NCBI GenBank assembly: GCA_008933705.1
Contig: WBUN01000010.1
Location: 1 to 64,000 of the forward strand
DNA: 64,000 nt
Direction: 5' to 3'
Source of the DNA: Hyphomicrobiaceae bacterium
GTDB taxonomy: Bacteria; Pseudomonadota; Alphaproteobacteria; Rhizobiales; Hyphomicrobiaceae
Part shown: piece after piece, positions 1 to 64,000 of the stretch
Layout: each line of letters starts with the position of its first letter
How positions within the stretch are numbered: position 1 is the stretch's first letter
The notes under the pieces: model-generated
What the model was told of the DNA's origin: nothing
Database searches by the model: none
What the model saw: only the letters and a program-made list of their open reading frames with translations
Made by a program: the position numbers and the translations under genes

Positions 1-125
1 GCCGCTCGCTCCGTCGAGGCCCTGTGGACCGCCATCGGCCAGCTCACGAGCACGTTTGAGCCCGGTGAATGCGCAAACTACCTCCGCCATTCAGGCTATG
101 TACGGTCAAGCTGAATCTGCTCTAG
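1..125 (+). mobile_element. IS630-family transposase 3' end remnant (extends beyond window start)
   Basis: Encodes ...SVEALWTAIGQLTSTFEPGECANYLRHSGYVRSS*, typical C-terminus of IS630 DDE transposases; near-identical inverted copy at 12113-12350; ends at CTAG (122-125). Confidence 0.8.
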
Positions 126-168
126 AGACCACCCGATCGGGATGGAATCGCCAATCGCTCCGCTGTCA

Positions 169-201
169 TCCCGGAATTTCGCGCCAGCGAAATATCCGGG
201 A
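169..201. repeat. Intergenic hairpin repeat (TCCCGGAATTTCGC...GCGAAATATCCGGGA)
   Basis: Inverted repeat with 4-nt loop and one bulge, read directly. Confidence 0.6.
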
Positions 202-228
202 TCTTGAAGCTGAAAGCACAACCGTTTC

Positions 229-305
229 CCCGTGGTGAGCCTGTCGAACCACGCGGCCGCAACGGTGCCTCACAGCCGTCCTTCGACGAGCTCAGGACGG
301 GGTTG
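229..305. repeat. Intergenic composite repeat (CCCCGTGGTGAGCCTGTCGAA...CCTTCGACGAGCTCAGGACGGGG)
   Basis: Same architecture in inverted orientation at 10378-10452. Confidence 0.6.
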
Positions 306-548
306 TGCTGCAGCCCCCGGGTCCCGGCTCTGCGCGCTCGCGCGCTCCGGCCGGGGTGACCGGCGTGGCGTGTGGTCTTCCGCTTCAACCTGGATCGGCC
401 TGAAGGCCCGCCCTCGCGCCAGGCTTGCCGGTGGATCGGAGCCTTTGCTGCCCCTTCCCTTTGCCACCCCCTGTTCCGCGGGGAACAGCGGCCGGGACTT
501 CCATCCCGCAGGATCAGCCCATCAACGCTGACCCCCATGGAGGATGTC

Positions 549-1190
549 ATGAACAAATCGATGATCGCAGGTGCAGCCGCGGCATTGGCCTCTGCGACGC
601 TGCTCGTTTCGGCCGCCGAAGCGGGCGGACGCCACGGCGGTCACCACCATCACCGCTTCTTCTTCCGCGCGCCGATCACGACCTACACGCCCCCCGCGCG
701 TGAGGTGATCGTGTATCGCCGCGCCAAGCCTGTCGTGAAATACCAGGACAAGGCGCCGGTCGTGAAATACGCCGACGGCAAGGGCCGGCAGTACGACCTC
801 GTCAGCAAGGTATGGTTCGACGGCAAGAACCAATGCTGGTCGGGCAAGCAGCCATTCGTCTTCAAGGGCGGCTCCTGGTTCTACGGGAGCCAGCCGTGGC
901 GGCAGGTCGACGGCGCCTGGCAGACCTCTGCCGCAGATGCTCCCTCGCCTGTGTCCTGTGAAGGCATCGCGGCGTTCGCGGCGAAGATCCAACCCGCAGC
1001 GCAGAAGACGGCAGAGCCGGCGCAGCGCAAGACACCCGCGCCGGCCAAGACCGCAGAGGTTGCGCCTGTGGACGCCGGCAAGAGCGTCACGCCGACCGCG
1101 CCGGCCGTCACCAACGGGCCGAAGGTCGCCGAGTGCAAGAAGTACTTCCCGAGTGTCGGGGAGATGGTGGCGGTGCCGTGCACCGAGTGA
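549..1190 (+). CDS. Secreted protein of unknown function (signal peptide, His-rich, Ala/Pro-rich C-terminal region)
   Basis: ORF MNKSMIAGAAAALASATLLVSAAEAGGRHGGHHHH...; signal peptide-like N-terminus. Confidence 0.65.
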   Translation: MNKSMIAGAAAALASATLLVSAAEAGGRHGGHHHHRFFFRAPITTYTPPAREVIVYRRAKPVVKYQDKAPVVKYADGKGRQYDLVSKVWFDGKNQCWSGKQPFVFKGGSWFYGSQPWRQVDGAWQTSAADAPSPVSCEGIAAFAAKIQPAAQKTAEPAQRKTPAPAKTAEVAPVDAGKSVTPTAPAVTNGPKVAECKKYFPSVGEMVAVPCTE

Positions 1191-1237
1191 CCGGACTGAA
1201 TGCCAGAGCCTGAGACGACGAGCTTGGAGGACTCATC

Positions 1238-2470
1238 ATGCGCGTGCCAGCCAACACCGCGATCGCTGCAACGCCGGTCCTGGCCGACCCGGCCGGCGCC
1301 AGGGCGCGAAGCGCGCCCAGCAAGCGGCCAAGGGCCGTGCCGATGATCCCCAAGCTCGCCTACCGCAACCTTTTCCACGACAGGCTGAGCCTGGCCGTGA
1401 CGCTGGTCGGCATCGTCTTCTCAGTGGTGCTCGTTGCCGTGCAGTTCGGAATCTACCTGGGCTCCGAGAACAGGATCGCCGCCATGTTCGACCACGCCAA
1501 GGTCGACCTGTGGGTGGTGTCACTGGGCACCAAGAGCTTCGATGATCCCTCGCTGCTGTCGGGGCGCGAGCGGCACGCCGTGTTGTCGACGCCCGGCGTG
1601 GCCAGCGTCGAGGAGCTGGCCGTCGGCTTCGTCAACTGGCGCAAGCCGGGTGGCGGCTCCACGGCGGCACTCCTTGTGGGCTCGGAGACGACGCGCTCGA
1701 CCGACCTGCCCTGGGACGTGACGCAGGGCAGCATCGCCGCGCTGTCCGCACCTTCGGCCGTTGCCGTCGATGCCACCTACTTCAATGAGCTCGGCGTTGC
1801 ACGCATCGGCGCTCGCGCCGAGATCAACAACCAGCAGGTGACGGTCGCGGCCGTGACCCAGGGCATCCGCTCGTTCACGACGCTGCCCTACGTATTCACG
1901 ACCATCGCCACGGCCCGCACGCTGCTCGACGCCGCACCCGACCAGTCGTCCTACACGCTGGTGCGGGTTGCCGAGGGCGCCAGCATCGAAAGCGTACGCG
2001 CTGCGCTGGCCGCACGCCTGCCCGACGCCGAGATCCTGACGCACGACCAGTTCCGCAAGCGCAGCCTCGACTACTGGCTGTTCGAGACCGGCGCCGGCTC
2101 GGCGCTGATCGCAGGCGCCGTGCTCGGCATCATCGTCGGCATCGTCATCGTCGCGCAGACGCTCTACGCCAGCACGAAAGATCACCTCAACGAGTTCGCC
2201 ACCTTGCGCGCGCTCGGCGCCTCGGCCGGCTACATCCACAAGGTCATTCTGATGCAGGCCGTGCTCAGCGCCGTCATCGGCTACCTGCTCGGCATGTGCC
2301 TGAGCTTCGTCGTGATCTGGGCCTCACGTGACTCGACGCTGCTGATCGTCATGACCCCAAATCTCGCCCTGATGCTGTTCGCGCTCACCATCGGCATGTG
2401 CGTGCTGGCAGCCGTCTGCGCAATTTTCAAAGTGACCCGGATCGACCCGGCTGTCGTGTTCAGCCGCTAA
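1238..2470 (+). CDS. ABC transporter permease, FtsX/MacB-like (DevC-type)
   Basis: N-terminal TM followed by periplasmic domain and C-terminal 3 TM; adjacent ATPase; likely start at 1343 (MIPKLAYRNLFHDRLSL). Confidence 0.85.
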   Translation: MRVPANTAIAATPVLADPAGARARSAPSKRPRAVPMIPKLAYRNLFHDRLSLAVTLVGIVFSVVLVAVQFGIYLGSENRIAAMFDHAKVDLWVVSLGTKSFDDPSLLSGRERHAVLSTPGVASVEELAVGFVNWRKPGGGSTAALLVGSETTRSTDLPWDVTQGSIAALSAPSAVAVDATYFNELGVARIGARAEINNQQVTVAAVTQGIRSFTTLPYVFTTIATARTLLDAAPDQSSYTLVRVAEGASIESVRAALAARLPDAEILTHDQFRKRSLDYWLFETGAGSALIAGAVLGIIVGIVIVAQTLYASTKDHLNEFATLRALGASAGYIHKVILMQAVLSAVIGYLLGMCLSFVVIWASRDSTLLIVMTPNLALMLFALTIGMCVLAAVCAIFKVTRIDPAVVFSR

Positions 2471-2485
2471 CTGGAGACGAGACCT

Positions 2486-3235
2486 ATGACCACCGCTACC
2501 ACCCCCCTGCTGGAAGCCAAGGGCATCGTCAAGGTTCTGGGCTCCGGCGCCAGCGAGGTCACGGCCCTCAAGGGCGTCAACGTGGACTTGATGCCGGGCG
2601 AGCTGACGCTGCTGATGGGCCCTTCGGGAAGCGGCAAGACTACCTTGCTCTCGATCCTGGGCTGCATCCTCACGCCCACCGGCGGCTCGATCAGAATCGG
2701 CGACCGGACGACCGAAGGCCTCGATGCCGAGGGCATGGCGGACCTGCGCCGCAGGCACATCGGCTTCGTGTTCCAGGCCTACAACCTGGTGCCGACGCTG
2801 ACGGCAGCCGAGAACGTGATGCTGGCGCTCGATCTGCGTGGCGTGCCGCTGTCGAAGGCCCCCGGGCTTGCGGAGGAGGCTCTGGCTGCCGTCGGTCTGT
2901 CGCACCGTGCCCACGCTGCGCCGAGCAAGCTCAGCGGCGGCGAGAAACAGCGTGTGGCCATTGCCCGCGCCCTTGCCGGCTCGCCCTCCGTCATTCTCGC
3001 CGACGAGCCGACCGCGGCCCTCGACAGCGAGAACGGCAAGGCGGTCATGGCGCTGCTCGCCGAGGTTGCCAAGGACATGCGGCGCGCCGTCCTCGTTGTC
3101 ACGCACGATCACCGCACGCTCAGCTACGGCGATCGCATGATCCGCATCGAGGATGGTCGCATCGTCGGCAGGGCGCGCCGCCGTCCCGGCAAGCCGCTCA
3201 GCGAGCACGAGCTCGATGACGCGCTCGCCGCGTAG
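2486..3235 (+). CDS. ABC transporter ATP-binding protein (LolD/DevA/MacB-type)
   Basis: Walker A GPSGSGKTT, signature LSGGEKQR, Walker B VILADEPT. Confidence 0.93.
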   Translation: MTTATTPLLEAKGIVKVLGSGASEVTALKGVNVDLMPGELTLLMGPSGSGKTTLLSILGCILTPTGGSIRIGDRTTEGLDAEGMADLRRRHIGFVFQAYNLVPTLTAAENVMLALDLRGVPLSKAPGLAEEALAAVGLSHRAHAAPSKLSGGEKQRVAIARALAGSPSVILADEPTAALDSENGKAVMALLAEVAKDMRRAVLVVTHDHRTLSYGDRMIRIEDGRIVGRARRRPGKPLSEHELDDALAA

Positions 3236-3335
3236 TGGCGAGCGCGCTGTTCCGACCGGAACAGACAAGCGCGGCCGCAATCGCCACAGTGTCACTTCGT
3301 CGGACTTCGCAACCGCAGCAACCAAGGAGATCATC

Positions 3336-3761
3336 ATGATCCGGATCGTCACACGCATCATCCAGGCTATCTCGTTCGCAGGCGTCCTCGTCGCCGCCGG
3401 CGTCGGCACCGCCTCGGCCAACCCCGGGCCGATCGGCCTCTGGTTCGACCATACCGGTCGGGGCGCCATCGAGATCACCGACTGCGGCGGGGCCCTGTGC
3501 GGCCGCCTCGTCTGGCTGAAGGATGCCGGCCACGGGCAAGCCTGCGGCACCCAGATCCTGGGCAACGTCAAGCCGGTTGGCGCGGGCAAATGGGACGGCG
3601 GCTGGATCTACGATCCAGAGGAGAACGCCAAGTACAGCGTTGAGATCACCCCGCTCGGATCGGACCGGCTGAGAGTCATGGGCTACCTCGGCTCCAAGCT
3701 GCTGAGCGAGACCATGGTTTGGCGACGTGCGCCCGCTGATCTGAAGCGGTGCAGTGCCTGA
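3336..3761 (+). CDS. DUF2147-type secreted protein
   Basis: Signal peptide plus GLWFDHTGRGAIEITDCGGALCGRLVWLKD and C-terminal TMVWRR pattern typical of DUF2147. Confidence 0.8.
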   Translation: MIRIVTRIIQAISFAGVLVAAGVGTASANPGPIGLWFDHTGRGAIEITDCGGALCGRLVWLKDAGHGQACGTQILGNVKPVGAGKWDGGWIYDPEENAKYSVEITPLGSDRLRVMGYLGSKLLSETMVWRRAPADLKRCSA

Positions 3762-3913
3762 CCGCCGCCCCCGCACGGCGCGTCGGGCCCGGGGATGCCG
3801 CTGGCCGCAAGGCCGGGGGCATCCTCGGCATATCCGCTCCTGGCACGGCCCCGCCATCGGGCTTGCCTGCGTCCCCCACACCAATACAATCCCACCAGGA
3901 AAGGCAGATCCGC

Positions 3914-4693
3914 ATGAGCTTCCCCCGTGCCGCCTTGGCGGCCATCATCCCCCGTCTACCCATGGGCTGGGTCTGCCTGCTGCTCGGCAGCATCGCCCTG
4001 TCACCCGCAGCGTTCGCCGTCGACGATCCGACGGCTAAGGAGATGATGGGCCGCGCCCAGACGCAGTCCGACACCAAGGCCGTGGAGGATCTGATCGGTA
4101 AGCTGCAGGCCCGCAAATCTCCCACAGCCCCAGCAGGCCCTGCCCCGTCGGCATCACCACCGCCGGCTGCGATGCCTCCGGCCGCCACTGAAACGCGCGA
4201 GCCGCCCCCGGACGCAAGTCCTCAGGCGGCTGCGCCAACGCCGGCGCCGGCCGCTCCGTCCTCCGGCACCACCGCAACCGAGACGGCCGGCGGCGCGTCG
4301 CCCGAAGAGACGGTCAAGAGCGCCGAGGCGAAGGCGCTGCCGAGCGTCGATCTCGAGGTCTACTTCGCGTACGATTCCTCGCGCATCGCCCCTGCCGCAG
4401 TCGCCGTGCTGACGACGCTCGGCAAGGCGCTCAGTGATGAGCGACTTGCCAAGGACTTTTTCCTGATCGCCGGGCACACCGACGCCAAGGGTGGTGCCGC
4501 CTACAATCTGCGCTTGTCGCAGGCGCGCGCCGACTCGGTCCGGCGCTACCTCATGGACAATTTCGGCATCGACGGGAAACGGCTGGTGGCCAGGGGATTC
4601 GGGCTGAAGCACCTCAAGGACCCGGGCCGGCCCCTGGCCGACGTCAATCGCCGGGTGCAGATCATCAACTATTCCACCCGTGAAGGGCGTTGA
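3914..4693 (+). CDS. OmpA-family peptidoglycan-associated protein
   Basis: C-terminal VYFAYDSSRIAPAAV...IAGHTDAKGGAAYNLRLSQARADSVRRYL. Confidence 0.9.
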   Translation: MSFPRAALAAIIPRLPMGWVCLLLGSIALSPAAFAVDDPTAKEMMGRAQTQSDTKAVEDLIGKLQARKSPTAPAGPAPSASPPPAAMPPAATETREPPPDASPQAAAPTPAPAAPSSGTTATETAGGASPEETVKSAEAKALPSVDLEVYFAYDSSRIAPAAVAVLTTLGKALSDERLAKDFFLIAGHTDAKGGAAYNLRLSQARADSVRRYLMDNFGIDGKRLVARGFGLKHLKDPGRPLADVNRRVQIINYSTREGR

Positions 4694-4712
4694 GACCGCC
4701 GACGGTCTCCCC

Positions 4713-6461
4713 TCACATCGCCGCGTCCATGCCTCTCAGATCGCCGCGCGGCAAAGCTCTCTCATCCTCATCGATCGCCATCAGGATGCTCGCCGGCAGA
4801 TCGCGCCCGCGCGCGAACGAGAAGACCTGCAAAGGCTCCTCCACGCCACGCACGTTGATGGTGACGGCGGTTCCCGACTGCTCGAGGCAGCCGGCGTAGC
4901 GTGCAACCTCCGACGAGAGCACGATCTGCACGTTCTGCTCTTTCGACAGCGCTTCCAGCCGGCTCGCGACGTTGACCGCATTGCCGATCACCGTCAGGTC
5001 GACCGCCTCTCCATAGCCGATGCGCCCGAGCAGCAGCGAGCCCGCATGGATACCCATGCCCACCCGCAACGGACGCCCGATCTCGGCGCCGAGCTTGGCG
5101 TTGACGTGGTCGAGCGCCAGGTCGATGGCGCGCGCCGCCCTGAGGGCCTGTCGGCAGCCGGCCTCAACGCCATGGAGCTGGCCGAAGATGGCAAGCAGGC
5201 CGTCGCCAAGGAATTTGTCGATCCAGCCCCCGTGGGTGTGGATCGCGGAGCCCGTCGCGGCGAAAAATTCGTTCAATATGAAGACGATATCGTAGGGCAG
5301 CCGAGCCTGCGAGAGCTGCGTGAACTCGCGCAGATCGAGAAACATCACTGCCAGCGCCTTCTCCACGCCCGCCGCGTCGGCCTCCTGCAGATCCACAGCC
5401 TGGGGGCCCGTGCTGGCGGGTCGCAGCAGGCGCGTCACGGTCAGGGAGCGCTCGGGGCGAATCTGGCAGGCCAAGCGCACGTTCTCGGGCGCCGTAATGC
5501 TCGCCAGCGTGATCGCTTCCGGATAGGTCGGCGGCGGCAGACTGCTGGCGCCGTCGTCGATGCGCACACGGCAGGTGGAGCAGCGTGCGCGGCCGCCGCA
5601 TACGGAGGCGTGCGGAATGCCGTGCATGCGGCTGATCTCGAGCAGCGTCGGCCCGTGCGGCACCTTGACCACCGGACCGCCGGTATAGCGGATCGCCATC
5701 TTCGGCAGCGTGCTCAGCATGTAATAGCGCCAGGCAATGATCGCGACCACCAGCAGCAGCACGGCCGCAAAGCCCAGGCGCACCATCAGGCGATAGTCGG
5801 CAAGCGTCGCGCCATCGGCCGGGCTCGGCCAGTGGGTGAGCTCCTTCACGCGCGCGAGCATCTCGGGCTTCTCGATCAGAAGCGCCACGGCGCGCCCCGA
5901 CACCATGAAGCCGCCGAGGGCGGCGAGCGGCACCGCGATGGCAACGAACAGCAGCACCGGCTGCGCTGTGCGATAGGGCGGATACAGTCGCAGCCAGTAG
6001 TGGATGCCGATGCAGCCATGAACCCACACCAGCAGCAGCAGCGTGCTCTGCAGCAGCGCGCTGTCCGGCCACAGCCGCGCCAGCTCGTAGAGGTAGTTGT
6101 CCTCGACGCCGAAGTAGAGGCGCGCGATGCGCGTGTTGACGATGTGCGGCAGCAACAGGAATGGAATGAGCAGCCCGAGGGCGATCTGGAACAGCTCCCA
6201 CGGAGGCAGGCGGAGGGTGTTGCGGTTGGCAAGCTTGTAGAGCGCCAGGCTCATATGTGTGACCAGCGCCATGAGGAGCACGAACGTGCCGGGCCACGAC
6301 CGCGTGACCACCCAGCGCCACTGCTGCACCTCGTGCATGGTCTCCAGATGGATGAGGCCCAGCGCGTGATTGAGGAAATGCGTGGCCGCAAACGCGAACA
6401 GGATCAGGCCGGAGCCGATCCTCAGCCGCTGTAAGATGTCTCCCCTGAGCAGGACGTGCAT
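4713..6461 (-). CDS. Class III adenylate/guanylate cyclase with N-terminal membrane (heme/cytochrome b-like) domain and 2Fe-2S ferredoxin domain
   Basis: Multi-TM N-terminus with His residues; CGGRARCSTCRV...LACQ ferredoxin cysteines; cyclase motif MFLDLREFT..FLGDGLLAIFG. Confidence 0.9.
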   Translation of the reverse strand: MHVLLRGDILQRLRIGSGLILFAFAATHFLNHALGLIHLETMHEVQQWRWVVTRSWPGTFVLLMALVTHMSLALYKLANRNTLRLPPWELFQIALGLLIPFLLLPHIVNTRIARLYFGVEDNYLYELARLWPDSALLQSTLLLLVWVHGCIGIHYWLRLYPPYRTAQPVLLFVAIAVPLAALGGFMVSGRAVALLIEKPEMLARVKELTHWPSPADGATLADYRLMVRLGFAAVLLLVVAIIAWRYYMLSTLPKMAIRYTGGPVVKVPHGPTLLEISRMHGIPHASVCGGRARCSTCRVRIDDGASSLPPPTYPEAITLASITAPENVRLACQIRPERSLTVTRLLRPASTGPQAVDLQEADAAGVEKALAVMFLDLREFTQLSQARLPYDIVFILNEFFAATGSAIHTHGGWIDKFLGDGLLAIFGQLHGVEAGCRQALRAARAIDLALDHVNAKLGAEIGRPLRVGMGIHAGSLLLGRIGYGEAVDLTVIGNAVNVASRLEALSKEQNVQIVLSSEVARYAGCLEQSGTAVTINVRGVEEPLQVFSFARGRDLPASILMAIDEDERALPRGDLRGMDAAM

Positions 6462-6792
6462 AAGTCAGCCAACCCATTGCAGCGGCACACCAGTGTGCGC
6501 CACGATAGTCGCTGCGGCCCGCAATTAGAATAGCAGATCCGCCCCGCGAAGTTGCATACCCTCCTGGGCACCCAGCCCCTGTCGCACCGGCGACGGGGGC
6601 TGCCTTGCCGCACCCCGCTTTAGCGCTCTCGCGGCGCCACACCGCGGAATGCGCTGCGTTTGTCGCTGCTGTCGGCCTTCTGTAAAATCAGCCGGATCAG
6701 GTCGGCGCTCACGGCGATCGGAATGCCGAGGGGACGCGATGACGGGCCGGGCCGGACAGGGGTTCGCTCCCCGCCGGCGCCGGAGTGCTCGA

Positions 6793-9051
6793 TCATGCGC
6801 ATTTCTTGGTACCCGGAGCGGCAACCGATGCCACGCGAGGGCGCTTCCCGTTGCCGTTCTTCAGCTCCTCGAGCACCTTGGCCTTGGGTCCGTCCGCCAC
6901 CTTGCGACCGTTGTCGAGCACGATCAGCCGGTCGACGAGGTCGAGCAGCGCCGGACGGTGCGTGACCAGGATCAGCGTGCGCCCCTCGGCGTACTCCCGC
7001 AGCCTGCGGATGACGATCTGCTCCGTGCGGCCGTCCATGTCGCTCGTGGGCTCATCGAGCAGCAGCACGCGCGGCGACCTCATCAACGTGCGCGCCAGCG
7101 CCACCGACTGGCGCTGACCGGCCGAAAGGCCTGCCCCGCGCTCACGTACGACGGTATCGAAGCCGGAGGGCAGGCGCGCAATCCAGTCGAGTGCGCCGGC
7201 GGCGTGCGCCGCCCGCAGGATGGCATCGTCGGCCGCGCCCGGATCGGCGAGCGCGATGTTGGAGCGGATCGTGCCGCGAAAGAGGTCGGCGCCATGCTGC
7301 AGTAGCCCCACATTGGCGCGCAGCAGAGCCGGATCCACGTGACCCACCGACACGCCGTCGATGAATACCTGCCCACTGCCCGGCGTGTGCAGTGCCTGCA
7401 TCAGCTTGAGGATCGTCGTCTTGCCGCTGCCGACGGCACCGATGATACCGACCCGCTCGCCTGCTGCGATCGACAGGCTCACATCCCTGAGTGCCGCGGC
7501 GGCCTCCTGCTCGTAGGTGAACGTGACGTGGTCGACGTCGAAGCGGCCGAGGAAGCTCGACTTCGACAGGAAGAGCGCGCCCGCCGGCAGCTCCTGCAGC
7601 GCATTCACGATGTCGGCCAGCGCCTGGTGGGCGAGGCGGGCCTGGTGCAGCTTGGGGACGATCCTGGCGACGGCGTGCAGCGGGCCCAGCACCCGGCCGA
7701 TCAGCATGGTGGAGGCGATGAGCGCGCCCACCGTGATCTCTCCGGCGGACACCATATGGAAACCGACCAGAACCATCGTCACCTGCATCAGCATCTGCGC
7801 CGCATGCACGAAATGCACGCCGAGACTGGACAGGTGGCGGATGCGCAACCCCGTGCGGATATGCTCGCTGACGGCCTGCTCCCACTTGGCGGCCGCCCAG
7901 CTCTCGGCACCCGCCGACTTGATGGTCTCGAGCCCGACCAGCGTTTCCACCATGACTGCGCTCCTCCGCGCCGTCTCGCCGAACGCGCTCCGCATGTGCC
8001 GCGCCAACGCGCGCTGCGCCAGCAGCCCGGTGCAAACCACGATCGGGATGGCGGCGATCCCAACCAGCACCAGCGGGCCGGCAATCGTGAAGATGACCGC
8101 GAGAGACAGCACCAGGAACGGCAGGTCGCCGAACGCGGTGAGCGTGGACGAGCCAACGAAGTCCCTCAGCGTCTCCAGCTCGCGCAGCGCATGGGCCTGC
8201 ACGCCGGCCGGCGCGGGGCGATCGGCAAGCCTGGCCGCCAGCAGCCGTCCATAGACGAAGTTGGCGAGCTTGATGTCGGCGCGACGGCCAGCAGCATCGA
8301 CACAGGTCGCCCGCAGCGTCTTGATCGCGAAATCGAACACGGCCGCGATGACGACCCCGATCGCCAGCGCCCACATGGTATCGGCGGCGTTGCCGGGCAG
8401 CACCCGATCGTAGACGTTCATCGTGAACAGCGGCATCGCCAGCGCCAGCACGTTGATGGCAGCGGTAGCGAGAATGGCCTCTGCATAGATGCCGCGGTTG
8501 GCGCGGATTGCGGCCAGGAACCAGCCGTTGGGCCGAGACGGCACGGCGCTCATGCCGCGCTCGTCGATGCCGGTCTGCGGCCGCAGCCGCAGCATGTGGC
8601 CGCCGTGCTGCCGCTTGAACTCGTCCGCCGGCAGCTCGATGCGCTTGTCGGGCGCGCCTGCCGCGCTGACGACGACGGCGTTGGGAGTGTGGCGGCTGCC
8701 GCGCACAATCGCGTGCAGCACGTATACGCGCCCGTCGGTCGTCGGCGCGATGACGGGAAGCTCGCCGTCGGCCAGGCTCAGAGGATCGGCACTGGACAGC
8801 TCGACCTGCAGGCCGGCGCGCTCGGCGACTGCCGCGGCATGCTCGAGCGGCAGCCGCCCGCCCTCCAGCGGAACACCCGACACCAAGGCCTGAGGCGAGA
8901 CGGGAATGCCGTAGTGCTGCGCGACGGCGGCCAGGGCGACAACGAGCCGATCGAATACCCCTTCGGGTTGTGGCGCCCCTTCCTGCGCCGGCCCTTCCTC
9001 GGCGTTCAAACCCGTTTCGATACGATTGATAAGCTCCGCAACTTGAGACAT
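6793..9051 (-). CDS. Type I secretion ABC exporter/permease-ATPase (LapB/RtxB-like, degenerate C39-like N-terminus)
   Basis: 6-TM exporter domain; GAVGSGKTT Walker A; LSAGQRQ signature; LLLDEPTSDMD. Confidence 0.88.
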   Translation of the reverse strand: MSQVAELINRIETGLNAEEGPAQEGAPQPEGVFDRLVVALAAVAQHYGIPVSPQALVSGVPLEGGRLPLEHAAAVAERAGLQVELSSADPLSLADGELPVIAPTTDGRVYVLHAIVRGSRHTPNAVVVSAAGAPDKRIELPADEFKRQHGGHMLRLRPQTGIDERGMSAVPSRPNGWFLAAIRANRGIYAEAILATAAINVLALAMPLFTMNVYDRVLPGNAADTMWALAIGVVIAAVFDFAIKTLRATCVDAAGRRADIKLANFVYGRLLAARLADRPAPAGVQAHALRELETLRDFVGSSTLTAFGDLPFLVLSLAVIFTIAGPLVLVGIAAIPIVVCTGLLAQRALARHMRSAFGETARRSAVMVETLVGLETIKSAGAESWAAAKWEQAVSEHIRTGLRIRHLSSLGVHFVHAAQMLMQVTMVLVGFHMVSAGEITVGALIASTMLIGRVLGPLHAVARIVPKLHQARLAHQALADIVNALQELPAGALFLSKSSFLGRFDVDHVTFTYEQEAAAALRDVSLSIAAGERVGIIGAVGSGKTTILKLMQALHTPGSGQVFIDGVSVGHVDPALLRANVGLLQHGADLFRGTIRSNIALADPGAADDAILRAAHAAGALDWIARLPSGFDTVVRERGAGLSAGQRQSVALARTLMRSPRVLLLDEPTSDMDGRTEQIVIRRLREYAEGRTLILVTHRPALLDLVDRLIVLDNGRKVADGPKAKVLEELKNGNGKRPRVASVAAPGTKKCA

Positions 9052-9273
9052 CCGGTCCCCCACCGAAGGGCTACGCTCCCGGTGACTATCGCGGGAAATG
9101 ACTATTTTTCGCTTACCGGGCGTGCCGCAGCGGGGCAATGACGCCGGCAATCCGGCTCGCGGCGGTGAACAGGCCAGCAAGAGAGCATTTTGCCGATCGT
9201 TCCGGCATCGTCTGCGGGCGGACCGGCAGGCTTTCGGAACAAACGTGGGCCTGCGCGACAGGCGGCCCCATGT

Positions 9274-9285
9274 TTGTATAGACAA
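9274..9285. promoter_or_regulatory. Candidate GntR/HutC-type operator (TTGTATAGACAA)
   Basis: Near-palindrome TTGTATAGACAA about 65 bp upstream of ABC substrate-binding protein ATG. Confidence 0.35.
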
Positions 9286-9349
9286 AATGGCCGGTTTCGC
9301 CCTACCGTCGCGCCACGTGTTGGCCCATCGCTCACGAGGGAGAATTTCC

Positions 9350-10297
9350 ATGCGTTCGCTTCTGAGAGCCGCCGTCGCTGCCGCAGTCGTCGGCCTCGCG
9401 GCCCCGGCCACGGCCCAGGAAACCAAGGTCGGCATCGGCATCTCGGGATGGACCGGCTTCGCCCCGCTGACGCTCGCCAACGCCGCCGGCATCTTCAAGA
9501 AGAACGGCCTCGACGTCACGATCAAGAAGATCCCGCAGAAGGACCGTCACCTCGCGATTGCTTCGGGCGACATCCAGTGCGCGGCCACCACGGTCGAGAC
9601 CTGGATCGTGTGGAACGCCAGCGGCGTGGCAACCAAGCAGATCTTCCAGCTCGACAAATCCTACGGCGCCGACGGCATGGCCGTGCGCAACAACATCGCC
9701 TCCATCAAGGACCTGAAGGGCAAGACGGTTGCCGCCTCCGCGCCCGGCACCGCGCCCTACTTCACGCTCGCCTGGTTCCTGAAGAAGAACGGCCTCTCCG
9801 TGAAGGACGTGACCGTGGTGAACCTGGAGCCGGCCGCCGCCGCGCAGGCCTTCGTCGCTGGCCAGAACGACGCCGCCATGACGTATGAGCCTTATCTGTC
9901 GACCGTGCGCGCGGCCCCCGACAAGGGCAAGATCATCGCCACCACGCTCGACTATCCGATGGTCATGGATACCTTCGGCTGCACGCCCAAGTTCCTCGCC
10001 GACAATCCCAAGGCCGCCAAGGCGCTGACCGACAGCTACTTCCAGGCGCTCGACATGATCGCCAAGGAGAAGGCCAAGGCCTACGAAATCATGGGCGCCG
10101 ACGTGAAGCAGACGGGCGAGCAGTTCGGCAACTCCGCCAAGTTCCTGCGCTGGCAGGACAAGGCCGCCAACCAGAAGTTCTTCGCTGGCGAGCTGCAGGC
10201 CTTCTCCAAGGAGGCCGCCGACCTGCTGCTTGAGGTCGGCATCATCAAGCAGATCCCCAAGATCGACGACATCATCGACACCAGCTTCATCAAGTAG
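9350..10297 (+). CDS. ABC transporter substrate-binding protein (NrtA/SsuA/TauA/NMT1-like)
   Basis: Signal peptide, GISGWTGFAPLTLANAAGIFKKNGLDV; followed by permease and ATPase. Confidence 0.88.
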   Translation: MRSLLRAAVAAAVVGLAAPATAQETKVGIGISGWTGFAPLTLANAAGIFKKNGLDVTIKKIPQKDRHLAIASGDIQCAATTVETWIVWNASGVATKQIFQLDKSYGADGMAVRNNIASIKDLKGKTVAASAPGTAPYFTLAWFLKKNGLSVKDVTVVNLEPAAAAQAFVAGQNDAAMTYEPYLSTVRAAPDKGKIIATTLDYPMVMDTFGCTPKFLADNPKAAKALTDSYFQALDMIAKEKAKAYEIMGADVKQTGEQFGNSAKFLRWQDKAANQKFFAGELQAFSKEAADLLLEVGIIKQIPKIDDIIDTSFIK

Positions 10298-10377
10298 CAT
10301 TCGCGGGAGTCTAACCCTGCCCTCGCACGCGGGGAGAGGACGCCGAACAACTTTCTGCCGCGCGACCGTTACCTCTG

Positions 10378-10452
10378 CTCCGTCCTGAGCCCGTCGAAGG
10401 GCGGAGCAGCCACCCACCCGCCCCTGTTTCGACGAGCTCACCACGGGGGCTT
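10378..10452. repeat. Intergenic composite repeat, inverted copy of 229-305
   Basis: CCGTCCTGAGCCCGTCGAAGG...TTTCGACGAGCTCACCACGGGG. Confidence 0.6.
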
Positions 10453-10468
10453 TCTGCTCTGCAACCAG

Positions 10469-11245
10469 ATGCCCCGCCCCCTCGAACCCGTCTCACCGGC
10501 CGTGCGCATCTGGCTCGGCATCCTGTTCTTCGTCCTCTTCGTCGCCGCGTGGGCATGGGCCACGCTCGGCGGCTACGTCTCCAAGACGTTTCTCGCCGAT
10601 CCCCTCACCATGGTGCAGGAGGGCTACGAGCTGCTCATCCGGCACGGCTTCCTCTACGACATCGCCATCACCATCTGGCGCGTGGTGGGCGGCTTCGTGC
10701 TCGCCGCCCTGCTCGCCGTTCCGCTCGGCATCGTCATGGGCACCTACAAGCCCGTCGAGGCCTTCTTCGAACCCTTCGTCTCGTTCGCCCGCTATCTGCC
10801 GGCGTCCGCCTTCATTCCGCTGCTGATCCTGTGGGCCGGCATCGGCGAGGCGCAGAAGCTGCTCGTCATCTTCATCGGCTCGGTATTCCAGCTCATCCTG
10901 ATGGTGGCGATCAGCGTCGGCAACACGCGCCGCGATCTGGTCGAGGCCGCCTACACGCTGGGCGCCAGGGACTGGGGCATCATCCGCCGCGTGCTGATCC
11001 CCTCGTCCGCGCCCGAGATCGCCGAGATTCTGCGCCTCGTGCTTGGCTGGGCCTGGACCTACGTCATCGTCGCCGAGCTCATCGGCTCGTCCGCCGGCAT
11101 CGGCCACATGATCGTCGACAGCCAGGCACTGCTTGCCACCGGGCAGATCATCTTCGGCATCATTGTCATCGGCCTGATCGGTCTCGTCTCGGATTTCCTG
11201 TTCAAGGCGGCGAACCGCTGGCTCTTTCCGTGGAGCTTTGCGTGA
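10469..11245 (+). CDS. ABC transporter permease (SsuC/NrtB/TauC-like)
   Basis: 6-TM permease; EAAYTLGARDWGIIRRVLIPSSAPEI (EAA loop). Confidence 0.92.
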   Translation: MPRPLEPVSPAVRIWLGILFFVLFVAAWAWATLGGYVSKTFLADPLTMVQEGYELLIRHGFLYDIAITIWRVVGGFVLAALLAVPLGIVMGTYKPVEAFFEPFVSFARYLPASAFIPLLILWAGIGEAQKLLVIFIGSVFQLILMVAISVGNTRRDLVEAAYTLGARDWGIIRRVLIPSSAPEIAEILRLVLGWAWTYVIVAELIGSSAGIGHMIVDSQALLATGQIIFGIIVIGLIGLVSDFLFKAANRWLFPWSFA

Positions 11246-12030
11246 GCAAGCTCCTGATCGACGGCATCTCGCGCACCTTCCCGCCGGCCCGCGCCGGCGC
11301 CGAGCCGACCCGCGCGCTCGAGCCCACCACGCTCAAGGTCGCCGACAACGACTTCATCACCATTCTCGGCCCCTCGGGGTGCGGCAAGTCCACCCTGCTG
11401 CGCATCGTTGCCGGGCTCGACAGGGCGACGACCGGGCGCGTTCTGCTCGACGGCGAGGCGGTCACGGGCCCGGGGCCGGATCGCGGCATGGTGTTCCAGT
11501 CCTACACGCTGTTTCCCTGGCTCACCGTGGCCGACAACATCGCCTTCGGATTGCGCGAGAAGGGCATTGCCGACGCCGAGCGCCGCGGAATTGCGCACGG
11601 CTGGTGCGAGCGCGTCGGGCTCGTCGGCTTCGAGCACCACTATCCCAGGCAGCTCTCGGGCGGCATGCAGCAGCGCACGGCGATCGCCCGCGTGCTCGCC
11701 AACGATCCCAAGATCATGCTGCTCGACGAGCCGTTCGGCGCGCTCGACAACCAGACGCGCGCGCTGATGCAGGAGACGCTGCTCGGCATCTGGGAGCGAG
11801 AGCGCAAGACCGTGCTGTTCGTCACCCACGATATCGAGGAGTCGATCTTCCTCGCCTCGCGCGTCATCGTCATGAGCGCGCGCCCCGGACGCATCAAGGC
11901 CGACGTAACCGTCGGTCTGCCCTACCCGCGCCACTACACGCTGAAGACCAGCCCGGAGTTCTCCGCGCTCAAGGCCCGCCTGACCGAGGAGATCCGCGTC
12001 GAGGCCGTCCGCGCGGCGGAGGCGCATTGA
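11242..12030 (+). CDS. ABC transporter ATP-binding protein (SsuB/NrtD/TauB-like), GTG start
   Basis: GPSGCGKSTLL, LSGGMQQR, IMLLDEPFGALD; 4-bp overlap with permease. Confidence 0.92.
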   Translation: MSKLLIDGISRTFPPARAGAEPTRALEPTTLKVADNDFITILGPSGCGKSTLLRIVAGLDRATTGRVLLDGEAVTGPGPDRGMVFQSYTLFPWLTVADNIAFGLREKGIADAERRGIAHGWCERVGLVGFEHHYPRQLSGGMQQRTAIARVLANDPKIMLLDEPFGALDNQTRALMQETLLGIWERERKTVLFVTHDIEESIFLASRVIVMSARPGRIKADVTVGLPYPRHYTLKTSPEFSALKARLTEEIRVEAVRAAEAH

Positions 12031-12112
12031 GCGCGCAGGACCTCGCTCCGTCTGCCGGCGGGTTCGCGCTCACGCTCGACAACTCATGGAGTCTGACCCA
12101 CGCGTGCGCCGT

Positions 12113-12350
12113 CTAGAGCAGATTCAGCTTGACCGTACATAGCCTGAATGGCGGAGGTAGTTTGCGCATTCGCGGGGCTCAAACGTGCTCGTGAGCTGGC
12201 CGATGGCGGTCCACAGGGCCTCGACGGAGCGAGCGGCGATGTTGCGGAGCAGCGCCTTGAGCTTGGCGAACAGCTGCTCGATGGGATTGAGGTCCGGCGA
12301 GTATGGCGGCAGGTAGCGCAGTTCATGACGCCCCTCAGGCTTTGGCGGTC
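12113..12350 (-). mobile_element. IS630-family transposase C-terminal remnant
   Basis: LRYLPPYSPDLNPIEQLFAKLKALLRNIAARSVEALWTAIGQL; inverted copy of 1-125; ends at CTAG (12113-12116). Confidence 0.85.
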
Positions 12351-12751
12351 CAATCTTGCCACTGAAGACCAGGCACGCGAGCGAACTCCGAGACATCCGC
12401 GGTTACGAGTGTAGCATTGCTGCGGAGCGCCTGGGCCGCGATGAGCAAGTCGTAGGGTCCGATCGGCGTTCCCGCCGCCTCCAGTGTGCCCCGCAAATCG
12501 CCGGCAGTCATCGCGTCCTCTTCGCTGAACGCGTTCACCACAATGCCTCCCGACAGGAACACCCGCAGTCGCTCCGCGTTCTCGCGGCGCCGCGCGCTGC
12601 GCGCAACGCCGTACCAAAGCTCGTACAGCACGATGGACGGGACAGCGATCGCGGCACCCTTGGAGACGGTGCGACGGAGGCGCTTACGAAAGATGGGAGG
12701 TTCGTTCTTCAGCAGCGCAACGACGGCGTTGGTGTCGAGCAGGTAGCTCAC
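12335..12751 (-). CDS. vapC: VapC-type PIN-domain toxin
   Basis: MSYLLDTNAVVALLKNE...IGPYDLLIAAQALRSNATLVTADVSEFARVPGLQWQDW. Confidence 0.92.
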   Translation of the reverse strand: MSYLLDTNAVVALLKNEPPIFRKRLRRTVSKGAAIAVPSIVLYELWYGVARSARRRENAERLRVFLSGGIVVNAFSEEDAMTAGDLRGTLEAAGTPIGPYDLLIAAQALRSNATLVTADVSEFARVPGLQWQDWTAKA

Positions 12752-13002
12752 GCGAACAGGTCCTCCGGCTCGGGCATCGGCGGCTGACGGCGGCCATCCT
12801 CCATGAACGGTACGTCGGCGAAGCGGTCGAGCTCGGCGAACCAGGCATCGATATCGGTCACCATCGGCTCGAGCAGGATGCCGGTTTCGACGCGCCGCAC
12901 GCGCACGCGGTCGCCGGGCAACCTGAATGCCAGCGGTAGACGCACGGCTTGGCTGCGGCCGTGCATGAAGATCTTGGCGATGCCGCTGTCAGCGTCGGAC
13001 AT
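12748..13002 (-). CDS. vapB: VapB-type antitoxin
   Basis: AKIFMHGRSQAVRLPLAFRLPGDRVRVRR (SpoVT/AbrB-type VapB); ATGA overlap with vapC. Confidence 0.9.
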   Translation of the reverse strand: MSDADSGIAKIFMHGRSQAVRLPLAFRLPGDRVRVRRVETGILLEPMVTDIDAWFAELDRFADVPFMEDGRRQPPMPEPEDLFA

Positions 13003-13297
13003 GCCGGCCTCCGTCAGTTGGTATACACTGAAAATATATATCGCCCGTGGCTCCGCAGCAAGTGCGCTGCATCTGTCCCCGCTCCTCCGAGAGTTTGTCC
13101 GTCGATGATGGAACGTCTCACCCCACGTCGGTCGCATCACGAACCCGCACGGCGAGGCTCCAGCGGCCGCGCTGGCCAAGGCTGCTCCCGTCTTCGGCGG
13201 TATTCCGTGAACTGCAAACAGTTCACCGTGCAGCGTCGTCCACTGCCACGTGTGGCTCGCGCCTGCGCCCGAGGACCCCGAGCCTCTACCGCTTGCC

Positions 13298-14197
13298 TCA
13301 CGCGGTGATGACGTTTCGCGGGTCCGGGCGTTCGCTCGCAGGTGCCTGGCTATAGTCGCCGAAGGGGCCGTCGCGCAGGGCCACAGCGGCGCGCACGCCC
13401 TTGCGCTCGGCGAGATCAATGAAGCGTAGTGCATCGGGCGTGTTGCGCATGAGCCCGTCGAGGATGGGGCCGAGCGTCTGTGTCGCGGCGAGCCCCATGT
13501 TCTCATAAGCGTGGTTGACAACGAGCTTCATGGCCGCGAGCTGTGAGGCCGGGATCGACGCGAGTTGCTCGGCCGTGCGCCGCACGGTGGCCTCGAGTTC
13601 GGCGAAAGGCACCGCCCGATTGATCAGGCCGACGTCGGCCGCCTCCCGACCAGACAACGGCTTGCCGGTGAGTGCGTATTCCTTGGCCTTGGCGAGCCCC
13701 AGCCGGTAGACCCACATGCCGCTAAGATAAGCGCCCCACATGCGGGCATACGGCGTGCCGATGCGGGCATCATCGCTGGCGATGACTATGTCGGCGCAGA
13801 GCGCGGTGTCGCTGCCGCCGCCGACACACCAGCCGTGCACCTGGGCAATGACGGGCTTGGGCGCCCGCCACATGCTCATGAACTTCTGCGTCGGCGCTAC
13901 CGCCTGGGCCGTGGCGAACACGAAGTCCTTACCCGGATCCCAGGTGCCGTCAGTGGTGAACTCCTTGTCCCAATGGTGGAAGCCGTCGCCGAAATCATAG
14001 CCGGCGCAGAATGACCGTCCGGCGCCGCGCACCACGATCACCTTCACAGCGTGGTCGCGTACGGCGGCGTTCACCGCCGTCTCGAACTCCTCCGGCATTG
14101 GCGGCACGATTGTATTTAGCTCCTCCGGCCGGTTCAGCGTGATTGTCGCGATGGCCCCGTCCACGGTGTAAAGCAACGTCTCATAACGACTCGTCAT
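13298..14197 (-). CDS. Enoyl-CoA hydratase/isomerase (crotonase) family protein
   Basis: TLNRPEELNTI..., VRGAGRSFCAGYDF, HGWCVGGGSDTALCADIVIASDDARIGTPYAR. Confidence 0.92.
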   Translation of the reverse strand: MTSRYETLLYTVDGAIATITLNRPEELNTIVPPMPEEFETAVNAAVRDHAVKVIVVRGAGRSFCAGYDFGDGFHHWDKEFTTDGTWDPGKDFVFATAQAVAPTQKFMSMWRAPKPVIAQVHGWCVGGGSDTALCADIVIASDDARIGTPYARMWGAYLSGMWVYRLGLAKAKEYALTGKPLSGREAADVGLINRAVPFAELEATVRRTAEQLASIPASQLAAMKLVVNHAYENMGLAATQTLGPILDGLMRNTPDALRFIDLAERKGVRAAVALRDGPFGDYSQAPASERPDPRNVITA

Positions 14198-14399
14198 TCC
14201 TGTGCTCCCTCTGTCGTGTGGGGCCGCGAGCAGCTTGCGCCTCATAAGGACCATCCCCAGGCGGAGAAGCCCCAGCGCGATAGGCGGCCTCCAGCTCAGG
14301 CATCGCAATACCCGAAAACCTACTGACCAGTCGGTCGGCCGTCAAGCCGATGGCAGAGCTATCGCCTCCCACAGCCCTGGCGGGTCTTCTGGTCGCTCC

Positions 14400-15026
14400 T
14401 CAACGACGTCGGCGCACGAGGCCAAGCGCCATCTCGACCTCCCGCACCGCGGCCGCCATCCAGGTGGTCTCATCGCACAGCAGCGCCGTCGCGAACATCT
14501 GCGCAAGAGTCGGCCGGACCGCCTGGGCATAGGCGAGCGCGCCCAGCACCAGGCTCAATTTCGCCGCGGGCGGGCCAGCAGCGACTTCGCCGGCGTGCTG
14601 CGCCTCGACGATCAGTGCCTCGAGCGCACGGACGAAGCGGCTCAGCGGCAATATTTGCGCCTGAGCGACACGCTCGGAGTTGTCGAGCAACTCGCGCTGG
14701 ATCACCCTGAAGGCATGCGGGCGGGCCCGCATCCACGCGACGTTTGCCGCGATGAAGGCGCTGAGGCGCGCACCGGGCCGCTGGGGCCCGGAGAGCGCCG
14801 CGGCCGTGCGCGCCTCGAGATCGGTGGCAATGTCCTCCAGCACGGCGAGGTAGAGCTTCGACTTGCTGGGAAAGTGATGCAGCAGGCTCGGATTGCGCAG
14901 CCCGGCCTCGCGCGCGATGGCGGACAAGGCAGCGCCGTGGTAGCCGAACCGCGCGAAATGCTGCTCGGCCAGGTCAAGGATGGCCCTGCGGCGGTCTGCG
15001 CCGCGATCGCTGAAAATAGTCGACAC
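14400..15026 (-). CDS. TetR-family transcriptional regulator
   Basis: ILDLAEQHFARFGYHGAALSAIAREAGLRNPSLLHHFPSKSKLY. Confidence 0.9.
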   Translation of the reverse strand: MSTIFSDRGADRRRAILDLAEQHFARFGYHGAALSAIAREAGLRNPSLLHHFPSKSKLYLAVLEDIATDLEARTAAALSGPQRPGARLSAFIAANVAWMRARPHAFRVIQRELLDNSERVAQAQILPLSRFVRALEALIVEAQHAGEVAAGPPAAKLSLVLGALAYAQAVRPTLAQMFATALLCDETTWMAAAVREVEMALGLVRRRR

Positions 15027-15623
15027 CCTATCGTGTTGCCACAGACCGCCGCCCGAGGCCAGAGCCGTGGCACCCCCGTGCCCGTGGACAAAGCCCGAAG
15101 CAGCTCCTCTTCGACACGGCCCATCGGCAAGGCCCGTGCGCTGGTCGCGTGTCGATAGCGCTTCTTCTGCTGCGATCCGTCACGGCAGGGAGCGGCGCTC
15201 GACGATCGCCTCAGCGTCGCCGAGGTCTGACCTCCGGATAAGCGATTGGATTGTTGGTGAGCTTGGGCGGCAAAGTCGTTTCATGACGACATGCACCGGT
15301 CCCGAGACCAATCGCTCGCGCTGCTTCGGGAAGCAGCGCTCCTCGCTTTCCGGGCGGTCGCCTGCGGCATGCGTCGCAATCGCGACAATACTCACGAGGC
15401 GACTGCGCCCGCTGGGGGGCGCGATGTCTATCAACCTGATTCGGCGTGCGCCTTCGCCATCGACCGTGCCTGCATCCAGCGCGTTTCAGCCTCAGAACTT
15501 GTCGGCGCTGCTCTGGTTGCTCTGTAGCTGGTGCCGAGCAATGTCTTTGCGACGCCTCAGAAGCCCGAGCGCATGCCAGAAATCGGTTGATGCATTCGCT
15601 GCCGCTCCAGGAGAGGCAGTGCC

Positions 15624-17072
15624 ATGAGCGCGCCGCTCGATGGGGAACCAGCCCAGCCGCCCGCGCGCGCAGCGGCCGAGAAGAGCGACAAAGCCCAGTC
15701 TGTTATCCGGTCATGGCCCATGCTCGGCGTCCTCCTCGCGACCGCCCTTGGCGGTCTGGCAGGAGGAGCAGTTCTGCCGGCCCCGATGGTCGGCGCACTC
15801 GTGCTTGGGGTGCTGTGCATCGGACTATGGGCAACGGCCGTCCTTCCCGAATACTGGACTGCGCTCGCGTTCTTCCTGGCAGCGGTGGTCCTCGGGATCG
15901 CGCCCGCAGAGACCGTCTTCTCCGGCTTCCGCTCGTCGACCTTCTGGCTCCTGTTCGGCGGGCTGGTTCTCGGCGCCGCCATACGCCATACCGGCCTCGA
16001 CAAGCGCAGTGCGGCATTCCTATCGCGGACGCTCGGCACACGCTATCCCGGTGTCATCCTCGGCATCGTGGCCTTCGGCCTCGCGCTCGGCTTCGTCATG
16101 CCTTCTTCGCTGGGGCGCGCCGTTCTCATGGTGCCGATCGTTGCGGCACTCGCCGCGCGCATGGGTTATGGGCCGCAGTCGAACGGCCGCACCGGCATGC
16201 TGCTCGCCGCCGCCTTCGGCAGCCACGTGCCGACCTTCGCGATCCTGCCGTCCAACGTTCCCAACATGATCCTGGCCGGAACGGCAGAGACCCTTTACCG
16301 CACCACGCTCACTTACTGGGATTACCTGCTCCTGCATTTCCCGGTTCTCGGGCTGGTGAAGGCCGCGCTTCTCGTTCCGCTCATCCTGTGGCTGTTCCCC
16401 GACCACGATCCCGCGCCCGCAGCTTCGGCCCAGCAGCGCAGCGAGCCGATCTCGACGGGCGAGAGGCGGCTCGCGGTCGTGCTGGCATTGAGCCTCGTCC
16501 TGTGGCTCGGCGATGGTCTGCATCATGTGTCGCCGGCATGGATCAGCCTCGCGGCGGCCCTCTACTGCCTGTGGCCGGGCTCGGGCCTGACCTCGACACG
16601 TTGCATCAACGAGGAGATCAACCACGGTTCGCTGCTCTTCGTCGCCGGCATCATGGGGCTCGGCGCGGTCATTGCCGCCTCTGGGCTCGGCGCGTCACTG
16701 GTGCACGCCTTGCGCGAACATGCCGGCCTGGGGACCGGCCGGCCGCTGTGGAACGTCGCTGCACTCGCCGTCATCTCTTCGCTGGTTGCGACGCTCACCA
16801 CCCTGCCCGGCGTACCGGCGGTGATGACGCCCCTTGCCGATGAACTGGCCAGGACCGCGGGCCTGCCGCTTGAAACCGTGCTGATGACCCAGGTGCTGGG
16901 CTTCTCCAACGTGCTCCTGCCTTACCAGTCGCCACCTCTGCTCGCGGCCATCGCGCTCGGCAATTTGCCAGCGGGCGCTGCCGCCAAACTGTGCCTCGTC
17001 CTGTTCCTGGTCACCACGCTCGTGTTGACGCCGCTCGACTTGCTGTGGTGGCATCTTGTCGGCTGGCTCTGA
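15624..17072 (+). CDS. SLC13/DASS-family anion symporter
   Basis: Multi-TM protein; PSNVPNMILAGTAETLYR motif and C-terminal LPYQSPP. Confidence 0.85.
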   Translation: MSAPLDGEPAQPPARAAAEKSDKAQSVIRSWPMLGVLLATALGGLAGGAVLPAPMVGALVLGVLCIGLWATAVLPEYWTALAFFLAAVVLGIAPAETVFSGFRSSTFWLLFGGLVLGAAIRHTGLDKRSAAFLSRTLGTRYPGVILGIVAFGLALGFVMPSSLGRAVLMVPIVAALAARMGYGPQSNGRTGMLLAAAFGSHVPTFAILPSNVPNMILAGTAETLYRTTLTYWDYLLLHFPVLGLVKAALLVPLILWLFPDHDPAPAASAQQRSEPISTGERRLAVVLALSLVLWLGDGLHHVSPAWISLAAALYCLWPGSGLTSTRCINEEINHGSLLFVAGIMGLGAVIAASGLGASLVHALREHAGLGTGRPLWNVAALAVISSLVATLTTLPGVPAVMTPLADELARTAGLPLETVLMTQVLGFSNVLLPYQSPPLLAAIALGNLPAGAAAKLCLVLFLVTTLVLTPLDLLWWHLVGWL

Positions 17073-17110
17073 CCGCCGCCGGATGGTGGTCGCACGGTAT
17101 GTGAAAAGAC

Positions 17111-18007
17111 ATGGAGATTCACCAGCTCAAGACCTTCGTTACCGTGGCGCGTGAGGGCAGCATCACCCGCGCGTCGGAGCTGTTGTACCTGAGCCAGCCC
17201 GCCGTCAGCGCGCACATCAAGGCTATCGAAGACACCCTCGGGCTCGCTCTGTTCGAGCGCACGCCCCGCGGCATGAGCCTCACGGCCGATGGCACGCGGC
17301 TTCTCGCCAAGGCCGAAGAGACGCTCCTCGCCCATCGCGGCCTGATCGAGGAAGCCACCCGCATCAAGGGCCGCCTCACGGGCAGGATTCGCTTAGGCAC
17401 GGTCAGCAATCCGAACGGCGAGATGCTCGGCCGCCTGCTCGCCGCCCTGTCCGAGCGCTGCCCCGAGGTAGAGGTGGCGCTCAAGCATCGCAGTTCGGTC
17501 GATGTGCTCGCCGGCATCCGCAACGGCAGCCTCGATGCGGGGTTCTACAACGAGGCGGGCACGCCGCCCGCGGAGCTGACGACCATCAACGTCGCGCGCT
17601 TTGCCATCTACCTCGCAGCGCCGCCGGGAATGGTAGCAGCAGGGGAGCCGCCCGACTGGAAGGCTCTCGCCGAACTGCCGTGGATCTGTCCGACCTCGGG
17701 CACCTGCTGCGGCCGGGTCGCGGAGGTGTTCTTCGAGACTCACAATATCCGGCCGAAGCGGATCGTCAGCGTCGATCAGGAGAGCGTCACGCGCACGCTG
17801 ATCGCCGGCGGTGTCGGCGTTGGCCTTCTCCACGCGGACTCCGCGCGGGACGCGCAGCAGGCCGGCGAAGCCGAGCTGATCTGCGAGGCCCGGGAGACGG
17901 TGAGCGTCCTGTTCGCGCACCTGGCCGGTCGCTCCCGCGACCCGGTTCTGAGCGCGGTGAGTTCGATCCTCCGCGTTCTGGTCCCGCCCGCACAACGTCC
18001 TGGGTAA
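17111..18007 (+). CDS. LysR-family transcriptional regulator
   Basis: MEIHQLKTFVTVAREGSITRASELLYLSQPAVSAHIKAIEDTLGLALFERTPRGMSLT. Confidence 0.95.
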   Translation: MEIHQLKTFVTVAREGSITRASELLYLSQPAVSAHIKAIEDTLGLALFERTPRGMSLTADGTRLLAKAEETLLAHRGLIEEATRIKGRLTGRIRLGTVSNPNGEMLGRLLAALSERCPEVEVALKHRSSVDVLAGIRNGSLDAGFYNEAGTPPAELTTINVARFAIYLAAPPGMVAAGEPPDWKALAELPWICPTSGTCCGRVAEVFFETHNIRPKRIVSVDQESVTRTLIAGGVGVGLLHADSARDAQQAGEAELICEARETVSVLFAHLAGRSRDPVLSAVSSILRVLVPPAQRPG

Positions 18008-18186
18008 GTGCGCACGCGCGTGCCGCGGCGGCTTCGATCTCGTCGAGGAACGCGGTCGAGCGCCTGAATCTGCGATTTTTCATCCGCGCACAGTGCCGCT
18101 GGCAGCATCGGGCCCGGGACGGATGTCCGACGTCGGGGTGGCCAAGAGCCCCGCCGAAGCGGGGCCGGAAGCGCTCATCAGGTGAG

Positions 18187-18423
18187 CTATTCGACTTTGA
18201 GCTTGCAGTATTCCGGCTTGCCCGGTTCCTTGCAGCACCTCCACAGCAAGTAGTCCGTGCACTGGGCTCTCGAGCGCTTCTTCCTGGCCGCGGGCTCGAC
18301 AAGCGACATGTTCACCTTGCCAGCGCTGATGACCATGGCAGCCTGTGCCGGCTCCGCCGTTCCCCACGCCAGTCCCGCCGCCGCACCTGCACACAGCGAT
18401 AACGCAATCCATCCCTTGCGCAT
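18187..18423 (-). CDS. Small secreted Cys-rich protein of unknown function
   Basis: 78 aa, signal peptide, CTDYLLWRCCKEPGKPEYCKL. Confidence 0.6.
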   Translation of the reverse strand: MRKGWIALSLCAGAAAGLAWGTAEPAQAAMVISAGKVNMSLVEPAARKKRSRAQCTDYLLWRCCKEPGKPEYCKLKVE

Positions 18424-18698
18424 GAGCTTTCTCCCTTCAAGACGTTCTGCATCAGGCCGATTGACGTTACGCCGCAGGAAAGGCGATGGGCAAGCGACGT
18501 CCATATCATCCGTTTCGAACCCGCATCGCACGACCGAGCTTTCCGCAGTCGGCACAGAGGCTTACTGGAGGTGAGTCGCCCGCTCGCAACCTATGCCGTT
18601 CGAATGTGCGACGGCTCGGGCAGGGCGAAGGGAAGGCCTCGAGCATGCTGGCGCTCGCTCCGGTTCCATTCGCCGCTACAGCATGGTAGCGACAGCGG

Positions 18699-19331
18699 AT
18701 GAGCTACCCGTTCAACGACGCCATCCGGCGCGAAATCGCCAACCGGTGCGCCGCGTTCACACGCCTTCCCGCGGCCCACGACAGCAACGGCCTCAAGCGA
18801 GCAGCCGTCGCGATCACGCTCGTACCGGGCGACGGCGGACCCAACCAAACCGCTTTCTTGTTGACGCAACGCAGCACTCGCTTACGCGCACATGGCGGCC
18901 AGTGGGCGTTGCCGGGTGGCCGCTGCGATCCGGGGGAGCCGGCCATGGAGGCGGCGCTCCGCGAGCTTGACGAGGAGATCGCCCTTCGGCTGCGTCCCAA
19001 GGACGTGCTCGGCACGCTCGATGACTACCCGACACGCTCCGGCTATCTCATCACGCCGGTCGTCGTTTGGGCGGGGCCCAGCCCACGCCTGCACCTCAAT
19101 CCGAAGGAGGTCGCATCGGTGCATCGCATTCCGCTTGCCGACATCATGCGACCAGGCTCAGTCAGTTTCCACACCATTCCCGAGAGCGATCGCCGCGTCA
19201 TCCGCATGCACATCGGTGGAACCTCCCTGCACGCGCCAACCGGTGCCGTGATCTATCAGTTCCGTGAGATCCTCGCCGGTCGCAACACGCGCGTCGATCA
19301 GCTCGAACAGCCTGTCTTCGCCTGGCGATAA
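18699..19331 (+). CDS. NUDIX hydrolase (CoA pyrophosphatase-like)
   Basis: Nudix box GGRCDPGEPAMEAALRELDEEIAL. Confidence 0.88.
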   Translation: MSYPFNDAIRREIANRCAAFTRLPAAHDSNGLKRAAVAITLVPGDGGPNQTAFLLTQRSTRLRAHGGQWALPGGRCDPGEPAMEAALRELDEEIALRLRPKDVLGTLDDYPTRSGYLITPVVVWAGPSPRLHLNPKEVASVHRIPLADIMRPGSVSFHTIPESDRRVIRMHIGGTSLHAPTGAVIYQFREILAGRNTRVDQLEQPVFAWR

Positions 19332-19515
19332 TTCCCCGTTACCGGCGCGCCATTCGTCGACTCCCATGCTGTCTGTTCCCCAAGGAACAGCGTGCGCCAC
19401 CAACGCCGCCCAGTCTTGAGTGAACAACACCGGACTCTGACCACGGGGTCGGATATCAGGGGGCGACACGCGTCGACGGCATTTGGCCATCCGCTCGGTC
19501 GTGTTGGTATCAATC

Positions 19516-19707
19516 ATGCGCAGGGAATACGACGATGCGGTCGAAGCATGGCGTGCGGCGCAAGTGTACGCGGACGAACTGAAGCCGCGACCAAAGGAGC
19601 CCATCAGCGATGAACAAATGAGGCGCTGGGCGACGGCCAAACAACTGGTTGTCATATTGCGGGCAGAGGTCAACCGCTTGGCGCGAGCGTTGGCTGATTC
19701 CCGTTGA
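19516..19707 (+). CDS. Small hypothetical protein
   Basis: 63-aa ORF MRREYDDAVEAWRAAQVYADELK..., coding-like composition. Confidence 0.4.
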   Translation: MRREYDDAVEAWRAAQVYADELKPRPKEPISDEQMRRWATAKQLVVILRAEVNRLARALADSR

Positions 19708-19921
19708 CTGCGACCGCGCCAGCTCGCCCCTGGTGGATGTTCTCTGGGACGCTCGCCGGGGGCAAAAACCGGCCGCAGCGACGATCTGGCCCGCCGCCAG
19801 ACGCTCGGCGCCGGCGGCTCGTGCCTGATTGTCGCCCAACAGCGCTGCTATGCGCCCTCCTGGTGGCGTGAAGTGGGCTTTGCGTGAACCGAACCTTGCG
19901 GCTCATCTCATGGGGGACGCC

Positions 19922-20485
19922 ATGCGCATCATCAACCGACGCGAAGCACTGTCGCTCGCGCTGCTTTCAAGTCTCGGCATCGTTGGCTCGACCAGTAGCA
20001 CGCAGGCAAACTCTGCCGCTCAGATCGACGCGGACGTCAACGCGACGCTCCGGCAGTTCTACTGGCAGATCGGCGGGTCCAGGGAGCTTCTCGCCAAGTC
20101 CGCCGCCGTTCTCGTCTTTCCCACCGTCATCAAGGCCGGCATCGGTATCGGCGGAGAGTATGGCGAGGGCGCACTGCTCGTTCGCGGCAGGACGGTCGAC
20201 TACTACAATACCATATCAGCCTCTGTTGGATTCCAGCTCGGGGCGCAGGCGCGTTCGGTCATCATCGTGTTCATGACCCACGAGGCGCTGGACGGCTTCC
20301 GCCGTGTGAATGGCTGGAAGATCGGCGTCGACGGCTCGGTCGCCCTCATAACCGTCGGCATCGGGGGCTCGATCGACACGAGCAAGATCGTCAGCCCCAT
20401 TGTCGGCTTCATCTTCGACGGCAAAGGGTTGATGTATAACTTGACGCTCGAAGGTTCGAAGATCACGCGCATCTCGCGCTATTGA
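19922..20485 (+). CDS. SYLF/YSC84-domain lipid-binding protein
   Basis: Signal peptide; AAVLVFPTVIKAGIGIGGEYGEGALLVRG...YYNTISASVGFQLGAQ. Confidence 0.9.
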   Translation: MRIINRREALSLALLSSLGIVGSTSSTQANSAAQIDADVNATLRQFYWQIGGSRELLAKSAAVLVFPTVIKAGIGIGGEYGEGALLVRGRTVDYYNTISASVGFQLGAQARSVIIVFMTHEALDGFRRVNGWKIGVDGSVALITVGIGGSIDTSKIVSPIVGFIFDGKGLMYNLTLEGSKITRISRY

Positions 20486-20637
20486 GGGCCACGGCTGCGC
20501 CGCCACGCTCGACTGTTGCGCGACCCGCTTCTGCGACTCTGACTGGTGCAGGCGTTGCGGGCCGTCCTGGACGTCAACATCCTGAAGGCGCACATTGGCA
20601 TCGAGTTGGATCTACGATTTGCGGCCGGGTCTGTTCG

Positions 20638-21444
20638 ATGTGCGAGCTGTTTGCGCTTTCCGCCAGCAGTGCCGTTGACGTCAGGCTCTCTCTGCATGAA
20701 CTAGCGCGACACGGCGGCGAGACTGGCATACATGGCGACGGCTGGGGCGCGGCGTTTCTGCAGGATCGTGATGTGGCCCTGTTCCGCGAGCCGACGGCTG
20801 CGGCCCGCTCGCCCTGGATCACGTGTCTGGAAACGCACCCGGTCCGAAGCGGCGCAGTGCTGGCGCATATCCGTCACGCAACGCGCGGTGCCGTGGCGCT
20901 GGAGAACACGCAGCCCTTCGTGCGCGAGCTGTGGGGACGTGCGCACGTCTTCGCACACAACGGTGACCTTGGTTCCGGCCTGATCCACCGGCCGGTCGTG
21001 GCGCCGCGCTACAGGAGCATTGGCGAGACGGATTCGGAGGCGGCTTTCTGCCTGCTGCTGGAACGTTTGGCCACAACAGTCGACCCAACCCGGACTGATG
21101 CGGCCGCTGTCATATTCGAGACGTTTGCGGCCTTCGTGCGTGAGATGCGCGAACATGGTCCGGCCAACGTCATTTACGTCTCGGGCAGCCGGCTGCTGGT
21201 GCATGCCGATCGCCGGACACAGGCGCCCGGTGTGATTGAGCCGCCCGGCCTGTGGCTGTTGGAGCGACATTGCGGCGAGGGCGCGAAGGCCCTCGTCGGG
21301 GAGGGTGTGCACGTGGCGGGGAGGGGCGTGGATGTCACGCTCGTTGCCAGCGTGCCGCTCACGGGTGAGCCCTGGCGGCCTCTCGAGCAGGGGAGTGTCC
21401 TTGAGCTCGAGCACGGGCGTCTACGCCGGGCAGAACAGGTCTAA
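20638..21444 (+). CDS. Class II glutamine amidotransferase (YafJ-like)
   Basis: MCELFALSAS N-terminal Cys2; HGDGWGAAF; AHIRHATRG; FAHNGDLG. Confidence 0.92.
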   Translation: MCELFALSASSAVDVRLSLHELARHGGETGIHGDGWGAAFLQDRDVALFREPTAAARSPWITCLETHPVRSGAVLAHIRHATRGAVALENTQPFVRELWGRAHVFAHNGDLGSGLIHRPVVAPRYRSIGETDSEAAFCLLLERLATTVDPTRTDAAAVIFETFAAFVREMREHGPANVIYVSGSRLLVHADRRTQAPGVIEPPGLWLLERHCGEGAKALVGEGVHVAGRGVDVTLVASVPLTGEPWRPLEQGSVLELEHGRLRRAEQV

Positions 21445-21782
21445 GCAGCCGAGGGACGGCAGCCCGACCCGCGAGCGTAAGCCACCGCAAAGCAGATGGG
21501 CGGCATTCCCCCTTTTCGCACATGCAAGAAGAACAGGTTTTTTCGGATATGGTGATATGCTAATATTTGCAAGCCCGACGAAAGTAGTGGGCAAACACCG
21601 GCCGGCACCGTGAGGTAGCCGAAAACGATGGGGGAGGTGTCGGGCGACTTGGGGGGCCGAACATAGGGTACAGCTCCGCGCGGCACAAAGCCGCCGGCGA
21701 CCATCCCAACCTTGGCATCACTCCGCATAAGAACAGCCTGCCCGGCCGTCTTCGGCCAGGGCAAGGGAGGAGGATCGACGCC

Positions 21783-23414
21783 ATGGTCTACACGAAGCGC
21801 CACATAGCCGTGCTCATTATGGGGCTCGCCTTGCTGGCCCTCGGCTACTGCACCGAATTGGGGCTGTTGGACGACGTCATCAAGTATCTCGGCACGTCCC
21901 GGTCGAAGCCAGCCATGATCACGCTGCCCTACACGTTCGGGGCCATCGGCGTGGTGATCGGTTTGTGGCAGCTCATCGGCCTGCACCGCCCGGGCGGCCT
22001 CGATTACATCAACTCGGCGCTCGGCGGCGCCTTGTTCATCCTGTTCGTCGCCATGCTCATCCGCTGGTTCCTCGATCCGCTCGTGGCGGTCTGGAGCCGA
22101 GCGGTCGGGCCGGTGTTCGGCGGCAAGTACATTCACGACGTTTTCGGGCTCAACTACATCGTGCTCGGCATCGTCGCCGGCATACTGCTCGTCAATACCG
22201 TTGGCATTCCGAGCTGGGCTCAAAACGGGGTGAGACTGTCGCGGCTCGGCTTGAAGACCGGCGTCGTTCTCCTGGGCACCCTCTATTTCCTGCAGGAGAT
22301 CCTGCATCTCGGCACAGCGTCCTTTACGCTGATCGGTATCTTCGTGCTCGGCTCCGTCGGCCTGGTGCTGTGGATGGGGCGGCTCATGACCGTCAGCAAT
22401 TCGATGGGCGGCGTGCTGTCGGCCGGCGTCGGCGTGTGCGGCGTCTCGGCGGCGGTCGCGGCCGCACCGGTTGTGCAGGCCAAGTCCGCCGAGATTGCCT
22501 ACACCATCGGCACCATCCTGCTTTGGGGCGTCGGCTGCATGTTCGTGTTCCCGACAGTCGGCAAACTCCTCCACATGAGCCCCGAAGCGTTCGGCGCCTG
22601 GGCGGGCACCGGCATCCTCAACTCCGCACAGGTGGCAGGCGCCGCTCTGGCCTTCCAGCCCGACGGCATCGAGACGCTGAAGGTCGCAGAGATCTTCAAC
22701 ATCACTCGCATCCTGTTCCTGCCGCTGATCGTGGTCTGGCTGGCGGTGTGGTACGTGCGCCGTGAGACGGCTGTGAACGGTGCGGCCCAGGCGCAAAGCG
22801 TCGGCGCCATGGCTGTCAGTGCACCGCGGGTCAGCGTCGGGCGTGTCATCGTCGACAAGTTCCCGCTTTTCGTCCTTGGCTTCATCTTCATGTTCCTGCT
22901 CAACCTGACCGGCGTCTTCCTGCCCAAGGGCGTGAGCGCCAACGACCTGTGGAAAGGCCAGTACTTCGACAACAATCTGAAGGCGGACCGATTGCTGAAG
23001 GACAAGGACGTCGACGCTCTCAGGGCCGTGGCTGACAAGGCAAAGCGCAGCGACCACAAGGCAGCGCTCGAGCGGCTCATCGCCAACAAGAAGGTGATGA
23101 GCGTGAGCGACTATCACGCCCTGGACGGCCTGAGCGCCTCGGGGGCTCTCTCCAAGGAGGCCAAGGCCGTGGTGAGCGGCGCGCGCCGGTCGGTCATGCA
23201 TACACCGAAGATCGTCGGCTGGTTCCGCGACTGGATCGTGTGGCTGTTCGCCTTCGGTCTCACCGGGCTCGGCATGCAGATCACCATCGCTTCGCTCAAG
23301 CAGGCCGGGGGCCAGCCTCTGGTGATCGGCGGCGTCGTCGGTACCATCAAGGCCGTGGGATCGCTCATCGTGGTCATTGTCTTCGCCGGCCTTCTGGGCC
23401 TGAGCACGCTGTAA
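21783..23414 (+). CDS. YeiH-family (putative sulfate exporter, Cons_hypoth698) membrane transporter
   Basis: RLGLKTGVVLLG, GVCGVSAAVAAAPVV..., AWAGTGILNSAQVAGAAL motifs; multi-TM. Confidence 0.82.
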   Translation: MVYTKRHIAVLIMGLALLALGYCTELGLLDDVIKYLGTSRSKPAMITLPYTFGAIGVVIGLWQLIGLHRPGGLDYINSALGGALFILFVAMLIRWFLDPLVAVWSRAVGPVFGGKYIHDVFGLNYIVLGIVAGILLVNTVGIPSWAQNGVRLSRLGLKTGVVLLGTLYFLQEILHLGTASFTLIGIFVLGSVGLVLWMGRLMTVSNSMGGVLSAGVGVCGVSAAVAAAPVVQAKSAEIAYTIGTILLWGVGCMFVFPTVGKLLHMSPEAFGAWAGTGILNSAQVAGAALAFQPDGIETLKVAEIFNITRILFLPLIVVWLAVWYVRRETAVNGAAQAQSVGAMAVSAPRVSVGRVIVDKFPLFVLGFIFMFLLNLTGVFLPKGVSANDLWKGQYFDNNLKADRLLKDKDVDALRAVADKAKRSDHKAALERLIANKKVMSVSDYHALDGLSASGALSKEAKAVVSGARRSVMHTPKIVGWFRDWIVWLFAFGLTGLGMQITIASLKQAGGQPLVIGGVVGTIKAVGSLIVVIVFAGLLGLSTL

Positions 23415-23425
23415 GGGAGGGCGCC

Positions 23426-23635
23426 ATGAATCGCCAAGACAGCCAGAAGATCGACATCCACACCACCGAGACAGGGTTCCAGTATCATCGGGGGTCGGCG
23501 CTCTCCATCTTCAAGAGCGACCGGCGCGAGGATGTTGCGGCGCTCGTGTGCGCCTGCCTGATTGCGCTCGGAGCCTACGCGCACGTCAACTACGGGTGGG
23601 GCTTTGCACACTTGCGGACCCTTGTAGGGCTATGA
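23426..23635 (+). CDS. Small single-TM protein (69 aa)
   Basis: MNRQDSQKIDIHTTETGFQYHRG...VAALVCACLIALGAYAHVNYGW; immediately downstream of YeiH-like gene, ATG overlap with next gene. Confidence 0.6.
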   Translation: MNRQDSQKIDIHTTETGFQYHRGSALSIFKSDRREDVAALVCACLIALGAYAHVNYGWGFAHLRTLVGL

Positions 23636-24183
23636 GCGTGAAGGCTGAGCGGCGGGCTGCGGACATGGCGCCGCAGCCCGGGCGTGACCGGCCGTCTGCG
23701 CTGCGCGCCAGCAGCGTGCTGCTTGCGAGCCACGATACGGAGGGCAGCCGGGCAGCGGAGCGCGCCGCCCTCGATGCGGTCGTGCCTGGCGGGCGGCTGC
23801 ATCACCTTGTGATCGTCCCGGAATTCTGGAGGAGCATCACCGGGGACGGTTGGCGCATCAATGCCAGCACCGAGCACGCGTTCTGCGACTATCTTGAAGC
23901 GCAGATCGAGCGCGAGATCCTGGAGCATCTCAATCGCGTCAACGCCCAGGCACGGGCACGGGGCATCCACTACAGCGCAAGCTCGGAGCACGGCCGGCTC
24001 GCGGATTGCGTTGTCGCGGCAAGCGAGAAGGCAGACTACGACCTCGTCATGATCGGGGCCCCCAGACCCAAGGGGGAGCCAGGGCTGCGGTCCCGCCTGG
24101 ATCTCGACCGGCTGACGCGGGCGCTGCGCATTCCCTTGGTCGTCGTTCCTCATCCCGGCGCATCCCGTAAACGGAGTCGATGA
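23632..24183 (+). CDS. Universal stress protein (UspA) family
   Basis: SVLLASHDTEGSRAAERAAL...DYDLVMIGAPRPKGEPGLRSRLDLDRLTRALRIPLVVVP. Confidence 0.72.
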   Translation: MSVKAERRAADMAPQPGRDRPSALRASSVLLASHDTEGSRAAERAALDAVVPGGRLHHLVIVPEFWRSITGDGWRINASTEHAFCDYLEAQIEREILEHLNRVNAQARARGIHYSASSEHGRLADCVVAASEKADYDLVMIGAPRPKGEPGLRSRLDLDRLTRALRIPLVVVPHPGASRKRSR

Positions 24184-24809
24184 CCTCTGACGAGCCGTCC
24201 CGTGCTCCGCCCGCCGAGCCTCACGAGGACGCGGCGTGGGTGCGCATTGCCACCCCGCTGTCGCCGGAGCAGCTGCGCGCATTTCTGAGCGACGTCGAAC
24301 GGCTCTATCACATCAATCCGCTGCTGGAGATTTCAGCCTTTGAGCGCGCCGGCAGGGACCGTCACCGCCTCATCGCGCACAATCACTCGAACGGCCAGGC
24401 CATCAACGTCGTGCTGGCCGTTGCGGAGCGTGGCCCCACGCTGGAGATCGCCTACAGCCAGGGCCTGAAAGTGGCCACGCACTTCCGCGCCGAGCCCAAG
24501 CCCCACGGAGCGGACCTCGTCGTCACCGACATCTACGGGGGCGGCTCGCCGGAGGAGAGGCATGCGCGCTCGAGCGAGGTGGACTTGAGCCTCAATGCTT
24601 GGGGGCGGGCGCTGCACGACTACCTGAAGGCGTGGGCGCGATGGAGCTGGCTGCCGCCCTGGCGCTGGTACATGCAGCGTGTGTGGCAGCCCATGAAACC
24701 GTCGGCGCGTCGCATCGTGTGGATGATCTGGATCATCTCGGCGTTCGAGGTCGTTGCGCTTGCCGCGCTGCTGGCGATCTGGGCAGCGCTTCGGCAGGCC
24801 TCACCGTGA
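24180..24809 (+). CDS. SRPBCC-like protein with C-terminal TM helix
   Basis: ATPLSPEQLRAFLSDVERLYHINPLLEISAFE...; C-terminal IVWMIWIISAFEVVALAALLAIW; ATGA overlap with preceding gene. Confidence 0.6.
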   Translation: MTSDEPSRAPPAEPHEDAAWVRIATPLSPEQLRAFLSDVERLYHINPLLEISAFERAGRDRHRLIAHNHSNGQAINVVLAVAERGPTLEIAYSQGLKVATHFRAEPKPHGADLVVTDIYGGGSPEERHARSSEVDLSLNAWGRALHDYLKAWARWSWLPPWRWYMQRVWQPMKPSARRIVWMIWIISAFEVVALAALLAIWAALRQASP

Positions 24810-25038
24810 GCGGCTTCGAACCGGCGGCGACCGCCCGCGTCGGTCAGTCGCATCCATGTCCTGCACCGTTTCCACAATAGCCGGATCCCGGCGTGCCTGG
24901 CGGACCGCGTCTGAAGCGGTGCCGGATCATTGCGTAGCTGCCTGATTTCGCGGGGATTTCACCGCGTGCGGGTTATGAGATCGCACCCTTCCTGCAGGCG
25001 GTCTCCCTTCTCTTCTATTTAGTTTTTCTGTTGATCGG

Positions 25039-25065
25039 CGAAAGATAATTCAAATTCACTGAATG
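25039..25065 (+). promoter_or_regulatory. Predicted CbbR (LysR-type) operator upstream of gap-pgk
   Basis: cGAAAGATAATTCAAATTCACTGAATG contains TCA-N7-TGA; 24/27 match to reverse complement of 61800-61826. Confidence 0.65.
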
Positions 25066-25519
25066 ATTGGCTCGCGGCACACTCGTTGTGCGCGAAAAAA
25101 GAACGGCCGGGTGGCCCTGGGAAACGACAACCCCAACCGGGTACGCGCCGCGTTGCAAAGGGAGGACGGCATGCGCGAACAGGTCAATCCGGAGAGCTGT
25201 CCTCGGATGCCGGCGCCGAAAGCGGTGGCGCCGTGAAACCTGCGCACACCAACGTTGTCTCCGTCGGAACGGCTGGCCCGCCCGGACCCTCCCGTGCGGG
25301 CTGCAGAGCCGATCGGATGCCATGCGTGCAGACCGTCAGCGGCGCGGCCATGCACGTCGATGTCATCGGCGTTGCCCCGAACGATGTGGCAACCGGCGCG
25401 CATCGCACGACGGGCGTGGGCGCATCGCCGGAGCGTCCCGACTTGGGCAACGTGCGCGAGATGCACAAGAAGCCGGTCGGGCGCAGTGAACCCAAGCAGC
25501 CACGGGGAGACGAGAGCAG

Positions 25520-26530
25520 ATGACACTGAAGGTTGCCATCAACGGCTTCGGCCGCATCGGACGGCTGGTCATGCGGGCAGCGGTTGAAAGTCGTCGAGAG
25601 GACATCAAGTTCGTCGCCATCAACGACATGGGGCCCGCACGGATGAATGCGCACCTTCTGGAGTTCGACTCGGTGCACGGGCGGCTCAATGCAGCCATCG
25701 AGGCGGGCGACGGATGGATGCGCGTGGACGGCACAGAGATCAAGGTCACCTCCGAGCTCGTGCCGGAGAAATTGCCGTGGCGCGAGCTCGGTGTCGATGT
25801 CGTCATGGAGTGCACCGGACGCTTCACCAAGCGCGAGGACGCGGCGCGCCACCTGGCTGCCGGGGCCAAGCGCGTGCTCGTTTCTGCGCCCGCCGACAAG
25901 GCCGACTTGACGGTCGTCTACGGCGTCAACCATGACAAGCTGACCGCCGGGCATCTGGTGGTGTCCAATGCGTCCTGCACGACCAACTGCCTGGCTCCCG
26001 TGGCCAAGGTTCTGCACGAGGCGATCGGCATCGAACGCGGGTTCATGACGACAATCCATTCCTACACGGGCGACCAACGCACCGTGGATACGTTCCATAG
26101 CGACGCGTACAGAGCCCGGGCCGCCGCGGCCAACCTGATACCCACGACGACCGGAGCGGCTCGGGCCGTCGGGCTTGTGCTGCCGGAGCTGCGCGGCAAG
26201 CTCGATGGCACCGCCATTCGTGTCCCGACGCCCAACGTCAGCCTCGTCGATCTGAAGTTCGCCTCCACGCGTCCCACCAATGCCAAGGCGATAAACGAGG
26301 CGATGGCGGCCGCATCGCGAGGCGGGCCTCTCAAGGGCGTGCTGGCCGTCAACGACCGACCGCTGGTGTCCTCCGACTTCAATCACAACCCGGCGAGCAG
26401 CGTGTTCGACGTGTCGGGCACACAGGTCGTGGACGGCGTCTTTTGCCGCGTGATGTCCTGGTACGACAACGAATGGGGTTTCTCAAATCGCATGATCGAC
26501 ACGGCAGCCGCCATGGGAAGACTGTTGTGA
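25520..26530 (+). CDS. gap: Glyceraldehyde-3-phosphate dehydrogenase, type I
   Basis: VAINGFGRIGRLVMRA, SNASCTTNCLAPVAKVLHE, VMSWYDNEWGFSNRMID. Confidence 0.97.
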   Translation: MTLKVAINGFGRIGRLVMRAAVESRREDIKFVAINDMGPARMNAHLLEFDSVHGRLNAAIEAGDGWMRVDGTEIKVTSELVPEKLPWRELGVDVVMECTGRFTKREDAARHLAAGAKRVLVSAPADKADLTVVYGVNHDKLTAGHLVVSNASCTTNCLAPVAKVLHEAIGIERGFMTTIHSYTGDQRTVDTFHSDAYRARAAAANLIPTTTGAARAVGLVLPELRGKLDGTAIRVPTPNVSLVDLKFASTRPTNAKAINEAMAAASRGGPLKGVLAVNDRPLVSSDFNHNPASSVFDVSGTQVVDGVFCRVMSWYDNEWGFSNRMIDTAAAMGRLL

Positions 26531-26540
26531 GGACCATGCA

Positions 26541-27758
26541 ATGAGCAAGCTCAGAACGCTCGACCAAGCCGAGATCTCCGGAAAGCGCGTGCTGGTTCGC
26601 GTCGACCTCAACGTCCCGATGGAAAATGGCCGCGTCACCGATACGACGCGCATCGCCCGCGTCCTGCCCACCATTCGAGAGATCACACAACGGGGCGGAA
26701 AGGCAATTCTTCTCTCCCATTTCGGCAGGCCCAAAGGGCGGGATGAGAAGGACTCGCTCAGACCCCTCGTCAAGGAGGTCGGCGAGGGCTTGGGCCGACG
26801 CGTGCTGTTCTTCGACGACTGCATCGGCGCCGGCGCCAGGAAAGCCATTGCCGGTCTCGGCAACGGCGAGGTGCTGGTCTTGGAGAATACGCGCTTCCAT
26901 ACAGGCGAGGAGAGGAACGACGCTGCATTCGTCCACGAGCTGGCGGCCAACGGCGACATCTATGTCAACGACGCGTTCTCGGCAGCGCATCGTGCACATG
27001 CGTCGACCGAAGGACTCGCGCGCGTGATGCCGGCCTTTGCGGGACGGGCCATGCAGGCCGAGATCGAGTCGCTGCTGGCGGCACTGGAGAGCCCGCAGCG
27101 ACCGGTGACCGCCGTGGTCGGTGGCGCCAAGATTTCGACCAAGCTTCCGATCCTGAGCAACCTGATCGGCAAAGTGAACAATCTCATCGTCGGCGGCGCC
27201 ATGGCGAACACGTTCTTGCTCGCCTGGGGCATCGATGTCGGACGGTCCCTGGTGGAGCCCGATCTGGTTTGCGTGGCACGCGACATCAGCAAGGCCGCCG
27301 CTCAAAGGGGCTGCGACATCGTTCTGCCGGTCGATGTCGTTTGCGCAGCGAGGATCGAGCGCGATGTCGCAACGACGTGCTGCGAGGTCACGCGCGTTCC
27401 TCCATACCAGATGATCCTCGACATCGGCCCCAAGACGGTCGAGCTCTTTCGTGGCCTCCTTGCGGGCAGCCGTACGCTGCTGTGGAACGGTCCGCTTGGC
27501 GCGTTCGAGACACCGCCATTCGATTCCGGAACGAGCGCCGTGGCTCGCACCGCCGGTGAGCTCTGCGCCGCCCATCGGCTGACGGCCGTTGCCGGTGGCG
27601 GTGACACGGTTGCCGCGCTCAGCGTGGCAGGGGCAGCGGATCGCTTCACTTATGTATCCACCGCAGGCGGCGCGTTTCTCGAATGGCTCGAGGGCAAGAC
27701 GTTGCCGGGGGTGGCGGCGCTCATGAACCGACAGGATGCCGACGCGAGGGCACCGTGA
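26541..27758 (+). CDS. pgk: Phosphoglycerate kinase
   Basis: KRVLVRVDLNVPMENGRVTD, LLSHFGRPKG, GGAKISTKLPILSNLIGKVN, AVAGGGDTVAAL. Confidence 0.97.
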   Translation: MSKLRTLDQAEISGKRVLVRVDLNVPMENGRVTDTTRIARVLPTIREITQRGGKAILLSHFGRPKGRDEKDSLRPLVKEVGEGLGRRVLFFDDCIGAGARKAIAGLGNGEVLVLENTRFHTGEERNDAAFVHELAANGDIYVNDAFSAAHRAHASTEGLARVMPAFAGRAMQAEIESLLAALESPQRPVTAVVGGAKISTKLPILSNLIGKVNNLIVGGAMANTFLLAWGIDVGRSLVEPDLVCVARDISKAAAQRGCDIVLPVDVVCAARIERDVATTCCEVTRVPPYQMILDIGPKTVELFRGLLAGSRTLLWNGPLGAFETPPFDSGTSAVARTAGELCAAHRLTAVAGGGDTVAALSVAGAADRFTYVSTAGGAFLEWLEGKTLPGVAALMNRQDADARAP

Positions 27759-27854
27759 TGGTGTCCTCAACTCCCAGGGGCTCCCTCGATCACGCTGTGC
27801 GATGTGGCCGCGGCCAGGCAACGGGAGCAGGAGACGGAAGATTGGGAGGTTCCC

Positions 27855-28295
27855 ATGAGAATTGGCATATACCTGACCGGCATAGGTCAGAAGCTGATCA
27901 GTTGCAGTGCTGACGACAGCATCGAGGCTGTGGCGCGCCTCCTGACAAGGCACCACATCGGCGCCATGCCGGTGCTGGAGACCGCCGGCAGAATGGCCGG
28001 CATCATCTCGGAGCGCGATCTCGTGCGTGGCTTCTCCGAGCGCGGGAAAGGCGCCTTGGAATTGCGAGCGCGCGACCTGATGACGCGCAGCGTTGTCACG
28101 TGCGGCCCCGACGAGACGTTGTCTTGCGCGCGCGACCTCATGAAGAGGCACGGCTTCCGTCACCTGCCCGTTGTGAAGGACGGGAAGGTGTGCGGCATCA
28201 TCAGCATGCGTGACCTGCTCGAAGGCCGCCTCAAGGAGCGCGAGCTTGAGATCAACGTCCTGCGCGACCAGGTGATCGCCGCCAGGAATCGCTGA
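27855..28295 (+). CDS. Two-CBS-domain protein
   Basis: DDSIEAVARLLTRHHIGAMPVLE...GIISERDLVRGF...DLMKRHGFRHLPVVKDGKVCGIISMRDLLE. Confidence 0.92.
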   Translation: MRIGIYLTGIGQKLISCSADDSIEAVARLLTRHHIGAMPVLETAGRMAGIISERDLVRGFSERGKGALELRARDLMTRSVVTCGPDETLSCARDLMKRHGFRHLPVVKDGKVCGIISMRDLLEGRLKERELEINVLRDQVIAARNR

Positions 28296-28371
28296 GGCCG
28301 GGCATCCAGCGCCTTTGATCCGACGGCTGTGCGGTGTGCAGCCGCTGGCGACCCGCCTCCACCGCTGCGGG

Positions 28372-31300
28372 CTACGCGGCGACCGGAAAAGCTGCCTTCG
28401 CGTGCGATTCGGACCTCGCCCCATCGGCCGGCAGCGCCTCATGGCGGCCTGGCGCCTCGATCCTGAAGGCAAGCGCATAGAGGGCCGGCAAGAACGTGAG
28501 GGTCAGGATCGTCGCCGCAATCAGCCCGCCCATCATCGCCAGCGCCATCGGCGCCCAGAACACTTCGCCGACCAGCGGAATGAGAGCCAGGACAGCGGCG
28601 GCAGCGGTAAGCGTGATGGGCCGGAAGCGGCGCACGGCCGACTCCACCACCGCCGTGAAGGCATCGTGGCCTTCGGCTATGTCCTGCTGGATCTGATCCA
28701 CCAGGATCACGCTGTTGCGCATGATGATGCCTGCGAGCGCGATGACGCCGAGAATGGCGACGAAGCCGAACGGGGCCTGAAATGCCAAGAGCGCACTGGC
28801 CGCGCCGATAAGACCGAGCGGACCAGTCACCAGCACAAGCAAGGTTTTGCCGAAGTGCTGCAGCTGCACCATCAGCAGCAGAAGAATGGCGAGAAGCATC
28901 ACGGGCATCTTCTCATTGATCGACGCTTGGCTTTTGGCCGACTCTTCGACAGCACCCTGCAGCTCGATGTGATAGCCCGCGGGCAGCCCATCACGCAGCG
29001 GCTTCAGCTTGGCAAACACCGCGTTGGCAACGTCCGGCGACTGTACGTTGTCCGGCACAACGCCGCGAACGGTGATGGACGGCAGCCGGTCTCGCCGCCA
29101 TTGGATTCCCGGTTCGTAGACGACGCTGGACTTGATGACCTGGCGCAGCGGCACAGATGCGCCGCCGGCGGTCTTCACGTAGACGTTGTCCAAAGCCGAA
29201 AGGAGGTTGCGGGTGTCGGACGGCTCGCGCAGCATCACCTTGATGGTCTCATCGCCGTCGCGGAACTCTCCGATCTGGAAGCCGGAAAGCATCGCCTGCA
29301 GCGAGCGGCGCACCGTCTGCGATGTGACCCCCAGGGCGCGGGCGCGATCCTGGTCGATGTCGAGCTTCAAGCTCGGCACCGGCTCGAGCCAGTCGTTGTG
29401 CACCATGCCGACCGCAGGTGTTGCACGCATGACGTCGCCGACCTCGGCTGCGAGCCGGCGCACCTCTTCACGATCAGGCCCTGTCACACGCACCTGCACC
29501 GCCCAGCCGACCGGTGGGCCATTGAACAGGCGATCGGCCTTGGAGCGCACACCCGGGAATTCCTCCGCCAGCAACGCGCGCACGCGGACAAGTGCCCGCT
29601 CACGCCCCTCAAGAGACTTCGACATCAGCAGCAGCTGGGCGAAGTTCTGGTTCTTGAGCTGCTGGTCGAGCGGCAGATAGAAGCGCGGCGCGCCTTCGCC
29701 GATGAAGCTCGCGACGTAGGCGAGATCCGGATCCTTCAAGAGCCGCTGCTCCAGGCGCTTCGCGTCGCGCTCGGTCTCCTCGAAGGAGGCGCCCTCGGGC
29801 AGCCAAAGATCGACCAGGATCTCGGGGCGGTTGGATGTGGGGAAGAACTGCTTTGGAATGAGCGCGAAGCTGGCGATGCTTGCGACCAAGGCGGCGAAGG
29901 TCAGGGCGACGACGGTCCAGCGGCGGCGGATACACCACGCCACAACCGAGCGGATCGCGCGATAGGGGCGGCTGTTGAACGCATCGTGATCGCCTGCCGC
30001 CGCTCGGCGAACTTTGAGCAGCCGGTAGCCCATCCACGGCGTGAAGTACACCGCGGCGAACCATGAGATCATAAGTGCGATGCCCGTCACCCAGAAAAGC
30101 GTGCTGACGTACTCGCCAGCCTGACTTTGTGCGAAGCCGACCGGAATGAAGCCGGCCACGGTGATCAAAGTGCCGGTCAGCATCGGAAAGGCGGTGGACG
30201 TGTACGCGAAGGTCGCTGCACTGAGCCGGTCATTGCCCTCCTCGAGCTTTCGATCCATCATCTCGACCGCGATCATCGCATCGTCGACCAGCAGGCCGAG
30301 CGCAATGATGAGCGCGCCGAGCGAAATGCGGTGAAGGTCGATGCCCATCAGCGACATGGCCAGGAATGTGGCGGCCAGCACCATGGGGATCGTCAGGGCG
30401 ACAACGAGACCCGCGCGCCAGCCGAGGGCCACGAGCGAGACCACCAGCACGATGCCGATCGCCTCGGCCAGCGCCTCCAGGAACTCGTGGATCGACTTGC
30501 TGACGACCTGCGCCTGATCCGAGATCTTGCCGAGCTCGATGCCGACCGGCAGGTTCCGCTCGATGCTCCTCAGCGCCCGCTCGACGGCGGCGCCGACCTC
30601 GGTGACGTTCGCGCCGGGTGCCATGGTGGTGCCGAGCAGAACCGCCTCCTTGCCCTGATAGCGGGTCGTGGCAGACGGCGGATCCTCGAGGCCCCGTCTG
30701 ACGTCAGCGATGTCGCCGAGCCGGAAGGTGCGCTGCCCGGCACGCAACCGCAGGTCGCGCACATCCTCCATCGACCTAAGCCCGCCTTGCACGTCGATTC
30801 GGACCGAGCGCTCGCTTGTCTCGATCCGCCCCGCAGGATCCATGGAATTCTGGCCGGCCAGAGCCGCCTGGATGTCGAGCGCTGAGAGGCCACGCTCGGC
30901 AAGTGCTGCTGACGACACCTCGATGAAGATGCGCTCCTCCTGGAGCCCGAGCAGGTCGACCTTGGCGACGCCGGGAATGCGCAGCAGGATGTCGCGGGCA
31001 TTCTTCGCAAAGGTCTTGAGCTCGGGGTAGCTGAACCCTTGTCCGGTCATTGCGTAAAGCGAGATGTAGGTGTCGCCGAACTCGTCGTTGAAGAACGGAC
31101 CGACAACCCCCTCGGGCAACGTCTGGCGGATATCACCGACCTTCTTGCGCGCCTGATAGAAGGCTTCCCTGACAGCCTCACCGCGCACGGCGCCTTTCAG
31201 GTTGACGAAGATGCTGGCAAGACCAGGCCGCGTGTAGGAGCGGATGAAGTCGAGACCCGGAGTTTCCTGCAACTTGCGCTCGATCTTGTCGACGACCTGG

Positions 31301-31521
31301 TCCTGCATCTCTTCAGCCGTCGCACCTGGCCACAGCACCTGCACCACCATGACGCGGAATGTGAAGTCCGGATCCTCCTTTTGCCCGATGCGCAGCAACG
31401 AGAAGGCGCCCGCGGCCAGCAACAGCACGAGCAGAAACGCTGTGAAGCTGCCATGATCAATGGCCCAGCGGGACAGGTTGAAACCTCCCGATGCCTGAGC
31501 GTGGGTCGGATCAGCGGCCAT
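28372..31521 (-). CDS. RND-family efflux transporter permease (AcrB/HAE1-like)
   Basis: 1049 aa; RND signatures LDFIRSYTRPGLASI, LGLLVDDAMIAVEMMDR, GIIMRNSVILVDQIQQD. Confidence 0.95.
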   Translation of the reverse strand: MAADPTHAQASGGFNLSRWAIDHGSFTAFLLVLLLAAGAFSLLRIGQKEDPDFTFRVMVVQVLWPGATAEEMQDQVVDKIERKLQETPGLDFIRSYTRPGLASIFVNLKGAVRGEAVREAFYQARKKVGDIRQTLPEGVVGPFFNDEFGDTYISLYAMTGQGFSYPELKTFAKNARDILLRIPGVAKVDLLGLQEERIFIEVSSAALAERGLSALDIQAALAGQNSMDPAGRIETSERSVRIDVQGGLRSMEDVRDLRLRAGQRTFRLGDIADVRRGLEDPPSATTRYQGKEAVLLGTTMAPGANVTEVGAAVERALRSIERNLPVGIELGKISDQAQVVSKSIHEFLEALAEAIGIVLVVSLVALGWRAGLVVALTIPMVLAATFLAMSLMGIDLHRISLGALIIALGLLVDDAMIAVEMMDRKLEEGNDRLSAATFAYTSTAFPMLTGTLITVAGFIPVGFAQSQAGEYVSTLFWVTGIALMISWFAAVYFTPWMGYRLLKVRRAAAGDHDAFNSRPYRAIRSVVAWCIRRRWTVVALTFAALVASIASFALIPKQFFPTSNRPEILVDLWLPEGASFEETERDAKRLEQRLLKDPDLAYVASFIGEGAPRFYLPLDQQLKNQNFAQLLLMSKSLEGRERALVRVRALLAEEFPGVRSKADRLFNGPPVGWAVQVRVTGPDREEVRRLAAEVGDVMRATPAVGMVHNDWLEPVPSLKLDIDQDRARALGVTSQTVRRSLQAMLSGFQIGEFRDGDETIKVMLREPSDTRNLLSALDNVYVKTAGGASVPLRQVIKSSVVYEPGIQWRRDRLPSITVRGVVPDNVQSPDVANAVFAKLKPLRDGLPAGYHIELQGAVEESAKSQASINEKMPVMLLAILLLLMVQLQHFGKTLLVLVTGPLGLIGAASALLAFQAPFGFVAILGVIALAGIIMRNSVILVDQIQQDIAEGHDAFTAVVESAVRRFRPITLTAAAAVLALIPLVGEVFWAPMALAMMGGLIAATILTLTFLPALYALAFRIEAPGRHEALPADGARSESHAKAAFPVAA

Positions 31522-31574
31522 GGAGCGCTCCTGGGCTGGCAGTGTCTCGCCTCGACAAGCTTCCGATGTTGCGT

Positions 31575-32726
31575 TCAGGGCGTTGCAGCTTGCGCGCGCT
31601 CGCCCGGGAGCCGGATAGGCATGCCGTCGCGGAGGAATTGCACACCCGCGGTCACAACCATGTCGCCGGCCTGCAAGCCGCTGGCGATCTGCACGCCGCT
31701 TTCCGCAATCCCACCGAGAGAAACCGCCGTCTTGCGCACAACCTTGCTTGCCGCGTCCACGACGAACGCCACGGTCCCGCCGCCTTCGCCTTCGGTCACC
31801 GCGGCGAGAGGCACTACCAGGAGTGCAGCGTTCTCATCGATGGTCAGCGCAACCGATGCGGTCATGCCGAGCCGCATGGTCTGGGGCGGCTCCTCCACAG
31901 CGACGCGAACAGCATAGGTCCGTGAGGCGGGGTCGGACTGGCCGGCTATTTCCCGTATGCGCCCGCTGATGCTGACACGAGGACCGGCCCAAAGCGTGAT
32001 CTTGGCCGGCTGTCCTATGGCGAGACGTGCTGCATCCTGCTCCGGGACGGCGACCGCAATTTCTGTCTCTCCTGCCTCGGCCAACGTTATGACCGCCTGA
32101 CCGGCGCCAACGACTTGCCCCGGCTCGCCCGTCACTGCCGTGACTATCCCCGCCTTGTCCGCCTTGAGCGTGGCGTAGCCGACCGCATTGATGGCCTGGA
32201 GCAGTTGCGCCTCCGCGCTGTCCAGCGCGGCCACGGCCGCTTCCAGCTCATTGCGCCTCGTGTCGTGGGCCGCCTGCGAGATGATCGCTTTCGGCAAGAG
32301 AACGTTGGCACGCTCCAAGTTGTCCCTTGCCACGTCCCGACGACTGCGCGCCGCAGCCACCGTTGCTCGGGCAGCGTTCTCCGCGAGCTTCAGATCGGTC
32401 TCATCCACACGCGCGATCACCTGATCAACCTCGATGCGATCGCCGACGTTGACCGAGCGCGCCACGATCTTGCCCGGCACGCGAAAGCCGAGCGCACTCT
32501 CGATCCTCGGCCGCACCACGCCCGAATAGGTGAGTGTGCGCCCTTGGGGGGCAGCAGTGACGATGGCGACCTTTACCGGACGCGCGACCTCTTCCTGGAC
32601 CGCAGCCTCGCCTTTGCAGCCGGCGATCAGCGCCGCCAATCCGAGGATACCGACGCGACCAATGTTGCTGCTCCATCTGCTCGCTCGGGCATGAGGCGTG
32701 CCCGAATTCGATCGCTTGGCGCTCAT
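31575..32726 (-). CDS. RND efflux periplasmic adaptor (membrane fusion protein), lipoprotein-like
   Basis: RVGILGLAALIAGCKGE lipobox-like; VRPRIESALGFRVPGKIVARSVNVGDRIEVDQVIARVD. Confidence 0.93.
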   Translation of the reverse strand: MSAKRSNSGTPHARASRWSSNIGRVGILGLAALIAGCKGEAAVQEEVARPVKVAIVTAAPQGRTLTYSGVVRPRIESALGFRVPGKIVARSVNVGDRIEVDQVIARVDETDLKLAENAARATVAAARSRRDVARDNLERANVLLPKAIISQAAHDTRRNELEAAVAALDSAEAQLLQAINAVGYATLKADKAGIVTAVTGEPGQVVGAGQAVITLAEAGETEIAVAVPEQDAARLAIGQPAKITLWAGPRVSISGRIREIAGQSDPASRTYAVRVAVEEPPQTMRLGMTASVALTIDENAALLVVPLAAVTEGEGGGTVAFVVDAASKVVRKTAVSLGGIAESGVQIASGLQAGDMVVTAGVQFLRDGMPIRLPGERAQAATP

Positions 32727-32790
32727 GAACGCTCCTGCTTCAGCCTGGCACTACCGCTCATTCGCATCGCGGGCCTGTGGCTCGGTGGCG

Positions 32791-32838
32791 TTGCGATGTA
32801 AGCGCCGCTAACATATGTTAGTGAAACTCACATCGCAA
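32791..32838. promoter_or_regulatory. 48-bp nested palindromic operator in RND/TetR divergent promoter
   Basis: TTGCGATGT-N9-TAACATATGTTA-N9-ACATCGCAA, all concentric about 32814.5; 19/24 dyad matches. Confidence 0.7.
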
Positions 32839-32894
32839 AGTGCTATTGGCGATGCTGACTTCTCAATTCCTCGTGAAGCGTCCATTGTGGCGTC

Positions 32895-33533
32895 ATGGGG
32901 AAAAAGCCGGCCAGCAAGGTGCGAAGCAAGGCGCGCTATCACCATGGGGAGCTGCGCGAGGCGCTCATCGCGGCGACCCGCCAGCTCGTCGAGGAGCGCG
33001 GCGCGGAGAAATTCACCCTCGCCGACGCCTGCCGCGTCGCGGGCGTCACCACCGCAGCACCCTATCGTCATTTCCGCGGCAAGCAGGAGATTCTCGAGGA
33101 GATCGCCTCACGCGGCTTCGAAGAGCTCAGGAAGCGATCGATGACCGTGGTCGCAGAGAGGGGCGAGGGCACCCTTGAAGGCATCATCGCCATGGGCCAG
33201 GCCTATGTTGCGTTCGCCGTCGAAGAGACGGCGGTGTTCCGCCTGATGTTCGGCCAGGAGCCCTCGCTCAAGAAGGCCGAGCATGTGGTCGGCACTGGTC
33301 ACGACTGCTTCACCAATGTCATCGATCAGGTTGCGCTTTACTGCAAGCGCAACAGAGTGCGCGGAGATGCGCAGGAGATTGCGCTGCGGCTATGGACCTT
33401 CGTGCACGGTGCCGCCTCGCTCTTGATCGATCAAGACTACAACGCCGTTGCCCCCCAGATCGATGTCAACCGGCTGATCGCCAGTGCCACGCCCGGTCTC
33501 CTCGCCGCGTCCCCGCGCTCATCCAAGGGCTGA
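32895..33533 (+). CDS. TetR-family regulator (putative repressor of the RND operon)
   Basis: HHGELREALIAATRQLVEERGAEKFTLADACRVAGVTTAAPYRHFRGKQEIL. Confidence 0.92.
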   Translation: MGKKPASKVRSKARYHHGELREALIAATRQLVEERGAEKFTLADACRVAGVTTAAPYRHFRGKQEILEEIASRGFEELRKRSMTVVAERGEGTLEGIIAMGQAYVAFAVEETAVFRLMFGQEPSLKKAEHVVGTGHDCFTNVIDQVALYCKRNRVRGDAQEIALRLWTFVHGAASLLIDQDYNAVAPQIDVNRLIASATPGLLAASPRSSKG

Positions 33534-33687
33534 TCTCTGAGCGGAGATATCTCGAGCAGTCGAAAGGCAACGGCTGCCCGGCGAGCGCGATCCACGGATA
33601 GCCCCTCGTGGTGGACGTGGTGGAGAGGCGCCTAGGCGTGAGGCCAGGACAGCGACAATCCGCTGTAACGTGCCGCTCGAGCCGGAC

Positions 33688-35445
33688 TCAGGCCTGAGAA
33701 ACAAGGTCGGCGTAGAATTGCTCGACGATCTCCGGCAGATGGCAGGACGAATAGGGGTTGGCATCAGCCGGCCCTGCCGCAGCGGGAAGCAGAAGACGGT
33801 CCGATCTCAGAACGTGGCCCTCGGCAAGGCCGCCGATGGTGCGGCGAAGGATCGACAGTATCCTGACGTCCTCGAACGCCACGGCGCCCGCCGGACTGGA
33901 CCGGCCGAGCGAGTCGGGCGGGAACAGTGCTTTGTGCCCGGTGCAGTTTGAATCGTCGAAGGCGCAGGCGTAGGCCAGCCGCAGCGGCCCCCGTCTTGCC
34001 CCTCCTTGCGCCTCGTGCGCATCGAACTCGCTCAAGACCTTGGCAAGCGTCGAGCAGGTCTTCGCAACCAGCTGCTCCTTGAGCGTGTGATACGTGCTGG
34101 CATCGGCGATATTGCCGTGCTCGAAGAAGACCAGGAGATTCTTCCACTGCTCATCATGGAAACAGTTGCCCTGCGCGTCCTGGATCAGGAACATCACCCA
34201 GAGGTAGGCGGAGTAGTAACCCGAGGATTGCGAGACGTCCGCCGCAACCGTTACGTCATTGTGCCGGCATTCGAGGACCAGTCGCCCGTTGATCGGCTGG
34301 CGCTGTCCGGCGTCCGAGCCGCCACGCACGAGGGCCTGTGCCGTGCAGACTTCGGCGTCGGAGAGACTCGGCCCCCACCTGAAACGCCCCGTGGCGACGA
34401 AAGGCGCAGCCGAGACGTTGAAGGGCTTGTTCAGCTGGTCGGCGGCGCGCTTGTTGAGGATGGCATGGAGCTTGGCGCGGAAATCGGCCGCCAGCCCTCC
34501 CTTGACCAGGATGTCGATCGAGTTGTTCTCGTCGCCGTAGCCATACTGGATCATCAGATCGCGCGGCGAATTCGCACTCTCGCCGTGCGCCCACTGCTCG
34601 CACGAGCACGGCTGGATGCTCGGCCCCCATAGCAGCCAGCAATTGAAGAGAAACGAGCGCAACTCGCGCAACTCGGTCGTGTAGAACGCGTCCTTCTCGA
34701 TAAGCCGGCGATAGTTGTCGAGCACGAGGTTCCAGCCGTCGTCTTCGGCGAAGCGATTGACGAGCCCTGTTATGAGAAAGATCGGAGCGATGTAGCCGGA
34801 TTGGAACCGCGCCTCGGTGAGAAACCTCGTCGTGTCCTCACCTCTCGGAAGCGACCGCCGCTCGAGCGCCTCGAAGTAGCGCTTGATCTTGGCCCGGCTG
34901 TCGTCGAGCTGGGGAAAGTCTCCAATGTCGACGGGGCCCAGCGGCTGCTCCTGCCCATGGGCCCGCCTCAACTTGCGAAACAGCCACTGGACAACAGCCA
35001 CGACGACGCCCGGCTCCTCGGTCAGGCGTTCGCGCAGCAGCCTGCGAATGTTCTGGCGGCGTGCCTCCTCAGCCTCGAGCGCCTCGTCGAGGCGGCGCCT
35101 GTACTCCCGTTCGTTGTAGTCGCGCCGATGCGGAAGCGCCGCGCGCGGCTGCAGGATCTGCAGCTCGGTGTAGTAGCGAGCGCCAATAAAGCGGCGGCGG
35201 GGAAAAGCCAGAAGCAGCGTTGGCGCGTACCACGACAGCAGCATCGCGCGCCCGATACCGCGCAACCAATTGACGGTGCGCGAAAACCATCCCTCCCGCT
35301 GGTCGAATGCCACCTCGCTGATGAAATTGCCGGCTCGGGCGATGCCGTAGAGGATGTAGGCTGCCGTGAGCGAGCCGAGCAGCAGCGGCACTTCCTCCCT
35401 ATGCTGCCTGACGAACTGCCATGCCCAGTCAAACGTGTTCATCAA
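33688..35445 (-). CDS. Large uncharacterised protein, N-terminal TM
   Basis: 585-aa ORF with coding-like composition; N-terminal hydrophobic segments; no family recognised. Confidence 0.75.
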   Translation of the reverse strand: MMNTFDWAWQFVRQHREEVPLLLGSLTAAYILYGIARAGNFISEVAFDQREGWFSRTVNWLRGIGRAMLLSWYAPTLLLAFPRRRFIGARYYTELQILQPRAALPHRRDYNEREYRRRLDEALEAEEARRQNIRRLLRERLTEEPGVVVAVVQWLFRKLRRAHGQEQPLGPVDIGDFPQLDDSRAKIKRYFEALERRSLPRGEDTTRFLTEARFQSGYIAPIFLITGLVNRFAEDDGWNLVLDNYRRLIEKDAFYTTELRELRSFLFNCWLLWGPSIQPCSCEQWAHGESANSPRDLMIQYGYGDENNSIDILVKGGLAADFRAKLHAILNKRAADQLNKPFNVSAAPFVATGRFRWGPSLSDAEVCTAQALVRGGSDAGQRQPINGRLVLECRHNDVTVAADVSQSSGYYSAYLWVMFLIQDAQGNCFHDEQWKNLLVFFEHGNIADASTYHTLKEQLVAKTCSTLAKVLSEFDAHEAQGGARRGPLRLAYACAFDDSNCTGHKALFPPDSLGRSSPAGAVAFEDVRILSILRRTIGGLAEGHVLRSDRLLLPAAAGPADANPYSSCHLPEIVEQFYADLVSQA

Positions 35446-35560
35446 CCCACCTATGGAAATGCGTGGGAGCCCCGACGTGCAAAGACTAGTGAATGGCGGT
35501 CAGGGGCGGTAGCAAGCTACTCCGGGGAAGGAGCATTAGAGTAGCGACGTGGCGCAATTG

Positions 35561-36520
35561 CTACAGGGGCGCCAGAAGATCGCGCAGCGTTGAAGCACGT
35601 TCAGCACCTTCAAGTCCACCTGGCTTTGGGAGACGCGCCGGATCGATCATCTTGAGCAACGCAACGCGCGCGCCGGCTGCCTCGAGAGCTGCAAGTTGTG
35701 CCAACTGCTGGTGGGCCTCGGCATCGCCTTCAGGGTCGCGGCCCTTGAGGACGGAGATCCCGAAAAAGCGCTCAAGATGCTGGCGCAGCAGCGATGGGTG
35801 CAGGGAGGGTGCCTCAGTGCCGAGCACGGCATAGACGAGGCTGCGGTCCGCCTGCTGATCGGCAGTGAGGGCGGGCTGCACATAGGCGAAATCGACGATC
35901 CTTGCGCCCTGCCGCGCCCAGAGCGCTATCCTGGCGAGCTGATCCAGGCCCGTGGCTTGCGTGTCGCGCGCGTAGTCCTGCGGCGTCATGCGATAGGGGT
36001 CGTTCTGCTCGATGAAGATGTACACCATGGGCGCTCGCGGGGACGCACGCCACTCCTGGGGAACGTCCTGCGGGTTCGTCTGCGCGAACAGGGCGAGCGC
36101 CAACCCCGGCAGCTCGGCGACCAGCTTCCTGAACACACCGCGTTGGCGCTGCGACGGCGGAACGAATATATAGCTGAGGTTGAGGCTCAGCGAGTGTTGG
36201 CGGCTGTCAGGCTCGGCGAGCGGAAAGGCTATGAAGTTGAGACCGCCAACCACGGCCCCGCCCGCGTTTCTCACGACGACGACGAACTCCCGAAATGGCC
36301 CGTAGCGGGCGCGCAGGGCTTCGTAGCCGGCCCCCTCGTTGAGTGCCAGGCATTCGGCGAACCCCGCGAACCCTTCCTTCTCGTTGGCAAGCACGAACGA
36401 GCTGTCGTAGGCGGCGAAGAAATCCTCAAGCACGCCGTCGGACGCTGATGTGGATGCTTCGTAGGTCAGGCCCGAAGGTGACGTCACCTTGAGGCGTGCC
36501 CCTTGCGTCTCGATCGTCAT
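35561..36520 (-). CDS. GNAT-like acyltransferase of unknown function
   Basis: VVVVRNAGGAVVGGLNFIAF...LSYIFVPPSQRQRGVFRKLVAELP resembles GNAT motif A. Confidence 0.6.
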   Translation of the reverse strand: MTIETQGARLKVTSPSGLTYEASTSASDGVLEDFFAAYDSSFVLANEKEGFAGFAECLALNEGAGYEALRARYGPFREFVVVVRNAGGAVVGGLNFIAFPLAEPDSRQHSLSLNLSYIFVPPSQRQRGVFRKLVAELPGLALALFAQTNPQDVPQEWRASPRAPMVYIFIEQNDPYRMTPQDYARDTQATGLDQLARIALWARQGARIVDFAYVQPALTADQQADRSLVYAVLGTEAPSLHPSLLRQHLERFFGISVLKGRDPEGDAEAHQQLAQLAALEAAGARVALLKMIDPARLPKPGGLEGAERASTLRDLLAPL

Positions 36521-36814
36521 TCCTGCAGTGGGCACAGCCGGCGGCCTCTTGAAGATCCTAAGCCCTGCCGACGAGTGCTGACGCCGAGAGTGACCCATAC
36601 CGACAGCAAGGCGCGGCAACGGTAGCGCAGGGTCGCTGCGAAGGGAAAGGGGACCGGGCCCGAAGCAAACATTCCACAGGCTGCGGCCAGGCCATTCCTG
36701 GGATGGCATAGGCACAGGCATCGTCGGCCCCAACCACCGTTGCGCATCCGCAAGCAACCATGCAATGCTTCGGCATTGCGCGCATCCCTGCCCTATGGAC
36801 CCGGAGGAAACGTT

Positions 36815-39271
36815 ATGTCCGGTTTCCTGGTTTTGCTTCCTCTCGCCCTCGTCAGCTTTGCCATCGGTTTCTTTGTCGCTTCCAGTCCGCAGATCGCCGA
36901 CTACGTCGCCTACGTTACCGATCTGTCCCGCCCCGCCAACTACCAGTCGATCTCGCTGCAGGTCGCGGCGCATGTGGTCGCCTACGCGATCATGTGCTTC
37001 ATCCTCGTTGCCACGGTCCGCACGGTGTCGCGGCCGCTTCCGCCCGAGCGACCGGCAGCTCTGCGCCTTGTTCAGCTCTTGCTCGAGATCATCTTTGTCG
37101 CCGTCCCCTCGGGGGCGCTGATCTGGCTGGCTACCGTCACCCTGCGCGGCGATCCCGGCAACCGCCTCATCTGGGCGGTTACAGCCGTCCTTGCGATCGG
37201 ATTGGTGATCAGCGTCTACGTGTGCGCGGCGCGGCGCCACCTGGAGCTGTTTCGGTCGACCCTGCGACCGTTCTCCATCACGTGGACAGATGTGGCCGCT
37301 CTCATCTGCGTTGTTGCTGCCGGCGCCGTCATCGCGTCGTTTGTCATTGATCCGGTTGCAAGCGCCCATTTTATCGGAATGTTCCCCGTGCTGTGGCTGG
37401 CTTCGGCGGCAGCGTTCCTGGCGATTGCGGCAATCTTCTCGAGAGGATCGTCACCCGTAGCGGTCGTCTCCACCGTGTTCTCAACGGTGCTGCTTCTTCA
37501 TCTGTTCGACCAGGTCGTGCTGCCCCCGCGCGAGTTCCGTCATACGAAGATTGACCTGCCGAAGGGGCCATCCACGGCGGCGCTGGTGGCGGGCGCCAAG
37601 GGCCCGACCTTCGATGTCGGCGAGGTGATGAAGACGAGAAGGATCCCCTCCCTGGATCAGGCATTTCGCGCCTGGCTCGCCCATCGTCGGCCGGCGATCG
37701 AAGCCTATCGCAGCCGCAACAAGGCCTATCCCGTCTTCATTGTGTCCGCACAAGGCGGCGGCATTTACGCAGCCTATCATCCGGCCCTTTCGCTGGCGCG
37801 CCTCTACGACGCGTGTCCCGAGTTCGCGCATCACCTCTTCGGCATAAGCTCCGTCTCGGGCGGCAGTCTTGGAGCTGCCGTGTTTGCCGAGCTGCTGAGA
37901 AGCCTGCCCCAGGGCGCTCCCAACGATCCGGCGCAGGCCTCGCAGGGTTGCACCATAACCGGCGCAACCACGCTCGAGGACAAGGTCACGCGGTTTTTTG
38001 ATGCCGACTTCTTGTCACCGGTCATAGCGAGCGCATTCATATTCGACATACCAAGCCTTCTGCTTCCTCAGCTCAGATTCGGATTGGATCGGGCCAAGGC
38101 CCTGGAGTACAGCCTCGAAGCCGGGTGGAAGAGGATCGGCTTCAGCGGCAAGGAGAACTATGGCCTGGCCAGTCCGTTCTATGAGCGTTGGCAGCCTACG
38201 GAGCTGGCGCCTGCTCTGTTCATGGCAACGACAGGTGTGAACTACGGAATTCCTGTTCTCATCTCGCAAGTCGACTGGTCGAACGACCCGCGCATCTCGA
38301 CGCTGACCAGGGTCGCCAGGCGCCGGATCGACAAGGGCGAAGGCCCGACGTCGAAGGAGGTACGCGATTTTCTGCGCCGGCTGGAGCTGCAGGACCAGCA
38401 GTCGAGAGTCTCTGCCGTCGCCAATATTCTTGGCTTCAGGCCGGATCTTCAGCTCGCAACGAGCACCGCCGTCGTTCTCAGCGCCAGGTTTCCCTACGTC
38501 ACGCCCCCCGGCAACATTCGCGAGAACGAGCAGATCAATCGCTCGCTGGACCTCTACAAGAATACCAAGGTCCTTGAGCTGACGGACGGCGGCTATTTCG
38601 ACAACAGCGGCGGGAGCGTCGCGATCGACATTCTCCATCGGCTCGAATCGTTCCTGGAACGCGACGACTTCAAGGAGTTCAAGGACGTCATCAAGTTCCA
38701 CCTGATCCGCTTTACGGACAAGCCTGCGAAGCGCCATGGCACGGCCAGCGAGCGCGCGCATTTCGAGCTGATTACGCCCCTGGTTGCGTTCGACGCCGTG
38801 CGGCTGGCACGAGGCGCCCAGCTGAGGGGGGTTGGCAACTCCAAACGTTCCGCCGCCCACTACATCTACCTTTCCGACGAATGGTTCGACGCGTCGCTCA
38901 ACTGGCTGCTGGCCGAGAAGACGAAGCGGGGCATCGAGGCCCGCGCGAGTTGGGAGCGCGGCTATCAGAACGAGGTTTGCTGCGACGTGCAGATCCCGCG
39001 CACTCCTATCCGCCGGAAGGCGCCGTTGACGGAGACCGAGGAGCAGGAGCTGAAGAAGATAACGGACGTGCAAAGATTTGTGCCGAACGGCCCGCAGTTC
39101 CGCGCCCTCCTTGAGCTCGTCAGAGAGGGCGACGTGCTGCCTCCTGCTGCCTCGCGTCCGGATCCTGTCCCGGCGCCGGCCGCCCAGCCGGTTGCTGGTC
39201 CCGCACCGCCGGCTCCCCCATCGCCACCGAGCCCGCTCAATACGGGAACCATCCCGACGCCCAAACAGTGA
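36815..39271 (+). CDS. Multi-TM protein with patatin-like phospholipase domain
   Basis: N-terminal TM helices; VSAQGGGIYAAYHPAL, GISSVSGGSLGAAVFAEL nucleophile elbow, LTDGGYFDNSGG Asp motif. Confidence 0.78.
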   Translation: MSGFLVLLPLALVSFAIGFFVASSPQIADYVAYVTDLSRPANYQSISLQVAAHVVAYAIMCFILVATVRTVSRPLPPERPAALRLVQLLLEIIFVAVPSGALIWLATVTLRGDPGNRLIWAVTAVLAIGLVISVYVCAARRHLELFRSTLRPFSITWTDVAALICVVAAGAVIASFVIDPVASAHFIGMFPVLWLASAAAFLAIAAIFSRGSSPVAVVSTVFSTVLLLHLFDQVVLPPREFRHTKIDLPKGPSTAALVAGAKGPTFDVGEVMKTRRIPSLDQAFRAWLAHRRPAIEAYRSRNKAYPVFIVSAQGGGIYAAYHPALSLARLYDACPEFAHHLFGISSVSGGSLGAAVFAELLRSLPQGAPNDPAQASQGCTITGATTLEDKVTRFFDADFLSPVIASAFIFDIPSLLLPQLRFGLDRAKALEYSLEAGWKRIGFSGKENYGLASPFYERWQPTELAPALFMATTGVNYGIPVLISQVDWSNDPRISTLTRVARRRIDKGEGPTSKEVRDFLRRLELQDQQSRVSAVANILGFRPDLQLATSTAVVLSARFPYVTPPGNIRENEQINRSLDLYKNTKVLELTDGGYFDNSGGSVAIDILHRLESFLERDDFKEFKDVIKFHLIRFTDKPAKRHGTASERAHFELITPLVAFDAVRLARGAQLRGVGNSKRSAAHYIYLSDEWFDASLNWLLAEKTKRGIEARASWERGYQNEVCCDVQIPRTPIRRKAPLTETEEQELKKITDVQRFVPNGPQFRALLELVREGDVLPPAASRPDPVPAPAAQPVAGPAPPAPPSPPSPLNTGTIPTPKQ

Positions 39272-39393
39272 GGAACACGCATCGGCCCCCAGCAGACGCT
39301 GACCACGCGGAATGTGCTGTCCGCGGGGTCTGCCCCCCGCATAGGAGATTGCCTACCACACCGGCCGCCCCGGGTGTCAGTGAAACAAGGAAC

Positions 39394-39447
39394 GGGGCGT
39401 TTGAGACCCGTTTGAACCTGGCGCTTGAGATGGGCCTCAAACGCCCC
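39394..39447. repeat. Inverted repeat/hairpin downstream of patatin gene (possible terminator)
   Basis: GGGGCGTTTGAGACCC...GGGCCTCAAACGCCCC. Confidence 0.5.
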
Positions 39448-39692
39448 GCCGCCGCAATCCGGGTCCCGAAGAGCGCTCCATTGGTTCGTATGGCCGGCCC
39501 AGCTTGATCACCTGACTGCGACCCTCCGGTCGAAGGCTGAGGCGATGCCCCATGACGACACCGCCTCCAGAGCCGAGGCGAGCACATCATTGCACATGCC
39601 GGAAGCGAGAGTATAACCCCGCTGAGGGTGAAGCTGCGGACCGATCGGTTCGGATTTCACTGCGATTGAGAGGCACTCGCGCACCCCACCCA

Positions 39693-40080
39693 CACCCGTC
39701 ACCCCCGCGTCGTGTCGAAGACGCGCCTCCGGCACGATGGCGGGGGCCCAGGTCGCCAGGCCGCACGGGCCATGCTCGCCGCAGATCGCCCCTGCGGCTG
39801 CGCGCGGCATTTCGACGGCCTGCGCACCTGCGTTGCGAAGTGTCCTGGGTGCCCGCCTACGCGGGCATGACGTCAGATGGGGTAACCCGGGCGCCCCACC
39901 CGCCACCGTCACCCCCGCGTCGCGTCGAAGACGCGCCTCCGGCACGCGTCGAAGACGCGCCTCCGGCACGCGTCGAGGACGCGCCTCCGGCACGAAGGCG
40001 AGGGCCCAGGTCACCGGGCCGCATGGAGCACATCCGCCGCAGAGCACGCCCGCCGCCGCGCGCGGCATTTCGGCGCCGCA
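39693..40080. repeat. Imperfect direct duplication (about 130-bp units) in intergenic region
   Basis: CCCCGCGTCG(T/C)GTCGAAGACGCGCCTCCGGCACGA...GGGCCCAGGTC...GCGCGGCATTTCG occurs twice. Confidence 0.65.
39922..39993. repeat. 24-bp tandem repeat, 3 copies
   Basis: GCGTCGAAGACGCGCCTCCGGCAC x3 (third copy one mismatch). Confidence 0.9.
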
Positions 40081-40221
40081 CCGCCGGCTCAAGGCAGCAA
40101 ACCTCTGCGCGAACACAAGCCTCGCATCGGAGACCAGATTTGATTTGAGTTGCCGCCGCCTCTGCGCGACGTTGGCTTGATCGAGGGTGGCTGGGGGGCG
40201 ACGGGCTAAGGAGGATCGTCC

Positions 40222-40602
40222 ATGGCAGAAAAGACCCGCAGCGAAACGAGTGAGGAGATGGCATCGTTCGGGTTCGACACGATGATGCAGATGCAGCGGC
40301 CCACCTTCACGGCAATGGCGGAGCTCAACGGCAGGCTTTACGAGAGCTTTGCCGCGGTCAACAAGGAGTGGACATCATTCGTTAATCGGCGCCTCAAGGA
40401 AGATCTTGCCGTGCCTCAGCAGCTTGCCGAGTGCAAGACGGTGCAGGATTTCTATCGGGTCTACGCGCAGTTCTTCCAGAATGCCTATGCAGACTATCAG
40501 GCCGAGCTCGAGCAGATGACCAAGCTTGGCCGATCCATCGCCGAAACGGCGCTCCAGCCCCTGCCGTCACGAGCTGAGGAAGCAAGCAGGACCAAGCATT
40601 AG
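40222..40602 (+). CDS. Phasin-family protein
   Basis: RLYESFAAVNKEWTSFVNRRLKEDLAVPQQLAECKTVQDFYRVYAQFFQNAYADYQAE. Confidence 0.8.
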   Translation: MAEKTRSETSEEMASFGFDTMMQMQRPTFTAMAELNGRLYESFAAVNKEWTSFVNRRLKEDLAVPQQLAECKTVQDFYRVYAQFFQNAYADYQAELEQMTKLGRSIAETALQPLPSRAEEASRTKH

Positions 40603-40610
40603 GCCCGAGC

Positions 40611-40859
40611 CTAGATTGCCCGGCGTGTGTCTGCGTAGGTGAGCATCAGCACGCGCATGGCCTGCGTACCGGCAGCGAGCATCAACTCGCCGACCTGCAG
40701 CTGCTCTTGCTCCGGAACAAGCGCGCGAATGGCCTGCGCGTATTCGCCTGCGCTGCGGGCACCGAGAGGATGGTCGGGGTGCTCGTTGTCGAAGGCCAAC
40801 GCCTTGGCTTGCATAGTGGCCAATACCTCGATGACTTCCCGCGTGATCACCGATGCCAT
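40611..40859 (-). CDS. Small hypothetical protein
   Basis: 82-aa ORF MASVITREVIEVLATMQAKALAFDNEHPDHPLG... Confidence 0.5.
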   Translation of the reverse strand: MASVITREVIEVLATMQAKALAFDNEHPDHPLGARSAGEYAQAIRALVPEQEQLQVGELMLAAGTQAMRVLMLTYADTRRAI

Positions 40860-40990
40860 TGCATGAACTCCTCGGAAGCAACCGTTGGGCTTCCCCGTCA
40901 CCACTAGGGCGATGATCGAGAAATTCGCCGGTGTTTACGGCATGCGTGGAGCGCATTTCTCGATCTGAACCGCACGAGCAACACTATGAA

Positions 40991-41068
40991 CATGGTGCCC
41001 CTTTTGATTGCGAAGTTCGCTCCCGCTCCAGCAGCAGACTTCGGCAAACTTCGCAATCGGGACACTAG
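40991..41068. repeat. MITE/REP-like palindromic element A
   Basis: catGGTGCCCCttttGATTGCGAAGTTCGC ... GCAAACTTCGCAATCGGGACACTAG. Confidence 0.7.
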
Positions 41069-41168
41069 GGCAAATCCGGCGGGCGTTGAACGACACCGAG
41101 CGCTTTATGCACAGAGAGTGTGTGAGGCGGCAGGCACCGCGGCAAGGATGCTTCGCCCGGGGCCGCGG

Positions 41169-41453
41169 TCACCGCGGCGCGGGATACGAGCGCAGACCGA
41201 GCAGACAGCCGATGACGCCAAGCTCGTCGAGCGCATCGCCGGTGCCTGCGGCGCCCCGGCGTGCCGGCCTGTGCGCGTCAATCGACGGTAGGGGCTGGCT
41301 TGGCTTCTCCATCTCAGCCGCTGCGGAGATGGTGCCCCGGCATGCCAGCTCCGCAAGAGCGGCATCAACTCCAGCCCGGAGAGCAATCAACTTCTGGGCA
41401 AGGACGCTCGCATCGGCCTCCGACGCCACGGCGCAACGCACAACTTGGGTCAT
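41169..41453 (-). CDS. Small hypothetical protein
   Basis: ORF MTQVVRCAVASEADASVLAQKLIALRAGVDAALAEL... Confidence 0.4.
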   Translation of the reverse strand: MTQVVRCAVASEADASVLAQKLIALRAGVDAALAELACRGTISAAAEMEKPSQPLPSIDAHRPARRGAAGTGDALDELGVIGCLLGLRSYPAPR

Positions 41454-41498
41454 CACGCACCAACCCCCTTGATGTACCCCACAACCAACAACCCACAT

Positions 41499-41575
41499 CT
41501 AGTGTGGTGGTTCAGAAGTTCCCCTACCTTTGCGGCGAGGTCGCGAGGGAACTTCTGAACCATAAACCACACTAG
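41499..41575. repeat. MITE/REP-like palindromic element B
   Basis: CTAGTGTGGTGGTTCAGAAGTTCCC ... GGGAACTTCTGAACCATAAACCACACTAG. Confidence 0.8.
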
Positions 41576-41588
41576 AAATCATACGAAT

Positions 41589-41665
41589 CTAGTGTCCCCT
41601 TTGAATCCGAAGTTCGCAACCACGGGTGCCTCGAAGGTGGGCGAACTTCGGATTCGGGACACTAG
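41589..41665. repeat. MITE/REP-like palindromic element C
   Basis: CTAGTGTCCCCTTTGAATCCGAAGTTCGC ... GCGAACTTCGGATTCGGGACACTAG. Confidence 0.8.
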
Positions 41666-41790
41666 CAACAAATCCTCGCCAGAATGTAAACTTGAGAGCA
41701 GTTCCGAGACATCGCGGGGGTTCACTGCCGATCGCCAGCTCTTGAGCTGCTGCAGCGGCATGCGGTTCTGCACCAGTGAGTTCAACGCCG

Positions 41791-42789
41791 CTACTGCCAG
41801 CGCGGCATCGCGGCTTGGGGTTGCAGCTCGCTTGCGGCCTGGGCGCTCTCCGCTGCTCTTCTTGCGCTGCGCTCCCTGGTCAACTGCCGCCGGACCTCCC
41901 TCACGGCACGTTCCGCTGCGTTCTTGCCGATCCATGCCCGGACCAGCTGCCCCTGGACATCCTTGGCCAGTTGCTCTGCAGCTTCCTTGTCGCTCAGCGC
42001 CTGCGCCACCAGATTGCGCGCTTGCCTGGTCGCTCGCTCTGCCGCCTCCCGCTCCTGCAGCGCCTGGGCCAGCCGCTCTTGTGCCTCTTTGGCGGCCCGC
42101 CGCAGAGCGGCCATCGTGCCTTGCTCTCCAGCCAGCCGCTCGAGCGCACCCCCCGCGTCTTCCTCGTATGGCGCACTCGCAGCGACTCTGATCGCCAAGC
42201 CACGGTCGACCTCCTCAACCGCGCCAGGCAGGCCACCGGCCGTCACGAGCACCGCAGTCAAAGCGGCCAGAAGGCCGATCACAAGGGCCGAGCGCTTGGC
42301 TGCGACCCACACCATGCTCCGATATCCACGGCTTCTCAGGCGCGTCTCGGCCTGACGATGCCACGGATTGTAGGTGCCGAAGTTCCACAGATGGCCCTCG
42401 GGATCTCGGCATGAGTAGCTGCGCCCCCCTTTCACCTCGTCCTCGATATCGAAAACGATCTGCGCGCCGGCGGCCTTCGCCCGTGCGCAGTGGGCGTGAG
42501 CGTCTGCCACAAAGAAGTAGCACACCTGCGTTTCCGCGCCGCCGATCTCGTCCGGCTGCCTCAGGAGCTTGTCGAACGCGGACTCGCGGACCGGGCCGAT
42601 CATGACCATGGCCGTGCCGAAGGTCAGCTGGGCGAACATGATCGCGCCATTCTCACCCACGGTTATGCGATGCTTTTCGAACCCGAACGCTCTGCAAAGC
42701 CAGTTGATCGCGGCAGGTATGTCGCGATACCGCATCACCGGGACGACCGACGTTCCAATGGTCTGGGCTGTTGCTTCCGGCGTCGTCAT
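41791..42789 (-). CDS. VOC (glyoxalase/bleomycin-resistance-like) domain fused to TM helix and Ala/Glu/Arg-rich coiled coil
   Basis: VPVMRYRDIPAAINWLCRAFGFE...VFDIEDEVKGGRSYSCRDPEGHLWNFGTYNPW, then SALVIGLLAALTAVLVTAG TM and long coiled coil. Confidence 0.8.
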   Translation of the reverse strand: MTTPEATAQTIGTSVVPVMRYRDIPAAINWLCRAFGFEKHRITVGENGAIMFAQLTFGTAMVMIGPVRESAFDKLLRQPDEIGGAETQVCYFFVADAHAHCARAKAAGAQIVFDIEDEVKGGRSYSCRDPEGHLWNFGTYNPWHRQAETRLRSRGYRSMVWVAAKRSALVIGLLAALTAVLVTAGGLPGAVEEVDRGLAIRVAASAPYEEDAGGALERLAGEQGTMAALRRAAKEAQERLAQALQEREAAERATRQARNLVAQALSDKEAAEQLAKDVQGQLVRAWIGKNAAERAVREVRRQLTRERSARRAAESAQAASELQPQAAMPRWQ

Positions 42790-42886
42790 CAAGCACCTGC
42801 TCGCCAATGTGTGATCGGACCGCGAACTCTGTTCCCGTGCGGTCGCGATCACGACCGGCCATTCCCCCGCGCTCGTTGGCGACAGC

Positions 42887-44395
42887 TCAAGCTTCCCGCT
42901 TGGCCGCCACCAGACCAGCCAGGCGCTGGAAGAGCGTGGCCTTCCGTGGAGGCGCTTCGGGTTGGCGCAGCGGCACGACGGATGGCTCGGCCGGACGCAC
43001 CGTCACCGGCTCCCCGCTGGCGACAGCTTCCCCGGCTCTCGCCCAATGCTCGGGCCAGCCGACGGCCGCACTGGCGTCCGCCGCGGGCGGGCGTCGCACG
43101 AGGGCGCGGTTTTCGGTCTGCGTCGCCCTGTCCGGTGCAGGTGGAAATCGCGGCTCGAGGCTCGGTCCACGGCTCTTGGCGGCTTGACCTCGCTTGCCGC
43201 GCGCAACCGGCGGCTGTCCGGGAAGCTTCGGCACTCCCTCCTTCTTCCTGGCGGCGTCGCCTTGGGCACTGCGCCCCCGTCCGCGGCCCTTTTGGCCTGC
43301 CCTGGGCTTGCCCTGCGCGTCACGCTGGATGATCGCCTCCGTCAGCCGCCTGCCGAACAACTCGGGGCCGGAGGCGGCGCCGTCAATGCGCTGATAGCGC
43401 GGCGTCCATACGGGAGCGTCGACCTCGAGTGCAGGCTGCGGGGCGCCGGAGTTGGGCATGCCCGATGCCACGATGGACACGCGCATCTTGTCGTCGAGGC
43501 TCTCATCCAGCGTGGCGCCGACGATGATGTTGGCGTCGGGATCAACCTCCTGACGGATGCGGTTGGCCGCCTCGTCGACCTCCCACAGCGTCAGGTCGCG
43601 CCCCCCCGTGATGGACAGGAGCAGGCTCTTTGCTCCCTTGAGTGTCACGTCGTCGAGCAGTGGGTTGACGATCGCCTCCTCGGCGGCGACGATCGCACGC
43701 TGCTCGCCGGATGCCTCGCCCATCCCCATCATCGCCGCTCCCATGCCGCTCAAGACCGCCTTGACATCGGCGAGGTCGAGATTGATGAGGCCTTCCTCGA
43801 GGATCAGGTCGACCAAGGTGGCGATACCCGAGTAGAGCACCTGATCCGCCACCACGAATGCTTCGGCGAACGTCGTCCTGTCGGTGGCGACCCGAAACAG
43901 GTTCTCATTGGGTATGACCAGCAGCGTATCGACATACTGTCCGAGCGCGGCAATCCCGGCTTCGGCATTTCGCATCCGCAGCGAGCCTTCGAACTGGAAG
44001 GGCTTGGTCACAACGGCGATGGTCAGGATTCCCAGCTCCTTTGCAACGCGCGCGATCACGTAGGCAGCACCGGTCCCCGTGCCGCCGCCCATGCCCGCCG
44101 CTATGAACACCATGTGCGCGTCGGCAATCTGCGCGCTGATCTCTTCCAGCGCCTCCTCGGCGGCGGCTTCACCGATCTCCGGCTTGGATCCGGCGCCGAG
44201 CCCCTCGGTCAGATTGCTGCCGAGCTGGATGCGATGCTCCGCCTTTGAGGCCGCCAGCGCCTGCATGTCGGTGTTTGCGGCGACGAAATGGACGCCGGCG
44301 AGGCCCGCGCCAACCATGTTATTGATGGCGTTCCCACCGGCGCCGCCCACGCCGATCACGACGATGCGCGGCTTCGTGTTCAGCAGGTCGGGCAT
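42887..44395 (-). CDS. FtsZ paralogue (tubulin-like GTPase)
   Basis: [64 protein letters not shown]; no dcw-cluster neighbours. Confidence 0.93.
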
Positions 44396-45378
44396 TTCAG
44401 GCGTGCCGGTTGCGCGGGCTTCGCTTTCCGCGCCATGAGCGCATCGCACCTCATGGCAAAAGCCTGCGTCAGCTGCATGATCATCGCCGACGACTGGCCA
44501 TAGCGATGCTCAAAACTGATGCTGCCGCCGTCGTCATCGCGCCAGGTCGTCGCCTCCAGTTCTCTGCAGTACGGCAGATAGGGCTTGAGTATCTGAAATC
44601 CCGGAGCAACGCGGTCGAGAAGGTTCTCGATGGACCTGGTCTGGTAGCGATAGTGCTCGCCGCCATTCCTTTGCCGGATCTTGGATATGACTGTGCCGAC
44701 CAGCAGGTCGTCGAGCGACCGGTCTGACCGCGTCCGCCCGATCTCCCTGCGCAAATGGTCAATCGCCGCAAATGAGATCTCGTTGGGCAGGGTAGGAATT
44801 ATAAGGCCATCGGACGCCCTGATCGCCGCCTCGGAGAAGAGCGTCAAGCCGGGCGGGCAATCGATGAGCACGAAGTCGAAATCATCCAGGAGGGACCGGT
44901 AGATCTCTCCGATCATGATTGATGCGGCCTGGTAGGCCGAATGAATATCCCGGCCTGGCAGGTAGGAGGCGAGGATCTGCCGCTCGCGTCGCGGCATGTC
45001 CGGGTTGCCCGGCAGCAGGAACATCAGCTCGGATGCTTCCCTCACGCAATTGCGCGCCCTCACCGCCGTGGCGCTCAACTCCGCCCTGCCATTTCCATCC
45101 ATCAGCTTTTGCAGCTGGCAATCCAAGGTGGCATCGATCGAGATCAGGTGGTTCAGCGCCTTCCGTCCCAGCAGCGTGATGGAAGCGCTGCACTGAAAGT
45201 CACAGTCGATGATCAGAACCCGCTTCTTGAGCAGATGGCAGAGCCCCTCGGCGATCGCGATCGCAACAGTCGTCTTGCCGGTGCCACCTTTGAAATTGAT
45301 GGCCGACATGACGCTCCTTGGCAGATCGACATTGACCATTGTGCCATCCCCGTGGGGCTTGCTTGCGGGCTGGGGCAC
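44380..45378 (-). CDS. ParA/MinD-type (SIMIBI) ATPase
   Basis: Deviant Walker [41 protein letters not shown]; overlaps FtsZ paralogue start. Confidence 0.92.
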
Positions 45379-45859
45379 TGAACGATGCTACTCGGGGGAC
45401 GCGATGCCGATACTGGTCCGACATCGAAGCTCGTCGGACAGCCAAGTGCCTGTCGCGCGCATGCGCCGTGGCATCTCTCTCGCCGCCGACCGGACCGGGC
45501 GGAGATGCGCGCCCGCAACTGCACAACTTCCTGCGTGAGCGCGAGTCATCCATAGCATACGGCGTTAATGATTTGTACAGGAATTTGTGTGCAGGATAAC
45601 GTGTATAGTATTTGAGGTGGCATGGCCGTCACGCCGCTTCTCGTATCGCCGGCGCAAGCGCCTCGCCGGCCGTAGGAACAGCGTCGTCATCTTGCGATGG
45701 CGACGTCGGCCGGCCGGATGGAGTGCGTGGTCGGGCGGTCGTCTTGCGCACCTCGGAGGCGCATAGCTTCTTTGCCCTGCCGACCTGTGCGTCCGGCACC
45801 AGCCGTGTGATACTGCAGTGTTTCAATCAAGGTGAGTTGCCGACTACGGGAAGCATGTC

Positions 45860-46582
45860 GTGAATGAAGATTCGAAATTCCAAGTGCGGCCCCTCTACCT
45901 CCAGGTTCGCGATGCAGTGCTGGAGCGCATCAAGGACGGCAAATTGAGGCCCGGGGGTCTCCTGCCCAGCGAGTTGGATCTCCACCGCGAGCTCGGCGTC
46001 AGCCTCGGGACCCTGCGCAAGGCCCTGGGAGTCCTGGAGAATGAGCAGCTCATCGTCCGCGAGCCCGGCCGGGGCACATTCGTGCGGAGCCATCACGCGG
46101 GAAGAGCGCTCGACCGCTTCAATCCGGTCCGCGGGGCGGACGGCACCCCCCTCCGCGGACAGGTCAAGACGGGAAAGGCAAAGCTCGGGTCCCCCAGGAA
46201 TTGGGAGCGGGCGGCATTGCGGCTCGAGCCGGGCGATCAGGTCGTTCGCTTCGAGCGGACGAGGTACGTGGAGGAGCGGCCCTATGCCTACGAGCTGCTC
46301 TGCCTTTCCGACCGGCGCTTCCCGGGCCTTGCGCAGCGTGCGTCGATTCCGGATGAACTCGAGGAGCTGGCTCAGGCCTGGGGTGTGCTGGTCGCCCGTG
46401 CCGAGGGCAAAGTGAGGGCGGTGGCAGCCCCGCCTGCGGCCGCCGCAGCGTTGTCGCTCAGTGATCACACGGTCGTACTTTCTCTCGAACGGGTCGCATT
46501 CGATACCGACGACAACCCTGTCGAGGCCATGACCGCCTACTTCGACCTGCGGAACGAGTATTGCAGGCTGGAGATGCGCTGA
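45860..46582 (+). CDS. GntR-family regulator (HutC/UTRA-like)
   Basis: LYLQVRDAVLERIKDGKLRPGGLLPSELDLHRELGVSLGTLRKALGVLENEQLIVREPGRGTFV. Confidence 0.92.
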   Translation: MNEDSKFQVRPLYLQVRDAVLERIKDGKLRPGGLLPSELDLHRELGVSLGTLRKALGVLENEQLIVREPGRGTFVRSHHAGRALDRFNPVRGADGTPLRGQVKTGKAKLGSPRNWERAALRLEPGDQVVRFERTRYVEERPYAYELLCLSDRRFPGLAQRASIPDELEELAQAWGVLVARAEGKVRAVAAPPAAAAALSLSDHTVVLSLERVAFDTDDNPVEAMTAYFDLRNEYCRLEMR

Positions 46583-46600
46583 CGGTCGTAGCGCCAACGC

Positions 46601-47041
46601 TCATTCGTGCATCGCCTTCTTGGTGGATTGGCGCAGGGCCCTGGCGAGGGCGAGCAGATGCTGCTGTCCCTCCAGATCGAGTTGTCGAAACGACTCGGCC
46701 AGAAACTGCACCCGCTCTTCGACGGTGCAGATCCGATAGGTGCGCCGAGAGCTGCTGCACGCGGCGTCCTCTCCCTCCTCGCTCGACTGGGAATCCTCGA
46801 AGAACCAGCGAACCGGCACGGCATACAGCTCCGCCAGCCGGGAAAGCAGGGGAGCTGATGCCTGAGCGCACGCCGACTCGTAGCCCTCGTACTCGCTTTG
46901 CGAGATGCCGAGTTCTTCCGCCACCTGATCCACATCAAAGCCGAACTGAATGCGGCGTGCGCGCAGCCGGCGACCAACGGATAGCCAAATGGCACGGTCA
47001 GACCGGTCCGATGCAAGGCTGCAAGCTCGACGTCTGTTCAT
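46601..47041 (-). CDS. XRE-family (HTH) regulator
   Basis: VGRRLRARRIQFGFDVDQVAEELGISQSEYEGYESACAQASAPLLSRLAELYAVPVRWFFED. Confidence 0.88.
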   Translation of the reverse strand: MNRRRACSLASDRSDRAIWLSVGRRLRARRIQFGFDVDQVAEELGISQSEYEGYESACAQASAPLLSRLAELYAVPVRWFFEDSQSSEEGEDAACSSSRRTYRICTVEERVQFLAESFRQLDLEGQQHLLALARALRQSTKKAMHE

Positions 47042-47437
47042 GATCACGTCCCCCCACACAGCGCGCACCTCGTTGGCGTCAGTCCCAAGAACCACGGTCA
47101 GAGTGATTGGGTTCCACTGAGGCAAGCGGCCGATGCTCGGCCGCTGCTCCTTCGTTTCCAATCGGCAACGCACCGCCACGCCGTCTGCAGTTGCCTGTGG
47201 GAGTGAGCCAACAGGTGCGAGGGCCTGAACAACGCTCACGCCCTAGGATTGCTAAGTCCGTCGCGGCGATAACGAGCGTCGCCGCGGGTCAATTCCGTCA
47301 CATCTCTGTTTGTGGACAAACAGACCGTTCACTCACGGCTTCCGCACTTGTGCCATGATTATAGGCTTGGGCATCGACGACGCAGGGAATGTGACGCTCG
47401 CCAGCGGCGATTCACTCCGCCTGGAGTGCAGAGGCAC

Positions 47438-48850
47438 CTACCCTGCCGTAGACTGAGGTTTCCCGGAAAGAGGCAGCGTGATCATGGCGCGCAAGCCGCC
47501 GGTCTCCCGGTTGCTGAGCGTCAGCACGCCGCCATGTGCCTGCACGATCGACTGCGCGATGGCAAGCCCGAGCCCGACCCCGCCGGTCTCGCGGCTGCGC
47601 GATTCCTCAACGCGATAGAAGGGCTCGAGGACACGCGCCAGTTCCGATGGAGGAATCCCCGGTCCTTCATCGTCGACGCAGATCTCGATGGCCCGTGATG
47701 CTCTGCGGATCCGAGCCGTTCCCGCCTTTCCGTACTTGACGGCATTGTCGAGCAGGTTGCGGACCGCGCGCTTGAGTGCTGCAGGCTGGCACTCGTAGAC
47801 GACAGGTTCGGCGGACTCCATGCGGACCGGAAGACCGGCATCGCTCATCTCATCGACGGCGCTTTGCAGCAGGGATGCAAGGTCCGTCGGCCTTCGGGGC
47901 TCGCTCGCACTCTCCTCGCGCGCGAACTGCAGCGTGGCGCCAATGAGGGAATCCATCTCGGTGATGGTGCCCAGCATCTTATCCCGCTCCTGCGCATTCT
48001 CGACAGTCTCGGCCCGCAGCCGCAACAGCGTCAGCGGCGTACGCAGGTCGTGCGAGATGGCCGCCAGCAGCCGTGTTCGATTCTCGATCAGCCTCCGCAG
48101 GCGCATTTGCATGTCATTGAAGGCGCGGGCAGCCTGGCGCGTCTCGGTGGTGCCGGTCTCCGGCAAGGGCGGAGCGTTGACATCCTGTCCGAGCCGCTCC
48201 GCTGCCGTCGCCAGCGAGGCAAGCGGAGCAGTCACGCGGCGCACGGCCCACACGGACACGGCGACGATGATGAGCGCCATGATGCCCATGGACAGGAGAA
48301 ACTGCGCGGAGAAGGCCGGGCCGCCTGCGGGCAGGGCTGTCGCAAACGACAGCCACGAACCATCTGCCAGAGGAATGGAGACCTGCAGATCGCGAAAGCC
48401 GGCAAAGGCCCCGAAGCCGCGCATCATCGGGCCGTGACCCATCATGCGTCCAGGTCCGAACGGGGGTCCCTCCGCCGCGGATGCCGATACGCGTGGTTGC
48501 CGTGCAGGGCCAAGGGAAAGCTGATCGACGAGGAAGTCCCTGATTGCCCTTGCAGCGGGCACATCATCATTGACGGCCTGCACTGCCGTCGGCTGGGCCG
48601 CCAGCGAGACGCGGAAGCTCTGATCGCTCAAGGCAGCGACGATACGCTGGCGCGCCTCACGCGGCATGTCCTCGACAAGGCGGGTCAGATTGGCAATGCG
48701 CTGCGCGGTTGCAAAGCCGCCGACGGCGCGCACGGCCTGCTCGCGGTCCGCCGTGTAGATCCAGGAGCCGGCGGCATGCGACACAATCAGGCCCGCCAGC
48801 AGGACAAGCAGGGTCTGCCCGAACAGGCTCCTCGGAAAGAACTGGTTCAT
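47438..48850 (-). CDS. Sensor histidine kinase (EnvZ/OmpB-type) with HAMP
   Basis: AAISHDLRTPLTLLRLRAE, NLLDNAVKYG, EICVDDEGPGIP, GVGLGLAIAQSIVQAHGG. Confidence 0.95.
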   Translation of the reverse strand: MNQFFPRSLFGQTLLVLLAGLIVSHAAGSWIYTADREQAVRAVGGFATAQRIANLTRLVEDMPREARQRIVAALSDQSFRVSLAAQPTAVQAVNDDVPAARAIRDFLVDQLSLGPARQPRVSASAAEGPPFGPGRMMGHGPMMRGFGAFAGFRDLQVSIPLADGSWLSFATALPAGGPAFSAQFLLSMGIMALIIVAVSVWAVRRVTAPLASLATAAERLGQDVNAPPLPETGTTETRQAARAFNDMQMRLRRLIENRTRLLAAISHDLRTPLTLLRLRAETVENAQERDKMLGTITEMDSLIGATLQFAREESASEPRRPTDLASLLQSAVDEMSDAGLPVRMESAEPVVYECQPAALKRAVRNLLDNAVKYGKAGTARIRRASRAIEICVDDEGPGIPPSELARVLEPFYRVEESRSRETGGVGLGLAIAQSIVQAHGGVLTLSNRETGGLRAMITLPLSGKPQSTAG

Positions 48851-49569
48851 TCCCGGCTCACCGTCGGCGTGAACATGTAGCCGCCGCCCCAGACCGTCTT
48901 GATGATCTTGGGATCGCCCGGGTCCTGCTCGAGCTTTCTGCGCAGCCGGCTCACCTGCGTATCGATGCTCCGGTCGAGGGCATTTGCCGCACGTCCGCGT
49001 GCCAGATCGAGAAGCTGGTCGCGGCTGAGAACGCGCTGCGGCCGCTCCACCAGCGCAATCAGAAGATCGTATTCTCCGGTGCTGAGCGGCAGCGTAACGC
49101 CGTCGTCACGCAGCAGCTCCCGAGCCCCGACATCGAGGCGCCAACGATCGAAACGGTATTGCTTGGCTCGTTCGCTCGATCTTGCCGCCAGGGGAGAGTC
49201 CTGGCTGCGCCGCAGGACCGCCTTGATGCGCGCAATCAGCTCGCGGCTGCCGAAGGGCTTCGGCAGGTAGTCGTCGGCACCCATCTCCAGTCCGATCACA
49301 CGATCGACCTCATCGCCTTTGGCGGTCAGCATGATGATGGGGATGTTCGACTCGGCGCGCAGCGTGCGGCACAGCGACAGGCCGTCTTCCCCCGGCAGCA
49401 TCAGGTCGAGGAGGATGAGATCGATGCGGCTGTCGCTCAAAACCTTGCGCATGGCGCGGCCGTCTGCGGCGACGCTGACCCGGAAGCCCTCCTTGGTCAG
49501 CGCGCGCGAGACCAGATCGCGGATATCGCGATGGTCATCGACGATCAGGATGTGGGGCGCGCTGTGCAT
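48847..49569 (-). CDS. OmpR-family response regulator
   Basis: ILIVDDHRDIRDLVSRAL, LILLDLMLPGEDGLSLC, C-terminal winged helix; ATGA overlap with kinase. Confidence 0.96.
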   Translation of the reverse strand: MHSAPHILIVDDHRDIRDLVSRALTKEGFRVSVAADGRAMRKVLSDSRIDLILLDLMLPGEDGLSLCRTLRAESNIPIIMLTAKGDEVDRVIGLEMGADDYLPKPFGSRELIARIKAVLRRSQDSPLAARSSERAKQYRFDRWRLDVGARELLRDDGVTLPLSTGEYDLLIALVERPQRVLSRDQLLDLARGRAANALDRSIDTQVSRLRRKLEQDPGDPKIIKTVWGGGYMFTPTVSRE

Positions 49570-49752
49570 GACGGGAATATAGCCGACACGGCGGGAAGAC
49601 GGTCTTGGAATGTGTGTCGACGTGTTGCCGACCCCGGCGCCCGACAAACTTTGTCACAAAAAACCCTGCCCCTGAAAAACTTGGGCCACCGCTTGCCTCT
49701 CCAATGGCTCAGCAACGGGCGTTTCCGTTGGCGGCAACAATTGGAGACAGTC

Positions 49753-50349
49753 ATGAAGAAGAAGACTGTGGTGATCAGCGCCATCGCGGCTGCGACGGTG
49801 CTCGCAGGCGGATGGGCCATGGCGCAGTCGGCCGGGCCCGGCAGCTTCGGCCCTCCGTTCATGCATGGCAAAGGCGCCGACGGAATGGGCCACGGCATGA
49901 TGAGAGGCATGGGCCACGGCATGATGAAGGGCATGGGGCACGGCATGGGTCCCGGCATGATGCATGGGGGCGCCGGCCTGACGTTCGCCGATCCGGCACG
50001 GATCGATGCGCTCAAGGCAGGGCTCGCGATCACGCCGGCCCAGGAGGCGGCCTGGAGCAAGTACGCCAAAGCCGTGCAGGACGCGGCGGCCACGATGAAG
50101 ACGACGCGGGAGAGCATCGATCCGACCCAGATGAGCAAGATGACCCCGTCGGATCGCTTCGCATTCATGACCAAGATGCGTGAGCAGCGACAGACGCAAT
50201 TCGACGCCGTGAAAAAGGCCGCCGAGGAGCTGCTCGCAACGCTCGACGCAGCCCAGAAGGCCAAGGCGACCGACATCCTGCCCGGGCTCGCGTTCGGCCC
50301 CGGCCCGATGCGCGGAGCGTCCGCGGGTGATCAGCAGCACAGACACTGA
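49753..50349 (+). CDS. Spy/CpxP-like periplasmic protein with Met/His/Gly-rich repeats
   Basis: Signal peptide; MGHGMMRGMGHGMMKGMGHGMGPGMMHGG; helical C-terminus. Confidence 0.75.
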   Translation: MKKKTVVISAIAAATVLAGGWAMAQSAGPGSFGPPFMHGKGADGMGHGMMRGMGHGMMKGMGHGMGPGMMHGGAGLTFADPARIDALKAGLAITPAQEAAWSKYAKAVQDAAATMKTTRESIDPTQMSKMTPSDRFAFMTKMREQRQTQFDAVKKAAEELLATLDAAQKAKATDILPGLAFGPGPMRGASAGDQQHRH

Positions 50350-50408
50350 CACCACGGGCGGCGTCGGCGGCCGCGGCCGCGGCATCCTCGCGCCATGCTG
50401 CCTGAACC

Positions 50409-50432
50409 CTCCGGGCGCCCGCGCGCCCGGAG
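50409..50432. terminator. GC-rich hairpin between convergent genes
   Basis: CTCCGGGCG-CCCGCG-CGCCCGGAG; no clear T-tract. Confidence 0.35.
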
Positions 50433-50482
50433 CGCAGCAAGGGGTGAATTCGCTCACTGAGTCGCAGTCCGACGCGCACCCA

Positions 50483-50779
50483 TCATTCAACGCGGGGGGA
50501 CGGCGGCGGAATGGGAGGCAGCTGCTGCAAGGGCGGCGCGATCACGGCCGGCGGCAGGACTTCGCGTGAGGGCCTCCCTGCGCGGTACCGGGGATAGACG
50601 GCGTGTGGAAACGTGGGTGAGTCGCGCAACTGCGGAGGCGGCGGATTCAAGGATGAGTAGGGCGGTGGATAGGGCGCCGAGTGTGAAGTCTGGGCAGCGG
50701 CCATCTCCGTGCCGCCCGCCAATACCGCCAGCACAACGACGCCTGAACGCATCAGCTCGCAGAATGTGTTGTCTGACAT
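50483..50779 (-). CDS. Small Pro-rich secreted protein of unknown function
   Basis: 98-aa ORF with signal peptide then PYPPPYSSLNPPPPQ... Confidence 0.5.
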   Translation of the reverse strand: MSDNTFCELMRSGVVVLAVLAGGTEMAAAQTSHSAPYPPPYSSLNPPPPQLRDSPTFPHAVYPRYRAGRPSREVLPPAVIAPPLQQLPPIPPPSPRVE

Positions 50780-50787
50780 GGGCAATA

Positions 50788-52704
50788 TCAACTCGATAGG
50801 CGTGCGCCATCTGCCTGATGGACGCGGGCGTGACCGCCGCGGGAATACAGCTTCTCGATCTCGGCCACCAGGCGCTGCTCCAGCGCGGCCCGCTTGATCT
50901 TGAGCGTCGGCGTGAGCAGTCCTGCCGCAATGGTCCAGGGCTCTGTCGTCCACCAGACCGCACGCGGCGTGGCGTAGGCGGGGAAATCCTTCACGGCCTT
51001 CGCTATGCGCTGCAGGAGGAAGTCGGCCTCACGCTGATGCGAAGACCTCACCATGCCGTCGGTCTTGCTCTCGAGCTTGGTCTTTTCCCGGCTCCACTCG
51101 TCGGGGTTGAGGACGACGAGGGCCGCCAGGAAAGGACGCCGCTCCCCGATCACCATGGCCTGCTCGAACAGCGGGTCGGATATGATGGCCGTCTCGAGAT
51201 CGACCGGAGCTATCTTCTCACCAGTGGACGTGACGATGATGTCCTTGATGCGCCCGGTGATGGTGATGCGTCCCCCTTCGATGCGCGCCTGATCGCCCGT
51301 ATGCAGCCACCCGTCGGCCTCGATCGCCCGGTGGGTCTCCTCCGGCTTGCGCCAATAGCCGACCATGACGCTCGGAGCGCGCACGAGAAGCTCTTCGTTC
51401 TCGCCGATCTTGACCTCGATGCCGACAAGCGGCCTGCCGACCGAACGGGGATCGTTGTCGTCCGGCGTGTTGGTGGAGACCACGGGCGATGTCTCCGTCA
51501 TGCCGTAGCCCTGCAGGATGTCCAGCCCCAGGGACAGAAACAGACGAATGATCGGAAACGCGATGGGCGCACCGCCACTGACGGCGACGCGCAGCCGCCC
51601 TCCGAGCTGGGCCAGCACCTTGTCGGCGACCATTCGCTTCAGGATAGGCCAAAAGAGCCGGTCGAGCAGCGAGAGCGGACCTCCTCGACCCTGGCGCGCA
51701 TCAAACAGGCGGCCGCCGACAGCCAGTGTCATATCGAGCAGGGCCCGCTCCAGCCATGTGGCCGACGCCCGATGCTCCATGACCTTGGAATAGAACTTCT
51801 CGTAGATGCGGGGCACCGAGACGAGAACCGTCGGCCGTACCGTCTTCAAGTCCTCGGGCAGGTGCTGCGTGGATCGGGCGTAAGCCACGCAGGCGCCGGC
51901 CGCGATTGGATAGTAGTAGCCCGCCGTGCGCTCGAAGGTATGCGACAGCGGCAGGAAAGACAGGAAGATGTCGCTTTCCTCCGCCTGCACGCGCTCCCGA
52001 ATAGCCCTGATGTTGGTCATGATGTTGTGGTGCGACAGCATGACGCCCTTCGGCCGCCCTGTCGTACCGGAGGTGTACACGATGGCAGCGAGATCGCTCG
52101 GCTTGACGACGACGGAGCCATCACCCTTCGCTGCGCGCATTTGCCCGCTGGCAAGCCAACGATCGACCGCGACGACGCGGCCACTGACGCCTTCGACGTC
52201 CCCCGCGGGGCCGTCCTTCAAGCAGATGACGCGCTTCAGCCCGCCAAGCCGGTCGGCTGCGGACGCCAGCGTCTGCCACCGCTCGGCCGAATCGATGAGC
52301 AGAAGCGAAGCGCCGCTGTCTTGCAGGATATAGATGATGCTTTCCGGGTTATCGATGGCATGGAGGGGCACAGGAACCAGGCCGCGAGAAAGCACCGCCT
52401 GATCCATCGAGACGTGGTCGATGCCGTTCGGCACGAGTATGGCGACACGCTCGCCGGGGGCCAACTCCTCGGCGTCGAGGGCACGCCTCCAGGCTTCGAA
52501 CCGCTGGTCGATCTCTTGCCACGAGTAGCCGACCCAGCGGCCCGCCTTGCCATCGAACTGACGATAGGCTTCCCGGCGCGGTGTCTTCCCGACACGCCAT
52601 CGCAGCAGCTCCGGCAATGTCTGCACGTCATCGAGGCCCGCGGAAGGATACGGCTCACGATCTGCAGATGCCATTGTTGGTCCGCCTTCTCCTGCGTCCC
52701 CCAT
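50788..52704 (-). CDS. Long-chain acyl-CoA synthetase (AMP-binding, FAA1-type)
   Basis: AIVYTSGTTGRPKGVMLSHHN; QGYGMTETSPVVSTN; ITITGRIKDIIVTSTGEKIAP. Confidence 0.94.
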   Translation of the reverse strand: MGDAGEGGPTMASADREPYPSAGLDDVQTLPELLRWRVGKTPRREAYRQFDGKAGRWVGYSWQEIDQRFEAWRRALDAEELAPGERVAILVPNGIDHVSMDQAVLSRGLVPVPLHAIDNPESIIYILQDSGASLLLIDSAERWQTLASAADRLGGLKRVICLKDGPAGDVEGVSGRVVAVDRWLASGQMRAAKGDGSVVVKPSDLAAIVYTSGTTGRPKGVMLSHHNIMTNIRAIRERVQAEESDIFLSFLPLSHTFERTAGYYYPIAAGACVAYARSTQHLPEDLKTVRPTVLVSVPRIYEKFYSKVMEHRASATWLERALLDMTLAVGGRLFDARQGRGGPLSLLDRLFWPILKRMVADKVLAQLGGRLRVAVSGGAPIAFPIIRLFLSLGLDILQGYGMTETSPVVSTNTPDDNDPRSVGRPLVGIEVKIGENEELLVRAPSVMVGYWRKPEETHRAIEADGWLHTGDQARIEGGRITITGRIKDIIVTSTGEKIAPVDLETAIISDPLFEQAMVIGERRPFLAALVVLNPDEWSREKTKLESKTDGMVRSSHQREADFLLQRIAKAVKDFPAYATPRAVWWTTEPWTIAAGLLTPTLKIKRAALEQRLVAEIEKLYSRGGHARVHQADGARLSS

Positions 52705-52903
52705 CTCCGAGGCGAATTATACCACCTTTGTGTGGAATGGGCCTCTGCGAGGGCCGGCAAAGACGCCAACATCTATTGCGTCGACCGGGCGCGGCGTCCT
52801 GGCGCCGGCATGCTGCAAGACGCGGTCGATGCGCTGGCATGCCCCGTCACGTCCGGAGCAAGCGGCACACCCCTGGCACCTGCCCTGTCACCGATCGATG
52901 CGG

Positions 52904-53584
52904 CTAAGTCGTCGCGCCACCCTGCGCCGCATCCCTGATCGCGCGAATGTTGGCCGCGTAGGCGTCGCGGTCTTCGCCACGGAAGACAGCGGACCCGGCA
53001 ACCAGCACGTTCGCGCCTGCTGCAGTGACGAGCGGTGCGGTTTGAGGCGTCACGCCACCGTCGACCTCGATGTCGATCGGCCGCGTGCCGATCATTGCCT
53101 TGAGACGCCGCACCTTCTCAACCACGGCCGGGATGAAGGCCTGGCCGCCAAAGCCGGGATTGACCGTCATCACGAGGATGAGGTCCAGCCTGTCGAGCAC
53201 GTACTCGACGACGCTCTCGGGCGTAGACGGATTGAGCGACACGCCGGCCTTCTTGCCCAGAGCGCGGATCGCCTGCAGCGATCGGTCGAGGTGTGGGCCT
53301 GCCTCGGCATGCACCGTGATGATGTCGCAGCCCGCATCCGCAAAGCTCGCCAGAAAGGGATCAGCGGGCGCAATCATCAGGTGGCAATCGAATGTCTTCC
53401 TGGATGCGGATCGAATGGCCTTCACCACCGGCGGGCCGAAAGTGATATTGGGTACGAAGTGACCATCCATAACGTCGAGATGGATCCAGTCAGCGCCGGC
53501 CGCGTCGACGGCGCGCACCTCCTCCCCGAGACGCGCGAAGTCGGCTGAGAGTATCGAGGGCGCGATGATGATCGGCCGGGTCAT
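52904..53584 (-). CDS. rpe: Ribulose-phosphate 3-epimerase
   Basis: [61 protein letters not shown]. Confidence 0.97.
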
Positions 53585-54534
53585 CGGGAGGGTTCTCGCG
53601 TGGACGGAGCGACCGGCAGCGCAAATACGCGGCTCGCCAGGATATCCGGGGCGTCGATGATGGAAAGCGCGTCGGCCGTCAGCGGCTGCTGCGCACTCTC
53701 GAACAGCCGGTTGGCCTGGCGCAGCCTCGCTCGATCGAGCGCATTGCGGATCGAGCGGGCATTGGCGAAGTGGGGCAACTGCCGCCTGTGGGCGATGTAC
53801 CGTGACAGGGCCTCACGACCCGCAGGGGAAAGCCGGTAGCTTTGGCGCTCGAGCATGCGACCGGCGATCAGCAGCAGCTCCTCGTTGGAATAATCCGGGA
53901 AATCGATGTGATGGGCGATACGTGAGCGAAATCCGGGGTTGCTTCCGAAGAACCGATCCATGCGGTCGGCGTAACCCGCCAGGATCACGACCAGGTCCTC
54001 GCGCTGGTTCTCCATCGCCTGCAGGAGGATCTCGATCGCCTCCTGACCATAGTCCCGCTCGTTCTCGGCGCGGTAGAGGTAGTAGGCCTCGTCGATGAAC
54101 AGCACACCGCCCATCGCCTTTCGCAACACCTCTTTCGTCTTCGGCGCCGTGTGACCGATGTACTGACCGACGAGATCATCGCGCGTCACCGATACAAGAT
54201 GGCCTTTGCGCACATACCCCAGCCGATGCAGCAGATCCGCCATTCGCACCGCCACCGTGGTCTTACCAGTCCCCGGGTTGCCGGTGAAGCTCATGTGCAG
54301 CGTCGGGGTCTCATGGGCGAGGCCGAGCTTCTTGCGTGCGCGCTCCACGAGCAGCAACGCCGCAATCTCGCGGATGCGCCGCTTGACGGGGGCAAGGCCG
54401 ACGAGATCGCGGTCGAGCTCTTCGAGGACGGACCCGACCCCGGCCTCGGCAAATTCCCGTTGCAGGTCGACGCTCGCGCCCATCGTGTCGCCGCGGGCCT
54501 CGATATCGCTGACGCGTTCCGGTGCTGCTGCCAT
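53581..54534 (-). CDS. cbbX: CbbX, red-type RuBisCO activase (AAA+)
   Basis: [61 protein letters not shown]; directly downstream of cbbS. Confidence 0.96.
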
Positions 54535-54557
54535 GGTCCGGTACCCTTCGACTGCGC

Positions 54558-54977
54558 TCAATCGTATCGCTTGCCTTCGGGACGCCCTGCGGCATAGGCC
54601 CGCGTGGTGTAGACGACGTTGCGGCCTTTGCCTTCCGTCCGCTCGAGCGCAAAGCCGGGCTCCTCCTTCGGCCGGTTGACGATGAAGGAAATCCTCACCG
54701 ACTCCCAGCCGTGGCTCGCATCGAACGCAGACAGACGCACGTAGCGATCACCATAGATCTTGCGGCAGGACGCCAGCTCGTTCATGACGCCGGCCGCATC
54801 CTTCAGATCGAACATCGGCAGGCCCCACATCTCCCAGAAGCTGTTGCGGGGATGCGGGTCGTCGGTGAACTCCAGGCTGATCGCCCACCCCTTCTTGAGG
54901 CAGTACTCGACCTGTTTGCGGATCTGCTCGTCGGTCAGGTCGGGCAGAAACGAAAAGCAGCCCTGGGTGATGCGCAT
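54558..54977 (-). CDS. cbbS: RuBisCO small subunit (red-type form I)
   Basis: [57 protein letters not shown]. Confidence 0.98.
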
Positions 54978-54988
54978 GATGGGTATCC

Positions 54989-57554
<2,566 letters not shown>

Positions 57555-57718
57555 GTGCGGCCTCTCCTCGCTAGTCGTGTCCAGTTGATCGCTGCTGCTC
57601 CGCAGCGGCGACATCCATCGCGCCGGCGCTTCGCCGACCGTCGAGACCTACCCAAAGCCATCAGCACTCACGGCGCTGCTCGAAGCAGCCACGCCGTCGC
57701 TGTCTCGGTCCCTGCATC

Positions 57719-59740
57719 TCAGCCACCCACAGCCTTCGCCGCCGCCACGATGGCGTCGGCTGTGATGCCGCAGTGTCGATAGACCTCATCGCCAGGCGCC
57801 GACGCGCCAAAGCCCTTCATGCCGATGAAGACGCCTTTGCTGCCGATCCATTGGTCCCATCCAAGCCGCACGCCCGCCTCGATGGCGATCCGCGGCGCCG
57901 AACCCAAGACCTCAAGCCGGTATTCCTCCGGCTGCTGGGCGAACATCTCCCAGGACGGCATGGAGACGACGGCTGCGCGCATCCCGATCCGTGCGAGCCG
58001 GGCCGCAGCCTCCACCGCCAACGCGACCTCCGATCCCGTCGCCAACAGGGTAACATCGCGCCCGCTCTTGGGTTCGATCAGGACATGCGCGCCGAATGCG
58101 ACGAGGTTGTTGTCGGTGTGCTCCGTCCGCAGTGTCGGTACGTTCTGGCGGGTCAGGCACAGCACCGAGGGTTTGTCGACTTGCCTGATTGCCACCGCCC
58201 AAGCTTCGGCCGTCTCGACGGCGTCGGCTGGCCGGAACACAAGCAGATTCGGGATCGCCCGCAGGCTGGCCAGATGCTCGACAGGTTGATGCGTCGGCCC
58301 GTCCTCACCCAGACCGATGCTGTCGTGCGTCATCACATGCACGACGCGCACGCCCATCAAGGCGGCAAGCCGGATCGCCGGGCGCGAATAGTCGGAGAAG
58401 GCGAGGAAGGTGCCGCCGTACGGGATGAACCCGCCGTGCAGTGCCAGGCCGTTCATCGCCGAAGCCATCGCGTGCTCGCGCACACCGTAGTTGATGTAGC
58501 TTCCGCGATAGTCGGCGGGCGCCACCGCGACCTGATCCTTGGTCCTGGTGCCGTTGGAGCCGGTGAGGTCGGCCGAGCCCCCGACCAGATTGGGTTGCAG
58601 CTTCGTGAGCTCGGTCAGCACCTGTTGCGAGGAGATGCGCGTGGCCACGCGCGGCCGCTCGGCCGAAAACCGCCTCTTGATCTCCTCCATGCCGGCACAG
58701 AGATCGGACGCGGGTCGCCCCGAGATCTGATCCTGGAATTCCACTCGCGTGGCGGGTTCCATCGCTTCCAATCGCGCCTGCCAATGCTCGCGCATCGCGC
58801 GTCCGCGGCTGCCCGCCGCGCGCCAGCGTGCCAGCACGTGCTCGGGGACCTCGAAGGGCTGGCTCGACCAACCCAGATGCGCTCGCGCAGCGGCGATTTC
58901 GGCCGCGCCCAGCGGCGCACCGTGCATTTCCTTGGTGCCCTGCTTGTTCGGCGCTCCAAAGCCGATGATCGTCCGGCACGCGATCAGCGATGGCCTGTCC
59001 GCGTTCTGCGCCGCGGCAAGGGCGTCGGCGACCTCCGCCGGAGCATGGCCGTTGACCCGCGTCACGGCCCAGCCCGCCGCCTCAAAGCGCTTGAGCTGAT
59101 CCATCGACGTCGAAAGCGACGTGCCGCCGTCGATTGTGATGCCGTTGTCGTCGAAAAGCACGATGAGCCGGGAAAGCTTCAGATGACCGGCAAGATCGAT
59201 GGCCTCGTGGCTTATGCCTTCCATGAGGCAGCCATCGCCGGCCATCACATAGGTGCGGTGATCCACAAGACCATCGCCGTAACGCGCATTCAGCATGCGT
59301 TCCGCCAGCGCCATGCCGACTGCGGTGGCGATCCCCTGGCCGAGCGGGCCCGTGGTCGTCTCCACGCCCGGACAATGGCCAAACTCGGGATGGCCGGCGG
59401 TCTTGGCCCCGAGCTGCCGGAAACGCCTCAGCTCGTCGACACCGACGCCGTCGTAGCCTGTCAGGTAAAGCAAGGCGTAGAGCAGCATCGAGCCGTGGCC
59501 GGCCGACAGAACAAAGCGATCCCGATCCGGCCAGGCAGGCCTGCTCGCATCGAACTTGAGGAACTGGGTGAAGAGAACCGTGGCCACGTCGGCCATGCCC
59601 ATCGGCATGCCGGGATGACCCGACTTGGCATTTTCCACCGCGTCCATCGCCAGCACGCGGATCGCGTTGGCCATCCCCGCGTGGGGCTGGCTTGCGCCCG
59701 TCGCACGGTCGCGTTCAGCCATGTGCTCCGTGTCCCTCAT
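57719..59740 (-). CDS. tkt: Transketolase
   Basis: [83 protein letters not shown]. Confidence 0.98.
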
Positions 59741-59744
59741 GGTC

Positions 59745-60620
59745 TCACGCGGCGCGCCGCTTCCTCTCTATGAGCCGCAAGATCATCGGCGTCAGGATCA
59801 ACTGCATCGCCAGGTCCAGCTTGTTGCCTGGCGTCACGATGGAGTTCGCGCGCGACATGAAGCTGCCTGGGATCATCGCCAGCAGGTACGGAAAGTCGAT
59901 GCCGCGCGGATTGCGAAAGCGGATGACGACCATCGATTCATCGGGCGTCGGTATCCAGCGGGCGACGAACGGATTGGAGGTATCGACCGTCGGCACGCGT
60001 TGGAAGTTGATGTCCGTCTCGGTGAACTGCGGGCAGATGTAGCTCACATAGTCGGGCATGCGCCGCAGGATCGTATCGGTCACCGCCTCGGTCGTGTATC
60101 CGCGCGACGCCCGGTCGCGATGGATCTTCTGAATCCACTCGAGGTTGATGACGGGCACCACTCCGATCTTGAGATCGGCATAGCGCGCCACATTGAGGCG
60201 ATCCGTCACGGCGGCGCCGTGCAGGCCCTCGTAGAACAGCAGGTCGCTCCCATGCGGCAGATCCTGCCAAGCCGTGAATGTGCCCGGCGGAGAGCCGAGC
60301 GCCGCGGCTTCCTCTTCATCATGCACGTAGTGCCGTGTGCGGCCGGTGCCGGTCTCTCCATACGTCCTGAACACGTCTTCGAGATCCGCCAGCAGATTGG
60401 CTTCCGGTCCGAAGTGGCTGAAGTGATTGTTCCCTTTCTTCGACGCCTCCGCCATCGCCGCCTTCATCTCCGCACGGTCGTAGCGATGGAAGGCATCGCC
60501 TTCGATGAAAGCGGCATTGATCTTCTCCCGACGGAAGATCTGCTCGAACGTCTGCTTGACCGAGCTGGTGCCGGCCCCGGACGATCCGGTAACGGAGATT
60601 ATCGGATGCTTGACGGACAT
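59745..60620 (-). CDS. prk: Phosphoribulokinase
   Basis: [57 protein letters not shown]. Confidence 0.98.
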
Positions 60621-60636
60621 CGCTTCCTCAACCGGC

Positions 60637-61683
60637 CTAGGTTCCGAATAATCCGCGCTGGTTGAACAGGGGCGAGCGCTCGCCGATGGCGTGAAGATCC
60701 GACTTGTAGCGCGCGATGCGCTCCACTTCCTCCTTGGAGCCGAACACGAAAGGCGTCCGCTGGTGCAGTCGCTGCGGCGTCGCATCAAGAATGCGCTCGC
60801 GGCCGTCCGTTGCGCAGCCGCCTGCCTGCTCGACAAGCCATGCGACGGGATTGGCCTCGTATATCAGGCGAAGGCGGCCGCTGCCGTAGCCTTTGCGTGC
60901 GTCGCCTGGATACAGAAAGACCCCGCCGCGCATCAGGATGCGGTGGGCCTCGGCAACCAGTGAGGCGATCCAGCGCGTATTGAAATCCTGGTCGCGCGGG
61001 CCGTCCTTGCCGGCCACGCAATCACCCACGTAGGCGCGGATTGCCTCGCTCCAATAGCGGGCATTCGAGGCGTTGATCGCGTATTCGCGGGTCTTCTCCG
61101 GAATCTTCGCGCACGCAACGGTCATCAGGAAGGCGCCGGAGAGCCGGTCGAGCGTATAGATCTGTGTCCCCTTGCCGACCGTCAGCACCATCGCGCAATG
61201 GGGACCATAAATCACGTATCCGGCGGCTTTCTGCGCTGCCCCCTTCTGCAGGAACACGCTGTCCGCCGTGCCGTTCGTCTTCCCCTGCATGGGCACAATC
61301 GAGAAGATCGTGCCGATCGAGACGTTGCTGTCGATGTTGGATGACCCATCCAGAGGATCGAGGGCCACGGCAAGGGGTGCATCCTCGCTCAGGACGAGGG
61401 ACGCTTCGAGCTCCTCGGACGCGACAGCCGCCACGGGCGCCGCGCGCAACGCCGCGATCAGCAGCTCGTTGGCCCTGACGTCGAGTTCCTTCTGCTCATC
61501 GCCCTGGACATTGCCGCCCACGACTTCTGCGAGCCTGCCGCCAAGGGCTCCCTGGCCAATAAGGGTTGCTATCGATCGTGCAGCGTCTGCGATTGCCAGT
61601 ATGGTTGCCGCGACAGCCCGGCGCTCCGCGCTGACGGCACTCCAGCCTGCGAGATACGTCTCCAGCGGAATTTGTTGTGCCAT
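60637..61683 (-). CDS. fbp: Class I fructose-1,6-bisphosphatase
   Basis: LAVALDPLDGSSNIDSNVSIGTIFSI; RGGVFLYPGDARKGYGSGRLRLIYEANPVAWLVEQAGG. Confidence 0.97.
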   Translation of the reverse strand: MAQQIPLETYLAGWSAVSAERRAVAATILAIADAARSIATLIGQGALGGRLAEVVGGNVQGDEQKELDVRANELLIAALRAAPVAAVASEELEASLVLSEDAPLAVALDPLDGSSNIDSNVSIGTIFSIVPMQGKTNGTADSVFLQKGAAQKAAGYVIYGPHCAMVLTVGKGTQIYTLDRLSGAFLMTVACAKIPEKTREYAINASNARYWSEAIRAYVGDCVAGKDGPRDQDFNTRWIASLVAEAHRILMRGGVFLYPGDARKGYGSGRLRLIYEANPVAWLVEQAGGCATDGRERILDATPQRLHQRTPFVFGSKEEVERIARYKSDLHAIGERSPLFNQRGLFGT

Positions 61684-61799
61684 CCTGATCTTCCCTCTCC
61701 TGCGATCAACCGCGCTGCACGCGCGGTGCTCACCCCGATCGCTTCCCTGGCGCTGCCGGCTTTCATCGGTCTTTGCGTCAAATCCTGATCTGGCTGGCA

Positions 61800-61826
61800 C
61801 ATTTAGTGAAGTTGAATTATCTTTCC
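61800..61826 (-). promoter_or_regulatory. Predicted CbbR operator in cbbR-fbp intergenic region
   Basis: Minus strand GGAAAGATAATTCAACTTCACTAAATG; plus strand TTA-N7-TGA (61803-61815); near-identical to 25039-25065. Confidence 0.68.
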
Positions 61827-61830
61827 CCAC

Positions 61831-62808
61831 ATGAAAGAAAAGCTGAAGCACAACCCCATGCGCGACGTTACGCTCAAACAGCTGCGCGTCCTGGCCGCGA
61901 TCGCGCGAACCGGGCGAATCACAAGCGCAGCCAATGAGTTAGGAGTAACCCCTCCGGCCGTAACACTGCAGCTCCAGCTCCTGGAGGAAAGCGCCGGCGT
62001 CCCGCTCTTCGACCGCACCAAGCGCGGCCTGCGACCCACCGACGCGGGCGCCTACATGCTTGGAATCCAGGCCCGCATCGAGGCCGCGCTCTCCGAATGC
62101 AGCGAATCTCTTCGGGTCATGCAAGGCCTCGGCAGCGGCAAGGTCTCAGTCGGCGTCGTCAGCACGGCCAAGTACTTTGCGCCTCGCATGCTCGCCGCCT
62201 TCGCAGAGGCACATCCGCAGATCGAGGTGCGGCTGGTTGTTGGCAACCGCGAGGATACCATTGCGGCGCTGGCCCAGCTCGACCTCGACATCGCCGTCAT
62301 GGGCCGGCCCCCTGAGTCCATCGAGGTCGAGCAGCAGATCATCGGCGATCACCCTCACGTCGTGATCGCGTCCCCCAACCATCGGCTTGCATCTCGGCGG
62401 CGCATTGCGCTCCAGGCTCTCGACAATGAGAAGTTCCTGTTGAGGGAAGCGGGATCCGGCACCCGCACCCTGATGGAGCGCATGTTTGCCAAGGCTGAGA
62501 TCGTTCCCCAGATCGGCATGGAGCTCGGCAGCAACGAGACGATCAAGCAGGCGGTGATGGCAGGGCTCGGCATTGCGTTCATATCCGCCCACACCGTGGC
62601 GGCCGAGGTCGAGTCGGGAAGACTTTGCGTGCTGCCCGTCGAGGGGCTGCCCATCGTCCGGCAATGGTACGCTGTGCGGAACCAGGAGAAGCACCTGCTC
62701 CCCGCCGGCACGGCGATGTGGGAGTTTCTCGTGTCGAAGGGCTCCGGCTTTCTGCCCGATGTGTCTGCGTTGATTCATCCGCAGACGGCTTCGCCGCGAA
62801 CGCGGTAG
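61831..62808 (+). CDS. cbbR: CbbR, LysR-type regulator of Calvin cycle genes (start may be 61858)
   Basis: VTLKQLRVLAAIARTGRITSAANELGVTPPAVTLQLQLLEESAGVPLFDRTKRGLRPTDAG; divergent from fbp. Confidence 0.94.
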   Translation: MKEKLKHNPMRDVTLKQLRVLAAIARTGRITSAANELGVTPPAVTLQLQLLEESAGVPLFDRTKRGLRPTDAGAYMLGIQARIEAALSECSESLRVMQGLGSGKVSVGVVSTAKYFAPRMLAAFAEAHPQIEVRLVVGNREDTIAALAQLDLDIAVMGRPPESIEVEQQIIGDHPHVVIASPNHRLASRRRIALQALDNEKFLLREAGSGTRTLMERMFAKAEIVPQIGMELGSNETIKQAVMAGLGIAFISAHTVAAEVESGRLCVLPVEGLPIVRQWYAVRNQEKHLLPAGTAMWEFLVSKGSGFLPDVSALIHPQTASPRTR

Positions 62809-62896
62809 CGGGGGTGGTGCGGCAGATGGGCAGTGGCCCTTGCCTCTCGTTTTTTGTGGGTGCCGCGCGTCGGTTGCCTGCTCTCCCCGGGGTGCC

Positions 62897-63676
62897 TCAA
62901 GTCGCGCACGGCGCGTATTGCCGGCGCGCGGCGGCGACAACGGCGCGCATGCTGTCGTCGGGCGGCAATGTGCCTTCTGTCGCGCGCTTGAGCGCCGCGG
63001 CCATGGCGAGGAACTTCTGCGGAGGGGCATTGCGGGAGATGATGAGATATTGCGTCGCGTCCGTTTGCCAGATGACCGCCGTCTCCGATCGGATCCGGGA
63101 GCCCAGTGCCGGTGCGCTGGCAAAATCATGCGATATGGGGCCGGCCCACAGCGCCAGCCGGCATCCGCTCGGCCCAAGCAGATCGAAGGTCACGCCGTCA
63201 GCAACCCCTTCGGTCTTGACGATGTGGAGCTCAAGGATGGAAAGTCCTTGAAGCAATCTGATGAGCCCCGCGCCCCGCATCCTGGCTGCGGCCGAGTTGG
63301 GCCGTGATGTCGACTCGGGGGCCGGCTCCATCGCCCAGCCGTCGACGACGGCAAGGACGCGGCCCGCATCGGTCTGCTCCGGGGCACGAGCAAGAAGGAC
63401 GGTTGCCGAGATCGTCGCGATGACGCCGACAGCGGCGGCGCCGGCCGCCCACCAGAGCCTCCTGCGGCCGCGGCTGCTCGACACTGCGTCCGGCAGCGGC
63501 GGGGCTTCTGCGCTGAAGGCGGCCACGGTGGCCGCCTTCAGGCGGGCGAGCGCGGCGACCTCGCGCGCAAGCTCACGATCCCGAGCGATGGCCTCGGCAA
63601 CATGCGTGGCATGCGGCGGGCTGAGCTCGCCGTCGACATAGGCATTGAGTTCGGTCGCATTCGGTTTGTAGGTCAT
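62897..63676 (-). CDS. Transmembrane anti-sigma factor
   Basis: LNAYVDGELSPPHATHVAEAIARDRELAREVAALARLK; single TM; overlaps ECF sigma gene. Confidence 0.82.
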   Translation of the reverse strand: MTYKPNATELNAYVDGELSPPHATHVAEAIARDRELAREVAALARLKAATVAAFSAEAPPLPDAVSSSRGRRRLWWAAGAAAVGVIATISATVLLARAPEQTDAGRVLAVVDGWAMEPAPESTSRPNSAAARMRGAGLIRLLQGLSILELHIVKTEGVADGVTFDLLGPSGCRLALWAGPISHDFASAPALGSRIRSETAVIWQTDATQYLIISRNAPPQKFLAMAAALKRATEGTLPPDDSMRAVVAAARRQYAPCAT

Positions 63677-64000
63677 GCGCGATGCTTGCGAGTTGCCGGA
63701 TGGTCCACGACGTTGGCATGCTCCTGGACGATGAGGGCCGCCAGCTTGCGCCGCGCCTCCGACACGCGGCTCATGACAGTGCCGATGGGCACGCCGAGGA
63801 TCTCCGAAGCCTCCGCGTATCGAAATCCTGCAATGTCGACCAGCCCCAAAGTGTCCCGCAGAATAGGTGAAAGCTGCGTCATGGCCGCGCGCACGGCGAT
63901 GCCGTCGAGGTACTGCTGCTCCGGCATGGCGACGGCGTGGCAATCGCAGACGTCGAGGGAATCGATGGCCGACGTGGTGCGGTCGCTCCGTAGCCGGTCG
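63673..64000 (-). CDS. ECF RNA polymerase sigma factor (partial, 5' end beyond window)
   Basis: LSPILRDTLGLVDIAGFRYAEASEILGVPIGTVMSRVSEARRKLAALI (region 4). Confidence 0.88.
   Translation of the reverse strand, partial: DRLRSDRTTSAIDSLDVCDCHAVAMPEQQYLDGIAVRAAMTQLSPILRDTLGLVDIAGFRYAEASEILGVPIGTVMSRVSEARRKLAALIVQEHANVVDHPATRKHRA

What the first reader, a model, noticed from the sequence alone, without database searches (positions are those of the whole stretch)
40991..41665. Cluster of three CTAG-bounded palindromic elements with a conserved 4-nt bulge and covarying arms
Elements A (40991-41068, 78 bp), B (41499-41575, 77 bp) and C (41589-41665, 77 bp) all fold as long hairpins with CTAGTGT.../...ACACTAG ends (A's left end degenerate) and an inner GAAGTTC/GAACTTC. 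Arm sequences differ (GATTGCG, GAATCCG, GGTTCAG) yet pair internally, i.e. covariation. One arm always carries 4 extra nt: TTTT in A-left, CTTT in C-left, and about TTTA in B-right when read 5'->3' from the end. B therefore appears inverted with the same asymmetry. Such uniform size and structure suggests a MITE/REP family mobilised in trans or used as a structured RNA/DNA element.
Basis: seen in the sequence. Interest (0 to 1): 0.66.

Follow-up and report, generated by a model that had tools for sequence, protein, structure and literature searches.

The report
Double-hairpin mini-transposon of the IS630 family

Summary
They are not three single elements but two copies (D+A, B+C) of one doublet: hairpin, 13-bp AT-rich spacer, hairpin in inverted orientation, with the 3-4 nt bulge always on the arm facing the spacer. 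The own genome has 39 doublets and a complete relative 32, all in the same orientation. Arms covary almost only by Watson-Crick changes (118 double changes against about 3 one-sided), which points to a cause at DNA level rather than RNA. The spacer fits the IHF consensus (43% of distinct spacers match 8-9 of 9 fixed bases; shuffles 1.6%). Orthologous empty sites in three relatives show insertion into a pre-existing CTAG. The outer arms match, without gaps, the ends of a clade of IS630-family insertion sequences flanked by CTAG, one intact in the own genome. Best reading: an IS630-mobilised composite MITE whose inner ends are out of register, so that the doublet moves as a unit. The transposition link is sequence-based; the roles of bulge, hairpins and IHF are inferred. 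New variant of a known kind; a relation to Caulobacter CIR repeats could not be tested.

The parts
40904..40978 (+). Hairpin D: degenerate H1-type hairpin, left half of the older doublet; TGAA bulge at about 40966-40969 faces the spacer
   Evidence: CM R2 42.2 bits, E 2.7e-8; resembles G000:C123:22568-22642
40979..40991 (.). 13-bp spacer of the older doublet (CAACACTATGAAC)
   Evidence: gap between D and A in the CM coordinates
40992..41068 (-). Hairpin A: H2-type hairpin, right half of the older doublet; left CTAGTGT end degenerate, TTTT bulge at 41002-41005
   Evidence: CM R2 59.7 bits on the - strand; pair I6
41499..41575 (+). Hairpin B: H1-type hairpin, left half of the intact doublet; bulge (ATAA or TAAA, alternative pairing) at about 41562-41566 on the inner arm
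   Evidence: CM R2 87.1 bits; DNA fold z = -9.0
41576..41588 (.). 13-bp AT-rich spacer AAATCATACGAAT, a weak version of the IHF-like linker
41589..41665 (-). Hairpin C: H2-type hairpin, right half of the intact doublet; CTTT bulge at 41599-41602; a GANTC site in each arm
   Evidence: CM R2 82.8 bits on the - strand; DNA fold z = -9.3
41499..41502 (.). Left CTAG, presumed left copy of the target (TA duplicated)
   Evidence: by analogy with the empty sites of other copies and outer-end statistics; the window's own empty site could not be found
41662..41665 (.). Right CTAG, presumed right copy of the target
   Evidence: as above

Best explanation
The cluster consists of two insertions of one non-autonomous transposable element, a composite MITE of the IS630 (Tc1/mariner) family. 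The element reads: outer IS630-type end, palindromic centre, inverted copy of that end carrying a 3-4 nt insertion; a 13-bp spacer resembling an IHF site; then the same in mirror image with the other IS end. An IS630-family transposase acting in trans recognises the two outer ends (GTGTCCYGATTCCGAAGTTCG-like), excises the 160-170 bp doublet and inserts it at a TA within CTAG, leaving CTAG at both ends. The inner ends carry the same motif, but shifted by 3-4 nt from the terminus, so they are probably not used and the doublet moves as one unit. IHF probably bends the spacer and brings the ends together or lets the hairpins extrude. Shown: architecture, covariation, insertion into CTAG, match to IS630 ends. 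Inferred: mobilisation in trans by that IS, silencing of the inner ends, IHF binding and its role.
For: Copies and architecture: 30 exact CTAGTGT..ACACTAG places in the own genome against 0 for the reversed control; 95 CM hairpins, 39 doublets, all +/-, 38 with a 13-nt spacer; complete relative G012 32 doublets, all +/-. All intact own-genome hairpins of this family are in doublets or cut off by a contig end. In 134 of 141 distinct hairpins the extra bases (2-6) are on the inner arm only. Insertion: empty sites with GACACGGCCTAGTTTG.GGGGTC-type sequence in G001, G002 and G005 opposite a filled own-genome site; a single CTAG at a second site in G002, G004 and G006. Outer tetranucleotides are CTAG in 110/123 (left) and 98/115 (right), with TTAG..CTAA and TTAG..CTAC pairs that fit a TA duplication in TTAA and TTAC. 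Partner: G002 carries two identical 1172-bp IS630-type elements in tandem with an end CTAGTGTCCTGATTCCGAAGT; the own genome carries one of 1177 bp, end CTAGTGTCGTGATTCTGAAGTCCG, with an intact ORF (NF033545 IS630 transposase 284.9 bits; DDE_3). IS ends of the clade score 18-21 of 22 (better end) or 19-21 against the outer-arm consensus in G000, G002, G003, G014, G073, G193, G311 and G487, where TA-starting background 23-mers of the window reach 16; outer arms score mostly 18-22 and inner arms 8-15 in the same frame. Spacer: 43% of 95 distinct spacers match IHF at 8-9 of 9 fixed bases, shuffles 1.6%; GC 28% against 63%. Literature: IS630 prefers TA in 5'-CTAG-3' (title of Tenzen and Ohtsubo 1991, cited in PMC2170065).
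Against: DDE_3 (IS630) was not found in carriers G008, G012, G019, G025, G027 and G030, so in these genomes the copies are relics or another enzyme moves them. Only 11 of 103 genomes of the family hold a close relative of the own transposase. No transposition was observed; no autonomous element with complete hairpins at its ends was found: the IS copies carry the outer-arm sequence but not the inverted inner copy. The IS left and right ends are less alike than the doublet arms (own IS left end scores only 14 of 22). IHF binding is a consensus match only, and the window's own spacer matches it poorly. CTAG at both ends does not by itself decide between a 2-bp and a 4-bp duplication.
Confidence: 0.84

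Rival explanations
1. A REP/BIME-like element moved by a REP-associated Y1 tyrosine transposase (RAYT) acting on single-stranded hairpins.
For: Inverted hairpin pairs, a tetranucleotide at the hairpin foot and an IHF-like spacer resemble E. coli BIME/RIB elements (architecture).
Against: No Y1_Tnp match in own genome G000 nor in carriers G002, G006, G010, G011, G012, G016-G019; insertion with CTAG at both ends and matching IS630 ends are not RAYT features. REPs are 20-40 bp with GTAG or CGTC tags (PMC3733652).
Confidence: 0.04
2. A structured RNA element (terminator, 3'-UTR stabiliser or sRNA) kept by selection on the transcript.
For: Very stable hairpins, pairs kept through compensatory changes, several copies at gene ends.
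Against: 118 double changes against about 3 one-sided (G.U) among 746 cells: RNA helices normally tolerate G.U. No Rfam match at gathering threshold in the window. Near-identical copies at unrelated sites with empty orthologous sites require mobility.
Confidence: 0.05
3. Each single 75-79 bp hairpin is the mobile MITE and doublets arise by insertion of one next to another.
For: Every hairpin has CTAG at both ends and palindromic arms that look like terminal inverted repeats; tandem doublets share a CTAG (L121 and G012:C2:894925-895253).
Against: All 71 doublets in two genomes have the same orientation and nearly all a 13-nt spacer; H1 and H2 types are distinct; no intact solo hairpin in the own genome apart from contig ends; empty sites lack the whole doublet.
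Confidence: 0.05
4. The perfect covariation is not selected but produced by template switching that corrects quasipalindromes, on top of an ordinary MITE. (This competes with a functional reading of the hairpins, not with the MITE reading.)
For: Watson-Crick-only changes in both arms are what arm-to-arm correction would give; sequence in the loops varies freely.
Against: The bulge on the inner arm is not corrected away, and the outer arms keep IS-end sequence, so correction cannot be the only force.
Confidence: 0.35

Closest known systems
IS630-derived MITEs (e.g. RUP of Streptococcus pneumoniae with IS630-Spn1; Nezha of cyanobacteria)
   Same: Short, non-coding, TA at the termini, ends matching an IS630-family element, many copies (RUP and IS630-Spn1: PMC2229807).
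   Different: RUP is a single inverted-repeat element of 107 bp; this one has two separate hairpins, each an inverted duplication of one IS end, around an IHF-like spacer, with a bulge on each inner arm.
CIR elements of Caulobacter and Brucella (Chen and Shapiro 2003)
   Same: Alphaproteobacterial, intergenic, two stem-loop arms joined by a linker, TA at termini, GANTC sites (as described in PMC2229807). Here 53 of 69 H2 hairpins carry GANTC in the stem.
   Different: CIR are about 110 bp with GANTC at a terminal loop; these are 160-170 bp with GANTC in the stem. The original paper is not held and no CIR sequence could be compared, so identity or relationship is open.
Correia elements (Neisseria)
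   Same: TA-flanked MITE; the 155-bp form carries an IHF site shown to bind IHF (PMC2229807; PMC10969869).
   Different: One terminal inverted-repeat pair, not two hairpins; different host class; sequences not compared here.
BIME/RIB elements (E. coli REP pairs with IHF site)
   Same: Two inverted imperfect palindromes flanking an IHF site (own knowledge; RIBs of Boccard and Prentki 1993 are cited in PMC5082802).
   Different: Much shorter REPs, RAYT-associated, no target CTAG, no IS630-like ends; Y1 transposase absent in carriers.
Br-REP1 / Br-REP2 and GTAG/CGTC REPs of Bradyrhizobium and Rhodopseudomonas
   Same: Palindromic repeats of the same bacterial group (PMC5082802; PMC3733652).
   Different: Consensus CCGGAATCTCGAGATTCCGG and short tagged REPs; no sequence match to the arms seen here.

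Membership tests
MITE of the IS630 family | Insertion at TA (preferably CTAG) with TA duplicated | tested here: met
   Empty sites with a single CTAG in G001, G002, G005 (and G002, G004, G006 at a second site), CTAG at both ends when filled; TTAG..CTAA and TTAG..CTAC variants favour a 2-bp TA duplication, few cases.
MITE of the IS630 family | Terminal sequences matching those of an IS630-family element | tested here: met
   IS ends score 18-21/22 against outer arms in eight genomes, background 16 or less; outer-arm scores mostly 18-22.
MITE of the IS630 family | Transposase of that family encoded in the same genome | tested here: inconclusive
   Present in G000, G002 and others; DDE_3 not found in carriers G008, G012, G019, G025, G027, G030.
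MITE of the IS630 family | No coding capacity, short, dispersed, near-identical copies | tested here: met
   160-170 bp, 39 doublets in the own genome; many identical copies at unrelated flanks.
MITE of the IS630 family | Transposition in trans by the IS630 transposase | not testable with these tools
   Needs a transposition assay.
REP/BIME with RAYT | Y1 tyrosine transposase (PF01797) in carrier genomes | tested here: not met
   No match in G000, G002, G006, G010-G012, G016-G019.
REP/BIME with RAYT | Inverted palindrome pair, IHF-type spacer | tested here: met
CIR elements | Two stem-loop arms with linker and TA termini | tested here: met
   Architecture; CIR description from PMC2229807.
CIR elements | About 110 bp, GANTC at the terminal loop of one arm | tested here: not met
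   160-170 bp; GANTC in the stem of 53/69 H2 hairpins.
CIR elements | Sequence similarity to CIR1-CIR4 | not testable with these tools
   Paper not held; no CIR sequence available.
Structured RNA family (Rfam) | Match to a curated RNA family | tested here: not met
   No match in the window at gathering threshold.

The most novel reading that the evidence does not exclude
The doublet is a composite transposable element of a new, self-regulating architecture: each IS630 end is duplicated in inverted orientation to form a hairpin, the inner copy is thrown out of register by a 3-4 nt insertion so that the transposase can only use the outer ends, and IHF bending of the spacer pairs the two ends; the arms co-evolve with the transposase while staying palindromic because a DNA hairpin or cruciform is part of the recognised substrate.
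Probability: 0.3. Interest if true: 0.68.

Novelty: new variant of a known kind. Interest (0 to 1): 0.52.

Why it matters
A widespread, apparently uncharacterised repeat family of Alphaproteobacteria (Afipia, Nitrobacter, Bradyrhizobium, Hyphomicrobium, Caulobacter, Phenylobacterium and many uncultured lineages) gains a mobile unit, a target site and a candidate transposase. With up to 100 or more CTAG-bounded hairpins per genome it breaks assemblies, lands on TAG stop codons, and could alter gene ends and nucleoid-protein binding. Its Watson-Crick-only covariation makes it a natural test case for DNA-level hairpin function against template-switch correction. It may also give a transposition mechanism for the long-known two-armed CIR repeats, if these prove to be related.

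Tried and rejected
RAYT (Y1) mobilisation: absent in carriers. Recurrent neighbouring gene as enzyme: clustering of 792 ORFs from 115 loci found only common housekeeping families; genes between clustered doublets in G012 are ordinary. An autonomous element of the form hairpin-gene-hairpin: none seen; the +..- pairs with larger gaps in the own genome (C54, C19) are doublets split by other repeats. Empty site for the window's own doublets: intergenic flanks have no ortholog in 34 relatives. First CM structure was off by one column in the inner stem; corrected. Pattern search hits L077 and L097 (Lysobacter) are chance matches, as are several of the class-wide hits with GC-rich spacers.

Full report
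WHAT IS THERE. B and C fold far better than shuffled sequence (z about -9, 0 of 200 shuffles); A is degenerate at its left end. CTAGTGT occurs in the 64-kb window only at A, B and C. A covariance model built from 30 hairpins, nearly all from other genomes (R2), finds B, C and A and also a fourth hairpin D at 40904-40978, and nothing else in the window. Orientation and spacing show two doublets: D(+) 13 nt A(-), and B(+) 13 nt C(-).

THE UNIT IS A DOUBLET. In the own genome (5.3 Mb, 145 contigs) the exact pattern CTAGTGT-N50..80-ACACTAG occurs at 30 places, the reversed control at none; one of the 30 (C45) belongs to another repeat family. The model gives about 95 hairpins that form 39 doublets, all in the orientation +/-, 38 with exactly 13 nt between them. 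In a near-complete relative (G012, 3 contigs) 67 hairpins form 32 doublets, again all +/-. Among 60 relatives within the order of the window's genome, 19 matched the hairpin pattern, all in the same family; class-wide the junction is patchy (9 of 385 genomes, some by chance), with real doublets in distant genomes.

ANATOMY. In 134 of 141 distinct hairpins the extra 2-6 (mostly 3-4) nt are only on the arm facing the spacer. The 10-bp outer stem starts with invariant CTAGTGT; the 15-bp inner stem holds a conserved GAAGTTCG core and a variable 6-bp part in which up to four Watson-Crick pair types occur at one position. On alignment A2, 99.3% of 746 cells pair, 14 of 25 pairs show changes on both sides, 118 cells are double changes and only about 3 are one-sided; shuffles give 37 double changes, slid structures 2 to 23. 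The near-absence of G.U argues for a DNA-level cause (hairpin or cruciform, or arm-to-arm correction) rather than RNA. The two hairpins of a doublet are of different types (H1 CTAGTGTG.., H2 CTAGTGTCC..); 53 of 69 H2 hairpins carry GANTC at the start of the inner stem, 3 of 72 H1.

SPACER. The 95 distinct spacers are 28% GC in loci of 63% GC, and 43% match 8-9 of the 9 fixed positions of WATCAANNNNTTR, against 1.6% of shuffled spacers, mostly in the register that fills the spacer exactly. IHF binding is inferred from this. The window's own B-C spacer is a poor match.

MOBILITY. At the own-genome insertion near C77:19,000, relatives G001, G002 and G005 have an uninterrupted sequence with one CTAG (G002: GACACGGCCTAGTTTGCGGGGTC); at C9:11,400 relatives G002, G004 and G006 have one CTAG that holds the TAG stop codon. 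So the doublet enters an existing CTAG and leaves CTAG on both sides. In loci found through the inner junction, which leaves the outer ends free to vary, CTAG is at 110/123 left and 98/115 right ends; two copies have both outer bases changed (TTAG..CTAA, TTAG..CTAC), as expected if TA is duplicated within TTAA or TTAC. The window's own empty site could not be found because the flanks have no ortholog.

THE LIKELY ENZYME. Y1 (RAYT) transposases are absent from most carriers tested. A search for IS630-type DDE_3 proteins led to two identical 1172-bp elements in tandem in G002 whose ends read CTAGTGTCCTGATTCCGAAGT.. and CTAGTGTCCTGATCGATAAAT.., and to a 1177-bp element in the own genome, G000:C23, with one end CTAGTGTCGTGATTCTGAAGTCCGTCTCATTCTT and an intact transposase frame that passes the NCBIfam IS630 model. 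Relatives of this transposase have ends whose better match scores 18-21 of 22 against the doublet's outer-arm consensus without a gap (G000, G002, G003, G014, G073, G193, G311, G487); TA-starting 23-mers of the window background reach 16. Four copies in G487 and the two inspected in G192 all lie between C[TA] and [TA]G. In the same frame the outer arms of the doublets score mostly 18-22 and the inner arms 8-15, because of the bulge. IS630 itself is reported to prefer TA in 5'-CTAG-3' (Tenzen and Ohtsubo 1991, title as cited in PMC2170065), and the IS630-family ISY100 needs only its transposase and duplicates TA (PMC2170065).

HOW IT MOST LIKELY WORKS. The transposase binds the two outer ends, excises the doublet and inserts it at CTAG. 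The inner ends have the recognition motif 3-4 bp too far from the terminus and are probably dead, which would explain why solo hairpins are not seen intact and why the bulge is always inside. IHF bending of the spacer would bring the ends together. The first sentence rests on sequence matches and empty sites; the other two are inference. A template-switch correction of quasipalindromes may account for the perfect arms and is not excluded.

LIMITS. Several carriers lack any DDE_3 match (G008, G012, G019, G025, G027, G030); there the copies may be old, or another enzyme serves. No element was found that has both the transposase and complete hairpins. The closest described repeats, the CIR elements of Caulobacter and Brucella, share the two-armed plan and TA termini but differ in length and in the place of GANTC by the description available (PMC2229807); their sequences could not be compared. 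Literature searches found no description of this doublet, but the library lacks most subscription papers and ISfinder was not available.

Noticed in passing
G000:C45:10152-10238 (L034) and G000:C54 about 3350-3510 (L216): A second, different repeat with CTAGTGTTGTGACTC ends and a GGTCGGGACAAGCCCGACC core; possibly another element with the same target preference. In C54 it (or a relative) splits a doublet.
   Followed up: partly
G000:C84:190656-190727 (L230) and G006:C345:6029-6100: Hybrid single hairpins made of the outer half of H1 and the outer half of H2: deletion derivatives that lost the inner arms and spacer.
   Followed up: no
L121 1-328; G012:C2:894925-895253; G002:C84 (L243/L249): Tandem doublets, and a tandem of the IS630 element itself, that share a single CTAG at the junction, as expected from insertion into the CTAG of an earlier copy.
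   Followed up: partly
own-genome copies L001, L003, L013: Several insertions sit exactly on TAG stop codons (CTAG), so the element re-creates the stop codon of the gene it enters.
   Followed up: partly
L132, L153: Short-form doublets (66-nt and about 50-nt hairpins) with the same ends and spacer length.
   Followed up: no
window 42887-45378: An FtsZ homolog (520 aa, TIGR00065 387 bits) next to a ParA-like ATPase on the - strand, with a glyoxalase-domain gene (41791-42852) beside them; a phasin gene lies at 40222-40602.
   Followed up: no
old copies, e.g. G000:C99, C137, C84 (L218, L219, L230): Old copies have CCAG or CTGG in place of CTAG at their ends, i.e. decay by transitions in the TA step.
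   Followed up: no
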